Shown: piece by piece, positions 1-64,000 of the stretch
Numbering within the stretch: position 1 is the stretch's first letter
Layout of the letters: each line of letters opens with the position of its first letter
Position numbers and translations under genes: made by a program
DNA from: a virus
IMG/VR virus record: IMGVR_UViG_3300037245_001077
Coordinates: 112,534 to 176,533 of that record
DNA: 64,000 nucleotides
Direction: 5' to 3' (one strand)
The notes under the pieces: model-generated
The model's database searches: none
What the model saw: the letters and a program-made list of their open reading frames with translations, nothing else
Told to the model about the DNA's origin: nothing

Positions 1-1473
1 GAAGAGGTGCAAAAATTTCTTGTTAAGCACCGTATGCATACCCTGATCCAGGGGTTTGCTCGGAATCTTGCTAAGTATGGAGACATGTTCCTATCCTTGA
101 GGTATACGTATGAGGGGATTGATCGTATTCTCTATCTTCCCCCGGACTATATCCACCGTATTGGCCCTAGTCTGGATCAGATTAAGCACTTCAAGCTGGA
201 GCACCAGCTTGCCAAGGTTTCTCCCCGTCAAGATGGGCTGTTGCTCCCTTGGGAGTGTGTCCATTTAAGATTGCTTTCGTTCGGGTTCTCCACTCTTTAT
301 GGGCGTTCTATGATTGAGCCTGCACGTAAGCGTTGGTTGCACCTAAAACTTCTTGAAGATGCGGTTGCTATCTACCGTTTGAATCGGGCTGTTGAGCGGA
401 TCGTTTTCTACATCGATGTGGGTTCTGCTTCACCTTCTGAGTCTCTGCGGATTGTAAACACCTACAAACGGAAGTTTGGAAATAAGCGTTCTTACATTGA
501 TCCGTCGCAGGGTACATTCGAGCAGCAGTATGACCCCCACAACATGTTGGAAAACATCTACTGGCCTGTGAATAGTGCTACTGAGCGATCTCGCATCGAG
601 AAGCTGAACCCTCCGCCTGAGCAGGGACAACTTCAGGATCTTGATCACTTCAACGAGAAACTTTATGTGGCTCTAGGTATTCCGCGTGATTACCTAACTG
701 GAGAAACTTCAGGAAGCTGGAATAGCCGGGAAGCTTTGGCTCTTCAAGATGTTCGATTCTCCCGTAAGCTACATATGCTTCAGATTGCTCTCCTAGAGGG
801 CCTGGAGACCCTGTGCCGCTTCCACCTTGCTGTCCTGTGGGGCGATCCTGACAGAGCGGTAGCAGCTCGGTTTAATCTCCATCTAGCGGATATCTCTAAG
901 GTAGCTCGCCAACAGTACGACACCGTTATGCTTAATCGTATCCAGCTCTTGACCATGATGAATGATCTTGGTACTCAAATGAGCTTTAACCGGGACGTGT
1001 GGGTACCGTTTGTTGTTGAGAACTTCTTCCCTGATATTCCGAAAGAAATGATTTCGCAGTTGATCATCCCTGATGAAGAGTTGGCTGCGGCAGGAGATGA
1101 GTTAGACGCTATGAGAAATCCTCCTCCTGCTGCGGCAGCAGCTAAGAAACCTGCTGCGGCAGCAGCCAAGAAACCTGCTGCGGCAGCAGCCAAGAAACCT
1201 GCTGCTAAAAAGAAGAAGACTACTACTGAGGTTATCCGGCACACGATCATGAATGATTTGTTGAGCCGTAATCTCGTAGAAGATAAGGACAAAAAACTTT
1301 TAGAAGATCTCCTTGCTGTAAGTGGGACCATACAGGGTCCACAGGATTTCTCTTTTACTTTAGACCACCCTGTAGAAATTCCACGGAAAGTTTTACAAGA
1401 GTTGGTGAAGCAACATTCGAGGAAGAAGAAGCCTAATAGTGTCCTCGTGGAGACAACCAATGGGGGTAAGTAG
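1..1473 (+). CDS. Portal protein, T4 gp20-like (5' partial)
   Basis: The reading frame is open from base 1, so the gene begins upstream of the window; about 490 residues are visible. The central part has the look of a myovirus portal: a stretch with PPDYIHRI, an LRLLSFGFSTLYGRSMIEPA segment, and the GIPRDYLTGE motif followed by long helices. The portal is the dodecameric vertex through which DNA is packaged and ejected and on which the neck is built. The C-terminal third is unusual: three copies of AAAAAKKP encoded by a 24-base repeat, then a Lys-rich run and a further ~90 residues. It is followed with a 1-base overlap by the HU-like gene. Position before minor head protein, protease and capsid fits the assignment. 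Confidence is good for portal, lower for direct gp20 homology. Confidence 0.75.
   Translation, partial: EEVQKFLVKHRMHTLIQGFARNLAKYGDMFLSLRYTYEGIDRILYLPPDYIHRIGPSLDQIKHFKLEHQLAKVSPRQDGLLLPWECVHLRLLSFGFSTLYGRSMIEPARKRWLHLKLLEDAVAIYRLNRAVERIVFYIDVGSASPSESLRIVNTYKRKFGNKRSYIDPSQGTFEQQYDPHNMLENIYWPVNSATERSRIEKLNPPPEQGQLQDLDHFNEKLYVALGIPRDYLTGETSGSWNSREALALQDVRFSRKLHMLQIALLEGLETLCRFHLAVLWGDPDRAVAARFNLHLADISKVARQQYDTVMLNRIQLLTMMNDLGTQMSFNRDVWVPFVVENFFPDIPKEMISQLIIPDEELAAAGDELDAMRNPPPAAAAAKKPAAAAAKKPAAAAAKKPAAKKKKTTTEVIRHTIMNDLLSRNLVEDKDKKLLEDLLAVSGTIQGPQDFSFTLDHPVEIPRKVLQELVKQHSRKKKPNSVLVETTNGGK
1129..1200 (+). repeat. Three tandem 24-bp repeats in portal gene
   Basis: Units at 1129-1152, 1153-1176 and 1177-1200 are nearly identical (GCTGCGGCAGCAGCYAAGAA plus ACCT) and encode AAAAAKKP each time. 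The Ala/Lys composition resembles linker histone H1 tails. The near-perfect DNA identity suggests recent duplication or slippage. Confidence 0.9.
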
Positions 1474-1805
1474 TGTCAGTAACCTATCAGAAGTTGGCCG
1501 GTCGAATTCAGAATGACCCAAAGGCCCTAGACTACACACAAACGCAGCTCATGATCCTGATGAACAGGGTTTTCTTTCACATTGGGGATGCGCTAGCTTC
1601 CGGTGAAGACGTATACCTTGAAGGCTTTGGTCGGTTTTACCCAGACTGTAAACCCCCAAGAAAGATCAAGTCGGGGTTAACGTCAGAAGAGCACTTGACA
1701 GAGTTCAAAGTATTTGTTAAGTTCAATGCGTTTAAACAGTTAAATATCCAAGTGCAAGAATTGATGAAACGCTTGGGTATAGAAGATTACCCAGAAGGAG
1801 AGTAA
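1473..1805 (+). CDS. HU/IHF-like DNA-binding protein in head operon
   Basis: This 110-aa protein starts at a GTG that overlaps the portal stop by one base. Residues ~40-95 match the HU/IHF pattern: GEDVYLEGFGRFYP followed by PPRKIKSG and a later hydrophobic VFVKFNAFK, corresponding to the beta-arm and C-terminal helix. HU-family proteins bend and compact DNA as dimers. Its place between portal and minor head protein suggests a role tied to packaged DNA, to portal assembly, or simply co-transcription; the sequence does not decide. A second HU-like gene lies at 60450-60752. The flanks are longer than in bacterial HU (about 90 aa). Confidence 0.6.
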   Translation: MSVTYQKLAGRIQNDPKALDYTQTQLMILMNRVFFHIGDALASGEDVYLEGFGRFYPDCKPPRKIKSGLTSEEHLTEFKVFVKFNAFKQLNIQVQELMKRLGIEDYPEGE

Positions 1806-1806
1806 A

Positions 1807-1983
1807 ATGCTTCCGCACCAAAAGAACCCACAAAAAGAAGAAGAGCCGTTTACCACTATGGATAGAGAGATGGCTAAGGTCTACAAAGAGACCCATCCTC
1901 ATTACGATGAAGAAGATTACTACGGTACCAAAGCTGCACTTGAGCCGGATACTGAAGACGACGATGACAAAGAAACTGCATGA
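1807..1983 (+). CDS. Small acidic protein, unknown
   Basis: A 58-aa open frame starts one base after the HU-like stop (ATG 1807, with AAGGAG at 1795-1800 as ribosome site). It is polar and ends in an acidic tail (EPDTEDDDDKETA). It overlaps the start of the next gene by 20 bases, which argues for coupled translation. No family recognised. It could be a small chaperone or a linker peptide; short length keeps confidence moderate. Confidence 0.5.
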   Translation: MLPHQKNPQKEEEPFTTMDREMAKVYKETHPHYDEEDYYGTKAALEPDTEDDDDKETA

Positions 1984-2731
1984 AGCCAAGAATATTGGCG
2001 GTCATGCTGCGACAAAGAGTCCATGGCGACATCATGCGATAGTTGCCACTGTAAGTGCGGCCCTTCGCCCAGGTAGATCTCAAGCCCTACACGATGTAGG
2101 GCAGCGGATGATGTTCCCTCGTTTTGCTAGGCTTGAGGCCGAATTCCGTAGACAATTGACGGATACCTTCAAGACTATCACCACAAACGGGGAGATGAGC
2201 AACCGGAAGATAAAAAAGATCTTCCGGATTTTCTATACCCAAGCTTTTCAAATGGGGCAAGCTGTTTCCAAAGGGGGAATTAGCCAGAAGCTTCCTCCAC
2301 TTAACAAGGAGGATAAGCGGTGGTTAGAAACCTACCTGCGGAAAGAGTTTGATCTGTGGAAAAAGTTCATGGGCGATGTCCGGGCCAAAAAAGGAAAGAT
2401 GGATTACGACCAGCGTAAGGAGTTGTATGTTCAAAGCCTGAGATCCATGTATCACAGTTCTCGGGTGATTGCTACACCACCTATGACATTGTTCTATTGG
2501 ATGACCACTCCAGCGGAGCACTGTCCACATTGTTTGTACTTGCAGGCGAAAAGCCCGTACATAAAGGAAAATCTCCCTACGGTTCCCGCAAGTGGAGATA
2601 CGCAATGCCAGAGCAATTGTCGCTGTCATCTACGGGCAGTTCAAGTTACCATCGTGGAATATCTTAGGGTCAAACAAAAAGCCCCGACTCGTCAGGAGCT
2701 TCTTCGGGGAATGCGTGCCCTCACCAGATAA
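1964..2731 (+). CDS. Minor head / head morphogenesis protein, MuF-like
   Basis: The frame is open from 1907, but ATG 1964 gives a normal start and a 255-aa protein. The C-terminal half has the signature of phage Mu gpF-type head morphogenesis proteins: a CPHC pair (about residue 187) and the later GDTQCQSNCRCHLRAV segment, the usual 'GxxxCxxNCRC' close of this domain, with four or more cysteines that may bind metal. Such proteins are present in few copies inside the head near the portal. Gene order (portal, then MuF-like) is typical. No toxin domain is visible after the MuF region. Confidence 0.72.
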   Translation: MTKKLHEAKNIGGHAATKSPWRHHAIVATVSAALRPGRSQALHDVGQRMMFPRFARLEAEFRRQLTDTFKTITTNGEMSNRKIKKIFRIFYTQAFQMGQAVSKGGISQKLPPLNKEDKRWLETYLRKEFDLWKKFMGDVRAKKGKMDYDQRKELYVQSLRSMYHSSRVIATPPMTLFYWMTTPAEHCPHCLYLQAKSPYIKENLPTVPASGDTQCQSNCRCHLRAVQVTIVEYLRVKQKAPTRQELLRGMRALTR

Positions 2732-2764
2732 GCTGCGGTATTCATTAACTGGTAGGAGTTGGAT

Positions 2765-3238
2765 ATGAATTTGGTTGAAAAGCTAGACGCCTTCCTCACA
2801 GACATGTTGGGGAAAGGGTTTTCTGGGGGTGAGATTGCGGAACTACTCCTATTTGAAGATTTTCAATTATCGGAGACCGTAAAGCGTGTTCGCCGTAAAG
2901 TAAGTGGGATCAACGTTACTATACGTAAAGTGGGGCGTCCTAACCCCCTTAGATCTCAAAAAGCTAAGAGAGCTGCACGTGCCCACAGAGCTACTCGGGC
3001 AGCCGCTTCGCGTAGGTTCCAACGGTCTCCTAAGGCCAAGCAGATGCGTCGAGTGATGTCTCGGGTACGGAAGACTAAGCCTAAGCGTCTTAGCCGTCCT
3101 AAGCGTCCAGCAATGCGGCGTCCTAAGCGTCCAGCAACCCGGCGTCCTAAGCGTATAGCGACACGGCGTCCTAAGCGTTCAGCGACACGGCGTCCTAGAG
3201 TGAAGCGGTATGGTCCTCCTCGTCGGCGTAGGCGGTAA
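2765..3238 (+). CDS. Protamine-like Arg/Lys-rich protein
   Basis: ATG 2765 is preferred over TTG 2759 because the TAGGAG at 2751-2756 is then well spaced; the protein has 157 aa. The first ~50 residues look like an ordinary helical domain. The rest is overwhelmingly basic, with four to five copies of an RPKRxATR unit near the end and a final run of arginines. No fold is recognised for the tail. The composition resembles protamines and histone tails and suggests binding to packaged DNA or to acidic scaffold. It sits in the head operon after the MuF-like gene. Confidence 0.6.
   Translation: MNLVEKLDAFLTDMLGKGFSGGEIAELLLFEDFQLSETVKRVRRKVSGINVTIRKVGRPNPLRSQKAKRAARAHRATRAAASRRFQRSPKAKQMRRVMSRVRKTKPKRLSRPKRPAMRRPKRPATRRPKRIATRRPKRSATRRPRVKRYGPPRRRRR
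3095..3200 (+). repeat. 24-bp tandem repeats encoding RPKRxATR
   Basis: Four full units at 3095-3118, 3119-3142, 3143-3166 and 3167-3190 share CGTCCTAAGCG starts, followed by a partial unit. They encode the basic octapeptide repeats of the Arg-rich protein. Confidence 0.88.
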
Positions 3239-3241
3239 ATT

Positions 3242-6200
3242 ATGAGAGTTGGGGACACTTTTCCTTCTAATGTTCGTTGGCGTTTCTATGACATCATGGA
3301 AATTGACCAAAAAGAATTTAGAAAACGCAGCAACCACAACGGTATTACCAAGTTGATGTGGCATGGCCTCTTCGGGGGCAATTCTAAAACTTTGCCCATG
3401 GTGTATGTCAACGGTATTCCCGCAGAAGAAACTCCTGACCGGGAGAAGTATCTCGTACTTCGCCCAAAGGGGAGAGAGGGGCTACTTTCGGCTACTGCCC
3501 TAGCAACTAAGCACGGGCATCTTCCTCGTAGCTTTTCTGCTTATCTTGTAGCGCCTTCTCCCGAGTTCTTTGAAAGTTTGTCAGTAAAAGCATATGGGCT
3601 TTGGCAGGACGTTGCAGATAGGAAAATAACTGCGAAAGCTGCTGAAGGAAAAATAGAAGACTTCGTTAACAGAGAAGCCGATAAGATTGTTTTAGGGCGA
3701 ATAGTTATCCGGGCGAATAGCCGATCAACCAAAAGAGAGTGGACCTCCTTCCAGGTGAGCGCGGATATGGGTAGCCGGGAAGTCATGCGTTGGGGAGGAT
3801 TGGCTGTTGGTACAAGTAATTTTCCTGCACAAGAGAAAGCAAAGCTTACAACAGGGATTAGCCCCAGTAACCGAGAGCTAGATGTTCGTTCAGCGGTTAC
3901 TCTAAACTATTATGCTGGGGCTTGGAAACTGTTCCAAAAGTTTGTGACCAGTCCTAGAACATCAGAGGGGCCTATAGCTCAACTCCATAAAGCTTTGAAC
4001 GCTGGTTCGGTACGCGAAGGTTATGACACAGCAGACACGCCACACAAAAGAAAGCCTGAAGGGACGCCTGAGGTTCCTAAAGAAGAAGACAAGCCCACTT
4101 TCCGTAGACAAGAGTACAACCGCAGTAAGGTTGTTCCCTCTCGTCCCGTGACAGGTGGTGGGGATGCCGCTAATTTTGTCACCGCGAAAACGAGTGAAAA
4201 AGTATGGCAAAATGCCCAAGGGGTGTACATAGTCCCTAAGGATATGAACAGAAGGTCGATGGGGAGGCTACAGCCTGTTAGCACAGTGGCTCCTTTGGTT
4301 GAGACAAGTGAGTTCAAGGTAATCTTTGGGATTGTGTATGACCACCCACTGTTTAACTCTAGACTCAAAGACCAAATTTGGTGGTACTCTAACCGAAACC
4401 AGTTTATTGCTTCTGCCAAAGAATACGCCATGATGTTTGGAGATCAAGCGCACTTGGCCTATCGGATTATCCCAAAAAGAGGGAAATTGGCCAATACGTA
4501 CATCTCCAAGAACGTGTTTTCTTCACAGTTTACTAGCCCGGAAGTGAATGAAACTACGATTGAGCTAGGGCGTTTGGTACAATCTTTCATTCGAGCAGGG
4601 AAAGAGGGCCAACGGCAATACCCCGTTATAGTCCAAAAACGGTTAGGTATCACGGAAAAGGATATACGTAACACGGACAAGGATGAGCGTCCAGAATCAG
4701 TTACTCCTGAAGCTTGGGTTCACTACTTACGTTGGGTTCGTAGGCAGACCAGAGGTGTTTTGGGGCTTAACATTATGGCCTCAATTCCTAAGAAGTATGT
4801 GGACCTTGATACTGGAAAACTCAAGCCTCTTCAATTCTCTCGGTATGACCAGAAAGCGCGTATTGGGCGTAAGAGAACAGAGCAGTTCACAGGAGAAAAA
4901 GACGCTAAGGGTAAGGCTATTGAGCCTTGGGGCCTTTACTTGATCCAGTACCTACTAGCTTACAAAGCCAACCGATCAATGTCGGGGGCTACGTTTATGA
5001 TCCCGCTCAATGTTTTACGTGCTACTAAGGTAGAATTGTCTCCGCGTAATAGCTTAAAACGAATTGATGCAATCTCGTTGAAGAAGCTATTACGAGAGCA
5101 CTACAATAAATACCGTTTTCTGTCTAGTGGGAATTGGCATTTCATCAAAGCTGAAACACATCTTCATTTTCCATTTGCACGATTGATTCGACCTATGGTT
5201 GTTGTTAGTAAGGAAAAACTGGATAAGATCAACCAAAAGATTAGCTATCCAGGGATCAGACGTACTCATCATGGGTACGTAATTGATGGGATTGAGTACT
5301 CAGCTTACGCTATGGTAGTGGCTATGCCCCCATCAGTGGCTGACAAAGAGTTTGGGCTGTTGAATCGCCACGCATACGCACGCCAGATTATTGACGAACC
5401 AGAGATGGTGTATCGTCTACGGCGTACTATCCGAGGCCACCGCCAATCAATGCGGGACATGGGGTTAACCAACGTTTATCTTAAGCTCCAAGGGTTAACA
5501 GATGAAGATCCAGATGTTATGATGGGTAAAAGCCCTGGTGTATCTTTCCACACGAAGAAGTCACTTGCCGGTACAGATCCTATAGACGTACTTGGGAAAA
5601 CTTCAACGATTCTTCCTACGGATTACTACGCTAAGTTTAACGAAATTGGGAAGAGATGGGAACCTATTATTAAATCGGTTCTTGATAGAGCAGGTAACGT
5701 TGTTAAACGTACTGTTATGGGGTACCAAAGTACTAATGATCTTGCACAAAAACACTCAGCATACATACAGTACATCGAGGAAGTGATTAAACTTAACCCA
5801 GCAGTGCGTGGTTATCTCAAACGGTATCTTGCGGATCTGGCACGAGTAAGGGCTACTCCTGGGACAGAACAAGGGGAAATGGCTGCTGCTGCCGATATTT
5901 TTGTTAAGTATTTGGAGCGAGAAGTTAATCCTGGTTCAGGGAAACATTACCGGGTACCTACACTCATTAACCGCTTAGGACTTACAGAGTACCACGCTCC
6001 TTGGGGTTCGGTACATGGTTCTTCTCAAATGATGACCACAAAAGCTCCTTCTGAAGATGTGGCAAAATTGATTATTCTGCACCGACTACTTCGTCGTTCT
6101 GCTCAGAACAAAGCCGTAGGTCGGGTAATGAACGTGACGAGATTTAGGGGAAGAGGGAAATTGTTTCCTGATCTCCATGGACGTATTTTGGCACAATGGG

Positions 6201-6352
6201 CTTCGGCTAAGTTTATGGTGGTCGCAAGTCATGATCCTAAAGGAGTGCGTCGGATTGAACAACGGAGATTCTATAGCGCCCGATCAAGAGAAGTTCAGCA
6301 GGCTGCCCCCATGGGAGACCATCGTTACGCTAAGATGCTACGGACAGATTAA
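3242..6352 (+). CDS. Unknown 1036-aa protein of head-gene block
   Basis: A long uninterrupted frame begins three bases after the previous stop, with no strong ribosome site, and ends in a TAATG overlap with the next gene. The product is basic overall, with no convincing signal peptide, membrane segment or catalytic motif that I can recognise. A charged, probably disordered stretch (~residues 255-300, rich in Lys, Glu and Pro) separates an N-terminal from a larger C-terminal part. Its position among virion genes suggests a structural or internal head protein. Size would allow an enzyme, but no evidence supports a specific one. Confidence 0.6.
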   Translation: MRVGDTFPSNVRWRFYDIMEIDQKEFRKRSNHNGITKLMWHGLFGGNSKTLPMVYVNGIPAEETPDREKYLVLRPKGREGLLSATALATKHGHLPRSFSAYLVAPSPEFFESLSVKAYGLWQDVADRKITAKAAEGKIEDFVNREADKIVLGRIVIRANSRSTKREWTSFQVSADMGSREVMRWGGLAVGTSNFPAQEKAKLTTGISPSNRELDVRSAVTLNYYAGAWKLFQKFVTSPRTSEGPIAQLHKALNAGSVREGYDTADTPHKRKPEGTPEVPKEEDKPTFRRQEYNRSKVVPSRPVTGGGDAANFVTAKTSEKVWQNAQGVYIVPKDMNRRSMGRLQPVSTVAPLVETSEFKVIFGIVYDHPLFNSRLKDQIWWYSNRNQFIASAKEYAMMFGDQAHLAYRIIPKRGKLANTYISKNVFSSQFTSPEVNETTIELGRLVQSFIRAGKEGQRQYPVIVQKRLGITEKDIRNTDKDERPESVTPEAWVHYLRWVRRQTRGVLGLNIMASIPKKYVDLDTGKLKPLQFSRYDQKARIGRKRTEQFTGEKDAKGKAIEPWGLYLIQYLLAYKANRSMSGATFMIPLNVLRATKVELSPRNSLKRIDAISLKKLLREHYNKYRFLSSGNWHFIKAETHLHFPFARLIRPMVVVSKEKLDKINQKISYPGIRRTHHGYVIDGIEYSAYAMVVAMPPSVADKEFGLLNRHAYARQIIDEPEMVYRLRRTIRGHRQSMRDMGLTNVYLKLQGLTDEDPDVMMGKSPGVSFHTKKSLAGTDPIDVLGKTSTILPTDYYAKFNEIGKRWEPIIKSVLDRAGNVVKRTVMGYQSTNDLAQKHSAYIQYIEEVIKLNPAVRGYLKRYLADLARVRATPGTEQGEMAAAADIFVKYLEREVNPGSGKHYRVPTLINRLGLTEYHAPWGSVHGSSQMMTTKAPSEDVAKLIILHRLLRRSAQNKAVGRVMNVTRFRGRGKLFPDLHGRILAQWASAKFMVVASHDPKGVRRIEQRRFYSARSREVQQAAPMGDHRYAKMLRTD

Positions 6353-7401
6353 TGGGTTTTTTGGTTATCGAACGTCACGTATTTTACGCAGAGGGGAAAG
6401 AATATGCTGACCCGCGTTCTGCTGGGCAGACTCATCTCTTTTTGCGTCACCAACGTGTGCCTTGGGAAAATAGTTTCTACAAGAGCGTGGTATACCTTTC
6501 TGGTGCTCAGTTGTCTACTCCTCCTTCTAGTGGAGGACGTTCGGCTGGAATCGAAACCATGCGTGAGTACTTTTTGGGGAGTAAGAAATATGCTCACCCA
6601 AGACTTATCGTGGGGGATATCCATTCATCTAATGAAATTATGTCCAAGAGTCAGATCGGGCAACTTTTAGTAGGGTCATACGCTCGCCGGTACAGTGCTT
6701 TCGCTAGAGAACACACAATCCGAAAGCCTAAAGACAGAGGGAATGAGGGGTGGTTTGTTTTTGACCCCTCTCAACCTGGACGGAAAGCGTTGAAGCGGGA
6801 TACCTACTTACGGTTGGCTAGAGCAGTAGTCAAGAAGATGTCTCCTAACAAAACTACGCGCCCTAAAATGTACACAGGTAAAGATGGTCGTCGTCGGCGT
6901 TATGACACGGACAAGATTATTGTTTTGGGTATGGGGTATCGGTTAGCTTACTACCACGGTCCAACTTCTGAGTTGGCGGATATGGGAGCCGATAACAAGC
7001 TGCAACGTCGAGTTAACCAGTTCTTAAGTAAGCAAGCAGGCTCTGTAGGTGAAGCAGGGAAAGAACAGTGGTTCGTACTTGGGAAGTTCAAGACCGCGTA
7101 TGCGAGTGTTCGTGCGCGTCCTACTCCTCATGGTAGACAGATGAAGGTTTTAACTTACCGTCAGGGTAAGGGTTTACGCCCAGTAGCTAGAGAAGAAAGT
7201 ACAGCCATTAGGCCCCTGTTCATTGTTAACGCTAGGACAGAACAAGAAGCTAAAGAGGAGGCTCAAAAGCGTTTTTCGCAGATGATGGGTACAGATTCGG
7301 TCCAACGTCGGCAAGCTGTACTTCAACAGGAGAAGTGGGTTGATAGCGGAGAAGCTGTCATCCCGCGTAGAATATGGAACATGCACCGCTCAAACCATTA
7401 G
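6352..7401 (+). CDS. Unknown 349-aa basic protein
   Basis: Starts inside the stop of the 1036-aa gene (TAATG), so it is very likely made by translational coupling. The product is rich in Arg and Lys, with a GKDGRRRRYDTDK patch near residue 180. No known motif is seen. It closes the 3242-7401 pair and is followed by a 74-base gap. Confidence 0.6.
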   Translation: MGFLVIERHVFYAEGKEYADPRSAGQTHLFLRHQRVPWENSFYKSVVYLSGAQLSTPPSSGGRSAGIETMREYFLGSKKYAHPRLIVGDIHSSNEIMSKSQIGQLLVGSYARRYSAFAREHTIRKPKDRGNEGWFVFDPSQPGRKALKRDTYLRLARAVVKKMSPNKTTRPKMYTGKDGRRRRYDTDKIIVLGMGYRLAYYHGPTSELADMGADNKLQRRVNQFLSKQAGSVGEAGKEQWFVLGKFKTAYASVRARPTPHGRQMKVLTYRQGKGLRPVAREESTAIRPLFIVNARTEQEAKEEAQKRFSQMMGTDSVQRRQAVLQQEKWVDSGEAVIPRRIWNMHRSNH

Positions 7402-7434
7402 AGGACTTCTCTTAAAAAGTTTGGTTCCTGAGGG

Positions 7435-7441
7435 TTTATTG
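7435..7441 (+). promoter_or_regulatory. TTTATTG element, candidate phage promoter motif
   Basis: The 7402-7475 gap contains TTTATTG 41 bases before the next start. The same heptamer occurs upstream of several other starts (17250, 21174, 58429, 60879). Its function as a promoter element is inference only. Confidence 0.25.
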
Positions 7442-7475
7442 TGTGTGGATGCATAGATTTGATAGGAGGATTGAC

Positions 7476-7844
7476 ATGAATCGCCCAATAGACACGCTCT
7501 ACTATCAGTGGGTTGCTAATGAAGAAGACAAGCAGATCCCAACTGTGTTTGAAGAGATTACTGAAATGGAAGACGCTGAGAAGTTCGATGACCTTCTAAG
7601 CGTGTATGCTGATGCCGTTGCTGCCCTGATCGAAGGGGAAGTAGCACATCGTGCGCTGATCGAAGAGTACATCACCCAGGCCACTTGTGACGAAGCATTG
7701 CAGGAAGCTGGCCAAGAAGAAATTGCCCAAGCCATCCAAGAGATGGAAGACGTTCAAGAGAGTGAACAAGACGTAACCGCTTGCAGGAATTCTTTGGATA
7801 TCCTGCACACTAGCCTCGTGAAAACGTTTGCTCGGGGCGAGTAA
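7476..7844 (+). CDS. Small acidic protein, unknown
   Basis: ATG 7476 follows AGGAGGA at 7464-7470; the frame extends upstream to 7443 but has no ribosome site there. The 122-aa product is strongly acidic and predicted helical, with many Glu/Ala runs. This looks like a small scaffold or chaperone-type protein, but no family is recognised. It opens a new translation unit, with a strong ribosome site after a gap. Confidence 0.6.
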   Translation: MNRPIDTLYYQWVANEEDKQIPTVFEEITEMEDAEKFDDLLSVYADAVAALIEGEVAHRALIEEYITQATCDEALQEAGQEEIAQAIQEMEDVQESEQDVTACRNSLDILHTSLVKTFARGE

Positions 7845-7849
7845 AACTG

Positions 7850-8323
7850 ATGAATAAGAAACCGTTAGTTCGGGCGTCACAGATCACCAATGCTGAGGCT
7901 GTACGTGAGGCTCTAAATCGGCTACTATACGGCGACGATGAAGCGCCTAGAGACACGAAAGCTTACGGTTGGAACAAGCTCCACTATGATGAGGGGAGAG
8001 ACGACATGAAGATGTGGTACGAAGAATTGCAGGACATTGATAAGGTCATTTCGGAAGCTGAAGAGGTTAACCCTACAGACCTACCCACGGGTGGGTTAGT
8101 AGAGAAGCTGGATGTCGCAGCAGAGAAATTGAGTAGTTGGTACGCAGCGGCTGTGCCTATTTACCAAAAGCGCATTCTCCATATTCGTTATGACGAGTTG
8201 GCAGAGCTTGCTGGTGACCTTCGTTCTGGAAAGATTAACTCGGCAGAAGCTCAAGCACGTTTTGACGATGTGATGGCAGACGTTAGTGAGATTGTAGACT
8301 TTTCGAAGTTCATGGAGGGTTAA
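7850..8323 (+). CDS. Unknown 157-aa helical protein
   Basis: Starts five bases after the previous stop. The product is polar, acidic and helical, with no recognised motif. It lies between two other small unknown genes in the head block and is probably co-expressed with them. Confidence 0.55.
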   Translation: MNKKPLVRASQITNAEAVREALNRLLYGDDEAPRDTKAYGWNKLHYDEGRDDMKMWYEELQDIDKVISEAEEVNPTDLPTGGLVEKLDVAAEKLSSWYAAAVPIYQKRILHIRYDELAELAGDLRSGKINSAEAQARFDDVMADVSEIVDFSKFMEG

Positions 8324-8326
8324 GCC

Positions 8327-8695
8327 ATGCCGACCCTATCGTTTGATGGGTCGGTCTACTACTCTAGCGAGGTTGATCGTAGGGAGCTAGTAAGGCTTGC
8401 CCCGTCGTATGATGTTGATGTGCTCATGCAACGTGCTCGGTCTACTATCGTGGCCGCTGACGTTCATGAAATCAACTTTACTGATTTGCCTAACAACAAG
8501 GCTACCAACATTCTTCTCTCTGTAGCAGAGGGGGATGTTGATGTGGCTATTACGGATGATAATTCCGTTGTCAGTACGTATAACCTAAAACCGTCAGGTA
8601 TGATAATCTTGATGAATACGCTTGTTACGGACCTCACTATTACGGCTATTGCCGACTCCGTGTATGACTTGATCGCTGCTGGGAAAGCATCATAA
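8327..8695 (+). CDS. Unknown 122-aa protein, possible beta-rich virion protein
   Basis: Starts three bases after the previous stop and ends overlapping the next ATG by one base (TAATG). The second half alternates hydrophobic and polar residues in the manner of beta strands. No family recognised. A small decoration or head accessory protein is possible. Confidence 0.5.
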   Translation: MPTLSFDGSVYYSSEVDRRELVRLAPSYDVDVLMQRARSTIVAADVHEINFTDLPNNKATNILLSVAEGDVDVAITDDNSVVSTYNLKPSGMIILMNTLVTDLTITAIADSVYDLIAAGKAS

Positions 8696-10875
8696 TGCGA
8701 TTTCCAAAGATACCTTCTGTACCTGAGCTAGGGCTATTTTATGGGGATCAGGGGGGACCGGGAACGAGTCTCCCTTCTTCTGATGCCCATAAGCTATGTC
8801 CTTTTTTAGCTGGGGAAGACAAGGCGTTTTGCTCGTTGGATGGGGCCTTGTGCCCTTTCATCGGGTTTAACTACCGTAGGTGTAAGAAGTACACCAACAA
8901 CATGGCTAAGGGTACTTTGCAAGCCAATGACAGGGTTTCAGGTTCCAGTAAACCCCCCCGCATGGAGGCCCTCACAGAAGCGGCCAAAAAAAGGGGGTCC
9001 GCAAGTGAAGAAGACGTTACCAAAGCCTTAGATAGTCTTGAAGCTAAAGACATTAAGTCAGGGCTGTTTGCTGCTTTCGCTACTGACTTAGGAGTTCTAG
9101 CGGATGAAGGTGCGTCTCCAGAGGAATTAAAATCTCTCCAAGCAGAAATTGAACAGCAACTGTTGGCTTTTAAGCTTGTAACTCCCCCTATCATTGGGGA
9201 ACCTGAGCCTGGAGAAACTGCGAAAGAGCGTAAAACAAGAGAAAAATTCGCAAGTAAGAGGATCAACGCTCAAAAATTTCAACTTGAAAGAAAAAGAAAA
9301 CTTGTAAACGCTTACATTGTTCGTACACTGGGTAGTATAGATGACAGTGGACGTAGGGCGAATGTTCAGATTGCCGCTGATGCTTTGTTCGATTTTGCCA
9401 CTATGAGTGTGGAACAAGGTGTTCCAGATATAACACACTACCAAACACGACAAACCAATATCCGTCATCATGATGCAGGAAACACGGAAGATCTGTTTTT
9501 CGGTAAGTACTCAGAGCGCATGAAGCACTCAGCTACATCTGCCAGTACAGAAGACCCAGACAACCGTCCCCATGAGCCACGTAAGGGACCGAATAGGGGT
9601 GCAAGTGCTCCTGATCCTAAAGGGCACCCTGGCCCAAGGCCCAGAAAGTCTTACGCTGGAGAGTCCCAAGCTAAAGCTAGAAATGCTTATGAGGCCCAAA
9701 AAAGAGCGGATAAGGCAGCAAGAAAACTTTTTAAAAAAGCCAAGAAGAAGGCTAAAAAGAAGGCTAGGGATAGACGTTTTAAAGAGCTAGAGAAAGAAGT
9801 AGCTAAAGGTGCATCTCCCGCGTATAAAGCATATAAGCGTCACCCTAGCGGACAAGCCCAAACTAGCACGAAAGCACGTACCGCAGAGCAATTTGCTGGT
9901 TGGGCAAATGAGCTGTCTAAACATTACTCACAAGAGACTATAGACGCTGTTTTCCGTGGAGGAAATCGTGACGCAGATCAGAATATAGAGACAACAAAAC
10001 AATCAGCCGAAAAACTCTATGCGAATAATGATGTTAAGAGTATTGCAGATTTACAAAAAGGACTTTTAGCAAAGTTGAGCAAGTTTGATGATATCGAGCA
10101 CAAGAAAAAGGTTTTCGATTTAGAGTTTGAAGAAAATAAGAGAAAAGCACGGATACTTGACCCACGTCTAGACGAAAAGTTGAGAGCTTGGAAAACTGAT
10201 CCAGAGCGATTGGGTAAAATTGCTACGATGCAAAATAAGGCCATTCGTAGACTCTATAGACTTGAATACCAAAAAGTAAAAATTGGTAACAGTGAGGTTA
10301 TGCAAACTATTCGTAAAGCCACGGTACCTATGATGACCCGTGCAGACTATGAAGTTATTCGTATGTCTGAACAGCTTGGGTTGGCCGCAATCCAGAAGCA
10401 ACATCAGTATGGACGCAAATATGGTAAATTTAACAGTTGGGTGTTGTTTGCAAAATCAATAGTTATACCTGCTTTTGCCGCATCTCTGGGGTATACTCAG
10501 TATATCCCTATCCTTAGCCGTGCTTTCCCACAGCCCTGGTTAGACTCTTTCTACTTTGCTTACGTAGAAACACCTTTGCCCAAGTACCAAAGGTATGGGG
10601 GTAAAGATGATGGGCTGGTAATGTCTCGTGACGATAAGAGTATGATCAGCCAGCGTATGGTTTCTGGGCGTAGCAAGAAACTCATGAAGGGCTTTGATAA
10701 AGACTATGTTATGCCCCCGGATAGAGCGGTACTACACACCCAGTGGCGTCCTACCACTAAGAAGAGTTGGGGAAAAATTCGCCATAAAGAGTTGGCAAGA
10801 CGGTTTCATGCTGCTAAAGTTAAGCCCCCTGCGGGTGCGGCTGATACTTGGCGTCGTGGGTTCTTACGGAGATAA
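8695..10875 (+). CDS. Unknown 726-aa protein with N-terminal Cys4 cluster
   Basis: Starts by TAATG overlap. The N-terminus has four cysteines at residues 35, 46, 53 and 63 with a doubled CPF motif, a plausible zinc or iron-sulfur site. The middle is highly charged, with a long Lys-rich coiled region (~residues 320-370). A hydrophobic segment near residues 580-605 (FAKSIVIPAFAASLGY) could contact a membrane. The mix of basic coil and one hydrophobic segment would suit an internal virion or ejected protein, but this is inference. No family recognised. Confidence 0.58.
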   Translation: MRFPKIPSVPELGLFYGDQGGPGTSLPSSDAHKLCPFLAGEDKAFCSLDGALCPFIGFNYRRCKKYTNNMAKGTLQANDRVSGSSKPPRMEALTEAAKKRGSASEEDVTKALDSLEAKDIKSGLFAAFATDLGVLADEGASPEELKSLQAEIEQQLLAFKLVTPPIIGEPEPGETAKERKTREKFASKRINAQKFQLERKRKLVNAYIVRTLGSIDDSGRRANVQIAADALFDFATMSVEQGVPDITHYQTRQTNIRHHDAGNTEDLFFGKYSERMKHSATSASTEDPDNRPHEPRKGPNRGASAPDPKGHPGPRPRKSYAGESQAKARNAYEAQKRADKAARKLFKKAKKKAKKKARDRRFKELEKEVAKGASPAYKAYKRHPSGQAQTSTKARTAEQFAGWANELSKHYSQETIDAVFRGGNRDADQNIETTKQSAEKLYANNDVKSIADLQKGLLAKLSKFDDIEHKKKVFDLEFEENKRKARILDPRLDEKLRAWKTDPERLGKIATMQNKAIRRLYRLEYQKVKIGNSEVMQTIRKATVPMMTRADYEVIRMSEQLGLAAIQKQHQYGRKYGKFNSWVLFAKSIVIPAFAASLGYTQYIPILSRAFPQPWLDSFYFAYVETPLPKYQRYGGKDDGLVMSRDDKSMISQRMVSGRSKKLMKGFDKDYVMPPDRAVLHTQWRPTTKKSWGKIRHKELARRFHAAKVKPPAGAADTWRRGFLRR

Positions 10876-10877
10876 TA

Positions 10878-12356
10878 ATGGCTCGTACTACACCACGTAA
10901 GGTTACTCCTAAACTCCAGTCTGTTGGAGGTGCGCGTCCTGTTAGATTTGAGGGCGGGACAGAGATGGAGTTGCATGGGTATTTGATCCCTGAGAAGCAA
11001 GAAGCTCGGGTAGAGATACCTATTTTCCAACATGCCTTCTACCCCACGCTCAAGCATACTGACCTTGACGTTAAGCAGAACATCACCTACCGCTCTGTAA
11101 CGCTTCCCTCCTTGTCCACCCTTAGGGCACATGGTATCGAGGCTGAGAGGGCCGTTTTTGTGGCTGAGGTGGTCGTTCATCCTCGGTACATCAAACACGC
11201 AAATTATTTCCGGGGGGATTTTCCTGCGAGCATGAAGACTCTTGCCCGTCGAGAAAATATCGTTTTTCTTTTCGCAGCTAACGATATGCCCTCGGCTAGG
11301 TTAAAGCGGAAGCAGGTTTTGAACTTCTGGCGTTTATCCTTTTCTCCTCTTTTGTTGAAGGGGAGACAGTACACCTCTGGGCGTATGAGCTTCTTTATGG
11401 TTGCGCCTCCAGAGTCTGTGTCTAAGTTTAAGAGGTCGCTTAACCTTGAGGGTGTAACTGCGGAAAACGTTAACAAGATTTTAGAATATTACCCTGCGGT
11501 TAGCCGTACACGGAGACCAAGAAAACGTGGACCTCGTGCGAAGTACACGGTTGAAGAGCGTAGGTTGGCTAACGAGTTGGTGAAAGAAACTTCCAGTAGG
11601 TTGTCAGACCAACTACTTCCTTTGGTGACTTCAAAATTTGACATCGCACCGAACTCGTCTACAGCTAAGCAGTTGGATGCTTATTTGAGTAATCCCGCTA
11701 CTAGCCGAGAACTGATAAAGGCTACAGAAGGTAAGCGTAATCGTGCTTGGGCAGTAAAGAAATGGGTGAAGTCATCCATGCTTCCCCGTGTAATAGAGAT
11801 TGCCAAGGACGAAGCGGCAATGGCAGGGGAGTCTATAGTCCGTTTTGCTGTTCTTGCAACTATCACAACAGGAGTTAATATCGCCCTAGGACAGGCACAA
11901 GCCAGTAGAATAGGTAAAAAAATTAACGCCCTTCAGAAACTTGAGTATAAGCCTTCTCGGATGGCTTCGCATACACAGGTAGGCGCAGGGACTCTGGCTT
12001 TCAAGTTCTCACCTAATGCTAAAGACTTGTCTTCTATGCAACTGCAAGTAACCAAAAAAGCGATGGCAGAAATTATGGGCAATTTTGGGCAGTGGGATTA
12101 CACTTCCGCACAAGGGTCTCTTTTTGACATCACGCTGAACTTGCACAATAAAACTAAACCAATAACAGTTAAATTGGACCATGCTGCGTTAAGAGTTCAC
12201 CGGGGGCAGAACAAAGAGAACTTAGGGCCTTTTGCACATAAAAGTCAAGATAACTACCTCACCCAACATATTCTACCCGGCGTAGAACGAGAACTGAACA
12301 TGTGGTTCCAGCACGGTAGAGAGTCTGAAGAAGATAGTCTACTAGGCAATTATTAA
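10878..12356 (+). CDS. Unknown 492-aa protein with one hydrophobic segment
   Basis: The frame is open from 10848, but ATG 10878 just after the previous stop, with GGAGAT at 10868-10873, is the better start. The product has a hydrophobic stretch near residues 318-340 (VRFAVLATITTGVNIALG), otherwise basic. It ends with a TAATG overlap into the next gene. It is the second of three consecutive genes each carrying one such segment. No family recognised. Confidence 0.58.
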   Translation: MARTTPRKVTPKLQSVGGARPVRFEGGTEMELHGYLIPEKQEARVEIPIFQHAFYPTLKHTDLDVKQNITYRSVTLPSLSTLRAHGIEAERAVFVAEVVVHPRYIKHANYFRGDFPASMKTLARRENIVFLFAANDMPSARLKRKQVLNFWRLSFSPLLLKGRQYTSGRMSFFMVAPPESVSKFKRSLNLEGVTAENVNKILEYYPAVSRTRRPRKRGPRAKYTVEERRLANELVKETSSRLSDQLLPLVTSKFDIAPNSSTAKQLDAYLSNPATSRELIKATEGKRNRAWAVKKWVKSSMLPRVIEIAKDEAAMAGESIVRFAVLATITTGVNIALGQAQASRIGKKINALQKLEYKPSRMASHTQVGAGTLAFKFSPNAKDLSSMQLQVTKKAMAEIMGNFGQWDYTSAQGSLFDITLNLHNKTKPITVKLDHAALRVHRGQNKENLGPFAHKSQDNYLTQHILPGVERELNMWFQHGRESEEDSLLGNY

Positions 12357-13084
12357 TGCTGTACTTAGAACAAGAAGCTGCCCTTCGTCAGGTTACAGAG
12401 GGAGTAGATGTTCTTTCTCACTTCCTAATGGAGCTGTATGATTTAGACGAGGATGATGCTCTAGACACAGTACGAGAACTACCTGATCTTATCAATAAAA
12501 TCCAAGACAATAAGCTCCGAGAATTGTTTGAGGTAGCGGCTAAGCGTGCTCGTACTAAGGTAATCAAATTCAATCAACCAAACCCCGATGAGTTCTACCC
12601 TGGCCATCCAAAGTTCATGCCGAATATTACAACCAAGAGTACGTTTAACGAGCATATGGCTCAAGCGTTAGAGCCTTATGTCACATCTATTATGCGTAAA
12701 GTAGCTAAGGATCGTGGCCTTAAAGCTCCTGAGGAGCGTGTTGTTAAAGCAGTTATAGCCCAAACAGATTGGGCAAGAGCCGCATACGAAGCTAAACGTA
12801 TGCCCCCTAAGCCTCCTCCAAGCCAATTACGCCGGTTCTTTAGAAAGTATCTTGGTCCATTAGAACGCAAGTTATCTGGGGCTACAGGTATGTTGTTTGG
12901 AATAGCCATGTCTGCCCTTATGATGCAGATGATGTGGCAAACCTTTAAGCATTCCGCTGAAGCAGCAGGAGGAGGAGTGAAAAGTTTCATACCCTTCTCT
13001 CATGCTTCTCAGCACAGAGTGCAGAACAAGTATCAACGCAAACTGGGTATTCCTAAACGGTTCCGAACCTTTAAGACCTTCTAA
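12356..13084 (+). CDS. Unknown 242-aa protein with one hydrophobic segment
   Basis: Starts and ends in TAATG overlaps. The N-terminal half is acidic and helical; a Pro-rich link (PPKPPPS) precedes a Met-rich hydrophobic segment near residues 180-200 (GMLFGIAMSALMMQMMW), then a basic tail. One membrane-type segment is likely. Function unknown; see neighbours at 8695 and 10878 for the same pattern. Confidence 0.58.
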   Translation: MLYLEQEAALRQVTEGVDVLSHFLMELYDLDEDDALDTVRELPDLINKIQDNKLRELFEVAAKRARTKVIKFNQPNPDEFYPGHPKFMPNITTKSTFNEHMAQALEPYVTSIMRKVAKDRGLKAPEERVVKAVIAQTDWARAAYEAKRMPPKPPPSQLRRFFRKYLGPLERKLSGATGMLFGIAMSALMMQMMWQTFKHSAEAAGGGVKSFIPFSHASQHRVQNKYQRKLGIPKRFRTFKTF

Positions 13085-13494
13085 TGGGGGTTAAACGGCA
13101 ATGGAAGGTTATGAAGTTGAGGCAGTTGCCTATAGCTGAAGATGTCCGGGCACAGCTTGTCAAGGATATCATTAGGCGTAAGTGCCCTACCGTTAAACTT
13201 TATGCCTGGGACGTTCACCATGAAGGTGTTCATCTCGTTGCCAAACAAGCATTTTTCAATCAACAACAAGCCCTAAAAGATTGGTATATCTCTAAACGGC
13301 TGTGGGAAAAAGAATCTCCTCCGGCTGGGATAGTTGTCTACGCATGGAAAACAGATGTAGATGACATCACTAAACACGCTAAGGGTACTTCTTTGCGCGA
13401 AATTACGTTGCCTCGTAAGCGGGAGATGGATGTTGTTATCCTCCCCTCCTCTGTACAGGAGGATATACAACGAACCCTGGAAAACCAGTCCTAA
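13084..13494 (+). CDS. Unknown 136-aa protein
   Basis: Coupled by TAATG to the preceding gene and last of that coupled run. The product is a mixed alpha/beta-looking small protein with no recognised motif. It is followed by a 93-base gap without a gene. Confidence 0.55.
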   Translation: MGVKRQWKVMKLRQLPIAEDVRAQLVKDIIRRKCPTVKLYAWDVHHEGVHLVAKQAFFNQQQALKDWYISKRLWEKESPPAGIVVYAWKTDVDDITKHAKGTSLREITLPRKREMDVVILPSSVQEDIQRTLENQS

Positions 13495-13587
13495 ACCCTA
13501 GCTCTTATCCCTCTATATGCATAATTGATTGACTTGGGAAACCGGAGAACTTTGGTTTACCTGAAATAAAACCATAGGAGGTAACAG

Positions 13588-13860
13588 ATGACCTATCCGA
13601 ATATGGATCTGCAATCCTTACCCGCGAATATCGATTTGCGAGTTGGGACAGATCAGGCCGAACGGACTCTCCAGCTTTCGTACTGGCAAGTCTGGGCTGG
13701 TATCCAGTCGTTGAATATCATCGATAATCTGGGTATTCGTCCTGAAGTTGTGGTCAATGCTGGCGATGAAGCTGCGTTCGATACAGCTCTCGGAAACTTG
13801 ATTGCTGAACTTGTCGCTGCGACTGTCTATTACGACGAAATCTTTGCAATGGTTCCGTAG
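13588..13860 (+). CDS. Small unknown 90-aa protein
   Basis: ATG 13588 follows TAGGAGG at 13575-13581. The product is short and acidic with a helical C-terminus. It opens the unit leading to the protease and capsid genes. The 13495-13587 gap before it has an imperfect inverted repeat (GGAAACC / GGTTTACC) and AT-rich sequence that may hold a promoter. No family recognised. Confidence 0.52.
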   Translation: MTYPNMDLQSLPANIDLRVGTDQAERTLQLSYWQVWAGIQSLNIIDNLGIRPEVVVNAGDEAAFDTALGNLIAELVAATVYYDEIFAMVP

Positions 13861-13868
13861 GATAGTGC

Positions 13869-14234
13869 ATGGAAGCACGGCGGCTGATTGACGCAGACAT
13901 CATCTTAGGGGAGTCCCTTACAAGATTCCATCTTGCGATGGACAACTCGATGTTTCCTGATAGCAGCACCGAACTCCATGTAGCTCACCATCCGAATGGT
14001 GACCTTAGAGAACCGGCACAATGGTACAATGTTTACGAACATCCTACTGAGCACCAGCTCAAGCTAGTTCGTGAAGCACTTAATATCGATGAGGACGACT
14101 GGAGGATTGTAGAGCACATGCTCGGATCTTTTCGCTGGGTTATTTACCAGCATGTTGACCCCTCAAAACGCGCTGAAATTCGTGTCGATGTTGCCGGTAT
14201 GAAGGCCGGTGAATGGACAACAACCTACTTCTAG
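13869..14234 (+). CDS. Unknown 121-aa protein
   Basis: Starts eight bases after the previous stop, with only a weak ribosome site (TAGGAT). The product is His- and Trp-containing, acidic, with no recognised family. It directly precedes the prohead protease, so a small head-assembly role is possible. Confidence 0.52.
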   Translation: MEARRLIDADIILGESLTRFHLAMDNSMFPDSSTELHVAHHPNGDLREPAQWYNVYEHPTEHQLKLVREALNIDEDDWRIVEHMLGSFRWVIYQHVDPSKRAEIRVDVAGMKAGEWTTTYF

Positions 14235-14244
14235 GAGATCACTG

Positions 14245-15780
14245 ATGACTGACCTGATCGAAGTTATGCCCTTTGAATATCAGATTGTAGAATCTGAGAA
14301 TGGCGCGTTCCGCGTTGAAGGGGTTTTCCAACGGTCAGATGTCGAGAATGCTAACAAGCGTGTTTACCCCCGTCGTATCTGGGAAAAAGAACTGGGTGAG
14401 AAGAGGGTCATGGAAGCCCTTGAAAGCCGTTCTATGTACGGTGAACTGGATCACCCGTCCGATGGGAAAACGATGTTGAAACGTGTGTCTCATGTAGTTA
14501 CTAATCTTTCTCTTACTGAGGATGGAACAGTAACTGGCGGGGCAGACATTTTGCCTACACCAAATGGCCAGATCCTACGCACTCTTTTTGAGTCGGGTAC
14601 CCAAGTCGGTATTAGTTCTCGGGGGTCAGGTTCCGTACAAGGCGGTGTAGTACAGGAGGATTTCAAGCTCGGTACTTTTGATTTCGTAGCGCGACCCTCC
14701 ACCCCAGGTGCGCTCCCCCGCCATGCGGGGGAAATTAGCGGTAAAAAGTCCCGCACAGAAGGTGACGATACTATCGAGAATGTTGTCGTAACAGATGCAG
14801 GGGAAATGGACTCCGATCTTTTCGACAAGCTTTGTCAAGAATTAGAAACCCTTGATGCTGGCGGCATTGTTGATGGTAATCTAACTGAAAGTGAACTTTC
14901 TACCATGGATTTCAATGACATCGGTCACGACGTTACAGTGTTGTATAATGCTGTAATGGGAGAACAGGAGTTCTCTCCTGAATTTGTGGACGCAGTCAGT
15001 GAAGATATCCTAAATCTCGGTGGAACACTAACTCAATTAGCGGCTGACCACCCCGAACATGGAATAGTTATTTCAGATCTACTAGAAAAAGTCGAGAAAA
15101 GCCGTGGGGCTGTGATTGCACAAGTCCCACAAGAAATTGTTAAGGAGGAACCCATGGACAGGCTTCAATTCATTAAGGACCGTCTCCAAGAGCGCTCTGA
15201 CAACCAAGTTTTAAGCGCTGAGGAGGAGATCATGCAAGAAGCCGATGAGCTGCGTCAGGAGCTAGAAGAGCTTACTGATGACGAGTTGATTGACGTAGCC
15301 TTGAAAACTGGTGTTCTTGAGCCAGATGGCGTTGACGAAGACGATGACGATGACGAGCCGGAAGCGGAAGTCACCGTTCAGGATCTTTTGGATTACATCG
15401 AAGAACTTGAGAACGATCACGAAGAGGCGACAAACTTGGTTGTGGAGTTGGCGGAGGCCCTTGAAGAGACAGAAGATGTTGATGACATCACACTAAAGTA
15501 CGAGGCTTCGTTGAACATCATCCAAGAGACCGTTGGTCGTTATCAACTTCTACAAGAGGCAGTCGGTGGCGAAGAGAAGGCCGAAGCGATTATGGAAGCC
15601 CATATTCAGGCCCTCGAAGCTGCATCAGAAGTCACCGAGAGTGGTGACAAAAAGAGAACCCTTACAGAAGACGACGATGTCGCCGCTGTTGAGGCACTTT
15701 TGAACCAGGACGATCCAGAGGGTGACGCTGAGATGCAGCGTTACGTAGAACTCGCAGAGAGTGCCCTCGGGTTGAACTAG
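14245..15780 (+). CDS. Prohead protease fused to scaffold domain (gp21/gp22-like)
   Basis: ATG 14245 is chosen over upstream in-frame starts because TAGGAG (14232-14237) is correctly spaced. Residues ~10-170 match T4 gp21-type prohead proteases: SMYGELDHP with the candidate catalytic His70, and VGISSRGSGS with candidate Ser124/125, followed by FDFVARPSTPGA. The rest (to 511 aa) is extremely acidic and helical, like a scaffold or core protein. An in-frame ATG at 15154 with its own AAGGAGG would make the scaffold alone, as in lambda C/Nu3. The protease would cleave scaffold and capsid during maturation. It immediately precedes the capsid gene. Confidence 0.8.
   Translation: MTDLIEVMPFEYQIVESENGAFRVEGVFQRSDVENANKRVYPRRIWEKELGEKRVMEALESRSMYGELDHPSDGKTMLKRVSHVVTNLSLTEDGTVTGGADILPTPNGQILRTLFESGTQVGISSRGSGSVQGGVVQEDFKLGTFDFVARPSTPGALPRHAGEISGKKSRTEGDDTIENVVVTDAGEMDSDLFDKLCQELETLDAGGIVDGNLTESELSTMDFNDIGHDVTVLYNAVMGEQEFSPEFVDAVSEDILNLGGTLTQLAADHPEHGIVISDLLEKVEKSRGAVIAQVPQEIVKEEPMDRLQFIKDRLQERSDNQVLSAEEEIMQEADELRQELEELTDDELIDVALKTGVLEPDGVDEDDDDDEPEAEVTVQDLLDYIEELENDHEEATNLVVELAEALEETEDVDDITLKYEASLNIIQETVGRYQLLQEAVGGEEKAEAIMEAHIQALEAASEVTESGDKKRTLTEDDDVAAVEALLNQDDPEGDAEMQRYVELAESALGLN
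15154..15780 (+). CDS. Nested scaffold protein, internal in-frame start
   Basis: An AAGGAGG at 15142-15148 lies six bases before an in-frame ATG at 15154, inside the protease-scaffold gene (residue 304). Translation from here gives a 208-aa acidic, helical protein, the expected type for a major scaffold made in excess over the protease. A second weaker candidate start is ATG 15232 behind GAGGAGG. The nested-scaffold arrangement is established for lambda and other phages; here it is inferred from the sequence alone. Confidence 0.6.
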   Translation: MDRLQFIKDRLQERSDNQVLSAEEEIMQEADELRQELEELTDDELIDVALKTGVLEPDGVDEDDDDDEPEAEVTVQDLLDYIEELENDHEEATNLVVELAEALEETEDVDDITLKYEASLNIIQETVGRYQLLQEAVGGEEKAEAIMEAHIQALEAASEVTESGDKKRTLTEDDDVAAVEALLNQDDPEGDAEMQRYVELAESALGLN

Positions 15781-15799
15781 GTTTAGAACATAAAAATAT

Positions 15800-15806
15800 A
15801 AGGAGG
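15800..15806 (+). promoter_or_regulatory. Strong ribosome site of capsid gene
   Basis: AAGGAGG seven bases before ATG 15814, preceded by the A/T-rich CATAAAAATATA (15789-15800), which is close to the TATAAATA late promoter box of T4. Whether this phage uses such promoters is unknown. Confidence 0.5.
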
Positions 15807-15813
15807 ATCGATC

Positions 15814-17190
15814 ATGCAAACCCAAGAACTTCACGCACTTGGTGATCTGGGCAAGCAACTTGCAGAAGGCCACTGGCGTCCACTCGTCGAGAGTATCGAA
15901 GATAAAAGCACCAGAGAGCTAACCGCAATTCTGCTAGAAAATGAGCGCAGGTATATTGCAAACATGGAAGAGGATGTTAGGATCCAGAGTATTGGATCGT
16001 TCGAGAAGTTCGTCTTCCCCATCGTTCGTGCTGTGTTCCCGAATCTTATTGCCAAGGATATCGTTAGTGTCCAGCCTATGACTGGACCGACATCATTGGT
16101 ATTCTATCTTGATGCCGTGTATGGCACTACCAAAGGTAGCGTCACTGCCGGTGACACAATGTTCAGCGCCCGTAAGGGTCACCTTGCGGACGACCAGTAC
16201 TCGTCTGAGTTCGTTGACGGCGAGAAGTATGCCGATTCGGGTGGTACTGCTGTATCATTCACACTTGGCTTCCATAGTTGCCGTCCGGGTACTTTCTCAG
16301 CGGTTTATGAGGATGCACAGGGCGGAAGCGATCTCGTTACCGTTAAAGATAATGGTGTTGGTGGTTTGACAGCTACTGGTGGTGATGGCATTACTGGTAC
16401 TGTGACTATCAACTACGCTACTGGCGCAGTTGTATGGACCGCTTCTAGCACTATTGCTTCGACAATTGTTGGTAGCTACTACTACAATTCTGAGGGATCT
16501 GACCAGATTCCTATCGTTGACATCAACCTGTCCAGTGTGCCGGTTCGTGCGATTCCGCACAAATTGCGTGCTCGTTGGTCAGTTGAGGCCGCAACTAATC
16601 TGAAGGCCATCCATGGCATGGACGCTGAGTCTGAGCTGGTTGCCCTTCTCTCTGAGAAGATCCGGTGGGACGTTGATCGTAGAATCATCTCCGACCTCTT
16701 CACTATCGCTTCGGCTGGTTCCGTTACTTGGAACAAGCCCGCTCCTGCCGCGATTTCGTACAACGATCACAAGCAGACCTTCATTGACGCACTCATTGAA
16801 GCCAGCAACCTGATCTTCCGTGCGACTCGTCGTGGTACTGGTAACTTCGTTGTGTGTGGCACCAACGTGTCGAACGTCATTGAGTCTCTCTATGGCTTCC
16901 GTCCGCAGGCTGTTGCAGGCAACGGTGTTGTGTTCGTTGGTACGCTCCAGGGTCGCTGGTCGATCTACAAGGATCCGTACATGGACGCCGACAAGTTCCT
17001 CGTTGGTTGGAAGGGTTCTTCTTTCCTTGAGGCCGGTTACGTGTATGCTCCGTATGTGCCGCTGTACACTACACCAACTTACGTACTCGACGACATGTTG
17101 AACCGTAAGGGGATGATGAGTCAGTACGGTGTAAAGGCGATCAATGGCGACTTCTATGCGCTTGGTGAAGTCACTTACAATGTGGTGTAA
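15814..17190 (+). CDS. Major capsid protein, T4 gp23-like
   Basis: The 458-aa product has the gp23-type HK97 fold signature: an N-terminal arm followed by VFPIVRAVFPNLIAKDIVSV and QPMTGPTSLVFYLDAVYG, then later LVALLSEKIRWDVDRRIISD and a C-terminal LDDMLNRKGMMSQYG segment. It builds the head lattice. Residues ~154-228 hold a Gly/Thr-rich beta insertion (DNGVGGLTATGG then ITGTVTINYATGAVVW) that recurs in the sheath and tail proteins of this window. It lies right after the scaffold, has a strong ribosome site, and ends before a strong terminator, as expected for the most abundant protein. Codon use is visibly biased towards C-ending codons compared with neighbours. Confidence 0.88.
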   Translation: MQTQELHALGDLGKQLAEGHWRPLVESIEDKSTRELTAILLENERRYIANMEEDVRIQSIGSFEKFVFPIVRAVFPNLIAKDIVSVQPMTGPTSLVFYLDAVYGTTKGSVTAGDTMFSARKGHLADDQYSSEFVDGEKYADSGGTAVSFTLGFHSCRPGTFSAVYEDAQGGSDLVTVKDNGVGGLTATGGDGITGTVTINYATGAVVWTASSTIASTIVGSYYYNSEGSDQIPIVDINLSSVPVRAIPHKLRARWSVEAATNLKAIHGMDAESELVALLSEKIRWDVDRRIISDLFTIASAGSVTWNKPAPAAISYNDHKQTFIDALIEASNLIFRATRRGTGNFVVCGTNVSNVIESLYGFRPQAVAGNGVVFVGTLQGRWSIYKDPYMDADKFLVGWKGSSFLEAGYVYAPYVPLYTTPTYVLDDMLNRKGMMSQYGVKAINGDFYALGEVTYNVV

Positions 17191-17218
17191 ACCACTGTCA
17201 GTGACCGAGTAGTAATCT

Positions 17219-17252
17219 AAGCCCCTCACAGTTTTGTGGGGGGCTTGTCTTT
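17219..17252 (+). terminator. Rho-independent terminator after capsid gene
   Basis: AAGCCCCTCACA pairs with TGTGGGGGGCTT across a short loop, followed by GTCTTTATT. It lies 28 bases after the capsid stop and would limit read-through or stabilise capsid mRNA. Confidence 0.8.
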
Positions 17253-17256
17253 ATTG
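17250..17256 (+). promoter_or_regulatory. TTTATTG element
   Basis: The heptamer follows the terminator stem directly, 24 bases before the next start codon. It is part of the recurring set discussed in the findings; it may only be terminator tail sequence. Confidence 0.25.
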
Positions 17257-17273
17257 ATATGACGGAGGAACTA

Positions 17274-18023
17274 ATGGCACTAGAAAAGTTTTTATATTTT
17301 GACAGGAAGCCTACTAATGTGTGCTGGAATGGCACGTCATTTCCTATCAACCCCAAGGACATTATTGAATGTCTCCCTGGCTTCATCAAGGCTTTTATTA
17401 ATGAGAAGTGGTATAAGAAAGTACCTGCTGACGATACTCGTCCAGTGAAGTATACTTTCCCGGCCACTCCCAGTTTCTTGACACCTGACCCCATGAAAGG
17501 TCTTCCTGTACGATCTACCGACAAGATTACCTCTGAGATGAGAGGTAAGGTACGCCCGGTAGTTGTCTTAGGGGATGAGCCTGAGCTTAACCCCTATGAT
17601 CTTGGGGTTGAAGATGTTGTAGTGGACGAGAAACCTAGAGTGGTTGCTACTACGGCTATTCCTAAAGCAGCTCCTACTATCGTTGTACCTGCTCCCAAGG
17701 TTGAAGAAGAAAAGACCGAAGACTTCGATACCGATGAAGAAGAAACAGAAGAGACTACAGTAGAGTTGGATTTACCCGCTCCTCCTGATGAGAAAGATGT
17801 CCAGGTTGATCCGCCTGAAGCTGATCAAGGGCCAGGGATTCCTTTGAAGTCTGCCCTGCGGATCGAGAATAGGGATCTCATTTATGACCGCATGGTGGGT
17901 GTACGTGATGCGGGATGTCCTTTGAACCCGGATATGGTGGATACCTTCAGCGAGTTTAGGACTAAAAGCACTCGGGGTATTATGTTCAAGGCTCTGTGGA
18001 AGTATTACGGATTTGACGACTAA
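17274..18023 (+). CDS. Unknown 249-aa protein with acidic linker, head/neck region
   Basis: ATG 17274 lies behind ACGGAGGA (17261-17268), preferred to ATG 17259. An N-terminal domain of ~110 aa (including FDRKPTNVCWNGTSF) is joined by a long acidic, Pro-rich linker (residues ~115-185) to a small C-terminal domain. Two folded ends on a flexible tether suggest a connector or decoration protein. The gene follows the capsid and precedes the neck genes. No family recognised. Confidence 0.55.
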   Translation: MALEKFLYFDRKPTNVCWNGTSFPINPKDIIECLPGFIKAFINEKWYKKVPADDTRPVKYTFPATPSFLTPDPMKGLPVRSTDKITSEMRGKVRPVVVLGDEPELNPYDLGVEDVVVDEKPRVVATTAIPKAAPTIVVPAPKVEEEKTEDFDTDEEETEETTVELDLPAPPDEKDVQVDPPEADQGPGIPLKSALRIENRDLIYDRMVGVRDAGCPLNPDMVDTFSEFRTKSTRGIMFKALWKYYGFDD

Positions 18024-18037
18024 AGTAGGAGCGAGGA

Positions 18038-18760
18038 ATGGTTCAGCCTGCGTCCTTTAACAACAGTTATATCATTGACTGGGTGCGTAAGAAGTTGGGT
18101 GACCCAACAGTTCAAGTTGAACTGGATGAAACCCAAATTGAACAGTCTATTGACGATGTTATGGAACTGTTCATGATATACCGCCCGGTAGAAAATAACA
18201 TTGGTCAACAATACGGTAGGGGGCATTATCTTATTGAACCCCCAGACACCGCTATTGGTGTGTTGGATGTAGAGTTTGTACGTAACGATTTCGCAACTTA
18301 TGAAAGTGTTGAGGGGGCGTTGCTGTACGACCCCTTCTACTTTCTTTCTGCCGGTGGTATCACAGGCATCGACATTCAAACCTATGACTTGGTTCGCCAT
18401 TGGCTAGAGATCATTAGCCGTGAGTTTGGGTCAGAGGAAGGGTACTTGCTGTTGGATGATGGACGAGTCTTCCTTCAGATCCCTGGTACCTTTGATGTAA
18501 CCATTAAGTGGGCAATGCCTTGGACTGGTTTGGGCAACATTCACCGCCCTTACCAACAACTCTTTCTAAACCTAGTGTTAGCAAAGAGTCGTCAGATCTT
18601 AGGTCATATTCGTGCGAAGTTTTCTCAAGGTGTTCCTGGGGCAGGTACCATGGTGCAACTGGACGGTGAGTACCAGCGTGAAAAGGGTGCCGCAGATGAA
18701 GATAAGTTCACGGATGAACTGGTACGTACCAGCCCGCACTTCTTGCCATCGATGGGGTAA
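18038..18760 (+). CDS. Probable neck / head-tail connector protein, gp13-like
   Basis: The 240-aa product begins with a helical domain (SYIIDWVRKKLGDPTVQVEL, then DETQIEQSIDDVMELF) typical of the adaptor and neck proteins encoded just after capsid genes in myoviruses; it continues with a beta-rich part. Such proteins attach to the portal and form the collar. The family match is by pattern and gene order, not proven. The next gene, three bases downstream, is probably its partner. Confidence 0.5.
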   Translation: MVQPASFNNSYIIDWVRKKLGDPTVQVELDETQIEQSIDDVMELFMIYRPVENNIGQQYGRGHYLIEPPDTAIGVLDVEFVRNDFATYESVEGALLYDPFYFLSAGGITGIDIQTYDLVRHWLEIISREFGSEEGYLLLDDGRVFLQIPGTFDVTIKWAMPWTGLGNIHRPYQQLFLNLVLAKSRQILGHIRAKFSQGVPGAGTMVQLDGEYQREKGAADEDKFTDELVRTSPHFLPSMG

Positions 18761-18763
18761 GTC

Positions 18764-19276
18764 ATGCCGTTACCGTTATTTGCTGCCACTAAAGATCGCA
18801 AGTTGATGGAACAAATCAACAAAGAGATGTATCAGTTGTATATGCACCAAATGGATGTGTACAAGCTGAGTTTTCGTACTGGTACCCAAACTTATCTATA
18901 TCATGAGGACATTCACCGGGAGATGCTTGACGAGCCTAGCTATGCTATTGAAGCGTATGTTGATGTAACGGACAACGGGTTAGCTGCCCTCTATAAGCAG
19001 GGGCAACAACTCGACAGACAACTCTTTGTGTACACTAGTCGTAAAGGGCTAGAGGATGTGCTCAAAGGTTTGAATTTAGACTACCACCGGGATGTCCCAA
19101 CTGATGGGGATATCGTGCGTATCCAAGACGGGCTATGGGAAGTGATGACTGTTGACCCAGAGGGATACCACATGAATGACCGGCGTTACCCTTTTGACTT
19201 TCAATTTATGATCGTTCCCTTACAACGTTCTAGCATCCCGAATGATGATACTCGTGAATCATTCAAGAGGCTGTAA
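18764..19276 (+). CDS. Probable neck protein, gp14-like
   Basis: A 170-aa protein. Features such as YHEDIHREMLDEPSYAIEAY, and further on PTDGDIVRIQDGLWEVMTV, resemble the layout of gp14-type neck proteins, where a GDxxxxxxxxxLWEV element sits before the final strands. The gene follows the gp13-like gene by three bases and overlaps the next start by one base. Assignment rests mainly on context. Confidence 0.45.
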   Translation: MPLPLFAATKDRKLMEQINKEMYQLYMHQMDVYKLSFRTGTQTYLYHEDIHREMLDEPSYAIEAYVDVTDNGLAALYKQGQQLDRQLFVYTSRKGLEDVLKGLNLDYHRDVPTDGDIVRIQDGLWEVMTVDPEGYHMNDRRYPFDFQFMIVPLQRSSIPNDDTRESFKRL

Positions 19277-19833
19277 TGGCCTTTGGGGTAAGACTGGGAT
19301 CTGGGATAAAGAAACGTATCACTAAAGCTTTACGTTTGCTGAGGATTATCCACCCTACAGCGAAGTATCCTGACCCTACAATCAGTCCACAACCCTTTCT
19401 TAACAAGGGGCTTATGGCTCTTCAGGGTTTAGGCGAAGAGATGGCTAACCAGTTTGCCGATGATCTTAGACAGATCATCAGTAGGCAGTTGATTTCTTGG
19501 GTGCCATTAAGCTCTGGGTATGCGATACGTAAACGAACTTTGGGGTTAGACCCACGAATTCTCATTGCTACTGGACGGTATGTTAACTCAATCCAAGCTA
19601 TACAGCAGAAGGATGGAGGCTGGATTGTTTCTATCCCTGATGAACCCTTACGCCCAGGAAGCAAGTACACCCTTAAAGACTTAGCAAGATGGCTAGAGTA
19701 TGGAACATTGCGTATGCCTGCTCGTCCGCATTGGCGTCCTGCTCAAAATATATGGCGAACTAAGATTTATCAAATGAAGAGAAGATTGCACTTCGACCTC
19801 GTTCAAGAGTTGAAGAGAGCTGGATATAGATGA
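19276..19833 (+). CDS. Tail completion / head-tail joining protein, HK97 gp10-like
   Basis: A 185-aa protein with the motifs LIATGRYVNSI and LARWLEYGTLRMPARPHWRP. This combination, 'tG.l..si ... a.ylEyGT..mPaRPf.rpa', is characteristic of the HK97-gp10/Mu-gpG-like tail completion family found between neck and sheath genes. Start and stop both overlap neighbours (TAATG and ATGA), showing coupled translation. Confidence 0.65.
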   Translation: MAFGVRLGSGIKKRITKALRLLRIIHPTAKYPDPTISPQPFLNKGLMALQGLGEEMANQFADDLRQIISRQLISWVPLSSGYAIRKRTLGLDPRILIATGRYVNSIQAIQQKDGGWIVSIPDEPLRPGSKYTLKDLARWLEYGTLRMPARPHWRPAQNIWRTKIYQMKRRLHFDLVQELKRAGYR

Positions 19834-20675
19834 GCAACTGGACAGATAGCATCTACCGCCCGGATCAATTTCCAGAGACGCGGCAAATTGCTACCGAACG
19901 GGTAGAGAATTATGACGTTATCGCACGTCATGATGTTGCTCTGATGAACTACTTCACGTTTTGGATGCCTTATAAGGATAAGGAGACGAATATCCTCCAC
20001 GAGAAGCTGGTCCCCATGGTATTTGCTACGCCTCGGAGAGAGTATTCTGAGCGAGATTTGAATGCTGGAGACGATGAGAGACGAACAGCCATGGAATGGG
20101 AAGGCGATTTTCCGCCTACTCAACTTGAGAGAATAGTCTACCCATCTATAGCGGTTAGTCGAATGGATATCACCTTCGACCAAACCCGATTCGCGTATGC
20201 TCCTTGGCGGAAACTCATCTACTCTGACGATTTGAACATGGTATTGGAGTCTAATTTCCCTCTGCCCTATAATTTCTCTTACCAATTTGATTTCTGGATG
20301 CTAAACCAAGTGGACTGGAACATTTTTCAGGAGTCTTGGGCACGAAAGTTCCCGAGACCTACTCATTGGCTTGATGTAAATTTCCCCCCTCCATGGGATA
20401 TACAGTCCGTACACATGCAGACTCAGGGGCTATTGTCAAACACTTCTATTCTTGAGGGTGGAGAAGATCAACGTCAGCTTCGTGGTGTAGCTACGGTTAA
20501 CGTGTTCGGTTGGATTCCTCTACCTACACGGTGGGTTCGTACCATTCAAAAGCTCACGATAGACCTTATTGAAGAGAGTTCGCAAGAGATTCTTGAGACA
20601 TATGAAACTGAACTTCTAAGCAAGCAAGACTTCTGGGATACCGGGGATAAGGATCAGGCATGGGTATGGAAATAG
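19830..20675 (+). CDS. Tail sheath terminator / completion protein, gp15-like
   Basis: The 281-aa product matches the layout of T4 gp15: a segment with FAYAPWRKLIYSDD, then NFSYQFDFWMLNQVDWN, and a late GVATVNVFGWIPLP corresponding to the conserved beta-strand close 'leW.l.FeV.gWlp'. Gp15-type proteins form a hexameric ring that ends the sheath and tube and connects the tail to the neck. Position just before the sheath gene supports this. Start overlaps the previous stop by four bases. Confidence 0.6.
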   Translation: MSNWTDSIYRPDQFPETRQIATERVENYDVIARHDVALMNYFTFWMPYKDKETNILHEKLVPMVFATPRREYSERDLNAGDDERRTAMEWEGDFPPTQLERIVYPSIAVSRMDITFDQTRFAYAPWRKLIYSDDLNMVLESNFPLPYNFSYQFDFWMLNQVDWNIFQESWARKFPRPTHWLDVNFPPPWDIQSVHMQTQGLLSNTSILEGGEDQRQLRGVATVNVFGWIPLPTRWVRTIQKLTIDLIEESSQEILETYETELLSKQDFWDTGDKDQAWVWK

Positions 20676-21163
20676 ATCCTGAACAGCTCAAGCTGGGTGT
20701 TAAGGCAGAAAAAGAACACGCGGATACCGTGACGGGGAACAAGAAGAAGAAGATCCGTGCGATTGCTAAGGATCATCTTAAAGAAATCCCAGACTACTAT
20801 ACGAGGTTGAAGAAAATGGAAAAGAAAGCTGGAGTAAAAGAGTCACGTTATATGGACCCCATAGAACGTCTTCATGACGCAACTGTGGCACGTATTCGTA
20901 AAGGAGCTAAGGAAGGTAAGTACTGGCTCTTGAGATCAGAGGCCGATGAAGAACGTTGGCAATGGGCCTTAAACCGAGTGATAGAAGACACTATGGCGGC
21001 TAGTATTGGGGGCCGATCTATGCCTTTTGCGGGTGGCGGGGACTTTAACAGAAAGAAAGATCGCGCCTTCGGTGCTCGGAACAAGTGTGCCCCAGAGATG
21101 GCAAAGAATGCAGTTGATTCGTTGATAGGTAAAAAAGGGAAGAAGTCTGTTGACATACTATAA
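20660..21163 (+). CDS. DUF5661-like small protein
   Basis: A 167-aa protein overlapping the gp15-like gene by 16 bases. The pattern LKLGVKAEKEHADTVTGNKK, followed by AIAKDHLKEIPDYYTRLKKM, matches the small DUF5661-type domain (E-H-T/D ... A..HL.E.P.YY..L) found in many phages and plasmids, whose function is unknown. The remaining ~100 residues are basic and carry no known motif. Two ATGs (20660, 20666) are possible starts. Confidence 0.6.
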   Translation: MGMEIDPEQLKLGVKAEKEHADTVTGNKKKKIRAIAKDHLKEIPDYYTRLKKMEKKAGVKESRYMDPIERLHDATVARIRKGAKEGKYWLLRSEADEERWQWALNRVIEDTMAASIGGRSMPFAGGGDFNRKKDRAFGARNKCAPEMAKNAVDSLIGKKGKKSVDIL

Positions 21164-21177
21164 CCCTAATCTATTTA
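21150..21177 (+). promoter_or_regulatory. Possible sigma70-type promoter
   Basis: TTGACA at 21150-21155, 16 bases, then TATTTA at 21172-21177, which overlaps a TTTATTG element (21174-21180). It would serve the 21205 gene and the sheath gene. The -35 box is perfect but overlaps the end of a gene; the -10 is weak. Confidence 0.35.
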
Positions 21178-21204
21178 TTGTACGATGACTTGAGGAGGAT
21201 CTGT

Positions 21205-21570
21205 ATGAACCGGTACCTCATAATTGGAAAATCTCCGCAAATGTGCGATGTCTTTCTAAAAGACCCGAATGGGATTTTCCGGCAGCACAAATTTATCAGT
21301 GGTAAAAGTATGGAAATTACTGAAAAGGAAATGACTTTTCATGTAATTCGTCAAGAAGGTTACGGGCTTATCCAGGTTGTTAAGCTTGATCCCGTAGAGG
21401 AAGAGAAGCCTTCTCCGGTTTCAATTGTTCTTGATGAACCAGCCGAAGAACCTGAAGAAGAGATAACCACCGAGGAGAAAGCTCCTGCGGTGCATATAGA
21501 AGAGACCGAATCTGTAGAAGCGGTAGCTCCACCTCGTAAGAGGCGCAAGCGGAAGAAGCCGCAAACATAA
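21205..21570 (+). CDS. Unknown 121-aa protein with acidic linker and basic tail
   Basis: ATG 21205 follows GAGGAGGA (21192-21199). A ~65-aa N-terminal beta-like domain is followed by a Glu/Pro-rich linker and a basic tail (KRRKRKK). The organisation resembles the 17274 product. It is the leader gene before the sheath. No family recognised. Confidence 0.55.
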   Translation: MNRYLIIGKSPQMCDVFLKDPNGIFRQHKFISGKSMEITEKEMTFHVIRQEGYGLIQVVKLDPVEEEKPSPVSIVLDEPAEEPEEEITTEEKAPAVHIEETESVEAVAPPRKRRKRKKPQT

Positions 21571-21589
21571 GAACCTTTAGGAGGTTATG

Positions 21590-23431
21590 ATGGGTATTTA
21601 TGTATCTCCTGGTGTGTACACTCGGGAAATCGATCTTTCGTTGTACGTACCATCACTGTCTACTACAATCGTAGGCATGGTTGGTGTGACAACCAAGGGA
21701 CCGACTCAAGAACGTACTTACATTTCTAATCAACAGCAGTTTATCGAGGTTTTTGGCCAGCCTGATCCTGCCGTGGGTGTTGAAGCTTTCTCAGCTTTGC
21801 AGTACCTACGACGTGGTCGCCAGCTCTGGTTCGTTCGTGTGGTAGGTGACGCTGCTGCAAAAGCCACAGTAACCATGACCTATGGAGATCCTACGCTGGC
21901 TGAAACGATCAACACTGACCCCGATGGTATCTTGGTGGCTTTTGCTCACGATGATACAGGTGGTTCGGTATTCACCAACCTGCCCATTACTCCTGGGTCT
22001 ATTGACATCACAGCAGTTATTGGTACATCTGATTATCAGATCACTGATGATGGTCTTGGTGCCCTATCGGGAACTGGCCCAACTGGTGGAATCACAGGTG
22101 CTATCGACTATGTAAATGGTGAGTGGAATATTGCTTTCAACGCATCTGACCCGCCAGATGACCTCTCAGATCTCATAGCTGATTACAGCGCAGCGGTAGA
22201 GGCGTTTGAGGCTGAAGCATTGAGTGAAGGTGAGTGGGGTAACAGCGTTTCGCTTACCGTTTCTGCGGGTACTGAAGCCAACACCGTACTCCTCGAAGTT
22301 TGGTTTGAAGGCATAAAGGTTGAGCGTTTCAACAACGTAGACCTTGATGACACCACTGGAAACGCACAGTTTATCGAAACTAAGATCAATGGCGTGTCTG
22401 ACTTCATTACAGTTACCTTGGACGTTGGTCTTGTTGGTGCCTCTAGTGAGTTGCCCTCGATTACAACTACAGCACAGAGCCTAGTTGATGGAGACACTGA
22501 CGCTTCTGCTATACTAGCCGATAATATCATTGGTGAGGCGTGGAACGTTGGCTTGTCACAATCGACTGGATTGCAGCTCTTCGCTTCTCCGAGTGCGGTA
22601 GACATTAACCTGTTGGCTGCTCCTGGTTGGGCAGACGCGGCAGTGGTCAATGAGTTGCTCCAAATCGCAGAAGTCCGTGCGGATTGTATGTCGATCATTG
22701 ACCCGCCAGCGGGTCTGCGTCCTTCCGAGGTTGTAGACTGGCACAATGGTGCAGGTACTTACGCTGGGCAGCACGCAGCTTTCAATAGCTCCTATGCTGC
22801 TTTGTACTACCCGTGGGTCAAGGTGTACGACGCTTATAACGGCACATACGTTTGGACGCCTCCGTCCGGTCACGTGCTGGCTGTGTACGCCTACAGCGAC
22901 TACACTACTGAGACTTGGTTCGCTCCAGCCGGTTTGAACCGTGGTCGTGTGATTTCGGGTGTTGACATCGCGTATGACCCGACTCCGGGTGAGTTTGATC
23001 TGATGTACGGTGACGGTAACGCGGTCAACGGTATTGCACGCTTCACAAAGGACGGCTTGGTTGTTTGGGGCCAACGTACCCTACAACGTAAGCCTAGCGC
23101 ACTCGACCGTGTGAACGTTCGTCGTCTTCTCTTGTATCTCCACAAGGTTATTTCGACCTCAGTTCGTTACCTTGTGTTCGAGCCGAACGATGAAAAGACT
23201 TGGAAGCTGTTCGGCCACTTGGTTACCCCGTATCTTAACGATGTCCGTCAGCGTCGTGGGCTGTATGACTTCCGTGTAAAGTGCGATGAAAGCACTAATA
23301 CCCCTGCGGTTATTGACCGGAATGAAATGCACGCACAGATCTTCCTGAAGCCCGTAAAGGCTGCTGAGTTCATCCAGGTGGATCTCGTGATTACTGCAAC
23401 CGGTGCGAACTTTGACGAAGTACTTTACTAG
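21590..23431 (+). CDS. Tail sheath protein, gp18-like
   Basis: Of two adjacent ATGs, 21590 is better spaced from AGGAGG (21579-21584). The 613-aa product opens with YVSPGVYTREIDLS, the classical sheath N-terminus, and ends with a C-terminal domain (HAQIFLKPVKAAEFIQVDLV) of the contractile sheath family. These subunits form the contractile helix around the tube. Residues ~141-201 hold the recurring beta-module (DDGLGALSGTG then GGITGAIDYVNGEWNIAF). Two unrelated basic genes follow before the tube gene, an unusual separation. Confidence 0.9.
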   Translation: MGIYVSPGVYTREIDLSLYVPSLSTTIVGMVGVTTKGPTQERTYISNQQQFIEVFGQPDPAVGVEAFSALQYLRRGRQLWFVRVVGDAAAKATVTMTYGDPTLAETINTDPDGILVAFAHDDTGGSVFTNLPITPGSIDITAVIGTSDYQITDDGLGALSGTGPTGGITGAIDYVNGEWNIAFNASDPPDDLSDLIADYSAAVEAFEAEALSEGEWGNSVSLTVSAGTEANTVLLEVWFEGIKVERFNNVDLDDTTGNAQFIETKINGVSDFITVTLDVGLVGASSELPSITTTAQSLVDGDTDASAILADNIIGEAWNVGLSQSTGLQLFASPSAVDINLLAAPGWADAAVVNELLQIAEVRADCMSIIDPPAGLRPSEVVDWHNGAGTYAGQHAAFNSSYAALYYPWVKVYDAYNGTYVWTPPSGHVLAVYAYSDYTTETWFAPAGLNRGRVISGVDIAYDPTPGEFDLMYGDGNAVNGIARFTKDGLVVWGQRTLQRKPSALDRVNVRRLLLYLHKVISTSVRYLVFEPNDEKTWKLFGHLVTPYLNDVRQRRGLYDFRVKCDESTNTPAVIDRNEMHAQIFLKPVKAAEFIQVDLVITATGANFDEVLY

Positions 23432-23441
23432 GAGTTAAAAA

Positions 23442-23900
23442 ATGAGAGATAAGATTGTTAAAGTTAGTGATAAAGTGAAGGGCTTGCGTTCCCGGTCTAA
23501 GCGAAATATTGCGGGTTTTAAACAAGCCGCGAAAGAGTACGGTAAGGCTAAATACCCTGTTAGTCGTAAAGAGGGATTCAAAGCTGGAGGCCGTTTCTAT
23601 AAAGAGTTGGCCAAAGGTTCTGCTAGTGGGTTAAAGGCCGGGGTTAAAGGTGCTCATGCAACGGGTAAAGCGATGAAAGCTAAGTACCGTAAAGGTTTTA
23701 AAAAGGCCGGTGGGGAGTATCACACTTGGGCGAAAAGTAAAGGTGGTCGCAGTCTTCCTCGTCGATTGGTTCTTTCAAAAAGTGAAAGAGCAAATATGAA
23801 GGGTAAGAAAAAAGCTATGTTCAAGGCTGCTTTTGCCCAACACGAAGTCACCCGTGAAGAAGTTATCGCTGCTCTCGTAGAAGTTTTTATGAGCGAGTAA
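23442..23900 (+). CDS. Unknown 152-aa very basic protein between sheath and tube
   Basis: ATG 23442 follows TAGGAG (23429-23434). The product is Lys/Arg/Gly-rich with repeated GFKxG-type units, then a short ordinary helix ending EVTREEVIAALVEVFMSE. It overlaps the next gene by one base (TAATG). Highly basic, helical repeats suggest nucleic acid binding or packing in the head. No family recognised. Confidence 0.55.
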   Translation: MRDKIVKVSDKVKGLRSRSKRNIAGFKQAAKEYGKAKYPVSRKEGFKAGGRFYKELAKGSASGLKAGVKGAHATGKAMKAKYRKGFKKAGGEYHTWAKSKGGRSLPRRLVLSKSERANMKGKKKAMFKAAFAQHEVTREEVIAALVEVFMSE

Positions 23901-25102
23901 TGACTCGGGCAGAACTTCTCCACGAAGGTGGTCTTTATAAGGCTGCTTTTCGCTACGGAAGACGTAAGGTCCGTGGTGCGGGTGGTGGTGCTTGGCACTA
24001 TGCTCAGACTACTAAGCGTGATGCTAAGCGTATGGTTAAAGCCCATAGGGTATTGAAAAGAGGGGCACTTAAAACTGCCGCTCTCCGGCAAATGTTGGGT
24101 ACGGATAAGAAAAGAAAATTACGTGGTATTACACACGCAATTACAAGCAAAGCTCAAATGCGTACTCTAAAGGCTGCGTCTGATCGTCACACGAAAACTA
24201 TGGGGCGAGCAGCAACTATACGTGATACGGCTGTAGGTCGCAATGCTGTGCGGGTAGGGGCTGTAGCTTTAGGTGCTAGTGCTCTTTATTATGCTGGGGT
24301 TAAAACCTATCGTATGAAGAAGCGGCAAGCTCAAGAGCGCCCTCAATTTAGTAGTTATGATGTGTACCCTCAACTAAGCCATTCAGCGGCACGGCAACAA
24401 GTACACAACCGTCCAGTTTACTATGATGATCGTGATGTTGGTGGTGGCCCGCCTAGGGTGGAGGATATGAACATGATTAGAGAAGAACTAATTGAAATGA
24501 TGAGTATAGGTGCTTTGGCCAAACGCTCAAAGAGTAATGTGGTTGGCAAGTACAGAGAGATTGGTGGCATTAAAGGTATGCCTCGTACCTCTAAAAGAAA
24601 TATGGCTCGGACTTTTACGTCGCTTGACACAAAACGTAAGAAACGAAACAAAAAAAGAATAGCTAGTTTTGATAGGGCTGCTAAAGCGGCTACTAAAGGC
24701 AAGTATCGCAAGACCTATTCTTCTGCCATAGACCGTGCTGATCGACGGGGTAAAAAGATACACCTTGGAATAGGAGCAGGACTAGCTGCAACTGGGTCTC
24801 CAGTTGCTGGAGCTGCGATTGGTGCTTCTGGATTAATACCTTACCATCGTAAAAGTATAAAAGCGATGGAACGCCATGTGCAGGGCGTCAAAGCTGTTAA
24901 AAAGCAGATACATAAAGAGAAGAAGCGAGCTGATTCGGCTAAATACTTTAGTAAAGAGTATGTGCCTGCCTGGAACAAGGGACACGAAAAGTCGCCCGTG
25001 GTTAAGGGCTACCGAAAAATGGCCAAAAAAATCAAGCGAATGGGCGAAGAAGAAAGAAATCAACTTGTGGATATGGTATTCGAGGCTCTTCTTCGAGGGT
25101 AA
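23900..25102 (+). CDS. Unknown 400-aa basic protein with hydrophobic segments
   Basis: Starts by TAATG coupling. The product is basic throughout, with two hydrophobic or Gly/Ala stretches (near residues 115-135 and 293-315). It looks like two related halves: the N-terminus begins MTRAELLHEGGLYKAA, and around residue 190 a similar start appears (MNMIREELIEMMSIGALA) behind a GGAGG in the DNA. The C-terminus (EEERNQLVDMVFEALL) resembles the end of the preceding protein. Possible internal head or ejected protein; function unknown. Confidence 0.55.
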   Translation: MTRAELLHEGGLYKAAFRYGRRKVRGAGGGAWHYAQTTKRDAKRMVKAHRVLKRGALKTAALRQMLGTDKKRKLRGITHAITSKAQMRTLKAASDRHTKTMGRAATIRDTAVGRNAVRVGAVALGASALYYAGVKTYRMKKRQAQERPQFSSYDVYPQLSHSAARQQVHNRPVYYDDRDVGGGPPRVEDMNMIREELIEMMSIGALAKRSKSNVVGKYREIGGIKGMPRTSKRNMARTFTSLDTKRKKRNKKRIASFDRAAKAATKGKYRKTYSSAIDRADRRGKKIHLGIGAGLAATGSPVAGAAIGASGLIPYHRKSIKAMERHVQGVKAVKKQIHKEKKRADSAKYFSKEYVPAWNKGHEKSPVVKGYRKMAKKIKRMGEEERNQLVDMVFEALLRG

Positions 25103-25149
25103 GCCCTTGGGAGTCTTTATTTGATGGATCGTGATAGGAGGATTTTAAC

Positions 25150-25689
25150 ATGCCGTATTGGGAACCAATCGGATCGGATCTTTTAGGCGCAAAGCACATC
25201 GCCAACTCTGGTGGTGGCTATGAGCCGCAGCGTGGGCATAACTTTGAGCTTCTCATCTCAGTTCCCAATGGTGACGCAGAAATTCTGCTAAAATCTGTTG
25301 AGACCTCGTTGGGTATCAGCCACAATAGTGAACCTCTTGCGCTGCCTTACATGAACGAGACCGTGTACATCGCCGGTCGTCCGCTGTACGCTCCTGGTCC
25401 TGTGGTCTATCGTGACATGGTGAACATGGGTGTTTACGGAATGATCGAGTCGTGGTACAACTTGGTCTATAACCCCTTTACCTCTGAGATCGGTTACGCA
25501 GCCGATTACAAGAGCATGGGCACCTTAACCATGTACGATGTCAAGGGTATAATTGCTCGTTCTTGGGAGCTTATCGGCATTTGGCCGCAAGACATTTCCC
25601 AGGAAGCCCCGTCCGCAGTCAATGGCGACATTATGCGCCTTAATGTGACGTTCCAGTTTGATAAAGCTGTACCGTTGTTTATCGTGTAA
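25150..25689 (+). CDS. Tail tube protein, gp19-like
   Basis: ATG 25150 follows AGGAGG (25137-25142). The 179-aa size and sequence pattern (N-terminal FELLISVP, central WYNLVYNPFTSEIGYAADYK, C-terminal LNVTFQFDKAVPLF) fit the T4 gp19-like tube family, whose hexamers stack into the inner tail tube. It ends before a strong terminator, as expected for an abundant protein, and lies close to the sheath gene. Confidence 0.82.
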   Translation: MPYWEPIGSDLLGAKHIANSGGGYEPQRGHNFELLISVPNGDAEILLKSVETSLGISHNSEPLALPYMNETVYIAGRPLYAPGPVVYRDMVNMGVYGMIESWYNLVYNPFTSEIGYAADYKSMGTLTMYDVKGIIARSWELIGIWPQDISQEAPSAVNGDIMRLNVTFQFDKAVPLFIV

Positions 25690-25729
25690 ATATTAGTTTT
25701 TGCTAAGAATATCTCTTTATAAGACCTTT

Positions 25730-25770
25730 CAGCCTGCCTTGCATCTTTTATGAGGGCAGGCTGTATTTTT
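25730..25770 (+). terminator. Rho-independent terminator after tube gene
   Basis: CAGCCTGCC (25730-25738) pairs perfectly with GGCAGGCTG (25755-25763), followed by TATTTTT. It separates tube expression from the tail assembly genes. Confidence 0.85.
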
Positions 25771-25804
25771 AGGCCGAAGACGACAACCCAATGAGGAGGA
25801 TCTA

Positions 25805-26707
25805 ATGGGTGACTTTGAATTCCTAGAACCAATCCCGAAGACGAGTGTAAGCGTTAAGCTTCCTTCACGCGGAGTACCTTATCCTAAAGGAAGTCCGATG
25901 GAGACTGGTAAGCTCACACTAACTCCAATGACCATGGTTGAAGAAGCCATGGTAACTAATCCGAAGACAGCAGGCGGTGATACCGTAGACCGAATTCTTA
26001 GACGGTGCATCCAAGAGTCTATTGATGTGAATGTGTTGCTTGGTTCAGACAAGTTCTTCTTGTTTATGATGCTCCGGGCAATAACCTATGGCCCTGACTA
26101 CACTTTCGAGTGGACGTGCCCAGCGATGTTGACACCAACTGATATTTGCAACACCCGGAACACTACTACTGTAAGAATCCCTGATGACTTCCAAGTAAAG
26201 TATCTGGCGGACGAAGACACAGAACCTTACACCGTTCGACTTCCTGACTGTCAACGTGAGATCTCGTTCCGGCTGCTTCGTGGGTATGACGAGCCGATTA
26301 TCGAGGGGCATAGTGCCAAGATCGAGGCGCAAGAGAAGGCAGGCATTCAAATGATGGATACCACTCCTGTCTTCCGTCTTGTTCGTCAAATTGTTAAGGT
26401 GGATGATAAGGATGTCACGGAAGCTCCTGAAGACAAGATGATGGCTTTCGTGCAATCAATTCCTCCCAAGGACATCCAATTGCTTAAGGGGCGCATGGCT
26501 CATTTCACCCCAGGTTTAAGTACAGATATCACCCTGGTCTGTGAGAAGTGCAAGAACGTGCATGAATGGGACTTGCCGTTTACGGCGAACTTTTTTCGTG
26601 TCATCGATTCGACCACCGGAAGACCAGTTGGCGATGAAGTTCGATCTGATGTACTACCTGGGGATGCGTCACGAGGAGATAATGAGGATGGACCTAGCGG
26701 AGCTTAA
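25805..26707 (+). CDS. Tail assembly chaperone / baseplate hub subunit, gp26-like
   Basis: A 300-aa protein beginning behind GAGGAGGA. It has the pattern KLPSRGVPYPKG, then TPMTMVEEAMV, RILRRCIQESIDV and a FLFMMLRAITYGPDY segment, with a C-terminal CEKC pair (zinc-type knuckle, ~residues 244-247). This layout matches the myovirus tail assembly proteins related to T4 gp26, encoded between tube and tape measure. Its 3' end overlaps a second frame (26634-26855), which may be joined to it by frameshifting at the T6 run 26591-26596. Confidence 0.62.
   Translation: MGDFEFLEPIPKTSVSVKLPSRGVPYPKGSPMETGKLTLTPMTMVEEAMVTNPKTAGGDTVDRILRRCIQESIDVNVLLGSDKFFLFMMLRAITYGPDYTFEWTCPAMLTPTDICNTRNTTTVRIPDDFQVKYLADEDTEPYTVRLPDCQREISFRLLRGYDEPIIEGHSAKIEAQEKAGIQMMDTTPVFRLVRQIVKVDDKDVTEAPEDKMMAFVQSIPPKDIQLLKGRMAHFTPGLSTDITLVCEKCKNVHEWDLPFTANFFRVIDSTTGRPVGDEVRSDVLPGDASRGDNEDGPSGA
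26591..26596 (+). promoter_or_regulatory. Candidate translational slippery site
   Basis: The frame of the gp26-like gene reads AAC TTT TTT CGT here. The downstream frame reads TTT TTC GTG, so one tRNA-Phe moving +1 (or -2) on the T-run would enter the overlapping frame. That frame is open across the site and continues to 26855. Confidence 0.35.
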
Positions 26708-26855
26708 CTTCTATTACGAAAAACTCCGTAAGGTGAAAGCGATTGAAGCTGATCTAGAGAAGTTAAAGATTGAAGCTACGCTAGCAGCCGCTTCCTCGGG
26801 TTCATTAAAGAGACAGTTCGGTGGCGGGGGTAAACCCGACACACTTGAAGGATAA
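26634..26855 (+). CDS. Second tail assembly chaperone frame, gp51/gpT-like position
   Basis: An internal ATG at 26634 gives 73 residues; the frame itself is open from before 26541. The sequence MKFDLMYYLGMRHEEIMRMD, then LAELNFYYEKLRKVK, is a typical short helical chaperone C-domain. It overlaps the upstream gene by 74 bases in the +1 frame, and no good ribosome site precedes the ATG, which favours a fusion made by frameshift, although independent initiation is possible. It lies directly before the tape measure, the conserved place for such frameshift products. Confidence 0.55.
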   Translation: MKFDLMYYLGMRHEEIMRMDLAELNFYYEKLRKVKAIEADLEKLKIEATLAAASSGSLKRQFGGGGKPDTLEG

Positions 26856-26860
26856 GGAAC

Positions 26861-29533
26861 ATGACCCCGGATCTTGACCAAAACCTATCGTTAAAAGCGA
26901 GTATGCTCGATAAAGTTACCCCGGTTCTTAACAAGATCCAGAAGGGGGTAAAGCAAACTCGTGAAGCCTTCTCTGAAATGGTGTCCAACACCAAACAAAC
27001 AGGCGAGGGAGTAGGGCAAGCTACAGGTGATATGGAGACGAAGGTCGTCCAAGACCTAAGCAAGATTCAAGACGGGCTAAAGACTACCTCTGGCGCATTC
27101 GAAGACTTCTCAGGCACAGCCACGTCAAGCTCTGGCAAAGTTGGTAAGGCCATCAAAGATGCTGCCTATACCAAGGGAGCTGAAGACCGCTTAAGCGATT
27201 TGGACAAAGACCTCGGGAAACTGGACAAGACCTTCAAAGGTATGGCTTCCAGACAGGGATCTATCAGTGGTAAAGCTCGATCTCTGGCGGCTACAAGCTC
27301 GGATAACATCAACAAGAAAGTCATCCCGGCGTTCCAAGAACTTCATGGTACCTTGGACGATTACCCAGACGTACTAGAGGACATCAACCGACTAGAACAA
27401 GACCGGATGCGAATTCTAGAGGATAACCAAGGCGCGTTTTCTAGAATGGCGGGCCGTGTTTCTGAAGCAGGTGAAGGTCTTAAAGCGGCAAGCGAAGAGT
27501 TGAAGTATGGTTTGCGAGACATGGCTGCATTGGTTAATGCAGGCATCTTAGGTACTACGGGTACTCGTGTTCAAGAAATGCAAACAGGTGCGGCACAAAT
27601 TGCTGGAGCAGAAGCTTTTGCACAAACGCCTGAAATGCTTAAACGGGCAACGGAAGTAGCTCATACAACTATGGAGGTTATTGAACCTTTTGCTATGACT
27701 ATGCTAGAACTGCAATCAGTTTCTGCTGACACAATGCCTGATCTTATCGCTCAATTCGTAAATCTTTCAAAAGTAACTGGTGACTCTGGTGATGAGATTG
27801 TAGCTCTTCATGACCAACTTACTAATTTAGCTGGGATCAAGGGGGAAGGTTTCCTTGATATCCAAGATAATATGAAGTACTTCCAAGAGACTTCCCGTGC
27901 TACTTGGGATGATATGTCGGCTGTTATCCAGGGAGCCTCTTCTTCTATGCTGGCTTTCTCTGAGGATTCACGAAGAGCATATGCTAAATCTGCTTTAGCC
28001 GCTGGTGCTGCTGCAAAGAACATGGGGTTGGCTGCCACTACTCCAGCTCAAGTTATTGAAACTCTATTGGATGACCCCAACGCCATGTCTAAGATGCAGG
28101 GCCTCATCACCAACTCAGGCCAAAACATAGATATCCAAGCACTTATCGCAGACCCGGAAAAACAAGCTGAAGCTTTTGACGCTATGATTATTGCCATCAA
28201 GAGTCAGTTCGGTGAAATGAACATGATGAACGCCGTTGAGCGTAAAGCTGTTATGGCAATGACGGCTGGTCTTGGTTTTAACAAAGATGAGCTTCTACGT
28301 GTCTTTGAAGGCAAACGGATGACAGGAGAGGGTGAGGGTGGTACTGCTGCTGAAATGGCAGCACAGGCTGTTGAAGAAGCTCCTGGGACCATTATGGAGA
28401 GCGCCGTTGTGATCCGAAAGACTGTAACAGAACAGTTTGAACAAACAATGGGTCTTATGCAGAGTGGTTTGATTGAACCAGGACGTAAATTAGCTGAGGG
28501 TGTAGCAAATGCGGCGGAGATTTTTAACGAAAAAGTATTATCTTCAGCACTTGTACTAGAACGTGTACTTGATGCCGAAGCAAGGGCAAGAGGATTACCT
28601 ACTCCTTCTACTATTTTAGCCGTAGCAGGTATGGAAGAAGTACTAGCGACGGGGATGAAATCTCTTGGAAAAGCGGGTGCAGCTACAGGAATGGTCCCTG
28701 AGGGCATCACAGATATGATGCAGGGATCTGGGTGGGTTGACAAATTGATTATAGGGATTGGTGGTGCTATTGTTGGCCACAAGCTTATAGCCGGAGAGGG
28801 TCTTGAGGGACCAAAATTCTTTGAAACTCCACGTGAAACCATGGAAAACGTAATTTCTAGCCCAGAAGCAATGGCTAAAGCACAAGGGGCTATTACTGCT
28901 TCTGGGCAGAGTGTAGATCTTCAAGCTCTTATTCGTGAGGGTCATGATGCTGAAGCCTTTGCTGCTATAACCGCAGCTATAAAAGAACAGTTTGGTGGAC
29001 TTAACCCACAAGATGCAGTCCAACGTAAAGCCATGAAGGAGATGGGGATACTTCCAGAGAGAGGGGCAGGGCTAGGGCTAACCTCAGAAGAGCAGATGAA
29101 AATATTTGAGGGGGCTAAACCTTCAAAGACAGCACGGGTAATGTCGATGACACCTTTAGCTCCTTTAGCTCAAGCGGGAAAAACTCTTGGTGCTGTTCCA
29201 GATCTTGTAGGTAAAAAAGTAGAATTGCATATGCAAGTATTTAATGCCTTGAAAGAAGGTATCGGAGAAATCCACGGCATGTATTCAGCCTATCAAGATT
29301 TACTTGATACATTTAAAACGTACAAAGAAGACATGAGTAATCTTTCCGAAATTGAAATCAAGGACAAGCAAGGAGAGAAACGGGCAGAGATCCAAGAACG
29401 AATGTTGGCTGAGTTGAAAATTATCGCGGAACAACTTAAACCTTCTGCCCAAGGGACATCTGTTAAATCTGCTTACACTCCGGGGGTAGATCGTTCCCGA
29501 GAGTATATGGAACTAGACAAAGGATATAGCTAA
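26861..29533 (+). CDS. Tape measure protein
   Basis: The 890-aa product is long, helical and rich in Ala, Gln and Lys, begins with coiled segments (VLNKIQKGVKQTREAF), and contains several hydrophobic stretches in the middle (for example IIGIGGAIVGHKLIAG). It follows the chaperone pair and precedes baseplate genes, the standard tape-measure position. Such proteins set tail length and are ejected through the tube. A ~90-residue block (nt ~28050-28320) is repeated later (nt ~28840-29120): AMSKMQGLITNSGQNIDIQA against AMAKAQGAITASGQSVDLQA. Confidence 0.75.
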   Translation: MTPDLDQNLSLKASMLDKVTPVLNKIQKGVKQTREAFSEMVSNTKQTGEGVGQATGDMETKVVQDLSKIQDGLKTTSGAFEDFSGTATSSSGKVGKAIKDAAYTKGAEDRLSDLDKDLGKLDKTFKGMASRQGSISGKARSLAATSSDNINKKVIPAFQELHGTLDDYPDVLEDINRLEQDRMRILEDNQGAFSRMAGRVSEAGEGLKAASEELKYGLRDMAALVNAGILGTTGTRVQEMQTGAAQIAGAEAFAQTPEMLKRATEVAHTTMEVIEPFAMTMLELQSVSADTMPDLIAQFVNLSKVTGDSGDEIVALHDQLTNLAGIKGEGFLDIQDNMKYFQETSRATWDDMSAVIQGASSSMLAFSEDSRRAYAKSALAAGAAAKNMGLAATTPAQVIETLLDDPNAMSKMQGLITNSGQNIDIQALIADPEKQAEAFDAMIIAIKSQFGEMNMMNAVERKAVMAMTAGLGFNKDELLRVFEGKRMTGEGEGGTAAEMAAQAVEEAPGTIMESAVVIRKTVTEQFEQTMGLMQSGLIEPGRKLAEGVANAAEIFNEKVLSSALVLERVLDAEARARGLPTPSTILAVAGMEEVLATGMKSLGKAGAATGMVPEGITDMMQGSGWVDKLIIGIGGAIVGHKLIAGEGLEGPKFFETPRETMENVISSPEAMAKAQGAITASGQSVDLQALIREGHDAEAFAAITAAIKEQFGGLNPQDAVQRKAMKEMGILPERGAGLGLTSEEQMKIFEGAKPSKTARVMSMTPLAPLAQAGKTLGAVPDLVGKKVELHMQVFNALKEGIGEIHGMYSAYQDLLDTFKTYKEDMSNLSEIEIKDKQGEKRAEIQERMLAELKIIAEQLKPSAQGTSVKSAYTPGVDRSREYMELDKGYS

Positions 29534-30141
29534 TGTCTGATTACACAGGTGGACAAAGTGCCGCACGAGTACTTTCACCAGAAGCTTTTTGTTTTATTTT
29601 AGACACGGATAGTGGGGAGCGGGTAGAGTTCCAGCTCATGCCTGAGTCCATTTCAGAGAGTAAATCTGCGATGTACAATGAGGTGCCTATCATTGGTCGT
29701 AGCCTTCCTTTACTGGGATACGCTAACTCAAGCGCACGGACAATGGGGATAGGGTTGAGCTTCGCAGCTCTATTCGCTGAGGGTAAGTACTCTCCATCTT
29801 GGGTTGAGGAACAGGTTCGTTGGCTAGAGTCTAAGGTGTACCCCATTTATGAAGATGGATATGTGTTCCCCCCACCACGTCTTCTAGTAGTAGTGGGTAA
29901 AGCTATTGGGCTACAGTGTATTATGAATTCAGTAAACACTACTTGGCTTGGCCCTTGGTCTGTGGCAAACCAGGATGCGTATGCTTTTCGTGCTCAAGTA
30001 GATATCCAGTTCCAAGAGTATGGGATGAATGAAGACGCAGCCGGTCACCCCTTTGACGCTGATGATGCTAAAGAAGGTAAGAACCAGAGTTTTGAGCGTG
30101 GTGGTGGAACATTCTACGTAGATATCCCGACAGGAGTGTAA
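29533..30141 (+). CDS. Baseplate / tail hub-associated protein
   Basis: A 202-aa protein coupled to the tape measure by TAATG. The pattern VEFQLMPESISESKSAMYNE, then PIIGRSLPLLGYANS and YVFPPPRLLVVVG, matches proteins that precede the LysM/gp53-like gene in contractile tails and help anchor tube to baseplate. The exact T4 counterpart (gp48/gp54 position) cannot be fixed from sequence alone. Confidence 0.55.
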   Translation: MSDYTGGQSAARVLSPEAFCFILDTDSGERVEFQLMPESISESKSAMYNEVPIIGRSLPLLGYANSSARTMGIGLSFAALFAEGKYSPSWVEEQVRWLESKVYPIYEDGYVFPPPRLLVVVGKAIGLQCIMNSVNTTWLGPWSVANQDAYAFRAQVDIQFQEYGMNEDAAGHPFDADDAKEGKNQSFERGGGTFYVDIPTGV

Positions 30142-30142
30142 G

Positions 30143-30502
30143 ATGCCAATCGTTAAAACGCTGTTAGAGCCTCTACGCCATGGACAGCTCCCTAGAGGGG
30201 CACAGAGCATACCTAGACGTTACTACAAGTCCTGGGGCTACCAGGACGACGAGAAGAGGTACTTCATGGGTACCTTCCCTCCTCCGGCTATAGTCCCTCA
30301 CCAGAGTGACAGACTATACGTGGTGGAGGCTGGAGACATTCCACGACCAGACTTGATCAGTTACAAGCTTCTTAAAGACCCGGCCTATTTCTGGGTTATT
30401 TTGTGGTTAAACGGGATTTCTGATCCGTTTGAGGGGATCTATCCAGGTATGACTCTACGTGTTCCTACGTCGCGCAGATTAGCTGAATTCGGTATCAAAT
30501 AG
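30143..30502 (+). CDS. Baseplate wedge protein, gp53/LysM-like
   Basis: A 119-aa protein with VEAGDIPRPDLISYKLLKDP, then YFWVILWLNGISDPFEGIYP and GMTLRVPT. The series 'rpDlisyk.y.dp..wwvI...N.i.dp...l.pG..l.iP' is the gp53 family, which combines a wedge segment with a LysM-like fold. In T4 gp53 clamps the wedges round the hub. Its place between hub-type genes supports the call. Confidence 0.72.
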   Translation: MPIVKTLLEPLRHGQLPRGAQSIPRRYYKSWGYQDDEKRYFMGTFPPPAIVPHQSDRLYVVEAGDIPRPDLISYKLLKDPAYFWVILWLNGISDPFEGIYPGMTLRVPTSRRLAEFGIK

Positions 30503-30510
30503 GGGGACAA

Positions 30511-32091
30511 GTGGCTATTGATCGTCCCCCTATGTGGCAGACCTCCACGCCTTTCCTTGAGTTCTATGTTAACGGCGTGGATATCCTGCGTTCTTCTGAC
30601 GGTAAACCTCGCACCCTAATCTCTTTCACTCACAACAACATATTGAATGGTAACGGTAGTTGGACGTTGGAAGTATTTGACCCTAGCTACGTGGCGATTG
30701 AAGAGCTACTCTTCGTTACCGCAGGAGAAGGAGGGTCACTTGATACAGCAAAAGAGAGTTATGGTGAAGCCAAATCAAATCAGGACACCAAATTTATGTT
30801 GACTCATCCCGCGATATTTCGATATGGTTACGTGTCCAAAGATGGGAAAGAGATTGCTATCCCTTCTGTAGGAGGAGAGTTCTTCGTTGGATCGATCACT
30901 GGGTATGTACCTACCTTCCAAACTAACGGTACTCACCTACTAATTGAAGGACAAGTACTTGGTTCCACCCAACTGAAAAATAGACGGATCAACACCGCTT
31001 ACTACGACAAAGATATCGCTACGATTATCGAAGATGTGTGTCGTCGGATGGAGTGGACACTGGTCCCTCTAGGAGAACCACCCGGTACAGAAGAACTACC
31101 AGAAGGTAAACGCCCTGAGCCTCTGTTGGTACCTACAGTAAATATCGAAACCACAGAAGAGCAGCCTGTAACCTATCGCACCCAAGAAAATGAAGATGCC
31201 TATAAGTTCATCGTGCGTCTACTGAACAAGGCTCGTCCAAAGGATGGCAAGCTCGGTCCATATATGTGTAGACTAGAGTATCGAGCTTCAGGGATAGACG
31301 GATCTGCGACAACTACAGACATTGAACCCAAAGGTTATCTCTATTATGGCCCTACGGACGCTATGCTGGCCCCTGTACGCAATTACGTGTACATGCGTGA
31401 CCCCCACTCGGACGTAATCTCCTTTTCACCCTCAGTGGCCGTAGCAACGGCACGCGCCTCTATTGGGGGTAGCTTGATTGCTAAGTCAGATGATAAGCGA
31501 CTAGGTGAGCAGGTAGCGCATGAGTATACCGAGGTAGATCGGTACGTAAAGTACTTCAGTGAACGCAGAGGTAGGCTATCTTACCCTCTAGCAGAGATGG
31601 GTACGTTTCAAGAAGGTGAACCTGAGAGTCCTGAAAAGATAAACCAGATGGAAATGGCGAATACTAGTTCTAACGCTTTTGCAACAGGGAAGAAGTTCAG
31701 TACGGAAGAACCAGGGAATGAAATGTCTGTCCATGTGACAGACCGTTACCTGTCTGATCGACAAACAATGGACTTTTTTCTCCGGGCTAATCTGTTTGTC
31801 AACTCTGCTTCGTTAGAAATCCATGGTGATCCTTCTCCAGAGCTTATGCCCCAACATAATGTGGCTGTGTATCTCTTTATCCCTACGCCTGAAGATGAGT
31901 TACGCATTCATTGGATTTCTAGTGTTTGGTTAATCATGGGAGCGATACACAATATCAGTATGGGAGCGTACACTACTACTCTTCAGCTTACTAAAACAGC
32001 CACACAACAAAGCGGGGTCACGTCTAGGGCAGCGTACAACTCCCTTATCGAAACGATGGATGCTGGTGCTATGAAGAGATTAGGGGGCTAG
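30511..32091 (+). CDS. Baseplate hub protein, gp27/gpD-like
   Basis: Starts at GTG 30511 behind AGGGGGA. The 526-aa protein begins with a beta domain (TPFLEFYVNGVDILRS and SWTLEVFDP) and continues with domains typical of the trimeric hub that joins tube and spike (gp27, P2 gpD). The C-terminal VYLFIPTPEDELRIHWISSV part and the following gp5-like gene fit. A low-complexity insertion (~residues 70-95) is likely a loop. Confidence 0.62.
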   Translation: MAIDRPPMWQTSTPFLEFYVNGVDILRSSDGKPRTLISFTHNNILNGNGSWTLEVFDPSYVAIEELLFVTAGEGGSLDTAKESYGEAKSNQDTKFMLTHPAIFRYGYVSKDGKEIAIPSVGGEFFVGSITGYVPTFQTNGTHLLIEGQVLGSTQLKNRRINTAYYDKDIATIIEDVCRRMEWTLVPLGEPPGTEELPEGKRPEPLLVPTVNIETTEEQPVTYRTQENEDAYKFIVRLLNKARPKDGKLGPYMCRLEYRASGIDGSATTTDIEPKGYLYYGPTDAMLAPVRNYVYMRDPHSDVISFSPSVAVATARASIGGSLIAKSDDKRLGEQVAHEYTEVDRYVKYFSERRGRLSYPLAEMGTFQEGEPESPEKINQMEMANTSSNAFATGKKFSTEEPGNEMSVHVTDRYLSDRQTMDFFLRANLFVNSASLEIHGDPSPELMPQHNVAVYLFIPTPEDELRIHWISSVWLIMGAIHNISMGAYTTTLQLTKTATQQSGVTSRAAYNSLIETMDAGAMKRLGG

Positions 32092-32092
32092 T

Positions 32093-33415
32093 GTGCCTAG
32101 GCGTAGAAGCTTATTTGAAGATGATCTAAACCCGTTTAAGACGGTTACTGATTGGAAGTTTGGTCGAGGTGCGCATCTTCGTGGAAACAATATCATTGTT
32201 CGGGGAAGAGTAGAGTACAACCGTGACCCTGATCATCGAGGGAGAGTCATGGTCCGTGTTTTAGAAGACGGGCCAGAGATGCAGATCAGTAACCCACAGC
32301 TCCCTCGTGTAGCTACCTTTGATCTTGGTTGGTGTGACCCAATGTTCACCCACAGCTCAGGTATGGGCTTTGGGTCTTTCTCTGTTCCTATCGTTGGAGC
32401 CAGAGTTTTCGTTATGTATGAACGTGGGGCTGAAGAGAACCCTGTCTATTTTGGGGGGTGGTTCGCTAACACTCCTCGTAAGCGTAGATATGGAGCTACC
32501 AAATCTACACTTAAACCTCCAATTGTAGAGTTTGAAGATGATCCTGGGTACAATGAAGAGGGTGAGGTTGGAGCTGGAGGGAAGTATCAGTACCCACCTA
32601 AGCCCCCTCCTTACCATGGGAACTGGCAAGAAGAGCAAGGGCCTGAGTTACCCCTAGAATTGTCAGAGATGCTTGACCATACACCGGACACTCATCTATT
32701 TTTCAAGACTCTTAAAGGGGCTTCATTAATAGTCAAAGAGCGGGATGAGGTCGAGGAGTTGTCCCTGATTGACCACATGGGGGCGGGTCTCCATATTAGC
32801 TCACACACCTTACTTTCAGAGGAAGGTGTTACGCGGAGAGGGCGCGTTTCAGCATGGGAACATGAACCTATAACGCTGGATAACCTATCCAATGAAAGTC
32901 ACACTTTACTCTTAACGACTGCTACAAAAGCTGGGTTAGAAATAGAAGCTAGTATCTATGGTTATGACTCACTTAGCCTACAAATTCACCCAGAGCAAGA
33001 CATTAAGAAGAACATAGAAGTAATGCCCACACGAGTAGCTGTGGAGCTAGATGAAGGTGAACAACGAGTACGTATTTTGTACATGGAGCAGGGGGAAGAG
33101 GTTGGTTCTATTACCTTTGATGCTGCGGGTAGGAAGTTAGACATACAGGGGATTGAGCGTACTCGTATTTTTGCTAGCGAAGATATCGTATTGCTTTCTC
33201 CTAAGATACGTGTTCTTGGGGACTTAGATGTTGAAGGAGAAATTCGACACATGGGGGGCAAGAAATTTACTTTCTTGGACAACGATATGGAGCCTTACGG
33301 TTCTCAAACACGAAACTATTGGCCGTTTAGAGAGAGCACTAATCCGTATCCGTATCACGACTCAAAGTATGATCGGAAAGCGGCGACTAAATCTAATGAA
33401 CGTAGGTGGTGGTAA
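32093..33415 (+). CDS. Baseplate spike protein with gp5/VgrG-like OB fold
   Basis: GTG 32093 overlaps the region of the hub stop. Residues ~30-130 contain IVRGRVEYNRDPDHRGRVMV, then SFSVPIVGARVFVMYERG and ENPVYFGGW, the hallmark of the gp5 N-terminal OB fold ('G.V.en.DP...GRvkVrv.... P..G..V.v.f..gd...Pvy.G'). A later beta-rich repeat part with many short strands would form the spike shaft. No lysozyme domain is visible, unlike T4 gp5. It ends in a TAATG overlap with the giant beta-helix gene. Confidence 0.78.
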   Translation: MPRRRSLFEDDLNPFKTVTDWKFGRGAHLRGNNIIVRGRVEYNRDPDHRGRVMVRVLEDGPEMQISNPQLPRVATFDLGWCDPMFTHSSGMGFGSFSVPIVGARVFVMYERGAEENPVYFGGWFANTPRKRRYGATKSTLKPPIVEFEDDPGYNEEGEVGAGGKYQYPPKPPPYHGNWQEEQGPELPLELSEMLDHTPDTHLFFKTLKGASLIVKERDEVEELSLIDHMGAGLHISSHTLLSEEGVTRRGRVSAWEHEPITLDNLSNESHTLLLTTATKAGLEIEASIYGYDSLSLQIHPEQDIKKNIEVMPTRVAVELDEGEQRVRILYMEQGEEVGSITFDAAGRKLDIQGIERTRIFASEDIVLLSPKIRVLGDLDVEGEIRHMGGKKFTFLDNDMEPYGSQTRNYWPFRESTNPYPYHDSKYDRKAATKSNERRWW

Positions 33416-36400
33416 TGGCTACTAAACACGACAGAGCTAAGGGTGATATCCGAGATTTGTACGCCTACTATCGATTTACAGATCATGAGATGACTAATAT
33501 CACGGTGAAGGATACTTCCTTAACAAAGGAAGAGGTGTGGTTTGAAGGGCATATGAGTTGGGCTTTTATAAAATGTACCTTCACTAAGCCTTTCCATTAT
33601 GGAGTTGAGGGGGCACATCTGTCAGAGGATATGCGGGGTACCGTGGAAAATGAAGAACCCTTTCCTCCGTATGGGTCTAATGGGTTGAACTTCACTGATT
33701 GTACGATGACAGCCCCCTTTGAAATTAAGGATAATTGTGTGGCTGTGTTTGTGCGTTGTACCTTTACGGAAAGTATAACTATTGAGGACAACTCTAAGGT
33801 AGAATTCATAGAATGTACCTTCACTAAAGGTCTTAATTTCAAACTTTTTTGTGAGGCAAAGTTTACTCGTTGCGATTTACTTCAACAAGATTTTTGTATT
33901 GATGCTGCTGATCATTGTAACTTCCATTTTAATAACTGTACCCACGGAAACCCAGCAGATAAAGCTGCTTTTGGTTTTGATAATGACTGTACGGCTGTTT
34001 TTCATAGTGAGGATAAAATTAGTTTGAGTGCTATCAAAGAAGTATTCAAACTTAATAATGCTTGTGTTGTTAAGGTGTACAACTACGGAGCTATTAAGTC
34101 TGTAGATCTTCCTATGGCCAGTGTAACGGATAACTCTAAAATTGAAATTTACAAGACCGCCCATTTGTCTAGTGATGGGTCTGACATCTTTAAAGTTGTT
34201 GACAGTGAAATGTACATGAAAGAAGTAGAGTACTGTGGTTGTCCTATAGGACGCCCTATTTACGCTGAAAATAGTCTTGTTCGTAGCATAGATGTAGACC
34301 TCATAAAAGGAGAAAAAGGCATAGCTATTGAGGCTATTGACTCTGAAGTCAATATTGTGAACACTCCAATTATCCAAAGTGATTTGAGCATAGCCATTTA
34401 TGCTTTAAACAGTAAGCTAGCTTTCTCTGATATCACAGAAAAAATATTCTCAGGATTACAAACAGCCATTTATGTAGATGGTACTACAGAGATGCTCGTG
34501 CGTCGTTGCCCCCTAATTGAGTCAGGGCAAAGAGTGGCTATCTATATTGACAACGGAGCTTGGTTAAACTGTAACGATGTGGATGTTGTTCTAAGTGGAG
34601 CATCTACAGCAATCAAAGTACTTAATGGTGGTAGATGGACAGACAAAACAGGTACTCGTAGAGAAGGAATTGAGTACGGTCTTGATGCTACTGACGCTAC
34701 AATCGAAATTGATACTGTAGGTAGATATGTAAGTGCCGATTTTGTAGGTATCCAACTTGTTAACTGTGGCTATGACCTTCGTAATATAGCCTTAATTGAA
34801 GGACTGCTTGGGGGGTTACACACTACAAATGGGCAGGGGGTTGTGTTTAACTTAGGAGATCTTCTTGGTACTGAGGGTCCAGGTGTCCTTATTAACGGAG
34901 CTTCTGGCCCAACAGAATGGGATACGATCTCTTTGATTGAATCTTCAATAGAAACAGCTTGGGTAGTCTCAGGAGATCTTTATGGATTGCGAGCGGCAAA
35001 GATTGGAATGATTAGATCTGAGCAAAACCATGCTATTGATTGGAATCAAAGTGGTGGAGATGTTTTTTTGTATGACATTAACACTATTGAATCTCTACAA
35101 GAATCGGCTGTTATATGCACAGTAAATGGGCGTCTTCGCTTTGAGAAAGTCAACTCTATAACCTCAGAAGAAAAAGAAGCTATGTTTGTTACGGTTGATG
35201 GGGGAGAAGCTTTCTTCAATGATATCGTGACTATCGAAGCTCCTATGAAGACAGCTCTTACTATAGCTGTGAATAGTGGTGAGGCTCACTTCAACGAGGT
35301 ACAGCATGTTATCTCAGAACAAGAGACTGCTATAGCTTTAACTGTAGCTGAAGGGGCTACTCTTCGTTATAATGAGTTCAATGATATTACCTCTGAGATG
35401 GGTACAGCTATAGAAGGAACTGTATCTGGTGAGCTTATTGTAACTAACGGTGTCATCATTGAAAGTCAGATGGCAAGCGGTATACTTTTAGATGGAGAAG
35501 GGGCCACGTATTCTTTCATTCGGTTTGCAGACATTGGTTCTGTTAAATCAGCTCAACTAGATGATCACTTAGTTGGGATTACTTCTTGTTCTTATATCCA
35601 ACTGCACAAAATTCCTAGCTTTGAAATGGGCACAGGTGGTGCTTCTAGTTACATTGTTTATCTTCGAGGGAATGGGGGTAATTTTGGACGCTGTGAAGTA
35701 ATTGACTGCCCAAGTCTTACTGCTGTTGTAGGACGTGGTGGTTTGTATCTCCGAAACTTTTTTGACTTTGATGTTGTGTGCTCCAGAGAAAAAGGGAAAA
35801 TAACTATAGAGACATCTGAGGGGGGATATGTATTTGGTGTGATCGGGTGTAATGGCCGTATTGCTAATTTTAGTGAGATTGTAGATAACTCCAACAAGGC
35901 GGCAAAAGGAATTATAATTTACGGGTTACTCGGTGGTGCTCCAGGTAATGTACAGATTTGGAATGTAGACACTATTCAGGCGAAAGAAACAGCAATAGAT
36001 ATTGCTACTTACGGTCACGTTCAGATGTTTAATGTTGGTGAAATTAAAACTCCTGAAGGCTTCCCTGCAATGAGAGTTAGTGATGGGCAGGTTACAATAC
36101 AGGGGGGAAGTTCTCATACTAAACTTAGTGCGAAAGAACCTACGTCTGAGGTTTTTCAGATCATAGGTACAAGTAGAGTTGATTTCATCAAAGTAGAGAC
36201 AGAAGTGAATAAGGGTATAACGTTTATTAACAACGCAAAAAATTGTTTTTTCTACGATTGTATTCTTAATGGAACGGTTAAAACATCCAACTCTTCTGTA
36301 GAGTTCTTTGACACAGAAACTACTAGTGGTTATGACATTAGCAGTAGTGCGATAAAGTGGTTCAATAGTACAATAAAAGTTGGCCAGAATGATGGGACAA

Positions 36401-37470
36401 CAAAAAAGTTTGAGGCTAATGGTTCTTCTCTTCAGTTCATGACAACTACTATAGAGGGGTCAGAAGACATTATTATCTCTGACTCTGATGTTTTAATGCA
36501 GCATACAAACGGGGGGTCTTTCAGTGGTAAGTTAGAGCTTACTGGTAGTGGTTCTGTCTTCTTGGGTACTACTTTCTCAGGGGCTAGTGAAGCTTCTTTC
36601 GACAGCGCAACAGGTGTTCTTCTTGCCTCTTGTGACCTCCCAGATGTTAAAGCTAATGGTGGTGTAGCTGCTTTTTGTAGCACTTTAAAGAGCGTAGACG
36701 TAGGAAATTCTGCTGCTTTCTTAAGCTTGAAAGATACTATTAGTGGTTCTTTAACCCTACAAAGTGGCGCAGGTGCTATTTTAAATAGCTCTAGTGTTAC
36801 AGGTTCTCTTACAAGTCAAGGAAGTGCTGGTATTATCTTAAACAGCTCTGATGTTTCAGGATCGCTTTCTCTTGGTAGTGGAGATGGTCTTATAGCTAAT
36901 AGATTTTCTACTGGTACTTTAGCTACTAGTAGTAACAATGGTTGTATACTTAGTGCTGTAGATTTTTCTTCCCTTACAATTGACACAACTAGTGGTGTTG
37001 TTGGAGCTAAATTAGCTGGAGGAGCGGATATAAGTGGATCATTAGTAGTAGCAGAGGGGCCGGTAAGTACCTCTTGGGCTGTAAGTGGATCGCTTGTTAG
37101 CGCGGGATTAGGTATTGCAAACACGACTAGTTCTGGGGCAGCAGTTATGGCTGGTGGTGGTGCGGCTGGATCAGGAGCGGCAGTTATGGTTTTTGGTGCT
37201 GCTTATACTCAGAATCCACCAAGTGGTATGGCAAATCCTAGAAGTGGTATTCGGGTTTACACTAATGTTGTACATTTATGGGATGAGTATGGTAGCACAG
37301 AAGGAGGAGGGAGTGGAACTTCTATGATGTTAGGGGTGGGTGCTGGTCCTTGGGTAGGGGAAGGATATCACCTTGATACTAAGAGTCAAGTGCGTAGTGC
37401 AGCAACCAGTATATACGATATCGCTCCTGTTATTCACCACAACTTAGGTGAAGGGTTCATCATAGACTAA
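33415..37470 (+). CDS. Giant parallel beta-helix virion protein
   Basis: ATG 33415 overlaps the spike stop (TAATG), preferred to GTG 33406. The 1351-aa product is made of short strands and turns with regularly placed Asn, Asp and Gly: early CTFTxxxxI-type turns (FVRCTFTESITIEDNSKVEF), a middle with IESxxxxAIxxT rungs, and a C-terminal section (~residues 1028-1245) of GSLxxxSGxGxIxNSSxV rungs, ending in a distinct cap. This is a right-handed beta-helix pattern. Such proteins are usually tailspikes or adhesins, yet this gene stands between spike and gp25-like genes. The gene is richer in A+T than its neighbours. No catalytic residues can be assigned. Confidence 0.62.
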   Translation: MATKHDRAKGDIRDLYAYYRFTDHEMTNITVKDTSLTKEEVWFEGHMSWAFIKCTFTKPFHYGVEGAHLSEDMRGTVENEEPFPPYGSNGLNFTDCTMTAPFEIKDNCVAVFVRCTFTESITIEDNSKVEFIECTFTKGLNFKLFCEAKFTRCDLLQQDFCIDAADHCNFHFNNCTHGNPADKAAFGFDNDCTAVFHSEDKISLSAIKEVFKLNNACVVKVYNYGAIKSVDLPMASVTDNSKIEIYKTAHLSSDGSDIFKVVDSEMYMKEVEYCGCPIGRPIYAENSLVRSIDVDLIKGEKGIAIEAIDSEVNIVNTPIIQSDLSIAIYALNSKLAFSDITEKIFSGLQTAIYVDGTTEMLVRRCPLIESGQRVAIYIDNGAWLNCNDVDVVLSGASTAIKVLNGGRWTDKTGTRREGIEYGLDATDATIEIDTVGRYVSADFVGIQLVNCGYDLRNIALIEGLLGGLHTTNGQGVVFNLGDLLGTEGPGVLINGASGPTEWDTISLIESSIETAWVVSGDLYGLRAAKIGMIRSEQNHAIDWNQSGGDVFLYDINTIESLQESAVICTVNGRLRFEKVNSITSEEKEAMFVTVDGGEAFFNDIVTIEAPMKTALTIAVNSGEAHFNEVQHVISEQETAIALTVAEGATLRYNEFNDITSEMGTAIEGTVSGELIVTNGVIIESQMASGILLDGEGATYSFIRFADIGSVKSAQLDDHLVGITSCSYIQLHKIPSFEMGTGGASSYIVYLRGNGGNFGRCEVIDCPSLTAVVGRGGLYLRNFFDFDVVCSREKGKITIETSEGGYVFGVIGCNGRIANFSEIVDNSNKAAKGIIIYGLLGGAPGNVQIWNVDTIQAKETAIDIATYGHVQMFNVGEIKTPEGFPAMRVSDGQVTIQGGSSHTKLSAKEPTSEVFQIIGTSRVDFIKVETEVNKGITFINNAKNCFFYDCILNGTVKTSNSSVEFFDTETTSGYDISSSAIKWFNSTIKVGQNDGTTKKFEANGSSLQFMTTTIEGSEDIIISDSDVLMQHTNGGSFSGKLELTGSGSVFLGTTFSGASEASFDSATGVLLASCDLPDVKANGGVAAFCSTLKSVDVGNSAAFLSLKDTISGSLTLQSGAGAILNSSSVTGSLTSQGSAGIILNSSDVSGSLSLGSGDGLIANRFSTGTLATSSNNGCILSAVDFSSLTIDTTSGVVGAKLAGGADISGSLVVAEGPVSTSWAVSGSLVSAGLGIANTTSSGAAVMAGGGAAGSGAAVMVFGAAYTQNPPSGMANPRSGIRVYTNVVHLWDEYGSTEGGGSGTSMMLGVGAGPWVGEGYHLDTKSQVRSAATSIYDIAPVIHHNLGEGFIID

Positions 37471-37479
37471 GGAGTTAGT

Positions 37480-37794
37480 ATGAGTTGTGAATTTGTTACT
37501 TATATTGCGGTTCTTGGTAATGTTACTAACCAAGATGACCATATTGTTGATGTGGGTTCGTACCAGGCGTCTACTTTCTCTAAAGGAATATTAATAGCTG
37601 TACATGGTTCTGATACAGATACTCCAGCAAATTTAATTGAAATTCCTGTGGCTACTACTTTTATTGAAGGTATTCCTATGTCTCATATTCTTACCCAAGT
37701 AGATGATGACCCAGATAATCATTGGGTAGCTGAGGGGGATGAGGTAGTAGAGCCTACAGATATGGTAACACTTGTAGCGTTTGACTGTGGTTAA
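37480..37794 (+). CDS. Unknown 104-aa acidic protein
   Basis: ATG 37480 follows AAGGAG (37470-37475). The product is acidic and beta-type, with no recognised family. It lies between the beta-helix gene and the papain-like gene and may be an accessory or chaperone for the former. Confidence 0.5.
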   Translation: MSCEFVTYIAVLGNVTNQDDHIVDVGSYQASTFSKGILIAVHGSDTDTPANLIEIPVATTFIEGIPMSHILTQVDDDPDNHWVAEGDEVVEPTDMVTLVAFDCG

Positions 37795-37799
37795 GGATA

Positions 37800-38468
37800 A
37801 TGATGTATACGTACCAAATGCAGTACCCGAACATGAATACCCCGAAGTACACACCTCGGGGTGTTCGGCCCGGTATGTTGAGCAAACTCAATGAGATCCA
37901 AATAGATGTTTCAGAATTGAAACCTGTTCCAGTTGATATCCCACAAGTGGCAATTGCTATATGGTTATCCGCCTGGATAAACGCAATTAATAAGCTTAAT
38001 AGGGAATTGATGGGGGCTTTTATGGGAGAGACACCGAGTGTCTTCACCCATTCGTGTAACGTCCGAAGATACACCTCCATCTATGAAGTAGTTACTTACC
38101 TCAACACGATAGCCTACCCCTATGGTTGGAGTTACCACCTTAGTCGAGTAGCCACGTGGGAAGATGTGAAGCTCGCTTTGCTGGAGGGCTTTACCGTGAT
38201 GGCAGGGGGAACTGTCTATTCTAGCTTCGATAAAGCGGTACATACAGGCGTCGTTCCTATGCCTAAGCCCGAAGAGGATTTATTGGGTGGGCAGATTGTG
38301 AATATCGTTGGTTTCAATCAAGAAACAGACATGGCACTAGCGATAGGAAATATGGGAATGGATGTAGGTAAGCAGGGGATGTTCCAATATCGAGGGTCAC
38401 ATCTTCGTAACTTAGGGATCTTCCGCGACTACTTCCTCCTTACTTCGAGGTATACTGATGCTAGTTAG
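37800..38468 (+). CDS. Papain-like (C1-type) fold protein, catalytic site degenerate
   Basis: The first two codons are both ATG, and 37803 may be the real start (AAGGA at 37793-37797). The 222-aa product has the outline of a C1 cysteine peptidase: a Cys in FTHSCNVRRYTSIYE, a GFTVMAGGTVYSSFDKA segment, then LLGGQIVNIVGFN where papain has GGHAV..VGY, and GNMGMDVGKQGMFQYRG where papain has NSWG..WG..GYF. The usual active-site His is replaced by Gln and Asn is changed, so it is probably inactive or altered. It overlaps the gp25-like gene by 11 bases. The call is by pattern only. Confidence 0.42.
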   Translation: MMYTYQMQYPNMNTPKYTPRGVRPGMLSKLNEIQIDVSELKPVPVDIPQVAIAIWLSAWINAINKLNRELMGAFMGETPSVFTHSCNVRRYTSIYEVVTYLNTIAYPYGWSYHLSRVATWEDVKLALLEGFTVMAGGTVYSSFDKAVHTGVVPMPKPEEDLLGGQIVNIVGFNQETDMALAIGNMGMDVGKQGMFQYRGSHLRNLGIFRDYFLLTSRYTDAS

Positions 38469-38988
38469 TGATGAAGAACAACTTATCGTAAAAAACACGG
38501 TTGCTACCAACCTATTGGAGGTAGTAGGCCAAGGGATTGATTTCCCCCTGACGTTTACTCATTCAGCTCAAGTAGGGACAGTACAACAGTCTAACGCAGG
38601 AGAACGAATCAAGGATTCTATTCACCTCATTCTGGCTACTCGGATTGGGGAACGGCTTATGAATCCTGAGTTCGGGAGCCGGTTGTATCAGTTAGTGTTT
38701 GAACCTAATGATACAGTTTTGCAACGTCTACTGGTTTTCTACACCGCAGAGGCAATCCAACGGTGGGAGAAACGAGTGGAAATCGTTAAGGTTACAATTT
38801 TAGATAACCTTGAAGACCAGAGTACCGTGGGTATTCATATTTTATACAACATCCGTAACTCACACATCCAAGGTAGTTATGTGTACCCCTTCGTGCGCGA
38901 GGGGATGCTTACTGGAGACCAGTATACGGGTGTAGAGGCAGAACAAATGTTGCATCCTGGTAGCGTGAGAGGATTAAGTCAGAGGTAA
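38458..38988 (+). CDS. Baseplate wedge protein, gp25/gpW-like
   Basis: A 176-aa protein containing IKDSIHLILATRIGERLMNP, then EFGSRLYQLVFEPND and IQRWEKRVEIVKV, the classical gp25 motif ('i..sI..iL.T..GeR.m.peFG..l..l.Fep.d' and 'WEpRi'). Gp25-like proteins are core wedge components that nucleate sheath assembly. It is followed by the gp6-like gene, as in most contractile systems. Confidence 0.88.
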   Translation: MLVSDEEQLIVKNTVATNLLEVVGQGIDFPLTFTHSAQVGTVQQSNAGERIKDSIHLILATRIGERLMNPEFGSRLYQLVFEPNDTVLQRLLVFYTAEAIQRWEKRVEIVKVTILDNLEDQSTVGIHILYNIRNSHIQGSYVYPFVREGMLTGDQYTGVEAEQMLHPGSVRGLSQR

Positions 38989-38990
38989 AT

Positions 38991-40529
38991 ATGGCAACCA
39001 AATACAAAGCAGACTACTTCCTTAAGGACTACGATACTATCCGCACGGAGATGATCGCTAGGCTTCCTATCCTTTCAGATGGCAAGCTAACTGATCTCAA
39101 TGAGTCTTCAATTTCCGTTACCTTGGTAGAAGTTTTTGCGGCTATTGGGGACATGCTGGGTTTTTACTTAGATGCGAATGCGCTTGAAGCGTTCCTCCCC
39201 ACTGTTCGCCAGCCAGAGAACGTTTATCGTTTGACCAAGCTTATTGGATATCGTATCCGTGAGATGACCTCGGCTCAAGCAGATGTACGCTTCACACTCG
39301 GGACTACGTTTTCTGAAGAGGTGTTTATCCCTAAGGGTACTCAACTCGGTACAGCTACCGGAGGTGGAGCGGGAGAGATTGGGCTGTTCCTCACAACTGA
39401 AAACACTACCATCCCTATTGGGGATTCAGTTAGTGAACTGGTTGGTGCTGTCCAGGGTTCCTCTTTCACCGAGTCTTTTACTGGAGACGGAACTGCGGGT
39501 CAGTTTATCGTTCTTAGTGTACAAGAAATTGATCTTTCTACAATGGAGATCTATACCGGAAATATCAAGTGGTCTCAGGAAGAGACCTTCTTGTACAGTG
39601 AGCGTGATGATTTCGTGTATGTCATACAAACAGATCACCTTGGTGTAGTTCGCGTTTACTTTGGTGATGGTAAGTATGGGCGTGTCCCATCTGTCGGTGA
39701 AACAATCACTGTGAACTACCTCCGCTCTGCGGGAGCACAAGGAAACGTTGGCGCTGATGCTATTGGTCTTGTGTTCTCAGATATCCGAACAGTCACTACT
39801 AATTCTAAAGTGACCAACATCTCGGTTACAAATCCCGAGTCAGCAGCCGGAGGAAGTGATCGTCAGTCCTTGGAGCAGGTGAAAACTAACGCTCCTGGTT
39901 CCCTGGCTGCGCTGTACCGGCCTTTAACCAAGTATGACTACAACGCTTTGATTGCACGACTAGGAGGCGTACAGCACGTGAATGTGTGGGGAGAACAAGA
40001 AGAAGAACCCCCATCATATGAGAATATGAACTGGGCTAACGTCTGCCTCGTACCTACTGGAGGAGGATTACCCTCTGAAAACCTCCGTTCTATCGTGAAA
40101 GACTACCTGTTAGAGTGGCAGCCTATTACTGTGCGTATCCGTTTTATTGACCCCATGTACATCAGGCTTCAGGTGTCAATGAATGTGTACGTATTGCCAG
40201 GGTACTCACAAGAAGATGTTCGTATTAAAATCACGGATGATATCCGTGAGTTCTTTGACCTAGAGAACGTAAGGTTCGGACAGGACATCCGTGCTTCTGT
40301 TTTCTATAAGATGGCCATGTCGTATGAAGAAGTAAACCACTGTGTGGTAAACAACTTCATTCAAGTGGCAGATGATGAAGTTGAAACAGATATCGGGCAA
40401 GAAGCTATCCTTCAAAAGTGGCACATTCCCGTGCTAGATGAGCTTACAGTTCTCTTACATGAGGCTGTGGAACTCCCAGTTCCTGACCTCTACCCCGATG
40501 AAGAAATTGAACCCCCTTGGAACGTATAG
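38991..40529 (+). CDS. Baseplate J-like protein, gp6-like
   Basis: The 512-aa product has the baseplate J pattern: an N-terminal helical part with DIRTEMIAR-like start and LNESSISVTLVEVFAAIGDM, then FTLGTTFSEEVFIPKGTQLG, and in the middle VYFGDGKYGRVPSVGETITV followed by YLRSAGAQGNVGA. These are standard gp6/gpJ elements, forming the wedge ring. Position after gp25 fits. Confidence 0.87.
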   Translation: MATKYKADYFLKDYDTIRTEMIARLPILSDGKLTDLNESSISVTLVEVFAAIGDMLGFYLDANALEAFLPTVRQPENVYRLTKLIGYRIREMTSAQADVRFTLGTTFSEEVFIPKGTQLGTATGGGAGEIGLFLTTENTTIPIGDSVSELVGAVQGSSFTESFTGDGTAGQFIVLSVQEIDLSTMEIYTGNIKWSQEETFLYSERDDFVYVIQTDHLGVVRVYFGDGKYGRVPSVGETITVNYLRSAGAQGNVGADAIGLVFSDIRTVTTNSKVTNISVTNPESAAGGSDRQSLEQVKTNAPGSLAALYRPLTKYDYNALIARLGGVQHVNVWGEQEEEPPSYENMNWANVCLVPTGGGLPSENLRSIVKDYLLEWQPITVRIRFIDPMYIRLQVSMNVYVLPGYSQEDVRIKITDDIREFFDLENVRFGQDIRASVFYKMAMSYEEVNHCVVNNFIQVADDEVETDIGQEAILQKWHIPVLDELTVLLHEAVELPVPDLYPDEEIEPPWNV

Positions 40530-40538
40530 GAGTAGCTA

Positions 40539-41789
40539 ATGTCATTTCCGATTATTGGAACAACGTCTGTGTGGGAAAACTGGGCCGGGTTTGGTATTGG
40601 CTCTTGGAACATGTGGTTCATGGCCCCTTATGGGTCATGGATTTACGCGGGGTTTGTCAAGAACAACACCTCGTACTTCAAGAAGATCAATATCGGTACA
40701 GAAGATCCTAACTATGAAATTTCTGACTGGGACTTTGGTCTAGCGGTTAACCCCCCATCGGAGGTCTTCCCCTATGAACGGCATGAGGGGTACCCAAATG
40801 GGTCGATGGGTATGGGGTGTATCCGTGGGGATACTACAACCAAGCTTTACCTCGTTGGTAAATCTGCGGCAGATCCCTCAGAAGATGCCATCATCCACAG
40901 GTTCCTTACGGCTAGCAACTTTGCCCAAGAAGCCCCTGGAACAATTCCCCTAGAGGTAGGGGGTGGTTCTATAGTTAAGGTCAATCACATCTGCGGCATT
41001 GAAGTGGATCAAGGGAGTGCCTATTACCTTGTGCTCAACAACAACGATGCCAACGAGTTCCGGTTGTACCGTTATGGTTATACTTGGGACGGTGGTAGTC
41101 ATCAGCCTTCTCATGATGTGGATTTATCTACAAACTACATAGAAAATAACACGAATGCCCGTATTCGGGGAATGGCTACCGCAAGTGATGGTAACATTCT
41201 TGTCTTTGTGAACACAGGGATCTCGGCTACGAGCTGTAAGGTTATCAAGTTTGATAAGGATGACCTAAGCTATCTCGGGCAGACTGACTGGGCACCGAAT
41301 GTTTCTACTGCTACTTGGGCGTATATGGTCAAATCTGCTGAGGTATTCCAGTGGTTCCAGGGGCTGGATAGTAACAGTCTTTATGATTGGAAGACAGCAG
41401 TTTATTATGACCGAGCCACAGGTATTCCTGATGAGGACCGGAGCAACTTCATTATTGCAGAGAACTTAACAACGTTTGGGTCTGATGACGCGATTGAATT
41501 GAAGTATGAAGCCCGAGACGCTTTTAACATTGTGGTAACGGCTGTTAACGCTAAATTTGCCGTTAACGGTGAGGACCAAAACGACCCAAGTAGTTGGAAT
41601 GACCGGGTAGGAGGGATCCAAGACGGAGAATTTGATGACTTCTTCGATACGGATGGGGTGCCTCTCGCCATCCATGCAATCACTCCTACTGATGGTAATG
41701 GTGTTGCCACAGCTTGGTACAAGTCTATGAGAACTGGTTCCGGTACAGAAATTGACGCCATCGACGTGTTCTGCCCATCGGATAGCTAA
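40539..41789 (+). CDS. Unknown 416-aa virion protein, possible beta-propeller
   Basis: Starts behind TAGGAG and ends overlapping the next gene by one base. The product is rich in Trp, Gly and Asp with repeated blade-like patterns (KLYLVGKSAA, YYLVLNNNDANEFRLYRYG, DGNILVFVNTG, CKVIKFDKDDLSYLG). This resembles a beta-propeller or similar repeat fold, and it stands inside the baseplate cluster between gp6- and gpI-like genes. A peripheral baseplate or receptor-contact role is likely but not shown. Confidence 0.52.
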   Translation: MSFPIIGTTSVWENWAGFGIGSWNMWFMAPYGSWIYAGFVKNNTSYFKKINIGTEDPNYEISDWDFGLAVNPPSEVFPYERHEGYPNGSMGMGCIRGDTTTKLYLVGKSAADPSEDAIIHRFLTASNFAQEAPGTIPLEVGGGSIVKVNHICGIEVDQGSAYYLVLNNNDANEFRLYRYGYTWDGGSHQPSHDVDLSTNYIENNTNARIRGMATASDGNILVFVNTGISATSCKVIKFDKDDLSYLGQTDWAPNVSTATWAYMVKSAEVFQWFQGLDSNSLYDWKTAVYYDRATGIPDEDRSNFIIAENLTTFGSDDAIELKYEARDAFNIVVTAVNAKFAVNGEDQNDPSSWNDRVGGIQDGEFDDFFDTDGVPLAIHAITPTDGNGVATAWYKSMRTGSGTEIDAIDVFCPSDS

Positions 41790-44617
41790 TGTCTTGGTGG
41801 ACTGTTCCTGATGTCCCCCCGGCTGAAGCCGTTGGAGTGATCTATATCATTGAGCCTCTCTTTGTGGGGCAAAATCTGGTATTTGTAGTTGCTCCTTCCT
41901 ACTTCATGGGGCGGATTGCTATTATCCCTGCACAAGATATTGCTCGGGATAGTGGTGAAATAATGATCCAAAAGATCACTCAAACCTACTTCCAAAACAA
42001 CATCCAGAAGTACATTCCCTATGAGTACTGGCGCATGGATGCCAAGCCTATTGAGGAGGGCGGGAGTGATGGAGACATGGCAATCTTCACAGAAGTTTTT
42101 GCCATTACTATGGATGAGATTAAGCAAGCAATTGATGAGCTACCTTTGCTCTTCGATATTGATCATTGTCCTCCCCGGTATCTTCGGGTTATTGCTGAGC
42201 TTTTAAACTTCCCGTTGGAAGATGTGGACTCTACTGCGGAACAGCGTAGACAACTTAAAGATGCTGTCAACTGGTATCGCAGCAAAGGAAGTCGTAAGGC
42301 TTTCATTTCTATTTTGTATGCCTTTGGTTTCTATGTGACAATGGTTCCGCTTTGGACCGAGGACTACTTAGCCTTCACGGATACCATCCCCGGTGTAGCT
42401 AAAGGGAATGACCCGCCAAACGATTATCCTCTACTCCTTGAAAATGGTGGTACGTGGTACCGTTCTCCTCACTACGGTATCTACCTACAAGCTATTGTTG
42501 AAGACAGACACGCTACGATTGAGTGGGGGAGCGTCCCAGAGAACCAAGTACCGATCACGAACGAAATTGTAGACACTACCCCTGATGGTATAGAGACCAG
42601 TTTCGCTGGGTGGGTTACTCATTATCCTACTATTGCAGGAACCTTTACTGGTACTGCTTTCGTAAGCGGTTGGCCGGTAACAGATATTGTAGACAACGGT
42701 TCGGGTGTGCTGTCTGGTACAGACATTACAGGAACTATTGACTATGCCACCGGAGCTTGGACACTCGATTTCACGACTGCACCTGCGGACGGCTCAGCTA
42801 TTATCCTCGGTTATAACTTTGACTTTGCCGATTTAGTAGAAAACATTGGGTATCATCGTGCTTTCTACCAAATGTTGGATGAGTTATCTGCTGCCGGTGT
42901 CGTGTTGAACTACCAGTTCGATACTGATACCTTCAACTACCTATACCGTAGGATAGAGTTCCTCCGTCCAGTCTTCGCTGTGCTTGAGTGGCTCGGTAAA
43001 CTGATCCATATGCAGGAAGAGTATGTGGTCCCCGAAGGGGAAGAACCGATGATGACTGCCAACCCAGTTCGAGACGAGAAGGGTTGGTACTTGGGTTACT
43101 GCGACATGGATGATCTCCAGTATACCCGTTTAGATGCACGGTTATTGGGACCGAATATGCGTGGCTTGACTTCCCCACTTGGGGCAGGAGCACCTTCTGT
43201 TATAGACATAGAAGATGAAGTAGCTTACATAGTATCAGGTTCTCTCTCATTCATTTCAGGTACACTAACTAATAGTTGGTTATTTTCTGGTGTAAATTTT
43301 ACGGCCACTATTGGGGCTAGTTTAGTAGATATTACTGATATTTCTTACAAAGAAACAACTAATGAGGTTATTGACACCACAGCTAATGGGGTTAAAACTT
43401 CTTTTAGTGGGCAGTTAACACAAAGTCCGCTTTCTGTCCCTACAGATTTTAAGAGTGCGCCTGATTCGTTTGACACACATGCTTGTGATATTGATAGTCA
43501 TACTAGGATTACGTTCACTACTGAACAAACGAAGTATTTTGACGTATATGGTCGGTATACAGATGCAACTCATTATGGCTGGGGTGTTGGCTGTACAATG
43601 ACTGGTACGCTTAGGGTTATCTGGAATGATGGGGGAGGGATTCATTCTTTATTTTCCGAGAATTCGGTTTTTTCTCATGATGTTGCTTACCAAGTTGACG
43701 TTGTTGTTGAAGGCGCGACCATAAAGGTTTACGTAGATGGCGTCTTGAAAACAACCAGGACACTTGTTTACAACGAGTCTGTCGCTCTTGGCGCAATCGC
43801 ACATGATTATGTCACTAACGATATAGAACTCTTAACATACCCCTGTCCTGCCCCTGGAAGAATACTTGCTCTAACTTTCGATCTTGGAGCGGGGATGGAA
43901 GAAGTTACCATTGTTGATAATGGTATAGAATTTGTTGGTACAGATTCTTTGAGTAATGCTGTTACAGGAATTATTGATCATGTAGACGGAACTTGGTCAT
44001 TAGATTTTATCTCCGTTCCAGTGGCTGATAGCCTTATCACAATGCGTTATACCTATGCGGTTACAGAAGGTGTGCTTAACGCAGAGGGTGTTATTGGAGT
44101 TATCGACTATCTTGATGGTAGTTGGTGGATGGATTTTGAAACAGGGTATGAACCTGACGATGCCACGGATGTTTTAGCGGATTACTCTTACTCTACAGAA
44201 ATCCCACCCACAGATCGTTCAGGGGTGATGCCTAGGGGTTCAACGGAACTTCCGTTCCCGCATGTACGCGACCCACAAGAGGGGTACTGTCACCCGCCCG
44301 AAGAGCTATGGATTGACTGGTACTGGATTCAACCAGAAGATTACCGGCTACCCCTTACCCGTGACGGGATGAATCTGTACCCGCCTGCGGGACCAGTACT
44401 TTACATCGATCACGCAGACTTTCCCTCTCGGGGGTTCACAAAGGCAGCGTCAGTTGCTGACCATGCCAACACGTTTACCCGAGAACTAGGCTATTCTGAC
44501 CGCGCTCTCTCTTTATTAGAGGTGACACAGAATCCGCCTGCCAGTGCTGAAGATTGGCAGAACCAGGGTACCGCTTGGGAGAGCTGGACTGGGCCTTGGG
44601 AAAACATAGGAGATTAG
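41789..44617 (+). CDS. Tail protein I / gp7-like baseplate protein with lectin-like insert
   Basis: A 942-aa protein. Residues ~60-190 match the P2 gpI-type tail protein: LLFDIDHCPPRYLRVIAELL, then EQRRQLKDAVNWYRSKGSRK and AFISILYAFGFYV, the wedge-linking domain. The remainder carries several copies of the recurring beta-module (residues ~258-348, a split copy 524-549/689-759, and 761-804). Inside the split copy lies a concanavalin/LamG-like domain (~residues 549-689), recognised from YFDVYGRYTDATHYGWGV and YQVDVVVEGATIKVYVDGVL, a probable carbohydrate-binding unit. The domain insert region looks more A+T-rich than its flanks. Confidence 0.7.
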   Translation: MSWWTVPDVPPAEAVGVIYIIEPLFVGQNLVFVVAPSYFMGRIAIIPAQDIARDSGEIMIQKITQTYFQNNIQKYIPYEYWRMDAKPIEEGGSDGDMAIFTEVFAITMDEIKQAIDELPLLFDIDHCPPRYLRVIAELLNFPLEDVDSTAEQRRQLKDAVNWYRSKGSRKAFISILYAFGFYVTMVPLWTEDYLAFTDTIPGVAKGNDPPNDYPLLLENGGTWYRSPHYGIYLQAIVEDRHATIEWGSVPENQVPITNEIVDTTPDGIETSFAGWVTHYPTIAGTFTGTAFVSGWPVTDIVDNGSGVLSGTDITGTIDYATGAWTLDFTTAPADGSAIILGYNFDFADLVENIGYHRAFYQMLDELSAAGVVLNYQFDTDTFNYLYRRIEFLRPVFAVLEWLGKLIHMQEEYVVPEGEEPMMTANPVRDEKGWYLGYCDMDDLQYTRLDARLLGPNMRGLTSPLGAGAPSVIDIEDEVAYIVSGSLSFISGTLTNSWLFSGVNFTATIGASLVDITDISYKETTNEVIDTTANGVKTSFSGQLTQSPLSVPTDFKSAPDSFDTHACDIDSHTRITFTTEQTKYFDVYGRYTDATHYGWGVGCTMTGTLRVIWNDGGGIHSLFSENSVFSHDVAYQVDVVVEGATIKVYVDGVLKTTRTLVYNESVALGAIAHDYVTNDIELLTYPCPAPGRILALTFDLGAGMEEVTIVDNGIEFVGTDSLSNAVTGIIDHVDGTWSLDFISVPVADSLITMRYTYAVTEGVLNAEGVIGVIDYLDGSWWMDFETGYEPDDATDVLADYSYSTEIPPTDRSGVMPRGSTELPFPHVRDPQEGYCHPPEELWIDWYWIQPEDYRLPLTRDGMNLYPPAGPVLYIDHADFPSRGFTKAASVADHANTFTRELGYSDRALSLLEVTQNPPASAEDWQNQGTAWESWTGPWENIGD

Positions 44618-44618
44618 T

Positions 44619-47609
44619 ATGGCCTTTACAGGAAAAGACCCAAAGGATACCTACCTTGCGCTGTTGAACTTGGGGGATGCAAACGAAACATTACCCGCAA
44701 CTACTCCAACAGAAACAGTGTTGGATGCTGCGGGCAATAGCTCCCTTCTTGGGCTGAGCCAGAACACTATCGAGTTCATCGGTATCTTGTTAGCAGATGT
44801 GGCTAGTGGTATGGTGATAGACACGGGTATTGCCTTTGAAGCGGACGCGGTGTCGGTTGACTCAGTACTTAACAAATCGGATAACACGGTCGGTGTCTTC
44901 TTCACTTCAGGTGATCCAGAAGGTTCGTTGACTGCGGGGGTTGGTTCATTAGCCCTTCGTGATGATGGTGTAGCTGGTGCTACTCTCTATGTTAAAGAGA
45001 GTGGAACAGGCAACACCGGTTGGGTAGCTTACGACTTTGTAACTAATTTCCTAGACCTCGGGGATACTCCAGGTGCCTTTAGCGCAGACAAGTGGTTAAA
45101 GGTTGATGGTACTGGAAACTTCCTTGAGTGGTCCGATGCTCCACTAGGGGCCTTCACTGATCTTTCAGATACCCCTGACCCACTAGTTGCGGGTAAGTGG
45201 ATGAAGGTGAATGCAGGCGGAACGGCTATCGAGTTTACTGATGACCCAACAGCAGCAGCAACAACTTTCATTAACCTCCCTGATACCCCAGCAAGTTATG
45301 TCTCGGGTAAGTGGTTACAGACCACAGGGAGTGAAATTGTTTTTGTTGACGCTCCCCCTATGACCTTTGATGATCTTACAGACACTAACATAACAGCCCT
45401 TGCTCAAGGTGAAATTTTATACTACGACGGAGCTGATTGGGTGAACTTAGGTGTGGGTGTTGATGGGTACGTCCTCTCCACACAAGGAGCAGCGGCTAAT
45501 CCTACTTGGGTATCGATCACCAGTATCTCAACCTTTGTGGGTCTTGCAGACACACCGGGTACTTTTACCGCAGACAAATGGCTAAAAGTAGATGGAACGG
45601 GCAATTTTATTGAGTGGGTTGACAACACTCTTCTTGCTCTTGAAGATGTCAATATAACCACTCCAGTTCAAGGTGAGATGTTCTTCTTTGATGGATCCGA
45701 TTGGATTGCTCTACCTGTGGGTTCTGCCGGTCAATTTTTGACTACACAAGGAGCAGGAGCTAACCCAACTTGGGGAGTAAGTACTTTTGACGGGTTAGAT
45801 GATACGATCATGACTACTCCCGCACAGGGAGAGGTACTCTTCTTTGACGGAACAGACTGGATCAACCTTGGTGTAGGTACGGATGGGTATGTTTTAACCA
45901 CCCATGGCGCGGCGGCTGACCCTGATTGGGCTGATGCTTCATCAGTAAGTACATTTGCTGGCCTTTCAGACACAATAATTACTACCCCCGCGCAGGGAGA
46001 GGTACTTTACTTCGACGGGTCTGACTGGCTTAACCTTGCAGTCGGTACAGATGGAGATTATTTAACCACACATGGAGCGGCATCTAATCCTACTTGGACA
46101 ACTCCTTCTTCGGGTGCTTTTGCAGATCTTACGGATACAGTTATCACCACTCCAGCACAAGGAGAAGTACTCTTCTTTGATGGTTCGGATTGGGTTAACT
46201 TAGCTGTAGGGGCAGATGGTTATTACCTAACCACTCATGGAGCAGCATCTGATCCTACTTGGGTAGCTCCCGGTACGGGAGGTACTCTTGCTGCCCTAGA
46301 TGACACCAATATAACTGCTCCTGCTCATGGTGGAATACTCTACTTTGATGGTTCTGATTGGGTAGATATGTCCGTTGGCACCTCAGGTTACTTGCTTGCT
46401 ACTCAAGGAAGTGGGGCTGCTCCTATTTGGGTTGTTCCTGGGGCTGGGTTAACTTTTGCGGCTCTTGATGACACGGTTATGACTACTCCCGCACAAGGGG
46501 AAGTACTCTATTTTGACGGTACCGATTGGGTTAACCTTGGGGTTGGCACTAACGGGCACTTCTTAACCACTCACGGTGCAGCTTCTAATCCTACTTGGTC
46601 CTCTGCTTCTGCTGGATCAACTTTTGCGGGGCTTAGTGACACAATTATTACCACCCCCGCACAAGGAGAGGTTCTCTTTTTTGACGGTAGTGATTGGGTT
46701 AATCTAGGTGTAGGAACAGAGGGGTATGTACTTACTACCCACGGTGCATCTTCTAATCCAACTTGGGTTGAGGGTGGTGGTGGAGGAAGTGATCTTACAG
46801 CTATCCACGACAATGTAGCAGATGAAATCACAGCTATCACCCCCAAAACCACACTGGATGATGCTGATGAACTCTTGATCGAAGATAGTGGAGCGTCATT
46901 TGTCAAGAAAGCAGTAGCTTTATCGGATTTGAAAACTTATGCAGGTGGTGGTGGTGATTATCTACCCTTAGTTGGTGGTACTTTAACCGGCGATTTGCTT
47001 ATAGATAAAACTCTTGCTGATCTTTCTTTTGAGGTTGGTGCTAGTGGAGAATTAACTTGGAGAATGCGGAGCACTACTGCCGATTTCGAACTTCGAGATA
47101 TGGAAACATCTTATGGTGCATTTAAAGTACACGCTGGCGCAGGAGATAATCTTGCTATACTTTTTCATATAAATCAGTACGGAGTAAGTGTAGGAACTCC
47201 TGTAACGTCGTCAGATGGTGGTGAACTTGTTTTTTATCTCGAAAAACAAGCTGGTGCAGATTTAACTATGGCTGTGGAAGATGATGGTTCTTATGGTTTT
47301 TCGGACAAAGCAGGATCACGACATACAGCAATACATTTTAATAGTGGAGCTATGGCTTTTGGTGATGCAGCCGCTACAACACAAGTAAACGGTAGTGCTG
47401 GTAGACCTACATACAAACCAGGAGCCGGTTCCGCAGTAGATATAGCTCTACTCCTTTCTGGTACTGGAAGCCCTCAGGGTAGTGTTACAGCCAATGTCGG
47501 AGATTTCTATATAGATACTAGTGGTGGTGTTGGGGCTGTTTTGTATGTGAAAGCGGTTGGTACTGATAGTTCTGGTTGGGATTTAGTTACTACTTCCGCA
47601 GCGAGCTAA
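44619..47609 (+). CDS. Tail fibre protein with ~12 tandem repeats
   Basis: The 996-aa product starts behind ATAGGAG. After an N-terminal attachment part it contains about twelve repeats from residue ~145 to ~725: four short ones (DTPGxFxADKWLKVDGTGNF) and eight long ones (TTPAQGEVLFFDGSDWVNLG, VGTDGYVLTTHGAASNPTW). Then comes YLPLVGGTLTGDLLID, a common fibre motif, and a beta-rich C-terminal half. These features are typical of trimeric fibres. The C-terminal end contains a TGSPQGSVTANVGDFYIDTS segment also common in such proteins. Confidence 0.78.
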   Translation: MAFTGKDPKDTYLALLNLGDANETLPATTPTETVLDAAGNSSLLGLSQNTIEFIGILLADVASGMVIDTGIAFEADAVSVDSVLNKSDNTVGVFFTSGDPEGSLTAGVGSLALRDDGVAGATLYVKESGTGNTGWVAYDFVTNFLDLGDTPGAFSADKWLKVDGTGNFLEWSDAPLGAFTDLSDTPDPLVAGKWMKVNAGGTAIEFTDDPTAAATTFINLPDTPASYVSGKWLQTTGSEIVFVDAPPMTFDDLTDTNITALAQGEILYYDGADWVNLGVGVDGYVLSTQGAAANPTWVSITSISTFVGLADTPGTFTADKWLKVDGTGNFIEWVDNTLLALEDVNITTPVQGEMFFFDGSDWIALPVGSAGQFLTTQGAGANPTWGVSTFDGLDDTIMTTPAQGEVLFFDGTDWINLGVGTDGYVLTTHGAAADPDWADASSVSTFAGLSDTIITTPAQGEVLYFDGSDWLNLAVGTDGDYLTTHGAASNPTWTTPSSGAFADLTDTVITTPAQGEVLFFDGSDWVNLAVGADGYYLTTHGAASDPTWVAPGTGGTLAALDDTNITAPAHGGILYFDGSDWVDMSVGTSGYLLATQGSGAAPIWVVPGAGLTFAALDDTVMTTPAQGEVLYFDGTDWVNLGVGTNGHFLTTHGAASNPTWSSASAGSTFAGLSDTIITTPAQGEVLFFDGSDWVNLGVGTEGYVLTTHGASSNPTWVEGGGGGSDLTAIHDNVADEITAITPKTTLDDADELLIEDSGASFVKKAVALSDLKTYAGGGGDYLPLVGGTLTGDLLIDKTLADLSFEVGASGELTWRMRSTTADFELRDMETSYGAFKVHAGAGDNLAILFHINQYGVSVGTPVTSSDGGELVFYLEKQAGADLTMAVEDDGSYGFSDKAGSRHTAIHFNSGAMAFGDAAATTQVNGSAGRPTYKPGAGSAVDIALLLSGTGSPQGSVTANVGDFYIDTSGGVGAVLYVKAVGTDSSGWDLVTTSAAS
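45050..46790 (+). repeat. Tandem protein-coding repeats in fibre gene
   Basis: Twelve diverged copies of ~100-170 bp units; the eight long units have the recurring DNA motif around GCACARGGAGARGTACTCT. Copies differ mainly at third positions, so the protein repeat is under selection. Confidence 0.75.
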
Positions 47610-47623
47610 TTTTAGGAGGAGAG

Positions 47624-48145
47624 ATGAATCTATTAGACGCGATTAAAGTTCCCATGGGGCACTTTCAACTAGACTCTTACGACGCCTTTACCGGTCAACT
47701 ACTTGATCATATTGAAGGCGCTAACATCGTTGTTAACGATGGTCGTGAGGCTCTAGCTCGTTTGCTGGGTAATAGTGGACCAGACGGTGGTGTGACCACA
47801 TGGTATGTGGACACCATGAAGTTTGGTAAGGGTGGTCATAACCCTGGTGATGTACTGGAGATGGTCGAGGTGCTTGTTACCGACAGCGATCTGTACGACC
47901 AGACAGCCGATCACATTACAGTAGATCAGGATGTTACTGGCACTACCACTTGGCCTGCTGCTCGTAAGGTTACGTTCGAGGCCACGGTAGAGGCGGCTGA
48001 AGGTAATGGTTCAGGCGTTCTTGAGTACTCAGAGGCTGGGCTGTACTACGATAGTGGTTCTATAATGTTCGCCCACAAAGCCTTTGGCTACATCGTGAAG
48101 AACAACACTATCAAACTGGTTGCCACGTGGACCTTCACGTTCTAA
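47624..48145 (+). CDS. Unknown 173-aa tail-associated protein
   Basis: ATG 47624 follows TAGGAGGA (47613-47620); the longer frame from 47576 lacks a ribosome site. The product is beta-rich and acidic, with FTGQLLDHIEGANIVVNDGR and VDTMKFGKGGHNPGD, a pattern I associate with small proteins encoded beside tail fibres. It ends by overlapping the next gene by 19 bases. Could be a fibre tip or accessory. Confidence 0.55.
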   Translation: MNLLDAIKVPMGHFQLDSYDAFTGQLLDHIEGANIVVNDGREALARLLGNSGPDGGVTTWYVDTMKFGKGGHNPGDVLEMVEVLVTDSDLYDQTADHITVDQDVTGTTTWPAARKVTFEATVEAAEGNGSGVLEYSEAGLYYDSGSIMFAHKAFGYIVKNNTIKLVATWTFTF

Positions 48146-50379
48146 CCGAGGCTAAGCCCCGTTCTGCGTACAAGCAGCAGTATAAGCACCAGTACGTAGG
48201 GAAGGAAGAGCCTAATGTGGGTCGCCGTACCCGCTTTGGGCCAGATGTCTTTTGGGCTAGAAAAGTAGAACAGATATTCTACGATGCAAGAACTCCTCAC
48301 CAATACCGAGCAAGGATTATGCATCTACTGCGTACTCTAGAGAAGGTAAAGGGACCGGAGTACATGCGTAGGCTCTCTGACGCTACCCTCTATGACCTAG
48401 TGAAGACTTTTGGTAAGCGGTTCGAACTCCAGCGACACATGGACCAGACCAGACTAGGCCAACCAGGAACCTCTGGAGCACATAAAGATCCTGGGTTGCA
48501 GCCTTGGCACCCGGATGCTTCTTTCCAAGCAGGACTCAATTTAGCGCACGAGACGCCCCATAGACTGACCGCAGCCGAGATGGAGGGCCACTACCACCCA
48601 GACGTGCAGAAGATGTACAGGGCGGTACGTAAGGACAAAGCAGGGCACATGCGGGATGGTGCTGTGGTTTGGGACTCCGAAGACAGACCTTACTATGTTT
48701 TTGTTCGGCTGTACAAGGGTACTCCTGGTGATGTTCTTGCTCGTGCTGATGGTTCTAGGGAGTATGAGGTTGTCCTTCCTGTTACAATGGATTTCCGATC
48801 AGGTAGAACTATTTCGGAAACCGATTGGAAAATGTACCATAAAGGACGGGGCCTAAAGGACACAGATTTTCGTCGGGTAATGCGTAAAGCCCACACAATG
48901 AGCGTGCTACAGAAGGTAACTGCCCCGAACTTTGAAGACATCATCTTGCCCTTACAGACAAAGGCTTGGAAGAGGGCAAGTGTATTCTGGCATTGGTGGG
49001 GGCTATACCAAGATAGCCTGAAAAACATAGAAGATCTAGAACACAAAGCGATTAGTGGGATGCTGTCTCCCGAAGAACAAAAGCAACTTCAAGCAGGTCA
49101 TTTAGTACATGATATCCGCAGGGATATCCTTCTCGGTAAGATGCCACAAGCGGGACACCCTGACGAAACAGAGATGCGAAAATGGCACATCTCTAAACAG
49201 CTCATGGGTGAAAGTTACACGTGGTATCTGTGGCTTCTGGTTTCAGAGCAAGAGTATGGTATCCGTGTTGCCGAACGGAAAGCGATGTACCCACAGTACT
49301 CTTCAGACCCTTCAGAGTTGAAGGGCGAGAAACCTTTCTGGGCTATCCGACTTAAGAAAAAAGAAGGCGGGGAACGTAAGTGGGATAAGGAACTCGTTAA
49401 AGGACTAGGTTACCCTGGAGCAACAGGGTGGGGTGACTTTATCTTAGATCTAACATCCTCAAGCTACAGAGGAGCCGATAGTGAGGGTGAGCGCCAAAGA
49501 ATCTGGGTGCCTGTAGTTTCCGTAGCAAAATTAAAGCGTTGGGGAATGAAGTTTCATCATGTAAATATCACTGATTACCTTAACCTTGCACGCAGTATGG
49601 GAGGGGTACAAAAAAGCACTGGTCCTCTTGCAGGTAAAATAGGAGGCAAGCTTGATGTACATAAGCTGGAAAATATTCCACAGTATGTCTTTATTCCACC
49701 AGGAGGAGCACGAAAGCTGGCATTGGTTCCAGCTCTAGGGTACCTTCAGAAGTTTGATTCCCCCACACACGGGGGAGAACGTTTAATACATGGGAGACAC
49801 GATTTTGAACCTCCTACATTTAATGCAGCGCGTGGGGGCAAGCTTCCGGACAAACCGCAAAGAGGAAAGTATAGCTTCTCACACGAGTTGGACCGAGCGC
49901 ATAGCCCGATTACCGATAAGACTAGAGCAAGAGCAGCAAGTAGACGAGCAAAGAAATTTGTCCTCACTGGACGTTCTACTGTTCGATATGATCCTCAAGC
50001 AAAACATAGCGAGAAGTTACGCCAGGATCTTATTCTGGCGGATAAGCTTGTTCGTCAACGGAAAATTGACCGAACAAAAAAGGTACGAACTAAAAGGAAA
50101 ACGCGGCTTAGTAGGCAAAAAATTGCTCTCGATAAAAAAAAGGCACAGGTGTGGCGGAGTCAATATCACCTGCAACAAAATGCTCTTAAACGTAAACTGC
50201 CAGGAGTTCGCTCAGAATTGCGGCCTTCAGCTCGTTTCGATATTGATAAACGAATTCGTAGAATGGAAATGTTGGCTAGGAGATCGGGCAGAATTGTTAG
50301 AACGGGGAAGCATAAAGTACGGTTCAAATCCCGCACGATTACTCCCCGATTCAAGATGAGTAAGCAAAAGGGTACCTAA
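48127..50379 (+). CDS. Unknown 750-aa basic protein
   Basis: The frame starts at GTG 48127, inside the preceding gene and without a clear ribosome site; GTG 48217 behind AAGGAAGA is an alternative. The first two thirds look like a folded, Trp-rich domain; the last ~190 residues are strongly basic (for example KKVRTKRKTRLSRQKIALDK). No family recognised. It lies between fibre and propeller genes, so its presence in the virion is plausible. The basic tail resembles those of the 3242, 8695 and 23900 products. Confidence 0.55.
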   Translation: MDLHVLTEAKPRSAYKQQYKHQYVGKEEPNVGRRTRFGPDVFWARKVEQIFYDARTPHQYRARIMHLLRTLEKVKGPEYMRRLSDATLYDLVKTFGKRFELQRHMDQTRLGQPGTSGAHKDPGLQPWHPDASFQAGLNLAHETPHRLTAAEMEGHYHPDVQKMYRAVRKDKAGHMRDGAVVWDSEDRPYYVFVRLYKGTPGDVLARADGSREYEVVLPVTMDFRSGRTISETDWKMYHKGRGLKDTDFRRVMRKAHTMSVLQKVTAPNFEDIILPLQTKAWKRASVFWHWWGLYQDSLKNIEDLEHKAISGMLSPEEQKQLQAGHLVHDIRRDILLGKMPQAGHPDETEMRKWHISKQLMGESYTWYLWLLVSEQEYGIRVAERKAMYPQYSSDPSELKGEKPFWAIRLKKKEGGERKWDKELVKGLGYPGATGWGDFILDLTSSSYRGADSEGERQRIWVPVVSVAKLKRWGMKFHHVNITDYLNLARSMGGVQKSTGPLAGKIGGKLDVHKLENIPQYVFIPPGGARKLALVPALGYLQKFDSPTHGGERLIHGRHDFEPPTFNAARGGKLPDKPQRGKYSFSHELDRAHSPITDKTRARAASRRAKKFVLTGRSTVRYDPQAKHSEKLRQDLILADKLVRQRKIDRTKKVRTKRKTRLSRQKIALDKKKAQVWRSQYHLQQNALKRKLPGVRSELRPSARFDIDKRIRRMEMLARRSGRIVRTGKHKVRFKSRTITPRFKMSKQKGT

Positions 50380-50413
50380 TAATGATCTATTGTAAGAGAG
50401 ACCGGGGGCACTA

Positions 50414-53400
50414 ATGGCTTTGATCAAACCAGTAATTTCAACCGTGGGCTACGGCCCAGGTAATGGTCTAGAGTTATTTGTTTCTACAGATATCTACCGT
50501 TACGATGTTGATAACCGTCCGTTAGAGAATTTTGCAGACAATGATGTGGCTCTAAAAGAGGGCATTGATACCTTGGTTGACGAGGTTGAGCTTGCTTACA
50601 CCGGTAAGCTATGGCCCGATGGAGCAGAGAATACCTACACAGCATTGGATCCTCGACTGGACAACATGGATCTCTTCTTACGAGAGTTGTTTGATATTCG
50701 TAACGTTCAGTTCTCTAGCTTTATCCAGAACTCTAACTTCTTAAGAGAGCGGTACACTAGCGGGTTCATGAATGGTCCTTACCCGGATCAGTTCATCCGT
50801 TCAAACTTCTCTATGGAGAACAACGAGGCTATGCCTTCTCCCTTTGGTGGTTTCTATACCGCAGAAAAGGCTAGTACTACTTTAGATGATAACGTACCTG
50901 ACGAGATAGCTACTCGTCAAGTTGCTATGGAAACTCGTATCGAGCAAGATGGTACTATTGGTTGGGCTGCTGTTCGTAAGCCCCTCTATGTACATATGAA
51001 CGGGTATATCCTTCCGCTCATGAATGCAGCCGGTGGGACATACGATGTAGATGAGACCATAGACAGTTATAACAGTGCGGGCACCTTCGGTCCAGTTATG
51101 ATTAACTTCCCACCTTCTCCAGTTAGCGGATATCGTTTTGACTTTGCCTTTCTAGAGATGTGGTTACAGGAAATTGTACCTGGAGTTGATTGGTTCTACC
51201 CTTATGGTTCTCGTGATTGGGCAGATTGGGGCCAAAACAACCTATTTACAACTGCTGCTTCTGCGTCTGATTACTCTGGTCAACTTACAGATAGACGTGA
51301 TGGGCTTAAAAAAGGTGAAGGGGTTGATTGGGAGTTCTATGTTATTGTACGTGATACTCCTGCTGGTACAGGCGATTGGGTAGATTGGAAATCTGATACT
51401 CGCCACGCTGAGGGTAATGGTGCCGGGGCCATCGTAGACGTTGGTCCTAGTGGCTACGGAATCACAGGAACTATTAACTACGATACTATGGAGTGGACGA
51501 TTAATTTCGCTACTCCTCCTGCTGATGGAAAATATATAGTTGCAGGTACACGTACCAAGGGAGTCGAAGACCCTGACAATGAGTTAGTACGTGGTACTAT
51601 TAGTTTCTTGCCCAATGGTAACTATCTACAGATTCAACACCGCATTCGTGTGGTTCCTGGTGTGGATTATGAAACCTATGCTGATTGGTTCTCTGACCCC
51701 ACAGTGTTAGGACGTGCAGGAAAAGATCCGGGTGGAGTGGCTACTTACACCTTCCGTAACTCTCTAAACGATTTTCACGATGGGTCTATGTGGCACGTAG
51801 GCGATGGTTCAACCACTTCTAAGGCTGACCTTGATACTTTTGATGGTTACACTTACGCAATTCCTATGTGTGCTTGGGCACGGTTTAACAGCTCAACCTG
51901 GAGCTACGCTAATCAGAACGGTGGTGTGGATCGTCCTGATGGTCTGAGTCACAGCACCGTAGACGAAAAACAACTCTTAGATCTTCGTCCAGTTGTACTA
52001 GCTGAACGTTATGACATGAATGCTGCGGCAGAGAACACGCTTGAACGAATCATGCGTGGAGACCACCACAGTATCTTTGGTGAAGCTATCACGGACTATG
52101 AGGACACCGGAGATCCTAATGACCTACTAGGCCAAGGAACTTGGGGCACACAAGTCCCTGAGCTTTGGAGAGTGTACCAGTACAGTGGTTTAGCTCTAGA
52201 TCCAGACATAAATACTGTTAGAGATATTGGTTTGGCTACTAGTGCAGACTACAACGAAGTAGATTTCTCTGCTCCTAGAGCATGGCATGATGGTATCCGT
52301 CAAATTTACTCACCTCAGGAAGAAGTACAGCAGGTTCCGATTAACATCTCAGATGTAACTGCTTCGAACGATGCACTTCCTGCTCCTTTCTGCACCTATG
52401 CTTTTGCTACTAAGACTATTACGCTGACCACCGATGATGCTACTCTGTCTGGTTACTCTGCAACAGCAGGTGAAGGTGCTCTAGTAAATGATACCTACCC
52501 CAGATTGTTCTGGCGTGGTAGCCGTCAACCTGTGATCCTTTCGACTATTTGGTCGGGGTTGGGTTCCAACACGGCAACAGCAGTTATTGACACCACAGCA
52601 TTAACCTACGAAACCAATGGTACTATCGACGGATTCGCTGATATTCTTTACCCAGAGAGCACAGGTATTGCACGTCCGGTTAAAGAAATTGACCACGTAG
52701 AGTTTCATGATGGTGTCAACAACTATGTGACTCAGGTTGCAGGTAACGAGGATGGTTCCCCAGACACTCCAGATATTGTGGACTGGAAGTTGAATCTGCT
52801 TTCTCCTCTAGAACCTGGGTACAACCTGCCTAATGGTATTTGCACCAACGTAGCTGGTACTCATATTTTCATATGTGATAGTGCTAACAGCCGGGTAGTG
52901 AAGCTCTTAGCTTCTGACCTATCTTTCGTGGCACAGTGGCCAACATTGGCTAATTACCCAGTAGACTTCTCTGATTTCACTGAGGCTACGGACCTCAAGT
53001 ACCCGGTAGATGTAGCTGTAGACAGCTCAGATAACGTTTATGTCGTTGATCGTGACGACCACCGAATGGTGAAGCTGAACTCTACTCTGACCGCTAAGCT
53101 GGCAGACTTCGGTACCTCTGGTGTTCCAACTAACGATCCTGATGACACCACAGAGTTGAATTCTCCTGAGGGTGTCACGGTTGATAGTGCGAACAACGTT
53201 TTCATTGCCGATACAGGATTGTACCGGCTAGTCAAACTTAACTCTGGTCTAACGTACCAAACTCACCTCGGAGATGGGTTCTCTGGAGCGGGTAAAGATC
53301 AGTTCATCACTCCTATGGGTCTCGATGTAGGCAACCTCGGTGGTGATGATTATGTGTACGTAGCCGACCAGAACCGAGTTGTACAGGTTGACGCTACTCA

Positions 53401-55546
53401 AATGACTGTTGAAAATATTCTTGGGTCTGTTAACACTAGTACTTCTCAGTTGTTCTATCGTCTTACGTATAGCTTCTGGGGTTTTGCTGAAGATGAAAAC
53501 GGAAATAAGTATGCGGTCAACAGTGATCGTAAAATCCTGTACAAGTTCGATAGCTCATGGAACCTGCTTGCTTCCTTCGGTGAGGACGGTGTTCCTGGCT
53601 GGAGAGACCCAGGTACTGCCGCAGATGTTACTAAGCAGAAGCATTTTCAGTATGTCTATGATCTTATTTATGACAGTGAAGCTAGTCTTCTCTACGTAGC
53701 AGATAACAGTCATATTGAGAGCGACCGTGGTCGTATCTTTGTTTTCAATTTGAACCTTGAAGTTCAGGATATTCTGTACCTTAATAATGACAAAGGGGTT
53801 GCTGGACTAGCTTTTGTTCAAGATCTTAGTACTAACGCTAAATTGTATCTTGGTGATAGCAAAGGTGTTACCAAATATGCTCTACCTGCACCAGGAAGCC
53901 GTAATAATACTTCTCTTTGGTCTGTAGATTGGGTGTTGGACAAAACTACTGCTGGGTTTACCGGAGCGGATCAGCTTCGTCATTTGTGGGACATTGAAGT
54001 TACAGCAGATGGTTCCCTGCTCTTTGTCGGGGATGTAATGCGAGCCGAAGTCATTAAGATTAACCCAACAGGCGGAACCCCTACCCAGGTTGGTTCTCGT
54101 ACAAGCGTAGGGTACTGGTGGAAGGCTCCTAACAACCCACCGAGTAAGGGTGGGTGTCCGTTCGCACTACAGCTCACACCAGACGAAACAGAGCTTTGGG
54201 TATCAGGTGGTAACGATGTAGGGTATGACTACCCACACATCCGTGTAATCACAGTGTCAGATATGTCTCTTAGCGAGCGTCTTATCGACACCCAAAACTG
54301 GATTGAGGATGACGTTCCTTATGGAATACGTTACAACAATGATGCGAGTAAATTGTATCTGTTCATGGATGAACAAGTACTCATCTATGATGTTAACGGT
54401 TCTTCACCATGGTTTAACGTGTCGGGTACAGACCCAGGAGATCTAGCGGGTAGCTTTGACTATAACCTCCATGATCTACCTGTGAGTATTGATCTTACCC
54501 TGCCGATTCCTTGGGCGAATTGTCGTGCTGTACACGCTAAGGATGATGTTCTTTACACGGCTGATCCTGCTTCTAATACCTTGACGGCTGTCAACATGGA
54601 CAGCTTGCGGGTACTAGGTGTTGTGAACAGTCCCGCTATGGTAGGACAAGGTAAGGCTTCTACGGCTGGCCCAGGTGGAGTGGCTGTTATCGGTCAAGAG
54701 ATCTTTTTCTCAGATACTTTTAACAATCGGGTAGTAAAAGGCTACCGTCGCTTCCCAAGTGTGGAGCGCGGAACTGGAAGACTTCAGTATCTGATTGCTC
54801 CACCGTCTACGATGACTGTAACCATGCAGGCTCGTTACACACCGTATCAGGGACAGTGGAATACAGTTAGCACAGGGCCTGTGTATGGTAGGCATTTTGT
54901 AACTGATAGTAATTTGATGTACGTTACTACTATGGGTAGAGGAACACCAACCGTGGTTTCTCCTTCAAGTGGTACAAGTTTCTACTCAAATATGATTAGT
55001 CATCTACCTACACCAATGGATGTTCCATCCAAGGCTCCTGAAGGCAATGTCTCTTGCCGTATAACAGATGAGTATCTGTTTGCTCCAGAGCTGTTACCAC
55101 TTAGTGATGGTAAGGGTACTAGTCCCTTCTTGCGTCTACCTGTATTGAATCGTTATCCTTCTTCTGCTCAGCAGATTTCACCGTGGTACGGTGGAGGATC
55201 TCGCTTTGATTTCAACAGGTTCTTCTTCCTTCAAGGACCGGGTAGAGGACATGCTGTAAACACAGCAGGTGCTCCTATTGAAGCGCCTAACATATTTACC
55301 CCGCGTGGTTTTGTAACCATGGGCGTGTTCCCTGGTTTTGATACACTGGAAACTTTCTCATTGACAGCCCTTTCTATCCCGAGACTCGTGTTCTCTACGA
55401 TGGTTGTAGAACTTGAGGGAGAAGGCTACTTGCTTATCTATTCTTCTTATTCTTCAACGGAAGAAAATATTATTAACGATGGATCTCCTATCGTAGCTGA
55501 CGTGTTCAAGCTCTATGGGAATCCTGGTATTAAGACGAGGTACTAA
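50414..55546 (+). CDS. Giant tail protein with NHL-type beta-propeller
   Basis: The 1710-aa product has an N-terminal virion-binding region (LFVSTDIYRYDVDNRPLENF, common in phage structural proteins), one copy of the recurring beta-module (~residues 330-382), and from about residue 800 a series of NHL-like repeats: LPNGICTNVAGTHIFICDSA then NSRVVKLL, LKYPVDVAVDSSDNVYVVDR, LNSPEGVTVDSANNVFIADT. The C-terminal ~250 residues form a separate domain. Beta-propellers in such proteins usually bind receptors or other proteins. It is the largest gene here and a good candidate for host recognition or a baseplate-linked fibre. Confidence 0.68.
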   Translation: MALIKPVISTVGYGPGNGLELFVSTDIYRYDVDNRPLENFADNDVALKEGIDTLVDEVELAYTGKLWPDGAENTYTALDPRLDNMDLFLRELFDIRNVQFSSFIQNSNFLRERYTSGFMNGPYPDQFIRSNFSMENNEAMPSPFGGFYTAEKASTTLDDNVPDEIATRQVAMETRIEQDGTIGWAAVRKPLYVHMNGYILPLMNAAGGTYDVDETIDSYNSAGTFGPVMINFPPSPVSGYRFDFAFLEMWLQEIVPGVDWFYPYGSRDWADWGQNNLFTTAASASDYSGQLTDRRDGLKKGEGVDWEFYVIVRDTPAGTGDWVDWKSDTRHAEGNGAGAIVDVGPSGYGITGTINYDTMEWTINFATPPADGKYIVAGTRTKGVEDPDNELVRGTISFLPNGNYLQIQHRIRVVPGVDYETYADWFSDPTVLGRAGKDPGGVATYTFRNSLNDFHDGSMWHVGDGSTTSKADLDTFDGYTYAIPMCAWARFNSSTWSYANQNGGVDRPDGLSHSTVDEKQLLDLRPVVLAERYDMNAAAENTLERIMRGDHHSIFGEAITDYEDTGDPNDLLGQGTWGTQVPELWRVYQYSGLALDPDINTVRDIGLATSADYNEVDFSAPRAWHDGIRQIYSPQEEVQQVPINISDVTASNDALPAPFCTYAFATKTITLTTDDATLSGYSATAGEGALVNDTYPRLFWRGSRQPVILSTIWSGLGSNTATAVIDTTALTYETNGTIDGFADILYPESTGIARPVKEIDHVEFHDGVNNYVTQVAGNEDGSPDTPDIVDWKLNLLSPLEPGYNLPNGICTNVAGTHIFICDSANSRVVKLLASDLSFVAQWPTLANYPVDFSDFTEATDLKYPVDVAVDSSDNVYVVDRDDHRMVKLNSTLTAKLADFGTSGVPTNDPDDTTELNSPEGVTVDSANNVFIADTGLYRLVKLNSGLTYQTHLGDGFSGAGKDQFITPMGLDVGNLGGDDYVYVADQNRVVQVDATQMTVENILGSVNTSTSQLFYRLTYSFWGFAEDENGNKYAVNSDRKILYKFDSSWNLLASFGEDGVPGWRDPGTAADVTKQKHFQYVYDLIYDSEASLLYVADNSHIESDRGRIFVFNLNLEVQDILYLNNDKGVAGLAFVQDLSTNAKLYLGDSKGVTKYALPAPGSRNNTSLWSVDWVLDKTTAGFTGADQLRHLWDIEVTADGSLLFVGDVMRAEVIKINPTGGTPTQVGSRTSVGYWWKAPNNPPSKGGCPFALQLTPDETELWVSGGNDVGYDYPHIRVITVSDMSLSERLIDTQNWIEDDVPYGIRYNNDASKLYLFMDEQVLIYDVNGSSPWFNVSGTDPGDLAGSFDYNLHDLPVSIDLTLPIPWANCRAVHAKDDVLYTADPASNTLTAVNMDSLRVLGVVNSPAMVGQGKASTAGPGGVAVIGQEIFFSDTFNNRVVKGYRRFPSVERGTGRLQYLIAPPSTMTVTMQARYTPYQGQWNTVSTGPVYGRHFVTDSNLMYVTTMGRGTPTVVSPSSGTSFYSNMISHLPTPMDVPSKAPEGNVSCRITDEYLFAPELLPLSDGKGTSPFLRLPVLNRYPSSAQQISPWYGGGSRFDFNRFFFLQGPGRGHAVNTAGAPIEAPNIFTPRGFVTMGVFPGFDTLETFSLTALSIPRLVFSTMVVELEGEGYLLIYSSYSSTEENIINDGSPIVADVFKLYGNPGIKTRY

Positions 55547-55547
55547 T

Positions 55548-56429
55548 ATGCCCTTTGCTATTTATTCAAAACGTACCGGGATTATTAACCGCATCATAGA
55601 AGATCTTGATAGCTTGCTACCAAGTGAAGCTATGCTTGAGGTAGATGACGAGATCAACTACCCCCGAGGATTTAAGTCTCCTATTGAGGGGCAAGATCAA
55701 AACTCTTCGGGCTTTCCGCTATTTGACAACGCGGGTAATGCTATCCCGACGATTAACCCTACTCGAATAACATACGACACGGATGGTCGTCCAGTGACAA
55801 CTAAGAACAGCCCCATTTATGTAGCTCCTACTGTTCCTGGTGGTGCGCGTAAAACTGCGTGGGTTGACATTCCTATCACTAGCCATCCTTTTGTGTGGAC
55901 GGTGAGGGATCTTGCTGGTCTTAAATATGAAAGTATTCTTGCTCAGAACTACCCCTATCAAGTAGTAATTGGGGAGGAGTATATTGACGAAGATCATATT
56001 GATACGGGTAATTCTTCGGGGTATGTGCTAACTGAAGGTAGGTGCGTGTTACAGCCAGGTGGGGTACTTCAAAGCAAGGAGTTCAAGTTCTTCGTCACCA
56101 GTCAAGGTGTCGTTGATCCAGAGACAGACACGAGTGGTGAAGATGCTCGTACTTATATCTTTGATACCTACTACCTAGATGTAGAACCAGATCCTCCTTT
56201 CGGGATTGATGTTTCTTGGGATGGGAAGAAGTGGACTGGGGATACGTGGACAACTTTCCGTGATGCCGTTCTTGACGAAGAGATGCCTACTACATTAACA
56301 GGCGGGTCAGAGACAACAGCTACCCTCTTACGTGGAATTCGTTTGAGGTTTCAGAATCACACGTCTGAACCTTTCGGTATTGAAAACTTTATTATGTTTC
56401 TTCGTATCAGAAGACTCCCGCCAGTTTAG
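55548..56429 (+). CDS. Unknown 293-aa tail-associated protein
   Basis: ATG 55548 is chosen over the earlier in-frame 55515 because it follows the propeller stop by one base, with ACGAGG upstream. The product has a beta-rich domain (~residues 85-290) with VDIPITSHPFVWTVRDL and YIFDTYYLDVEPDPPFGIDV, possibly a jelly-roll-like attachment domain. Located right after the propeller protein, it is probably its partner. No family recognised. Confidence 0.52.
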   Translation: MPFAIYSKRTGIINRIIEDLDSLLPSEAMLEVDDEINYPRGFKSPIEGQDQNSSGFPLFDNAGNAIPTINPTRITYDTDGRPVTTKNSPIYVAPTVPGGARKTAWVDIPITSHPFVWTVRDLAGLKYESILAQNYPYQVVIGEEYIDEDHIDTGNSSGYVLTEGRCVLQPGGVLQSKEFKFFVTSQGVVDPETDTSGEDARTYIFDTYYLDVEPDPPFGIDVSWDGKKWTGDTWTTFRDAVLDEEMPTTLTGGSETTATLLRGIRLRFQNHTSEPFGIENFIMFLRIRRLPPV

Positions 56430-56438
56430 GAGGAATGA

Positions 56439-56846
56439 ATGGCTTTTTTTGCTACTACTGAAGACTTACCCTTTGCTCGGGCACAGTGGAATCCAAGAAA
56501 TCGAAACCGGAATACTCCAAAGGATGTGAATCCTCCGGTTCGACCCCCAAAGGCTCCTAAGACAGTTCCTTCAAGAACATCTAGAAGCTGCCGGTCACAG
56601 AAATATGTAAAACGTTTAGTGTATGGGTTTGAACGAATGGTTTGCGTAATATCTTCGGTACCTGCTAGGGTTCCTTATGGATACCAGGGTTTGATTGATA
56701 CTAGTGATCAATTACGTGGAAGAAGAAAACCACGTCGTATTCCTAACGCTGTGCTTAGAGATAGAAAGCCTACTCGACTTACCAGAAGGGGTTACCACAA
56801 GGCTAAAGCTAGTTCTTATGTCCGTGAGAACATTGAGGACAACTAA
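56439..56846 (+). CDS. Unknown 135-aa basic protein
   Basis: Starts behind TAGGAGG. The product is Arg/Pro-rich and probably largely disordered (RNRNRNTPKDVNPPVRPPKA), with a short hydrophobic core in the middle. Ends by TAATG overlap with the next small gene. No family recognised. Confidence 0.52.
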   Translation: MAFFATTEDLPFARAQWNPRNRNRNTPKDVNPPVRPPKAPKTVPSRTSRSCRSQKYVKRLVYGFERMVCVISSVPARVPYGYQGLIDTSDQLRGRRKPRRIPNAVLRDRKPTRLTRRGYHKAKASSYVRENIEDN

Positions 56847-56989
56847 TGGATAACCCTCGTGAAGCTGTGCTAGAAGATGTCCTCGCTCGTATCGCAGAAG
56901 AGCGAGGGATAGAGACATTGGCTCTTGATTGGAAGATCCTAGATGACCTAGTGGAGTCTGGGGAATCCAAAGAAGAGACTACTGAATAA
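56846..56989 (+). CDS. Small acidic 47-aa protein
   Basis: A short frame coupled by TAATG to the previous gene. The product is acidic and helical (MDNPREAVLEDVLARIAEER) and could bind the preceding basic protein. It is the last gene before the lysis genes. Confidence 0.45.
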   Translation: MDNPREAVLEDVLARIAEERGIETLALDWKILDDLVESGESKEETTE

Positions 56990-56998
56990 GATATTTTC

Positions 56999-57012
56999 GT
57001 TGTATCTACAAC
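56999..57012. promoter_or_regulatory. Perfect inverted repeat before endolysin gene
   Basis: GTTGTA-TC-TACAAC is a 14-base symmetric site just upstream of the TAGGAGG of the amidase gene. It could be an operator or part of a small hairpin near the ribosome site. Confidence 0.3.
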
Positions 57013-57026
57013 AATAGGAGGTTTCA

Positions 57027-57563
57027 ATGCCAAGATGGTCACATGTGGTGATACACCACTCTCTTACTGCCGACACTCTTCTCCCTAATGCTGTCGCAAT
57101 TCGACGGTTCCATACAAGTTACCGGCAGGGGGGAAACATAATCACTGAGACAGAGTACCAGGATTTACAGGAAGCTGGGGCCTCTAGCCTTGTTCGCCCA
57201 TGGAGAGACATAGGGTACCACTGGTTGATAGAAGAGATGTCTGACCACCGTCCATGGCTACTCCAGGGGCGTTCTATGATGATGCACGGTGCTCATACCC
57301 GAGAACAAGGGATGAACAGGAGAGGGATCGGAGTCTGTGCGGTGGGCAACTTCGATACTGCCCCTCCTCCTGAAGCACTGTTCGAGAAACTAGCCGACTC
57401 AGTAGCGTGGCTCTGTCGAATGTATCGTATCCCGGTGGAGAATGTACATGGGCATAAATTTTATGCGCCGTACAAATCTTGCCCCGGTAACAAATTCGAC
57501 ATGGATTATTTCCGTGAGAGAGTGACGGACTACCTGGAAGTGTGGACCCCTCGCGGCGGGTGA
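57027..57563 (+). CDS. Endolysin, N-acetylmuramoyl-L-alanine amidase (Amidase_2)
   Basis: The 178-aa protein has the features of T7-lysozyme-type amidases: VVIHHS at residues 7-12 (zinc His10/11), DIGYHWLIE with Tyr64, GAHTREQGMNRRGIGVCAVG, and HGHKFYAPYKSCPGNKFD with His143, Lys150 and Cys152 as ligands and catalytic residues. It cleaves the amide bond between the sugar and peptide of peptidoglycan. There is no signal peptide and no separate wall-binding domain, so release needs a holin; a small membrane protein follows two bases downstream. Confidence 0.88.
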   Translation: MPRWSHVVIHHSLTADTLLPNAVAIRRFHTSYRQGGNIITETEYQDLQEAGASSLVRPWRDIGYHWLIEEMSDHRPWLLQGRSMMMHGAHTREQGMNRRGIGVCAVGNFDTAPPPEALFEKLADSVAWLCRMYRIPVENVHGHKFYAPYKSCPGNKFDMDYFRERVTDYLEVWTPRGG

Positions 57564-57564
57564 A

Positions 57565-57864
57565 ATGGAAATTATTGACACTCTCCTCGGTCTTGCACAG
57601 CACATATCTATACGGCATGTGCTTGTTCTAAACCTGTGGGGGTGGACGATAAAATGCCTGTTGAACCATAAGGGGTGGGGTAATTGGACTGATATTGTCC
57701 CGCCTATCCTGGGGGTTAGTGGTATCACGCTGGCCGCCTTGGACCTTGATACTACTCAAGGGCACTTTATTGTGTACGGGCTGGCGAACGCTGGCGCGGC
57801 ATGGTTACTCCACCGGATAGTAAAACCTATTCCTGGGCTAATCAAGCAGATGGGTAAAAAATGA
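57565..57864 (+). CDS. Putative holin, small membrane protein
   Basis: A 99-aa protein starting one base after the endolysin stop. It has about two to three hydrophobic segments (VLVLNLWGWTIKCLL, IVPPILGVSGITLAAL, HFIVYGLANAGAAWLLH) and a short basic C-terminal tail. The 'DIVPPILGVSGI' part is typical of holins encoded beside endolysins. It would form the membrane lesions releasing the amidase. Overlaps the next gene by four bases. Confidence 0.55.
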   Translation: MEIIDTLLGLAQHISIRHVLVLNLWGWTIKCLLNHKGWGNWTDIVPPILGVSGITLAALDLDTTQGHFIVYGLANAGAAWLLHRIVKPIPGLIKQMGKK

Positions 57865-58370
57865 GTCGAAAAGGACTCGGAATCAGTAAGCTAGAAATAG
57901 TTCTCATGCTCCCAGGCATTCGTAAACGATTTAAGAAAACCATTGACAAAACAGGGGCAGTGGATGTAGGTAATGGGATGCGTACAATTGGGTACGTGTT
58001 CCATAGATTGAGGAGGGCGGCAAGGAAGCCGTACAAAAACGTACTAGAGAACCAGGCAATAGCGTTTGACTCTCTAGCTAACTTATTTGACATAGGAGGT
58101 CAAAAAATGGCTAAGCAATTCGAACTAGGTATTACTATGGCGGAGATTACTGCAATGCTTCCGAGTCTTTTGACTGAGGCATGGGGACACTATGCTGACG
58201 ACAAGAAGCTTACAGTAGACGAGGCTATCAGTCTTGTTTCATCTATTCTCAACAAGATGTCTGATGCCGCAGATGATGGAGATGTATCTGACTTCTTCGC
58301 TGCACAGTCAGCGGCTGCTAATTCTCTCATTCCTTTCTTTGAGGTAGACGAAGAACCGCCCGTTGAATAA
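57861..58370 (+). CDS. Unknown 169-aa duplicated protein in lysis region
   Basis: Starts by ATGA overlap with the holin-like gene. The two halves share a motif: LGISKLEIVLMLPGIRK near the start and LGITMAEITAMLPSLLT in the second half. A TAGGAGG (58093-58099) stands before the in-frame ATG 58107, so the second half can be made alone. The first half is basic, the second acidic. Function unknown. Confidence 0.55.
   Translation: MSRKGLGISKLEIVLMLPGIRKRFKKTIDKTGAVDVGNGMRTIGYVFHRLRRAARKPYKNVLENQAIAFDSLANLFDIGGQKMAKQFELGITMAEITAMLPSLLTEAWGHYADDKKLTVDEAISLVSSILNKMSDAADDGDVSDFFAAQSAAANSLIPFFEVDEEPPVE
58107..58370 (+). CDS. Nested shorter product of duplicated protein
   Basis: An internal in-frame ATG with a strong TAGGAGG eight bases before it gives an 87-aa acidic protein (MAKQFELGITMAEITAMLPS). 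The ribosome site is as good as that of independent genes here, so this may be the main product. Confidence 0.45.
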   Translation: MAKQFELGITMAEITAMLPSLLTEAWGHYADDKKLTVDEAISLVSSILNKMSDAADDGDVSDFFAAQSAAANSLIPFFEVDEEPPVE

Positions 58371-58396
58371 TCCTTCGGGATAAACTAAAATTTACC

Positions 58397-58433
58397 ATGC
58401 GCAGCCTGCTACTTGTGGGCTGCGCATCTTTAT
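58397..58433 (+). terminator. Rho-independent terminator
   Basis: ATGCGCAGCC (58397-58406) pairs perfectly with GGCTGCGCAT (58418-58427), followed by CTTTATTG. It ends the lysis-gene unit. A TATAAT at 58436-58441 follows immediately and could be the -10 box for the next gene, with a poor -35 (TTGTGG) inside the terminator. Confidence 0.8.
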
Positions 58434-58483
58434 TGTATAATACTGCTCGTGTTTTGAGCAAGTGGAGGTATTATGAGGAAAAC

Positions 58484-59713
58484 ATGCAACCCGAAGGTCG
58501 CAGTATGAGTATCCCCAATGACAAACAACAAACAATATCCCATGAAACCCTAGCCGATGGAACCATTCTGGTTTCTATCACTCCCATTGTTACAAACGCC
58601 CAAAGCTTTCAAGTAGACGAACTTGGTACACGTCACTTTGGTTTTAGAACTGAGAAAGATATCCGGGCTGTCTGTAATATCCCCGATGACTACGACACAG
58701 TTGTCATCAAACCAAACAATTGGGTTCAGCAAGATGAAAATGGGCCATTCATTGCCCACCAATCCAAAGGGACGTTCGCTCCCCCACACCCAGGAAGATA
58801 CGTTGCTGAGGCTCTCATCAACGAGTTAAAAGGGGTATCACCTGTAGTACCTTCCATCCACCCGTTTGAGCGGCCTGAGGGCACGCCTAAGCGTATGCTG
58901 GAGATCTCTGTAATGGACCCACACATTGGGTTGTATTGTTTTGCTCCGGGGGCTGACGCTTACTACGATTTTGACTTAGCTGAGAAGCTTTACCTCTGGG
59001 CCGTCAAAGAGCTGTCAATCATTGGAGCAGGCTACGGAGAGGTAGAAGAGATCCTCTTCCCCATTGGCAACGACTTCATCCATGCAGAGATGATGTCTCT
59101 CGGTGGTAAGGGAGTTCATGCTACTGCTGGGGGTACACCTCAGCCGGAGATGATCTCTTGGCATGAGACGTACATGCGTGGAGCAGCAATATTGCGTAAG
59201 GCTATTCTGTATATTAGCCAAATAGCTCCTGTCACCGTGCTCCAGATTCCTGGCAACCATGACAGATATTCGAGCTACACCATGGGGATGCTCATGGGAG
59301 CTTACTTTGAGAACAATGAGAACGTCACCATAGACTGCTCTGCAAGCCCCTACAAGTTCAAGAGGTACGGATGCAACCTCATAGGCTTCGAACACGGTCA
59401 CAGCGTGGCACAGATACGTCTAGCGGCTCTCATGGCCAACGAGAGACCTAAGGACTGGGCCGAGACCAAGTATCGTGAGTGGCACCTTGGTGACCAACAC
59501 AGGAAGGGTAGTTCTAAGCCTTCTGTACTGGAAGAGCAAGGCGTTAGCGTGGAGTTCCTGCCTTCGATCACAGCCCCTAACGAGTGGCATAGGTTGAAGA
59601 GCTTTAACTGGCAGAAGAGAGGCGCAATGGCGTGGCTGTGGGACTATGACACTGGTCCACTGGCCCGTTTCCAGGTCAATATTGATAGGGAAGGTAATCC
59701 CTACGGCTCCTAA
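58484..59713 (+). CDS. Calcineurin-like metallophosphoesterase
   Basis: ATG 58484 behind GAGGA is chosen; the longer frame from 58397 begins inside the terminator. The 409-aa protein has the metallophosphoesterase blocks in order: DPHIG (D145, H147), FPIGNDF (N196, D197), IPGNHDR (N258, H259), FEHGH (H304/H306) and HLGDQH. The first ~135 residues form an extra N-terminal domain. Such phage enzymes are often nucleases or phosphatases; the substrate is unknown here. It sits between the lysis genes and small membrane protein genes. Confidence 0.8.
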   Translation: MQPEGRSMSIPNDKQQTISHETLADGTILVSITPIVTNAQSFQVDELGTRHFGFRTEKDIRAVCNIPDDYDTVVIKPNNWVQQDENGPFIAHQSKGTFAPPHPGRYVAEALINELKGVSPVVPSIHPFERPEGTPKRMLEISVMDPHIGLYCFAPGADAYYDFDLAEKLYLWAVKELSIIGAGYGEVEEILFPIGNDFIHAEMMSLGGKGVHATAGGTPQPEMISWHETYMRGAAILRKAILYISQIAPVTVLQIPGNHDRYSSYTMGMLMGAYFENNENVTIDCSASPYKFKRYGCNLIGFEHGHSVAQIRLAALMANERPKDWAETKYREWHLGDQHRKGSSKPSVLEEQGVSVEFLPSITAPNEWHRLKSFNWQKRGAMAWLWDYDTGPLARFQVNIDREGNPYGS

Positions 59714-59724
59714 GGAGGAACACA

Positions 59725-60066
59725 ATGGATCTGTCTTTCGCAATGGACCCCTTGTACTGGGGTTGGTTAGCAATTCTTGCAGTGGTAGCTTTCTTTCAGA
59801 ATATGGCGTTCACGTGGGTCTCTCGGAGTCGTAACTCGGGAGACCCGCACTACCATAGGTACGCCGCGTGGTGTTCCAATGGTATCTGGCTGTTGTGCTT
59901 CCTTATGATCTGGAGTAAGGTATGGGAAGCCTTCGAGTCTACCAACTACATAGAGATGGTCCCACTATTCATCGTCTACATCTTAGCCACTGCCGAAGGC
60001 AGCGTCTTCATGATGAAGATCTTGCTCAAGAGAGAAAAGGGCAAGCAGCAGGTAGGCGCACGATAA
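59725..60066 (+). CDS. Small membrane protein, unknown
   Basis: ATG 59725 follows TAAGGAGGA. The 113-aa product has about three hydrophobic segments (WLAILAVVAFFQNMAF, GIWLLCFLMIW, LFIVYILATAEGSVFMM) and a basic tail. A holin or lysis regulator is possible from its place near the endolysin, but no family is recognised. Confidence 0.55.
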   Translation: MDLSFAMDPLYWGWLAILAVVAFFQNMAFTWVSRSRNSGDPHYHRYAAWCSNGIWLLCFLMIWSKVWEAFESTNYIEMVPLFIVYILATAEGSVFMMKILLKREKGKQQVGAR

Positions 60067-60102
60067 CTCTGCTTTATTAGCTGACAATATGAGGAGGTTC
60101 CT

Positions 60103-60408
60103 ATGGCTATAGGTGCGGTGACGGTGCTAACGTTTGTGTGGTCCTATGTTATCCCTGTCCTTCGAGATGGTGTAAAGGTGATTAACAAAGGGACATACAA
60201 GTTCATTAAAAATCGTGTAGACGACGCAGATATCTTAGAGCTGAGTGGGCTGGAGAAGCGCACCACCGTCTACACAGAGGCCGTAGTGTGGCTTCAAGAT
60301 AAGGGTGTGGATACTACCCTGTATTCTTCTGCTCTTATCTATTTGCTGCTTGAAATTGCGGTAGCGAACCTGAAGAAGAAGCAGAAGAGACTCGTTAGAA
60401 CTGGTTGA
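60103..60408 (+). CDS. Possible LLH-type holin or small membrane protein
   Basis: ATG 60103 follows GAGGAGG. The 101-aa product has one N-terminal hydrophobic segment (GAVTVLTFVWSYVIPVL), then an amphipathic helix ending EIAVANLKKKQKRL. This one-segment layout with a C-terminal helix resembles LL-H-type holins, but the match is weak. Confidence 0.45.
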   Translation: MAIGAVTVLTFVWSYVIPVLRDGVKVINKGTYKFIKNRVDDADILELSGLEKRTTVYTEAVVWLQDKGVDTTLYSSALIYLLLEIAVANLKKKQKRLVRTG

Positions 60409-60449
60409 TATCTTCAGGCAAATGCGGTATGGTGGACATGGAGGAAATT

Positions 60450-60752
60450 GTGAACACTACCGATCTAAAAAATTATTTGTATAAACGAGCGATTACCTTA
60501 TTCGATCCCCCTCTCACACGAGACGACATCTCGGTGATGGTAGACATGACACTCGACGGTATGACGAAGGCCCTAACAGAAGAGGACGATGATGGAGAGC
60601 GTAAGATGCTCCTTCGTGGCTTCGGTACGCTACGTGTAGTCCAGAGAAAGGGTAGGACGTATAGCGTGAGAGGTAAGGAGGTCGTTGTAGGAGACAGAGA
60701 TACAGTGACATTCAAGCCTGGTGCAGAGCTAGCAAGGACAATCAAAGAGTAA
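60450..60752 (+). CDS. HU-like DNA-binding protein
   Basis: The frame is open from 60405, but GTG 60450 behind GGAGGA (60440-60445) gives a standard HU-sized 100-aa protein beginning MNTTDLKNYLYKRA. Residues ~50-95 carry KMLLRGFGTLRVVQRKGRTY and DTVTFKPGAELARTI, the HU beta-arm and C-terminal helix. HU-type proteins bend DNA. It lies at the border between late and replication-type genes. It is the second HU-like gene in the window. Confidence 0.7.
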   Translation: MNTTDLKNYLYKRAITLFDPPLTRDDISVMVDMTLDGMTKALTEEDDDGERKMLLRGFGTLRVVQRKGRTYSVRGKEVVVGDRDTVTFKPGAELARTIKE

Positions 60753-60755
60753 GGG

Positions 60756-60784
60756 TTGACATCCGTGACTTCCTAATATACACT
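60756..60784 (+). promoter_or_regulatory. Sigma70-type promoter
   Basis: TTGACA (60756-60761), 17-base spacer, TACACT (60779-60784). Predicted start near 60791. It precedes no gene directly but reads into a hairpin and terminator, so it probably makes a short RNA. Confidence 0.6.
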
Positions 60785-60790
60785 CTAAAG

Positions 60791-60882
60791 GTCGTTGGTG
60801 AATGGTTGGTTGCACGCCTTTCCCCACCAGCGGCACGGCTCCTAAGGGAGACTCTTCCTAGCCTGAGAGTCTTCCTTTTTTA
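60791..60882 (+). ncRNA. Candidate small RNA with two hairpins
   Basis: From the predicted start, an 8-bp stem (CGTTGGTG 60793-60800 with CACCAGCG 60825-60832, one G-T pair) is followed by the terminator hairpin at 60847-60882. No good open frame or ribosome site is present. Length would be ~90 nt. The target is unknown. The evidence is structural only. Confidence 0.45.
60847..60882 (+). terminator. Rho-independent terminator
   Basis: GGAGACTCT (60847-60855) pairs with AGAGTCTTCC (one bulge, 60866-60875), followed by TTTTTT. It would end the small RNA or transcripts from the HU-like gene. Confidence 0.82.
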
Positions 60883-60901
60883 TTGGGCAACCAATTCCTC
60901 C

Positions 60902-60931
60902 TTGACATAGAACATTAGTTGTGTATACAAT
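60902..60931 (+). promoter_or_regulatory. Promoter of UvsW N-terminal-like gene, possibly leaderless
   Basis: TTGACA (60902-60907) and TATACA/TACAAT (60924-60931), 16-18 bases apart. Transcription would start at or a few bases before ATG 60938, and no ribosome site precedes that ATG, so the mRNA may lack a leader. Confidence 0.58.
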
Positions 60932-60937
60932 GAAATT

Positions 60938-61525
60938 ATGAAGTTTGAACGTAACGCCCAAGGCAACCTGAAAAAGACCAGCAACATCAAGCCTCCGAGG
61001 TACATGGACTACAGCCCTAAGGACACCATCAGGATCCTCTTCGGCATTGTCAAGTGCCAGTTCCTTACCCCATACCCACGTCCCTTAGACGACGCTCTCT
61101 CGGCTTACTATCCGGGGTTCATTCATACTGCTGCGTATAAGGCTCAACAATGGGATGGTAAACATAGGTTTATTACTCGCGCCGGATACTTCCCGACAGG
61201 GCTATTGCCCGTAGTATATGCCATCCTAAAGACAGGTAATAACCCCCTAATTCTCCCCGATAAAAACAAATATCAGGTACTTAAAATTCTCCCTAAAAAT
61301 GTTGTAGTCGTTACTAAAAAGGACGCCCAATACTACCACCCAGGTTTCGTTACCATGTACATCGACTTCGTCGATGTGCTGGGAGGATTGGATGAAGAGA
61401 GTGGTACCTTCCCCTATTCCGGTGCTTGTCTGAACGGTTGGAAGAAGGTTGAAGATACCAACCCCCTAGCCAAGCAAACTCTCAAACTTGCCAGGGGCCT
61501 CCACGTTGGCAAAACTAATCACTGA
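60938..61525 (+). CDS. UvsW N-terminal-like protein
   Basis: A 195-aa protein with a central segment AAYKAQQWDGKHRFITRAGY, then FPTGLLPVVYAIL. This pattern (YP....Y....WDGk..... ..FP.GLL) corresponds to the N-terminal domain that in T4-like UvsW helicases precedes the ATPase core. The helicase core follows as a separate gene at 61716. It may act as a separate DNA-binding subunit. The start has no ribosome site, and a promoter lies right upstream. Confidence 0.5.
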   Translation: MKFERNAQGNLKKTSNIKPPRYMDYSPKDTIRILFGIVKCQFLTPYPRPLDDALSAYYPGFIHTAAYKAQQWDGKHRFITRAGYFPTGLLPVVYAILKTGNNPLILPDKNKYQVLKILPKNVVVVTKKDAQYYHPGFVTMYIDFVDVLGGLDEESGTFPYSGACLNGWKKVEDTNPLAKQTLKLARGLHVGKTNH

Positions 61526-61538
61526 GACAGCGTCTCAG
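61522..61538 (+). other. Perfect hairpin across stop codon
   Basis: CTGAGAC-AGC-GTCTCAG; the TGA stop of the 60938 gene lies in its left arm. No T-tract follows, so it is not a typical terminator. Confidence 0.6.
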
Positions 61539-61551
61539 GGATGTTTGTATG

Positions 61552-61575
61552 AGGTATATACACGAAGTGTTATAC
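61552..61575 (+). other. Stable hairpin in helicase leader
   Basis: GGTATATACAC pairs with GTGTTATACC around a GAA loop, with one bulged T. It lies within the 190-base noncoding gap (61526-61715), which also holds GGGC-AGCA-GCCC and a promoter; no gene is seen in that gap. Confidence 0.6.
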
Positions 61576-61656
61576 CGAATGCAAACTCTATAGGGTTATA
61601 AGAGGGGAGTATGAGGGGGGAAAGAAGGGGGCAGCAGCCCTCTTAAAAATCCGGCC

Positions 61657-61685
61657 TTGACAAGACGCCAGTCCGCTGTTAGGCT
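61657..61685 (+). promoter_or_regulatory. Sigma70-type promoter for helicase gene
   Basis: TTGACA (61657-61662), 17-base spacer, TAGGCT (61680-61685) preceded by TGT, an extended -10 element. It is 31 bases before the helicase start. Confidence 0.55.
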
Positions 61686-61715
61686 AGGACTCCACCTCAA
61701 GAAAGAGGTAGGAGC

Positions 61716-63035
61716 ATGGGAGGCTACGTGGGATCCAGTGCAATATTTCAAATCACAAGCTGGCAGCAGCTAGCAGATCATTTCCCAGGAATACAACCTA
61801 TTGCAGACCTTGAACTTAGCGAGGACATCGAGTTCCGAAGCTACCAAGCTGCTGCTACAACCACAGCCATCTTCTCAGGCTTCCGTGGTGTAGTGAGGGC
61901 GGCAACAGGTTCAGGTAAGACCCTTATCTCAGCAGCAATCTGTGGAGCCATGCTCCCCAAGCGATCCGTGATCATGATTCACGGCAGGGAGCTTGTGTCC
62001 CAAACATACAAAACTCTAACAACGTACCTTGGAAAAGAAACTGTAGGCGTAATCAGCACCGATGAATTTAACCCTAAAGCAATAACCATAGCGTCCATTG
62101 ACACGTTTTCGTTCTACATGGGCAAGTTACCCGTCAACCAAAAGACTCGCGTACCCATAATGGATCCTAAAGAATTTGAAAGACTAGCTGACAAGTTTGC
62201 TAACTACCTTGAAAATGAAATAGATATGCTCGTCTTCGATGAAGTACACCACGGATCAGCCGACACGTGGCAGGCCATAGGTAAGTACAGTAAAGCCTAC
62301 TATCGAGTAGGGTTAAGCGGTACACCCCTCAAGCAGGATGTCCTTTCAGACATGCTCATGATGAGCCTAGTGGGGCCTGTGATCTTTGATCTCAATGCCC
62401 CTTGGCTCCAGCGTGAAGGGTACTTGGCCGAGGCACGGTTGGAGATCCGTACCCTCGATTACACCACACCTAAAACTCGTGGACTCAAATGGCAAGACGC
62501 AAAGAAAAAACTTTTAGTTGAAAATACAGAACGTACCGCTCACATTGCAGGAGATATCGCTCAAGATATTTCCGCGCCTGAAACACGTTTACTTGTTTTA
62601 ACCGGAAACTCTGTTGACATTGCAGAAAATTTAGAAGAAGAACTAATCGCGTTGGCAAGACCACTCACACGAAAACTTGGTTACAGACCTTTCGTAATGA
62701 TAACTGGGAAAACAAATCCGCGTAAAGTTTCTAAAGCATTCAAAGATTTACGTACAGGTGATGTGCGGTGCGTTATAACCACCAAGCTGGCTGATGAGGG
62801 CATTGACGTGCCCAACATCAACCTGCTCTACCTCGTTGGAGGTGGTAAGGCATACGTCTCCACTGTTCAGCGCATCGGAAGAGGGCTACGGGTGAAAGAC
62901 GGGGGCGAGGAGCTTCTCGTGGTGGACTACTTCACTCGTGGCAATAAGTACTTGGAGAAGCATGACCGTAAGCGATTGAAGACCTACGAGGAGGAAGCCT
63001 TCTTCAAGGAGGTCACCACTCACGATGTGGGTTGA
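61716..63035 (+). CDS. SF2 helicase, UvsW-like
   Basis: ATG 61716 follows TAGGAG. The 439-aa protein has superfamily 2 motifs in order: ATGSGKT (residues 63-69), DEVHHG (175-180), SGTP (201-204), TTKLADEGIDVPN (355-367) and QRIGRG (385-390). T4 UvsW branch-migrates recombination and replication intermediates and removes R-loops; this family call is made on the motifs and on the UvsW-like N-terminal protein encoded upstream. The N-terminus here is short (about 40 aa before the Q-motif region). Confidence 0.82.
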   Translation: MGGYVGSSAIFQITSWQQLADHFPGIQPIADLELSEDIEFRSYQAAATTTAIFSGFRGVVRAATGSGKTLISAAICGAMLPKRSVIMIHGRELVSQTYKTLTTYLGKETVGVISTDEFNPKAITIASIDTFSFYMGKLPVNQKTRVPIMDPKEFERLADKFANYLENEIDMLVFDEVHHGSADTWQAIGKYSKAYYRVGLSGTPLKQDVLSDMLMMSLVGPVIFDLNAPWLQREGYLAEARLEIRTLDYTTPKTRGLKWQDAKKKLLVENTERTAHIAGDIAQDISAPETRLLVLTGNSVDIAENLEEELIALARPLTRKLGYRPFVMITGKTNPRKVSKAFKDLRTGDVRCVITTKLADEGIDVPNINLLYLVGGGKAYVSTVQRIGRGLRVKDGGEELLVVDYFTRGNKYLEKHDRKRLKTYEEEAFFKEVTTHDVG

Positions 63036-64000
63036 AGAAGCCTACCCGGAGTACGCCTACGAAGACCCCGACTACGAGGACGCGGAGAACCTTAGTGATG
63101 TCCGAATTCTTCGGTTGGTCAAGACCTACCATGATCTCGTATCCCAGCGGTACGACAACGACAACCCTTATCCCTACACGAACTTCAAGAGGACGCCAGA
63201 AAATAGATACCTTAAGCAGCAGGGCAAACGCTACTATAAACGGCTTATGTATATTGGAGATCGTTTAGAAGACCGAGACCCGGCTCTCTTCATGGCTTTT
63301 GTTTTTGAGTTATGGTGGAACCGTAAATACTACCATATTTACAAGCACCTTGGAGTGAAGGAGCAACCAGGGATTCAGTTCCCCTCTATGTATGTCATCC
63401 TTGAGTATAAAGAGGAGCTGGTAAAACTCTTCATGGATAAGATTGATTATAGACCCAAGGACTTTATCCCCAAGGATGAACACCGTAGCCGAAGAAAAGA
63501 AGCCATGAAGGGCAAGGTAGATCGGTGGTGTTCTTGCTTTGAGAAGACTCCGTGGGATTACTGGTTGAAGCCTAGGCATCTCCACCCTGACCTTATCTCT
63601 GCCCGAGACCTAGACCATGCAGAGAGCTTCTGGGAGTTGGACGAGCGGTTTCAGAAGGAGTTTGGGGTATCGGCCCAGGAAATTCGTGATAACTTGGAGA
63701 AGTCCGAAGGTATACTCGAAAGGGAGAGGGATAAGATTTACAAGAAGACTGTGGCACGGAACAACAGGTTACGGGCGCAAGGACTCCCTCCACAGTACAA
63801 TCATGTGCTCACTATCCCTAACGAGGAGATTTTTGATGAGTACACTCTACTGAGGATTGATTATTGTCAGACAGCCCTGAACGAGGGCATAGATGTTACG
63901 ACTGAGGAGTTTGAACGGGAGATGGAAGACGCCATTAATCCAATAGACCCTGATAACCCGGACACCGTGATGTACTACCACTATGGTGTTGGGGATGGAC
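63025..64000 (+). CDS. Unknown protein, 3' partial
   Basis: ATG 63025 overlaps the helicase end by 11 bases; AGGAGG (63007-63012) is upstream. The frame stays open to the window edge (at least 325 aa). The product is acidic at the start (VEEAYPEYAYEDPDYEDAEN), then mixed and rich in Tyr, Trp and Lys. No recognised motif. Coupling to the helicase suggests a role in DNA metabolism or virion-independent functions. Confidence 0.65.
   Translation, partial: MWVEEAYPEYAYEDPDYEDAENLSDVRILRLVKTYHDLVSQRYDNDNPYPYTNFKRTPENRYLKQQGKRYYKRLMYIGDRLEDRDPALFMAFVFELWWNRKYYHIYKHLGVKEQPGIQFPSMYVILEYKEELVKLFMDKIDYRPKDFIPKDEHRSRRKEAMKGKVDRWCSCFEKTPWDYWLKPRHLHPDLISARDLDHAESFWELDERFQKEFGVSAQEIRDNLEKSEGILERERDKIYKKTVARNNRLRAQGLPPQYNHVLTIPNEEIFDEYTLLRIDYCQTALNEGIDVTTEEFEREMEDAINPIDPDNPDTVMYYHYGVGDG

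Follow-up and report, generated by a model that had tools for sequence, protein, structure and literature searches.

A conserved cassette upstream of the split UvsW genes in large phages most likely encodes a small RNA, with the helicase leader as candidate target

What is encoded in the short gap that separates an HU-like gene from the replication genes of a large uncultured phage? The window analysed here, a stretch of 64,000 nucleotides, covers bases 112534-176533 of a 176.5-kb phage record. The two ends of this record share a 143-bp overlap with a single mismatch, which makes a complete and circularly permuted genome probable. Between the end of the HU-like gene at 60752 and the gene starting at 60938, a promoter (P1), a hairpin, a linker, a terminator and a second promoter (P2) follow each other in this order:

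60405..60752, + strand: HU-like DNA-binding protein (Pfam PF00216, PHROG 379), which closes the upstream operon and serves as synteny anchor, adjoining the cassette in the relatives
60756..60784, + strand: promoter P1, sigma70-type, TTGACA-17-TACACT (10/12 match), with a counterpart in 5/5 relatives
60791..60881, + strand: predicted small RNA of ~91 nt (folding; start placed 6-7 nt past the -10 hexamer, end from the T-run)
60791..60834, + strand: 5′ hairpin of 10 pairs, GUCGUUGGUG / CACCAGCGGC (folding)
60835..60843, + strand: single-stranded linker ACGGCUCCU, 9 nt (folding; pairing tests)
60838-60844, + strand: proposed target-pairing seed GCUCCUA, linker plus one stem base (linker/leader pairing tests)
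60844..60881, + strand: intrinsic terminator with pyrimidine-rich loop and T-run (folding; promoter/terminator scan)
60902..60931, + strand: promoter P2 of the UvsW-N gene, TTGACA-18-TACAAT (11/12 match)

A sequence-only reading had proposed a phage small RNA at this position, with a TTGACA-17-TACACT promoter, a stem near the start, a strong terminator and no coding frame. The promoter is present as described (TTGACA 60756-60761, spacer of 17, TACACT 60779-60784), and so is the terminator, whose stem (60844-60877) comprises 13 pairs before the T-run reaches ~60881. A hairpin close to the start was likewise found, 6 nt after the -10 hexamer of P1, but it has 10 pairs, two of them G-U, instead of the eight that had been counted. 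P1 and P2 are the only promoter hits of at least 10/12 in 56000-64000, and tandem strong promoters are not expected by chance, with at least one such promoter in 1% and two in none of 2000 dinucleotide shuffles of the gap. The RNA (60791-60882) folds with -38.3 kcal/mol, a value reached by 0/200 shuffles and a z of -4.0 that is owed in good part to the terminator. Taken alone, the 5′ part does not reach significance in the window sequence (p=0.076); over six phages, all with a predicted 5′ hairpin of differing sequence, its folding gave a combined Fisher p of 0.008. As had been claimed, no coding frame stands out: the sole ATG frame spans 19 codons and lacks a clear ribosome site, and the six phages have no reading frame in common. 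Rfam yielded no match at gathering level, just chance-level matches to unrelated families.

The comparison with relatives was reached via the major capsid protein, which led to 11 related contigs, four of them spanning the region with HU and UvsW-N genes; a fifth distinct relative (L033) was reached through the helicase alignment. In the four relatives that were aligned, UvsW-N shares 43-51% identity with the protein of the window. The order P1, 5′ hairpin, short linker, terminator-type hairpin and P2 is kept in 6/6 phages in the same gap between the HU-like and UvsW-N genes, with the terminator-type hairpin of G003 missing a good U-run. This degree of architectural conservation is unusual. 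The sequences themselves are not alignable: a DNA search for the cassette in the 11 related contigs returned nothing, and aligning the six RNAs with MAFFT gave no meaningful result. When the fetched genomes were scanned for a strong promoter and a terminator within 170 nt, the cassette was the sole intergenic non-coding unit of such quality, besides one site where the tRNA array of the window phage (G000) ends; the scan missed the G003 cassette because of its lacking U-run. Two more scans for family members found none past the six plus one near-identical copy. A phage DNA similarity search gave no related record and chance pieces at most, single-sequence protein scans with UvsW-N and the helicase retrieved no relatives, and none emerged when bacterial genomes were scanned with alignments of UvsW-N and the capsid protein. 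Kept in six distinct phages with its own promoter and terminator-type hairpin and set apart from the flanking operons, the cassette most likely represents a real non-coding small RNA, whose existence we regard as well supported by the sequence comparison.

A terminator followed by promoters is common at phage operon borders, and the arrangement could be ordinary punctuation, consisting of an upstream terminator and early promoters with no functional small RNA. We consider this very improbable, since P1 precedes the terminator in 6/6 phages, the 5′ hairpin and the linker complementarity described below are retained, and three relatives (G005, G010 and G003) have a separate terminator-like hairpin between the HU gene and P1. 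G010 moreover carries an extra ORF between its HU-like gene and P1 (L020 910-1300; no Pfam match). Therefore, the cassette is a unit of its own that is tied to the UvsW-N gene and not the tail of the upstream operon. The terminator lies directly upstream of replication genes on the same strand, which would also suit a leader or attenuator, where P1 transcripts mostly end at the terminator and regulated read-through reaches UvsW-N and the helicase, with the hairpin as antiterminator or sensor. However, a second strong promoter right past the terminator in 6/6 phages makes read-through unneeded, and a non-exhaustive set of computed folds contained no alternative antiterminator structure, which makes this reading improbable.

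The genes on the two sides bear out the claimed border between late and replication genes. Upstream are an endolysin, a DNA repair exonuclease homologue, small proteins and the HU-like protein; downstream are UvsW-N, helicase, DnaB-like and primase-like genes. The elements nearest to the cassette on this side are:

60938..61525, + strand: UvsW N-terminal-domain protein, 195 aa, separate from the helicase core (Pfam, PDB and PHROG matches)
61657..61685, + strand: promoter P3 of the helicase gene, TTGACA-17-TAGGCT (from sequence)
61709..61715, + strand: proposed small RNA target UAGGAGC, -7 to -1 of the helicase start codon (pairing tests)
61716..63035, + strand: UvsW-like helicase core (ResIII and Helicase_C domain matches), proposed target gene

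The 60938 gene matches Pfam UvsW_N with E=0.056 (below cut-off), PHROG 16 DNA helicase with E=3.5e-4 and the T4 UvsW structures 1rif/2oca in PDB with E about 0.01. These matches are weak but specific and point to the UvsW N-terminal domain. The UvsW-N and helicase-core genes lie ~190 nt apart, with similar or longer gaps in the relatives. The distant relatives G013 and G015 encode UvsW in one ORF, and the split therefore marks the present clade. The gap itself (61526-61715) holds an imperfect hairpin at ~61540-61590 (GAGGTA...TACCGA); G005 and G010 contain hairpins like it, and in relatives purine-rich G-tracts follow the hairpin before P3. A possible role of this region is that of an origin or an mRNA element.

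A further reading is that promoter and transcript serve replication initiation as R-loop or primer, like oriF/oriG of T4, and that the RNA product is secondary. The cassette adjoins the two UvsW genes, with which the replication genes begin, T4 UvsW unwinds origin R-loops (PMC3016281), the GC skew of G000 has its minimum around the cassette region, and hairpin and G-tracts recur in the relatives' next gap. On the other hand, the skew is weak and nearly all genes lie on one strand, the terminator makes the transcript very short, and a non-exhaustive look identified no iterons or AT-rich unwinding element. We therefore rate an origin function as highly unlikely.

If the cassette encodes a small RNA, which gene could it act on? 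Its unpaired parts are pyrimidine-rich (54-79% C+U), and UCC-type motifs, picked after inspection, occur there 20 times versus 6.7 expected (p=0.0005). A CU-rich motif is found in the linker of 5/6 phages and in most terminator loops, and inconsistently in the hairpin loop. Because generic anti-Shine-Dalgarno pairing would suit many genes, we compared the pairing of each linker with its own phage's leaders to that with the leaders of the other phages, using an exact permutation. For the helicase leader the cognate excess gave p=0.003 in a test with n=6, a target chosen post hoc and a smallest possible p of 1/720. Over 45 boundary choices p ranged from 0.001 to 0.13, with most values <0.03. The main guard against the post hoc choice is the comparison with 40 ortholog groups, among which the helicase took rank 1 in 12/12 settings (p 0.001-0.036, or 0.001-0.04 rounded), with a wide lead over the other groups in most of them. 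Furthermore, a sliding target window placed the signal just at -60 to +30 around the helicase start. Neither the terminator loop (p=0.40) nor the UvsW-N leader (p=0.46), both run as controls, gave a cognate signal. Regulation of either side had been left open by the sequence-only reading; the coevolution test points downstream, to the helicase leader at 61716 and not to the 60938 gene. Thus, the exposed stretch of the RNA appears to have changed together with the helicase gene start.

Perfect or near-perfect duplexes of 7-10 bp can be formed in 4/6 phages. In the window phage, GCUCCUA (60838-60844) pairs perfectly with UAGGAGC (61709-61715), and these seven pairs are short. L033 has 9 bp at -13..-5 of the helicase start, G010 7 bp at -9..-3, and G005 10 bp at -38..-29, near the predicted mRNA 5′ end; the duplexes of G008 and G003 are weak 6-mers with a G-U. 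We regard the helicase leader as a moderately supported target on these comparative grounds. The leader of the window phage is itself predicted to fold at 61690-61714 into a hairpin (CUCCACCUC/GAGGUAGGAG) that masks the ribosome site of the leader, and UAGGAGC overlaps this hairpin. Two other pairings were set aside: the DnaB-like gene is top by absolute ranks but only rank 22 of 40 in cognate specificity, and a 9-nt match of the G000 terminator loop to 61681-61689 overlaps the P3 -10 and is without general support.

C-rich small RNAs of Gram-positive bacteria act via generic anti-Shine-Dalgarno motifs. Accordingly worded for this locus, a real conserved small RNA could have host mRNAs or many phage mRNAs as main targets via such motifs, or could act by protein binding, and the helicase match would be secondary or due to chance. 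The unpaired regions are rich in UCC/CUCC, as are terminator loops such as CCUCCUUUC (G010) and UCCCCCCC (G008), and many phage genes out-pair the helicase in absolute energy, where it lies within the best 8-22% of genes. However, a generic motif does not predict a phage-specific match to one gene's leader, and we see this broader mode of action as a possibility of lesser weight.

The reading we prefer, and hold to be about evenly poised between right and wrong, is that of an independent, terminated small RNA gene, expressed early, whose linker pairs with the helicase leader and restrains translation. It builds on a conserved transcription unit, the lack of a common frame, pyrimidine-rich unpaired regions and phage-specific linker/leader complementarity, from which we infer expression, timing, direct pairing and the sign (repression) of its action. 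The host RNA polymerase would transcribe 60756-60881 independently and probably early. The 5′ hairpin and the terminator hairpin would shield the RNA and keep the C+U-rich linker single-stranded, and this linker would base-pair with the mRNA leader of the UvsW-like helicase core, transcribed ~900 nt further downstream. In the window phage, GCUCCUA would meet UAGGAGC beside the helicase start codon, and the pairing would most likely block initiation and hold down helicase translation early in infection, so that the small RNA probably sets the amount of helicase. T4 expresses its UvsW from a late promoter, and the protein unwinds R-loops at origins (PMC3016281); by analogy, an early restraint of the helicase would make sense. 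A bolder version, which we regard as rather unlikely, is that the RNA serves as a post-transcriptional timer for the split UvsW: expressed from an early host-type promoter, it would keep the helicase core in check to let origin (R-loop) replication run ahead of recombination-dependent replication, would replace the late-promoter timing of T4 and would coevolve with the helicase leader.

Several known systems resemble parts of this proposal. As in the general class of phage trans-acting small RNAs, a promoter and an intrinsic terminator (U-run missing in G003) enclose a short intergenic RNA with no conserved reading frame. The layout of stem-loop, single-stranded stretch and terminator is that of the LhrC RNAs of Listeria monocytogenes, multicopy RNAs with UCCC in three sites, whose CU-rich motifs pair with the Shine-Dalgarno region (PMC4132741). 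Here, similar exposed CU-rich motifs would face such a region; unlike LhrC, the cassette is a single gene in a phage, and the mRNA it is proposed to target comes from a neighbouring phage gene, and neither common sequence nor an Rfam sequence or structure match places it in the LhrC family. Lambda OOP RNA, a true antisense RNA to cII mRNA (described in PMC12197685), is likewise a short phage transcript that starts from a promoter of its own, ends at a terminator and is encoded next to replication genes. In contrast to OOP, the proposed target is not overlapped and the pairing is short and imperfect; an OOP-type cis-antisense function was rejected, as the cassette lies upstream of and on the same strand as UvsW-N and the helicase. 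The c4 RNA of P1/P7 and sar RNA of P22 control antirepressor genes of temperate phages (described in PMC12197685), and like them, with c4 acting around the ribosome site, our candidate would block translation of a phage gene by mRNA pairing, whereas its neighbours are replication genes and Rfam contains no match for it. Action in trans during phage development would be shared with lambda PreS and with VpdS of phage VP882 (both described in PMC12197685); these two bind Hfq and have host targets, to which VpdS adds phage targets. Timed expression of a UvsW-type helicase would be common to T4 (PMC3016281) and the present phages, which differ in that two separate genes of the replication region encode UvsW and a small RNA is proposed in place of the late promoter.

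Translation-blocking phage RNAs and C-rich small RNAs are known kinds, and the new element is the cognate match of linker and helicase leader; searches of an open-access library turned up no small RNA described for UvsW. Most phage small RNAs in one review come from temperate phages of enteric bacteria (PMC12197685). A unit that six distinct large, uncultured phages retain despite sequence turnover, with a predicted target in the replication region, would offer a testable case of small RNA control of phage replication proteins. Moreover, architecture combined with cognate-versus-swapped pairing can reveal small RNAs and targets where alignment and Rfam fail. In a study of Listeria phage CKA15, the lack of terminators and UCCC motifs was taken as an argument against reading the abundant intergenic transcripts as small RNAs (PMC12282133); the cassette, in contrast, has terminator-type hairpins and C-rich motifs.

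Two minor observations concern the wider genome. The predicted start of P2 lies a few nt from the ATG at 60938, which leaves the UvsW-N mRNA nearly leaderless. Such near-leaderless promoters (TTGACA-16/18-TAnnnT, ending ~6-10 nt before the ATG) are seen as P2 in all six phages and also at other genes, e.g. at 80065 and 86302 of G000. Furthermore, the window phage carries an array of 27 tRNA genes together with a phage tmRNA (tag DEFEQLPLAA) at L005 13018-19130 and L006 272-1468, which corresponds to 73.0-81.5 kb of G000.
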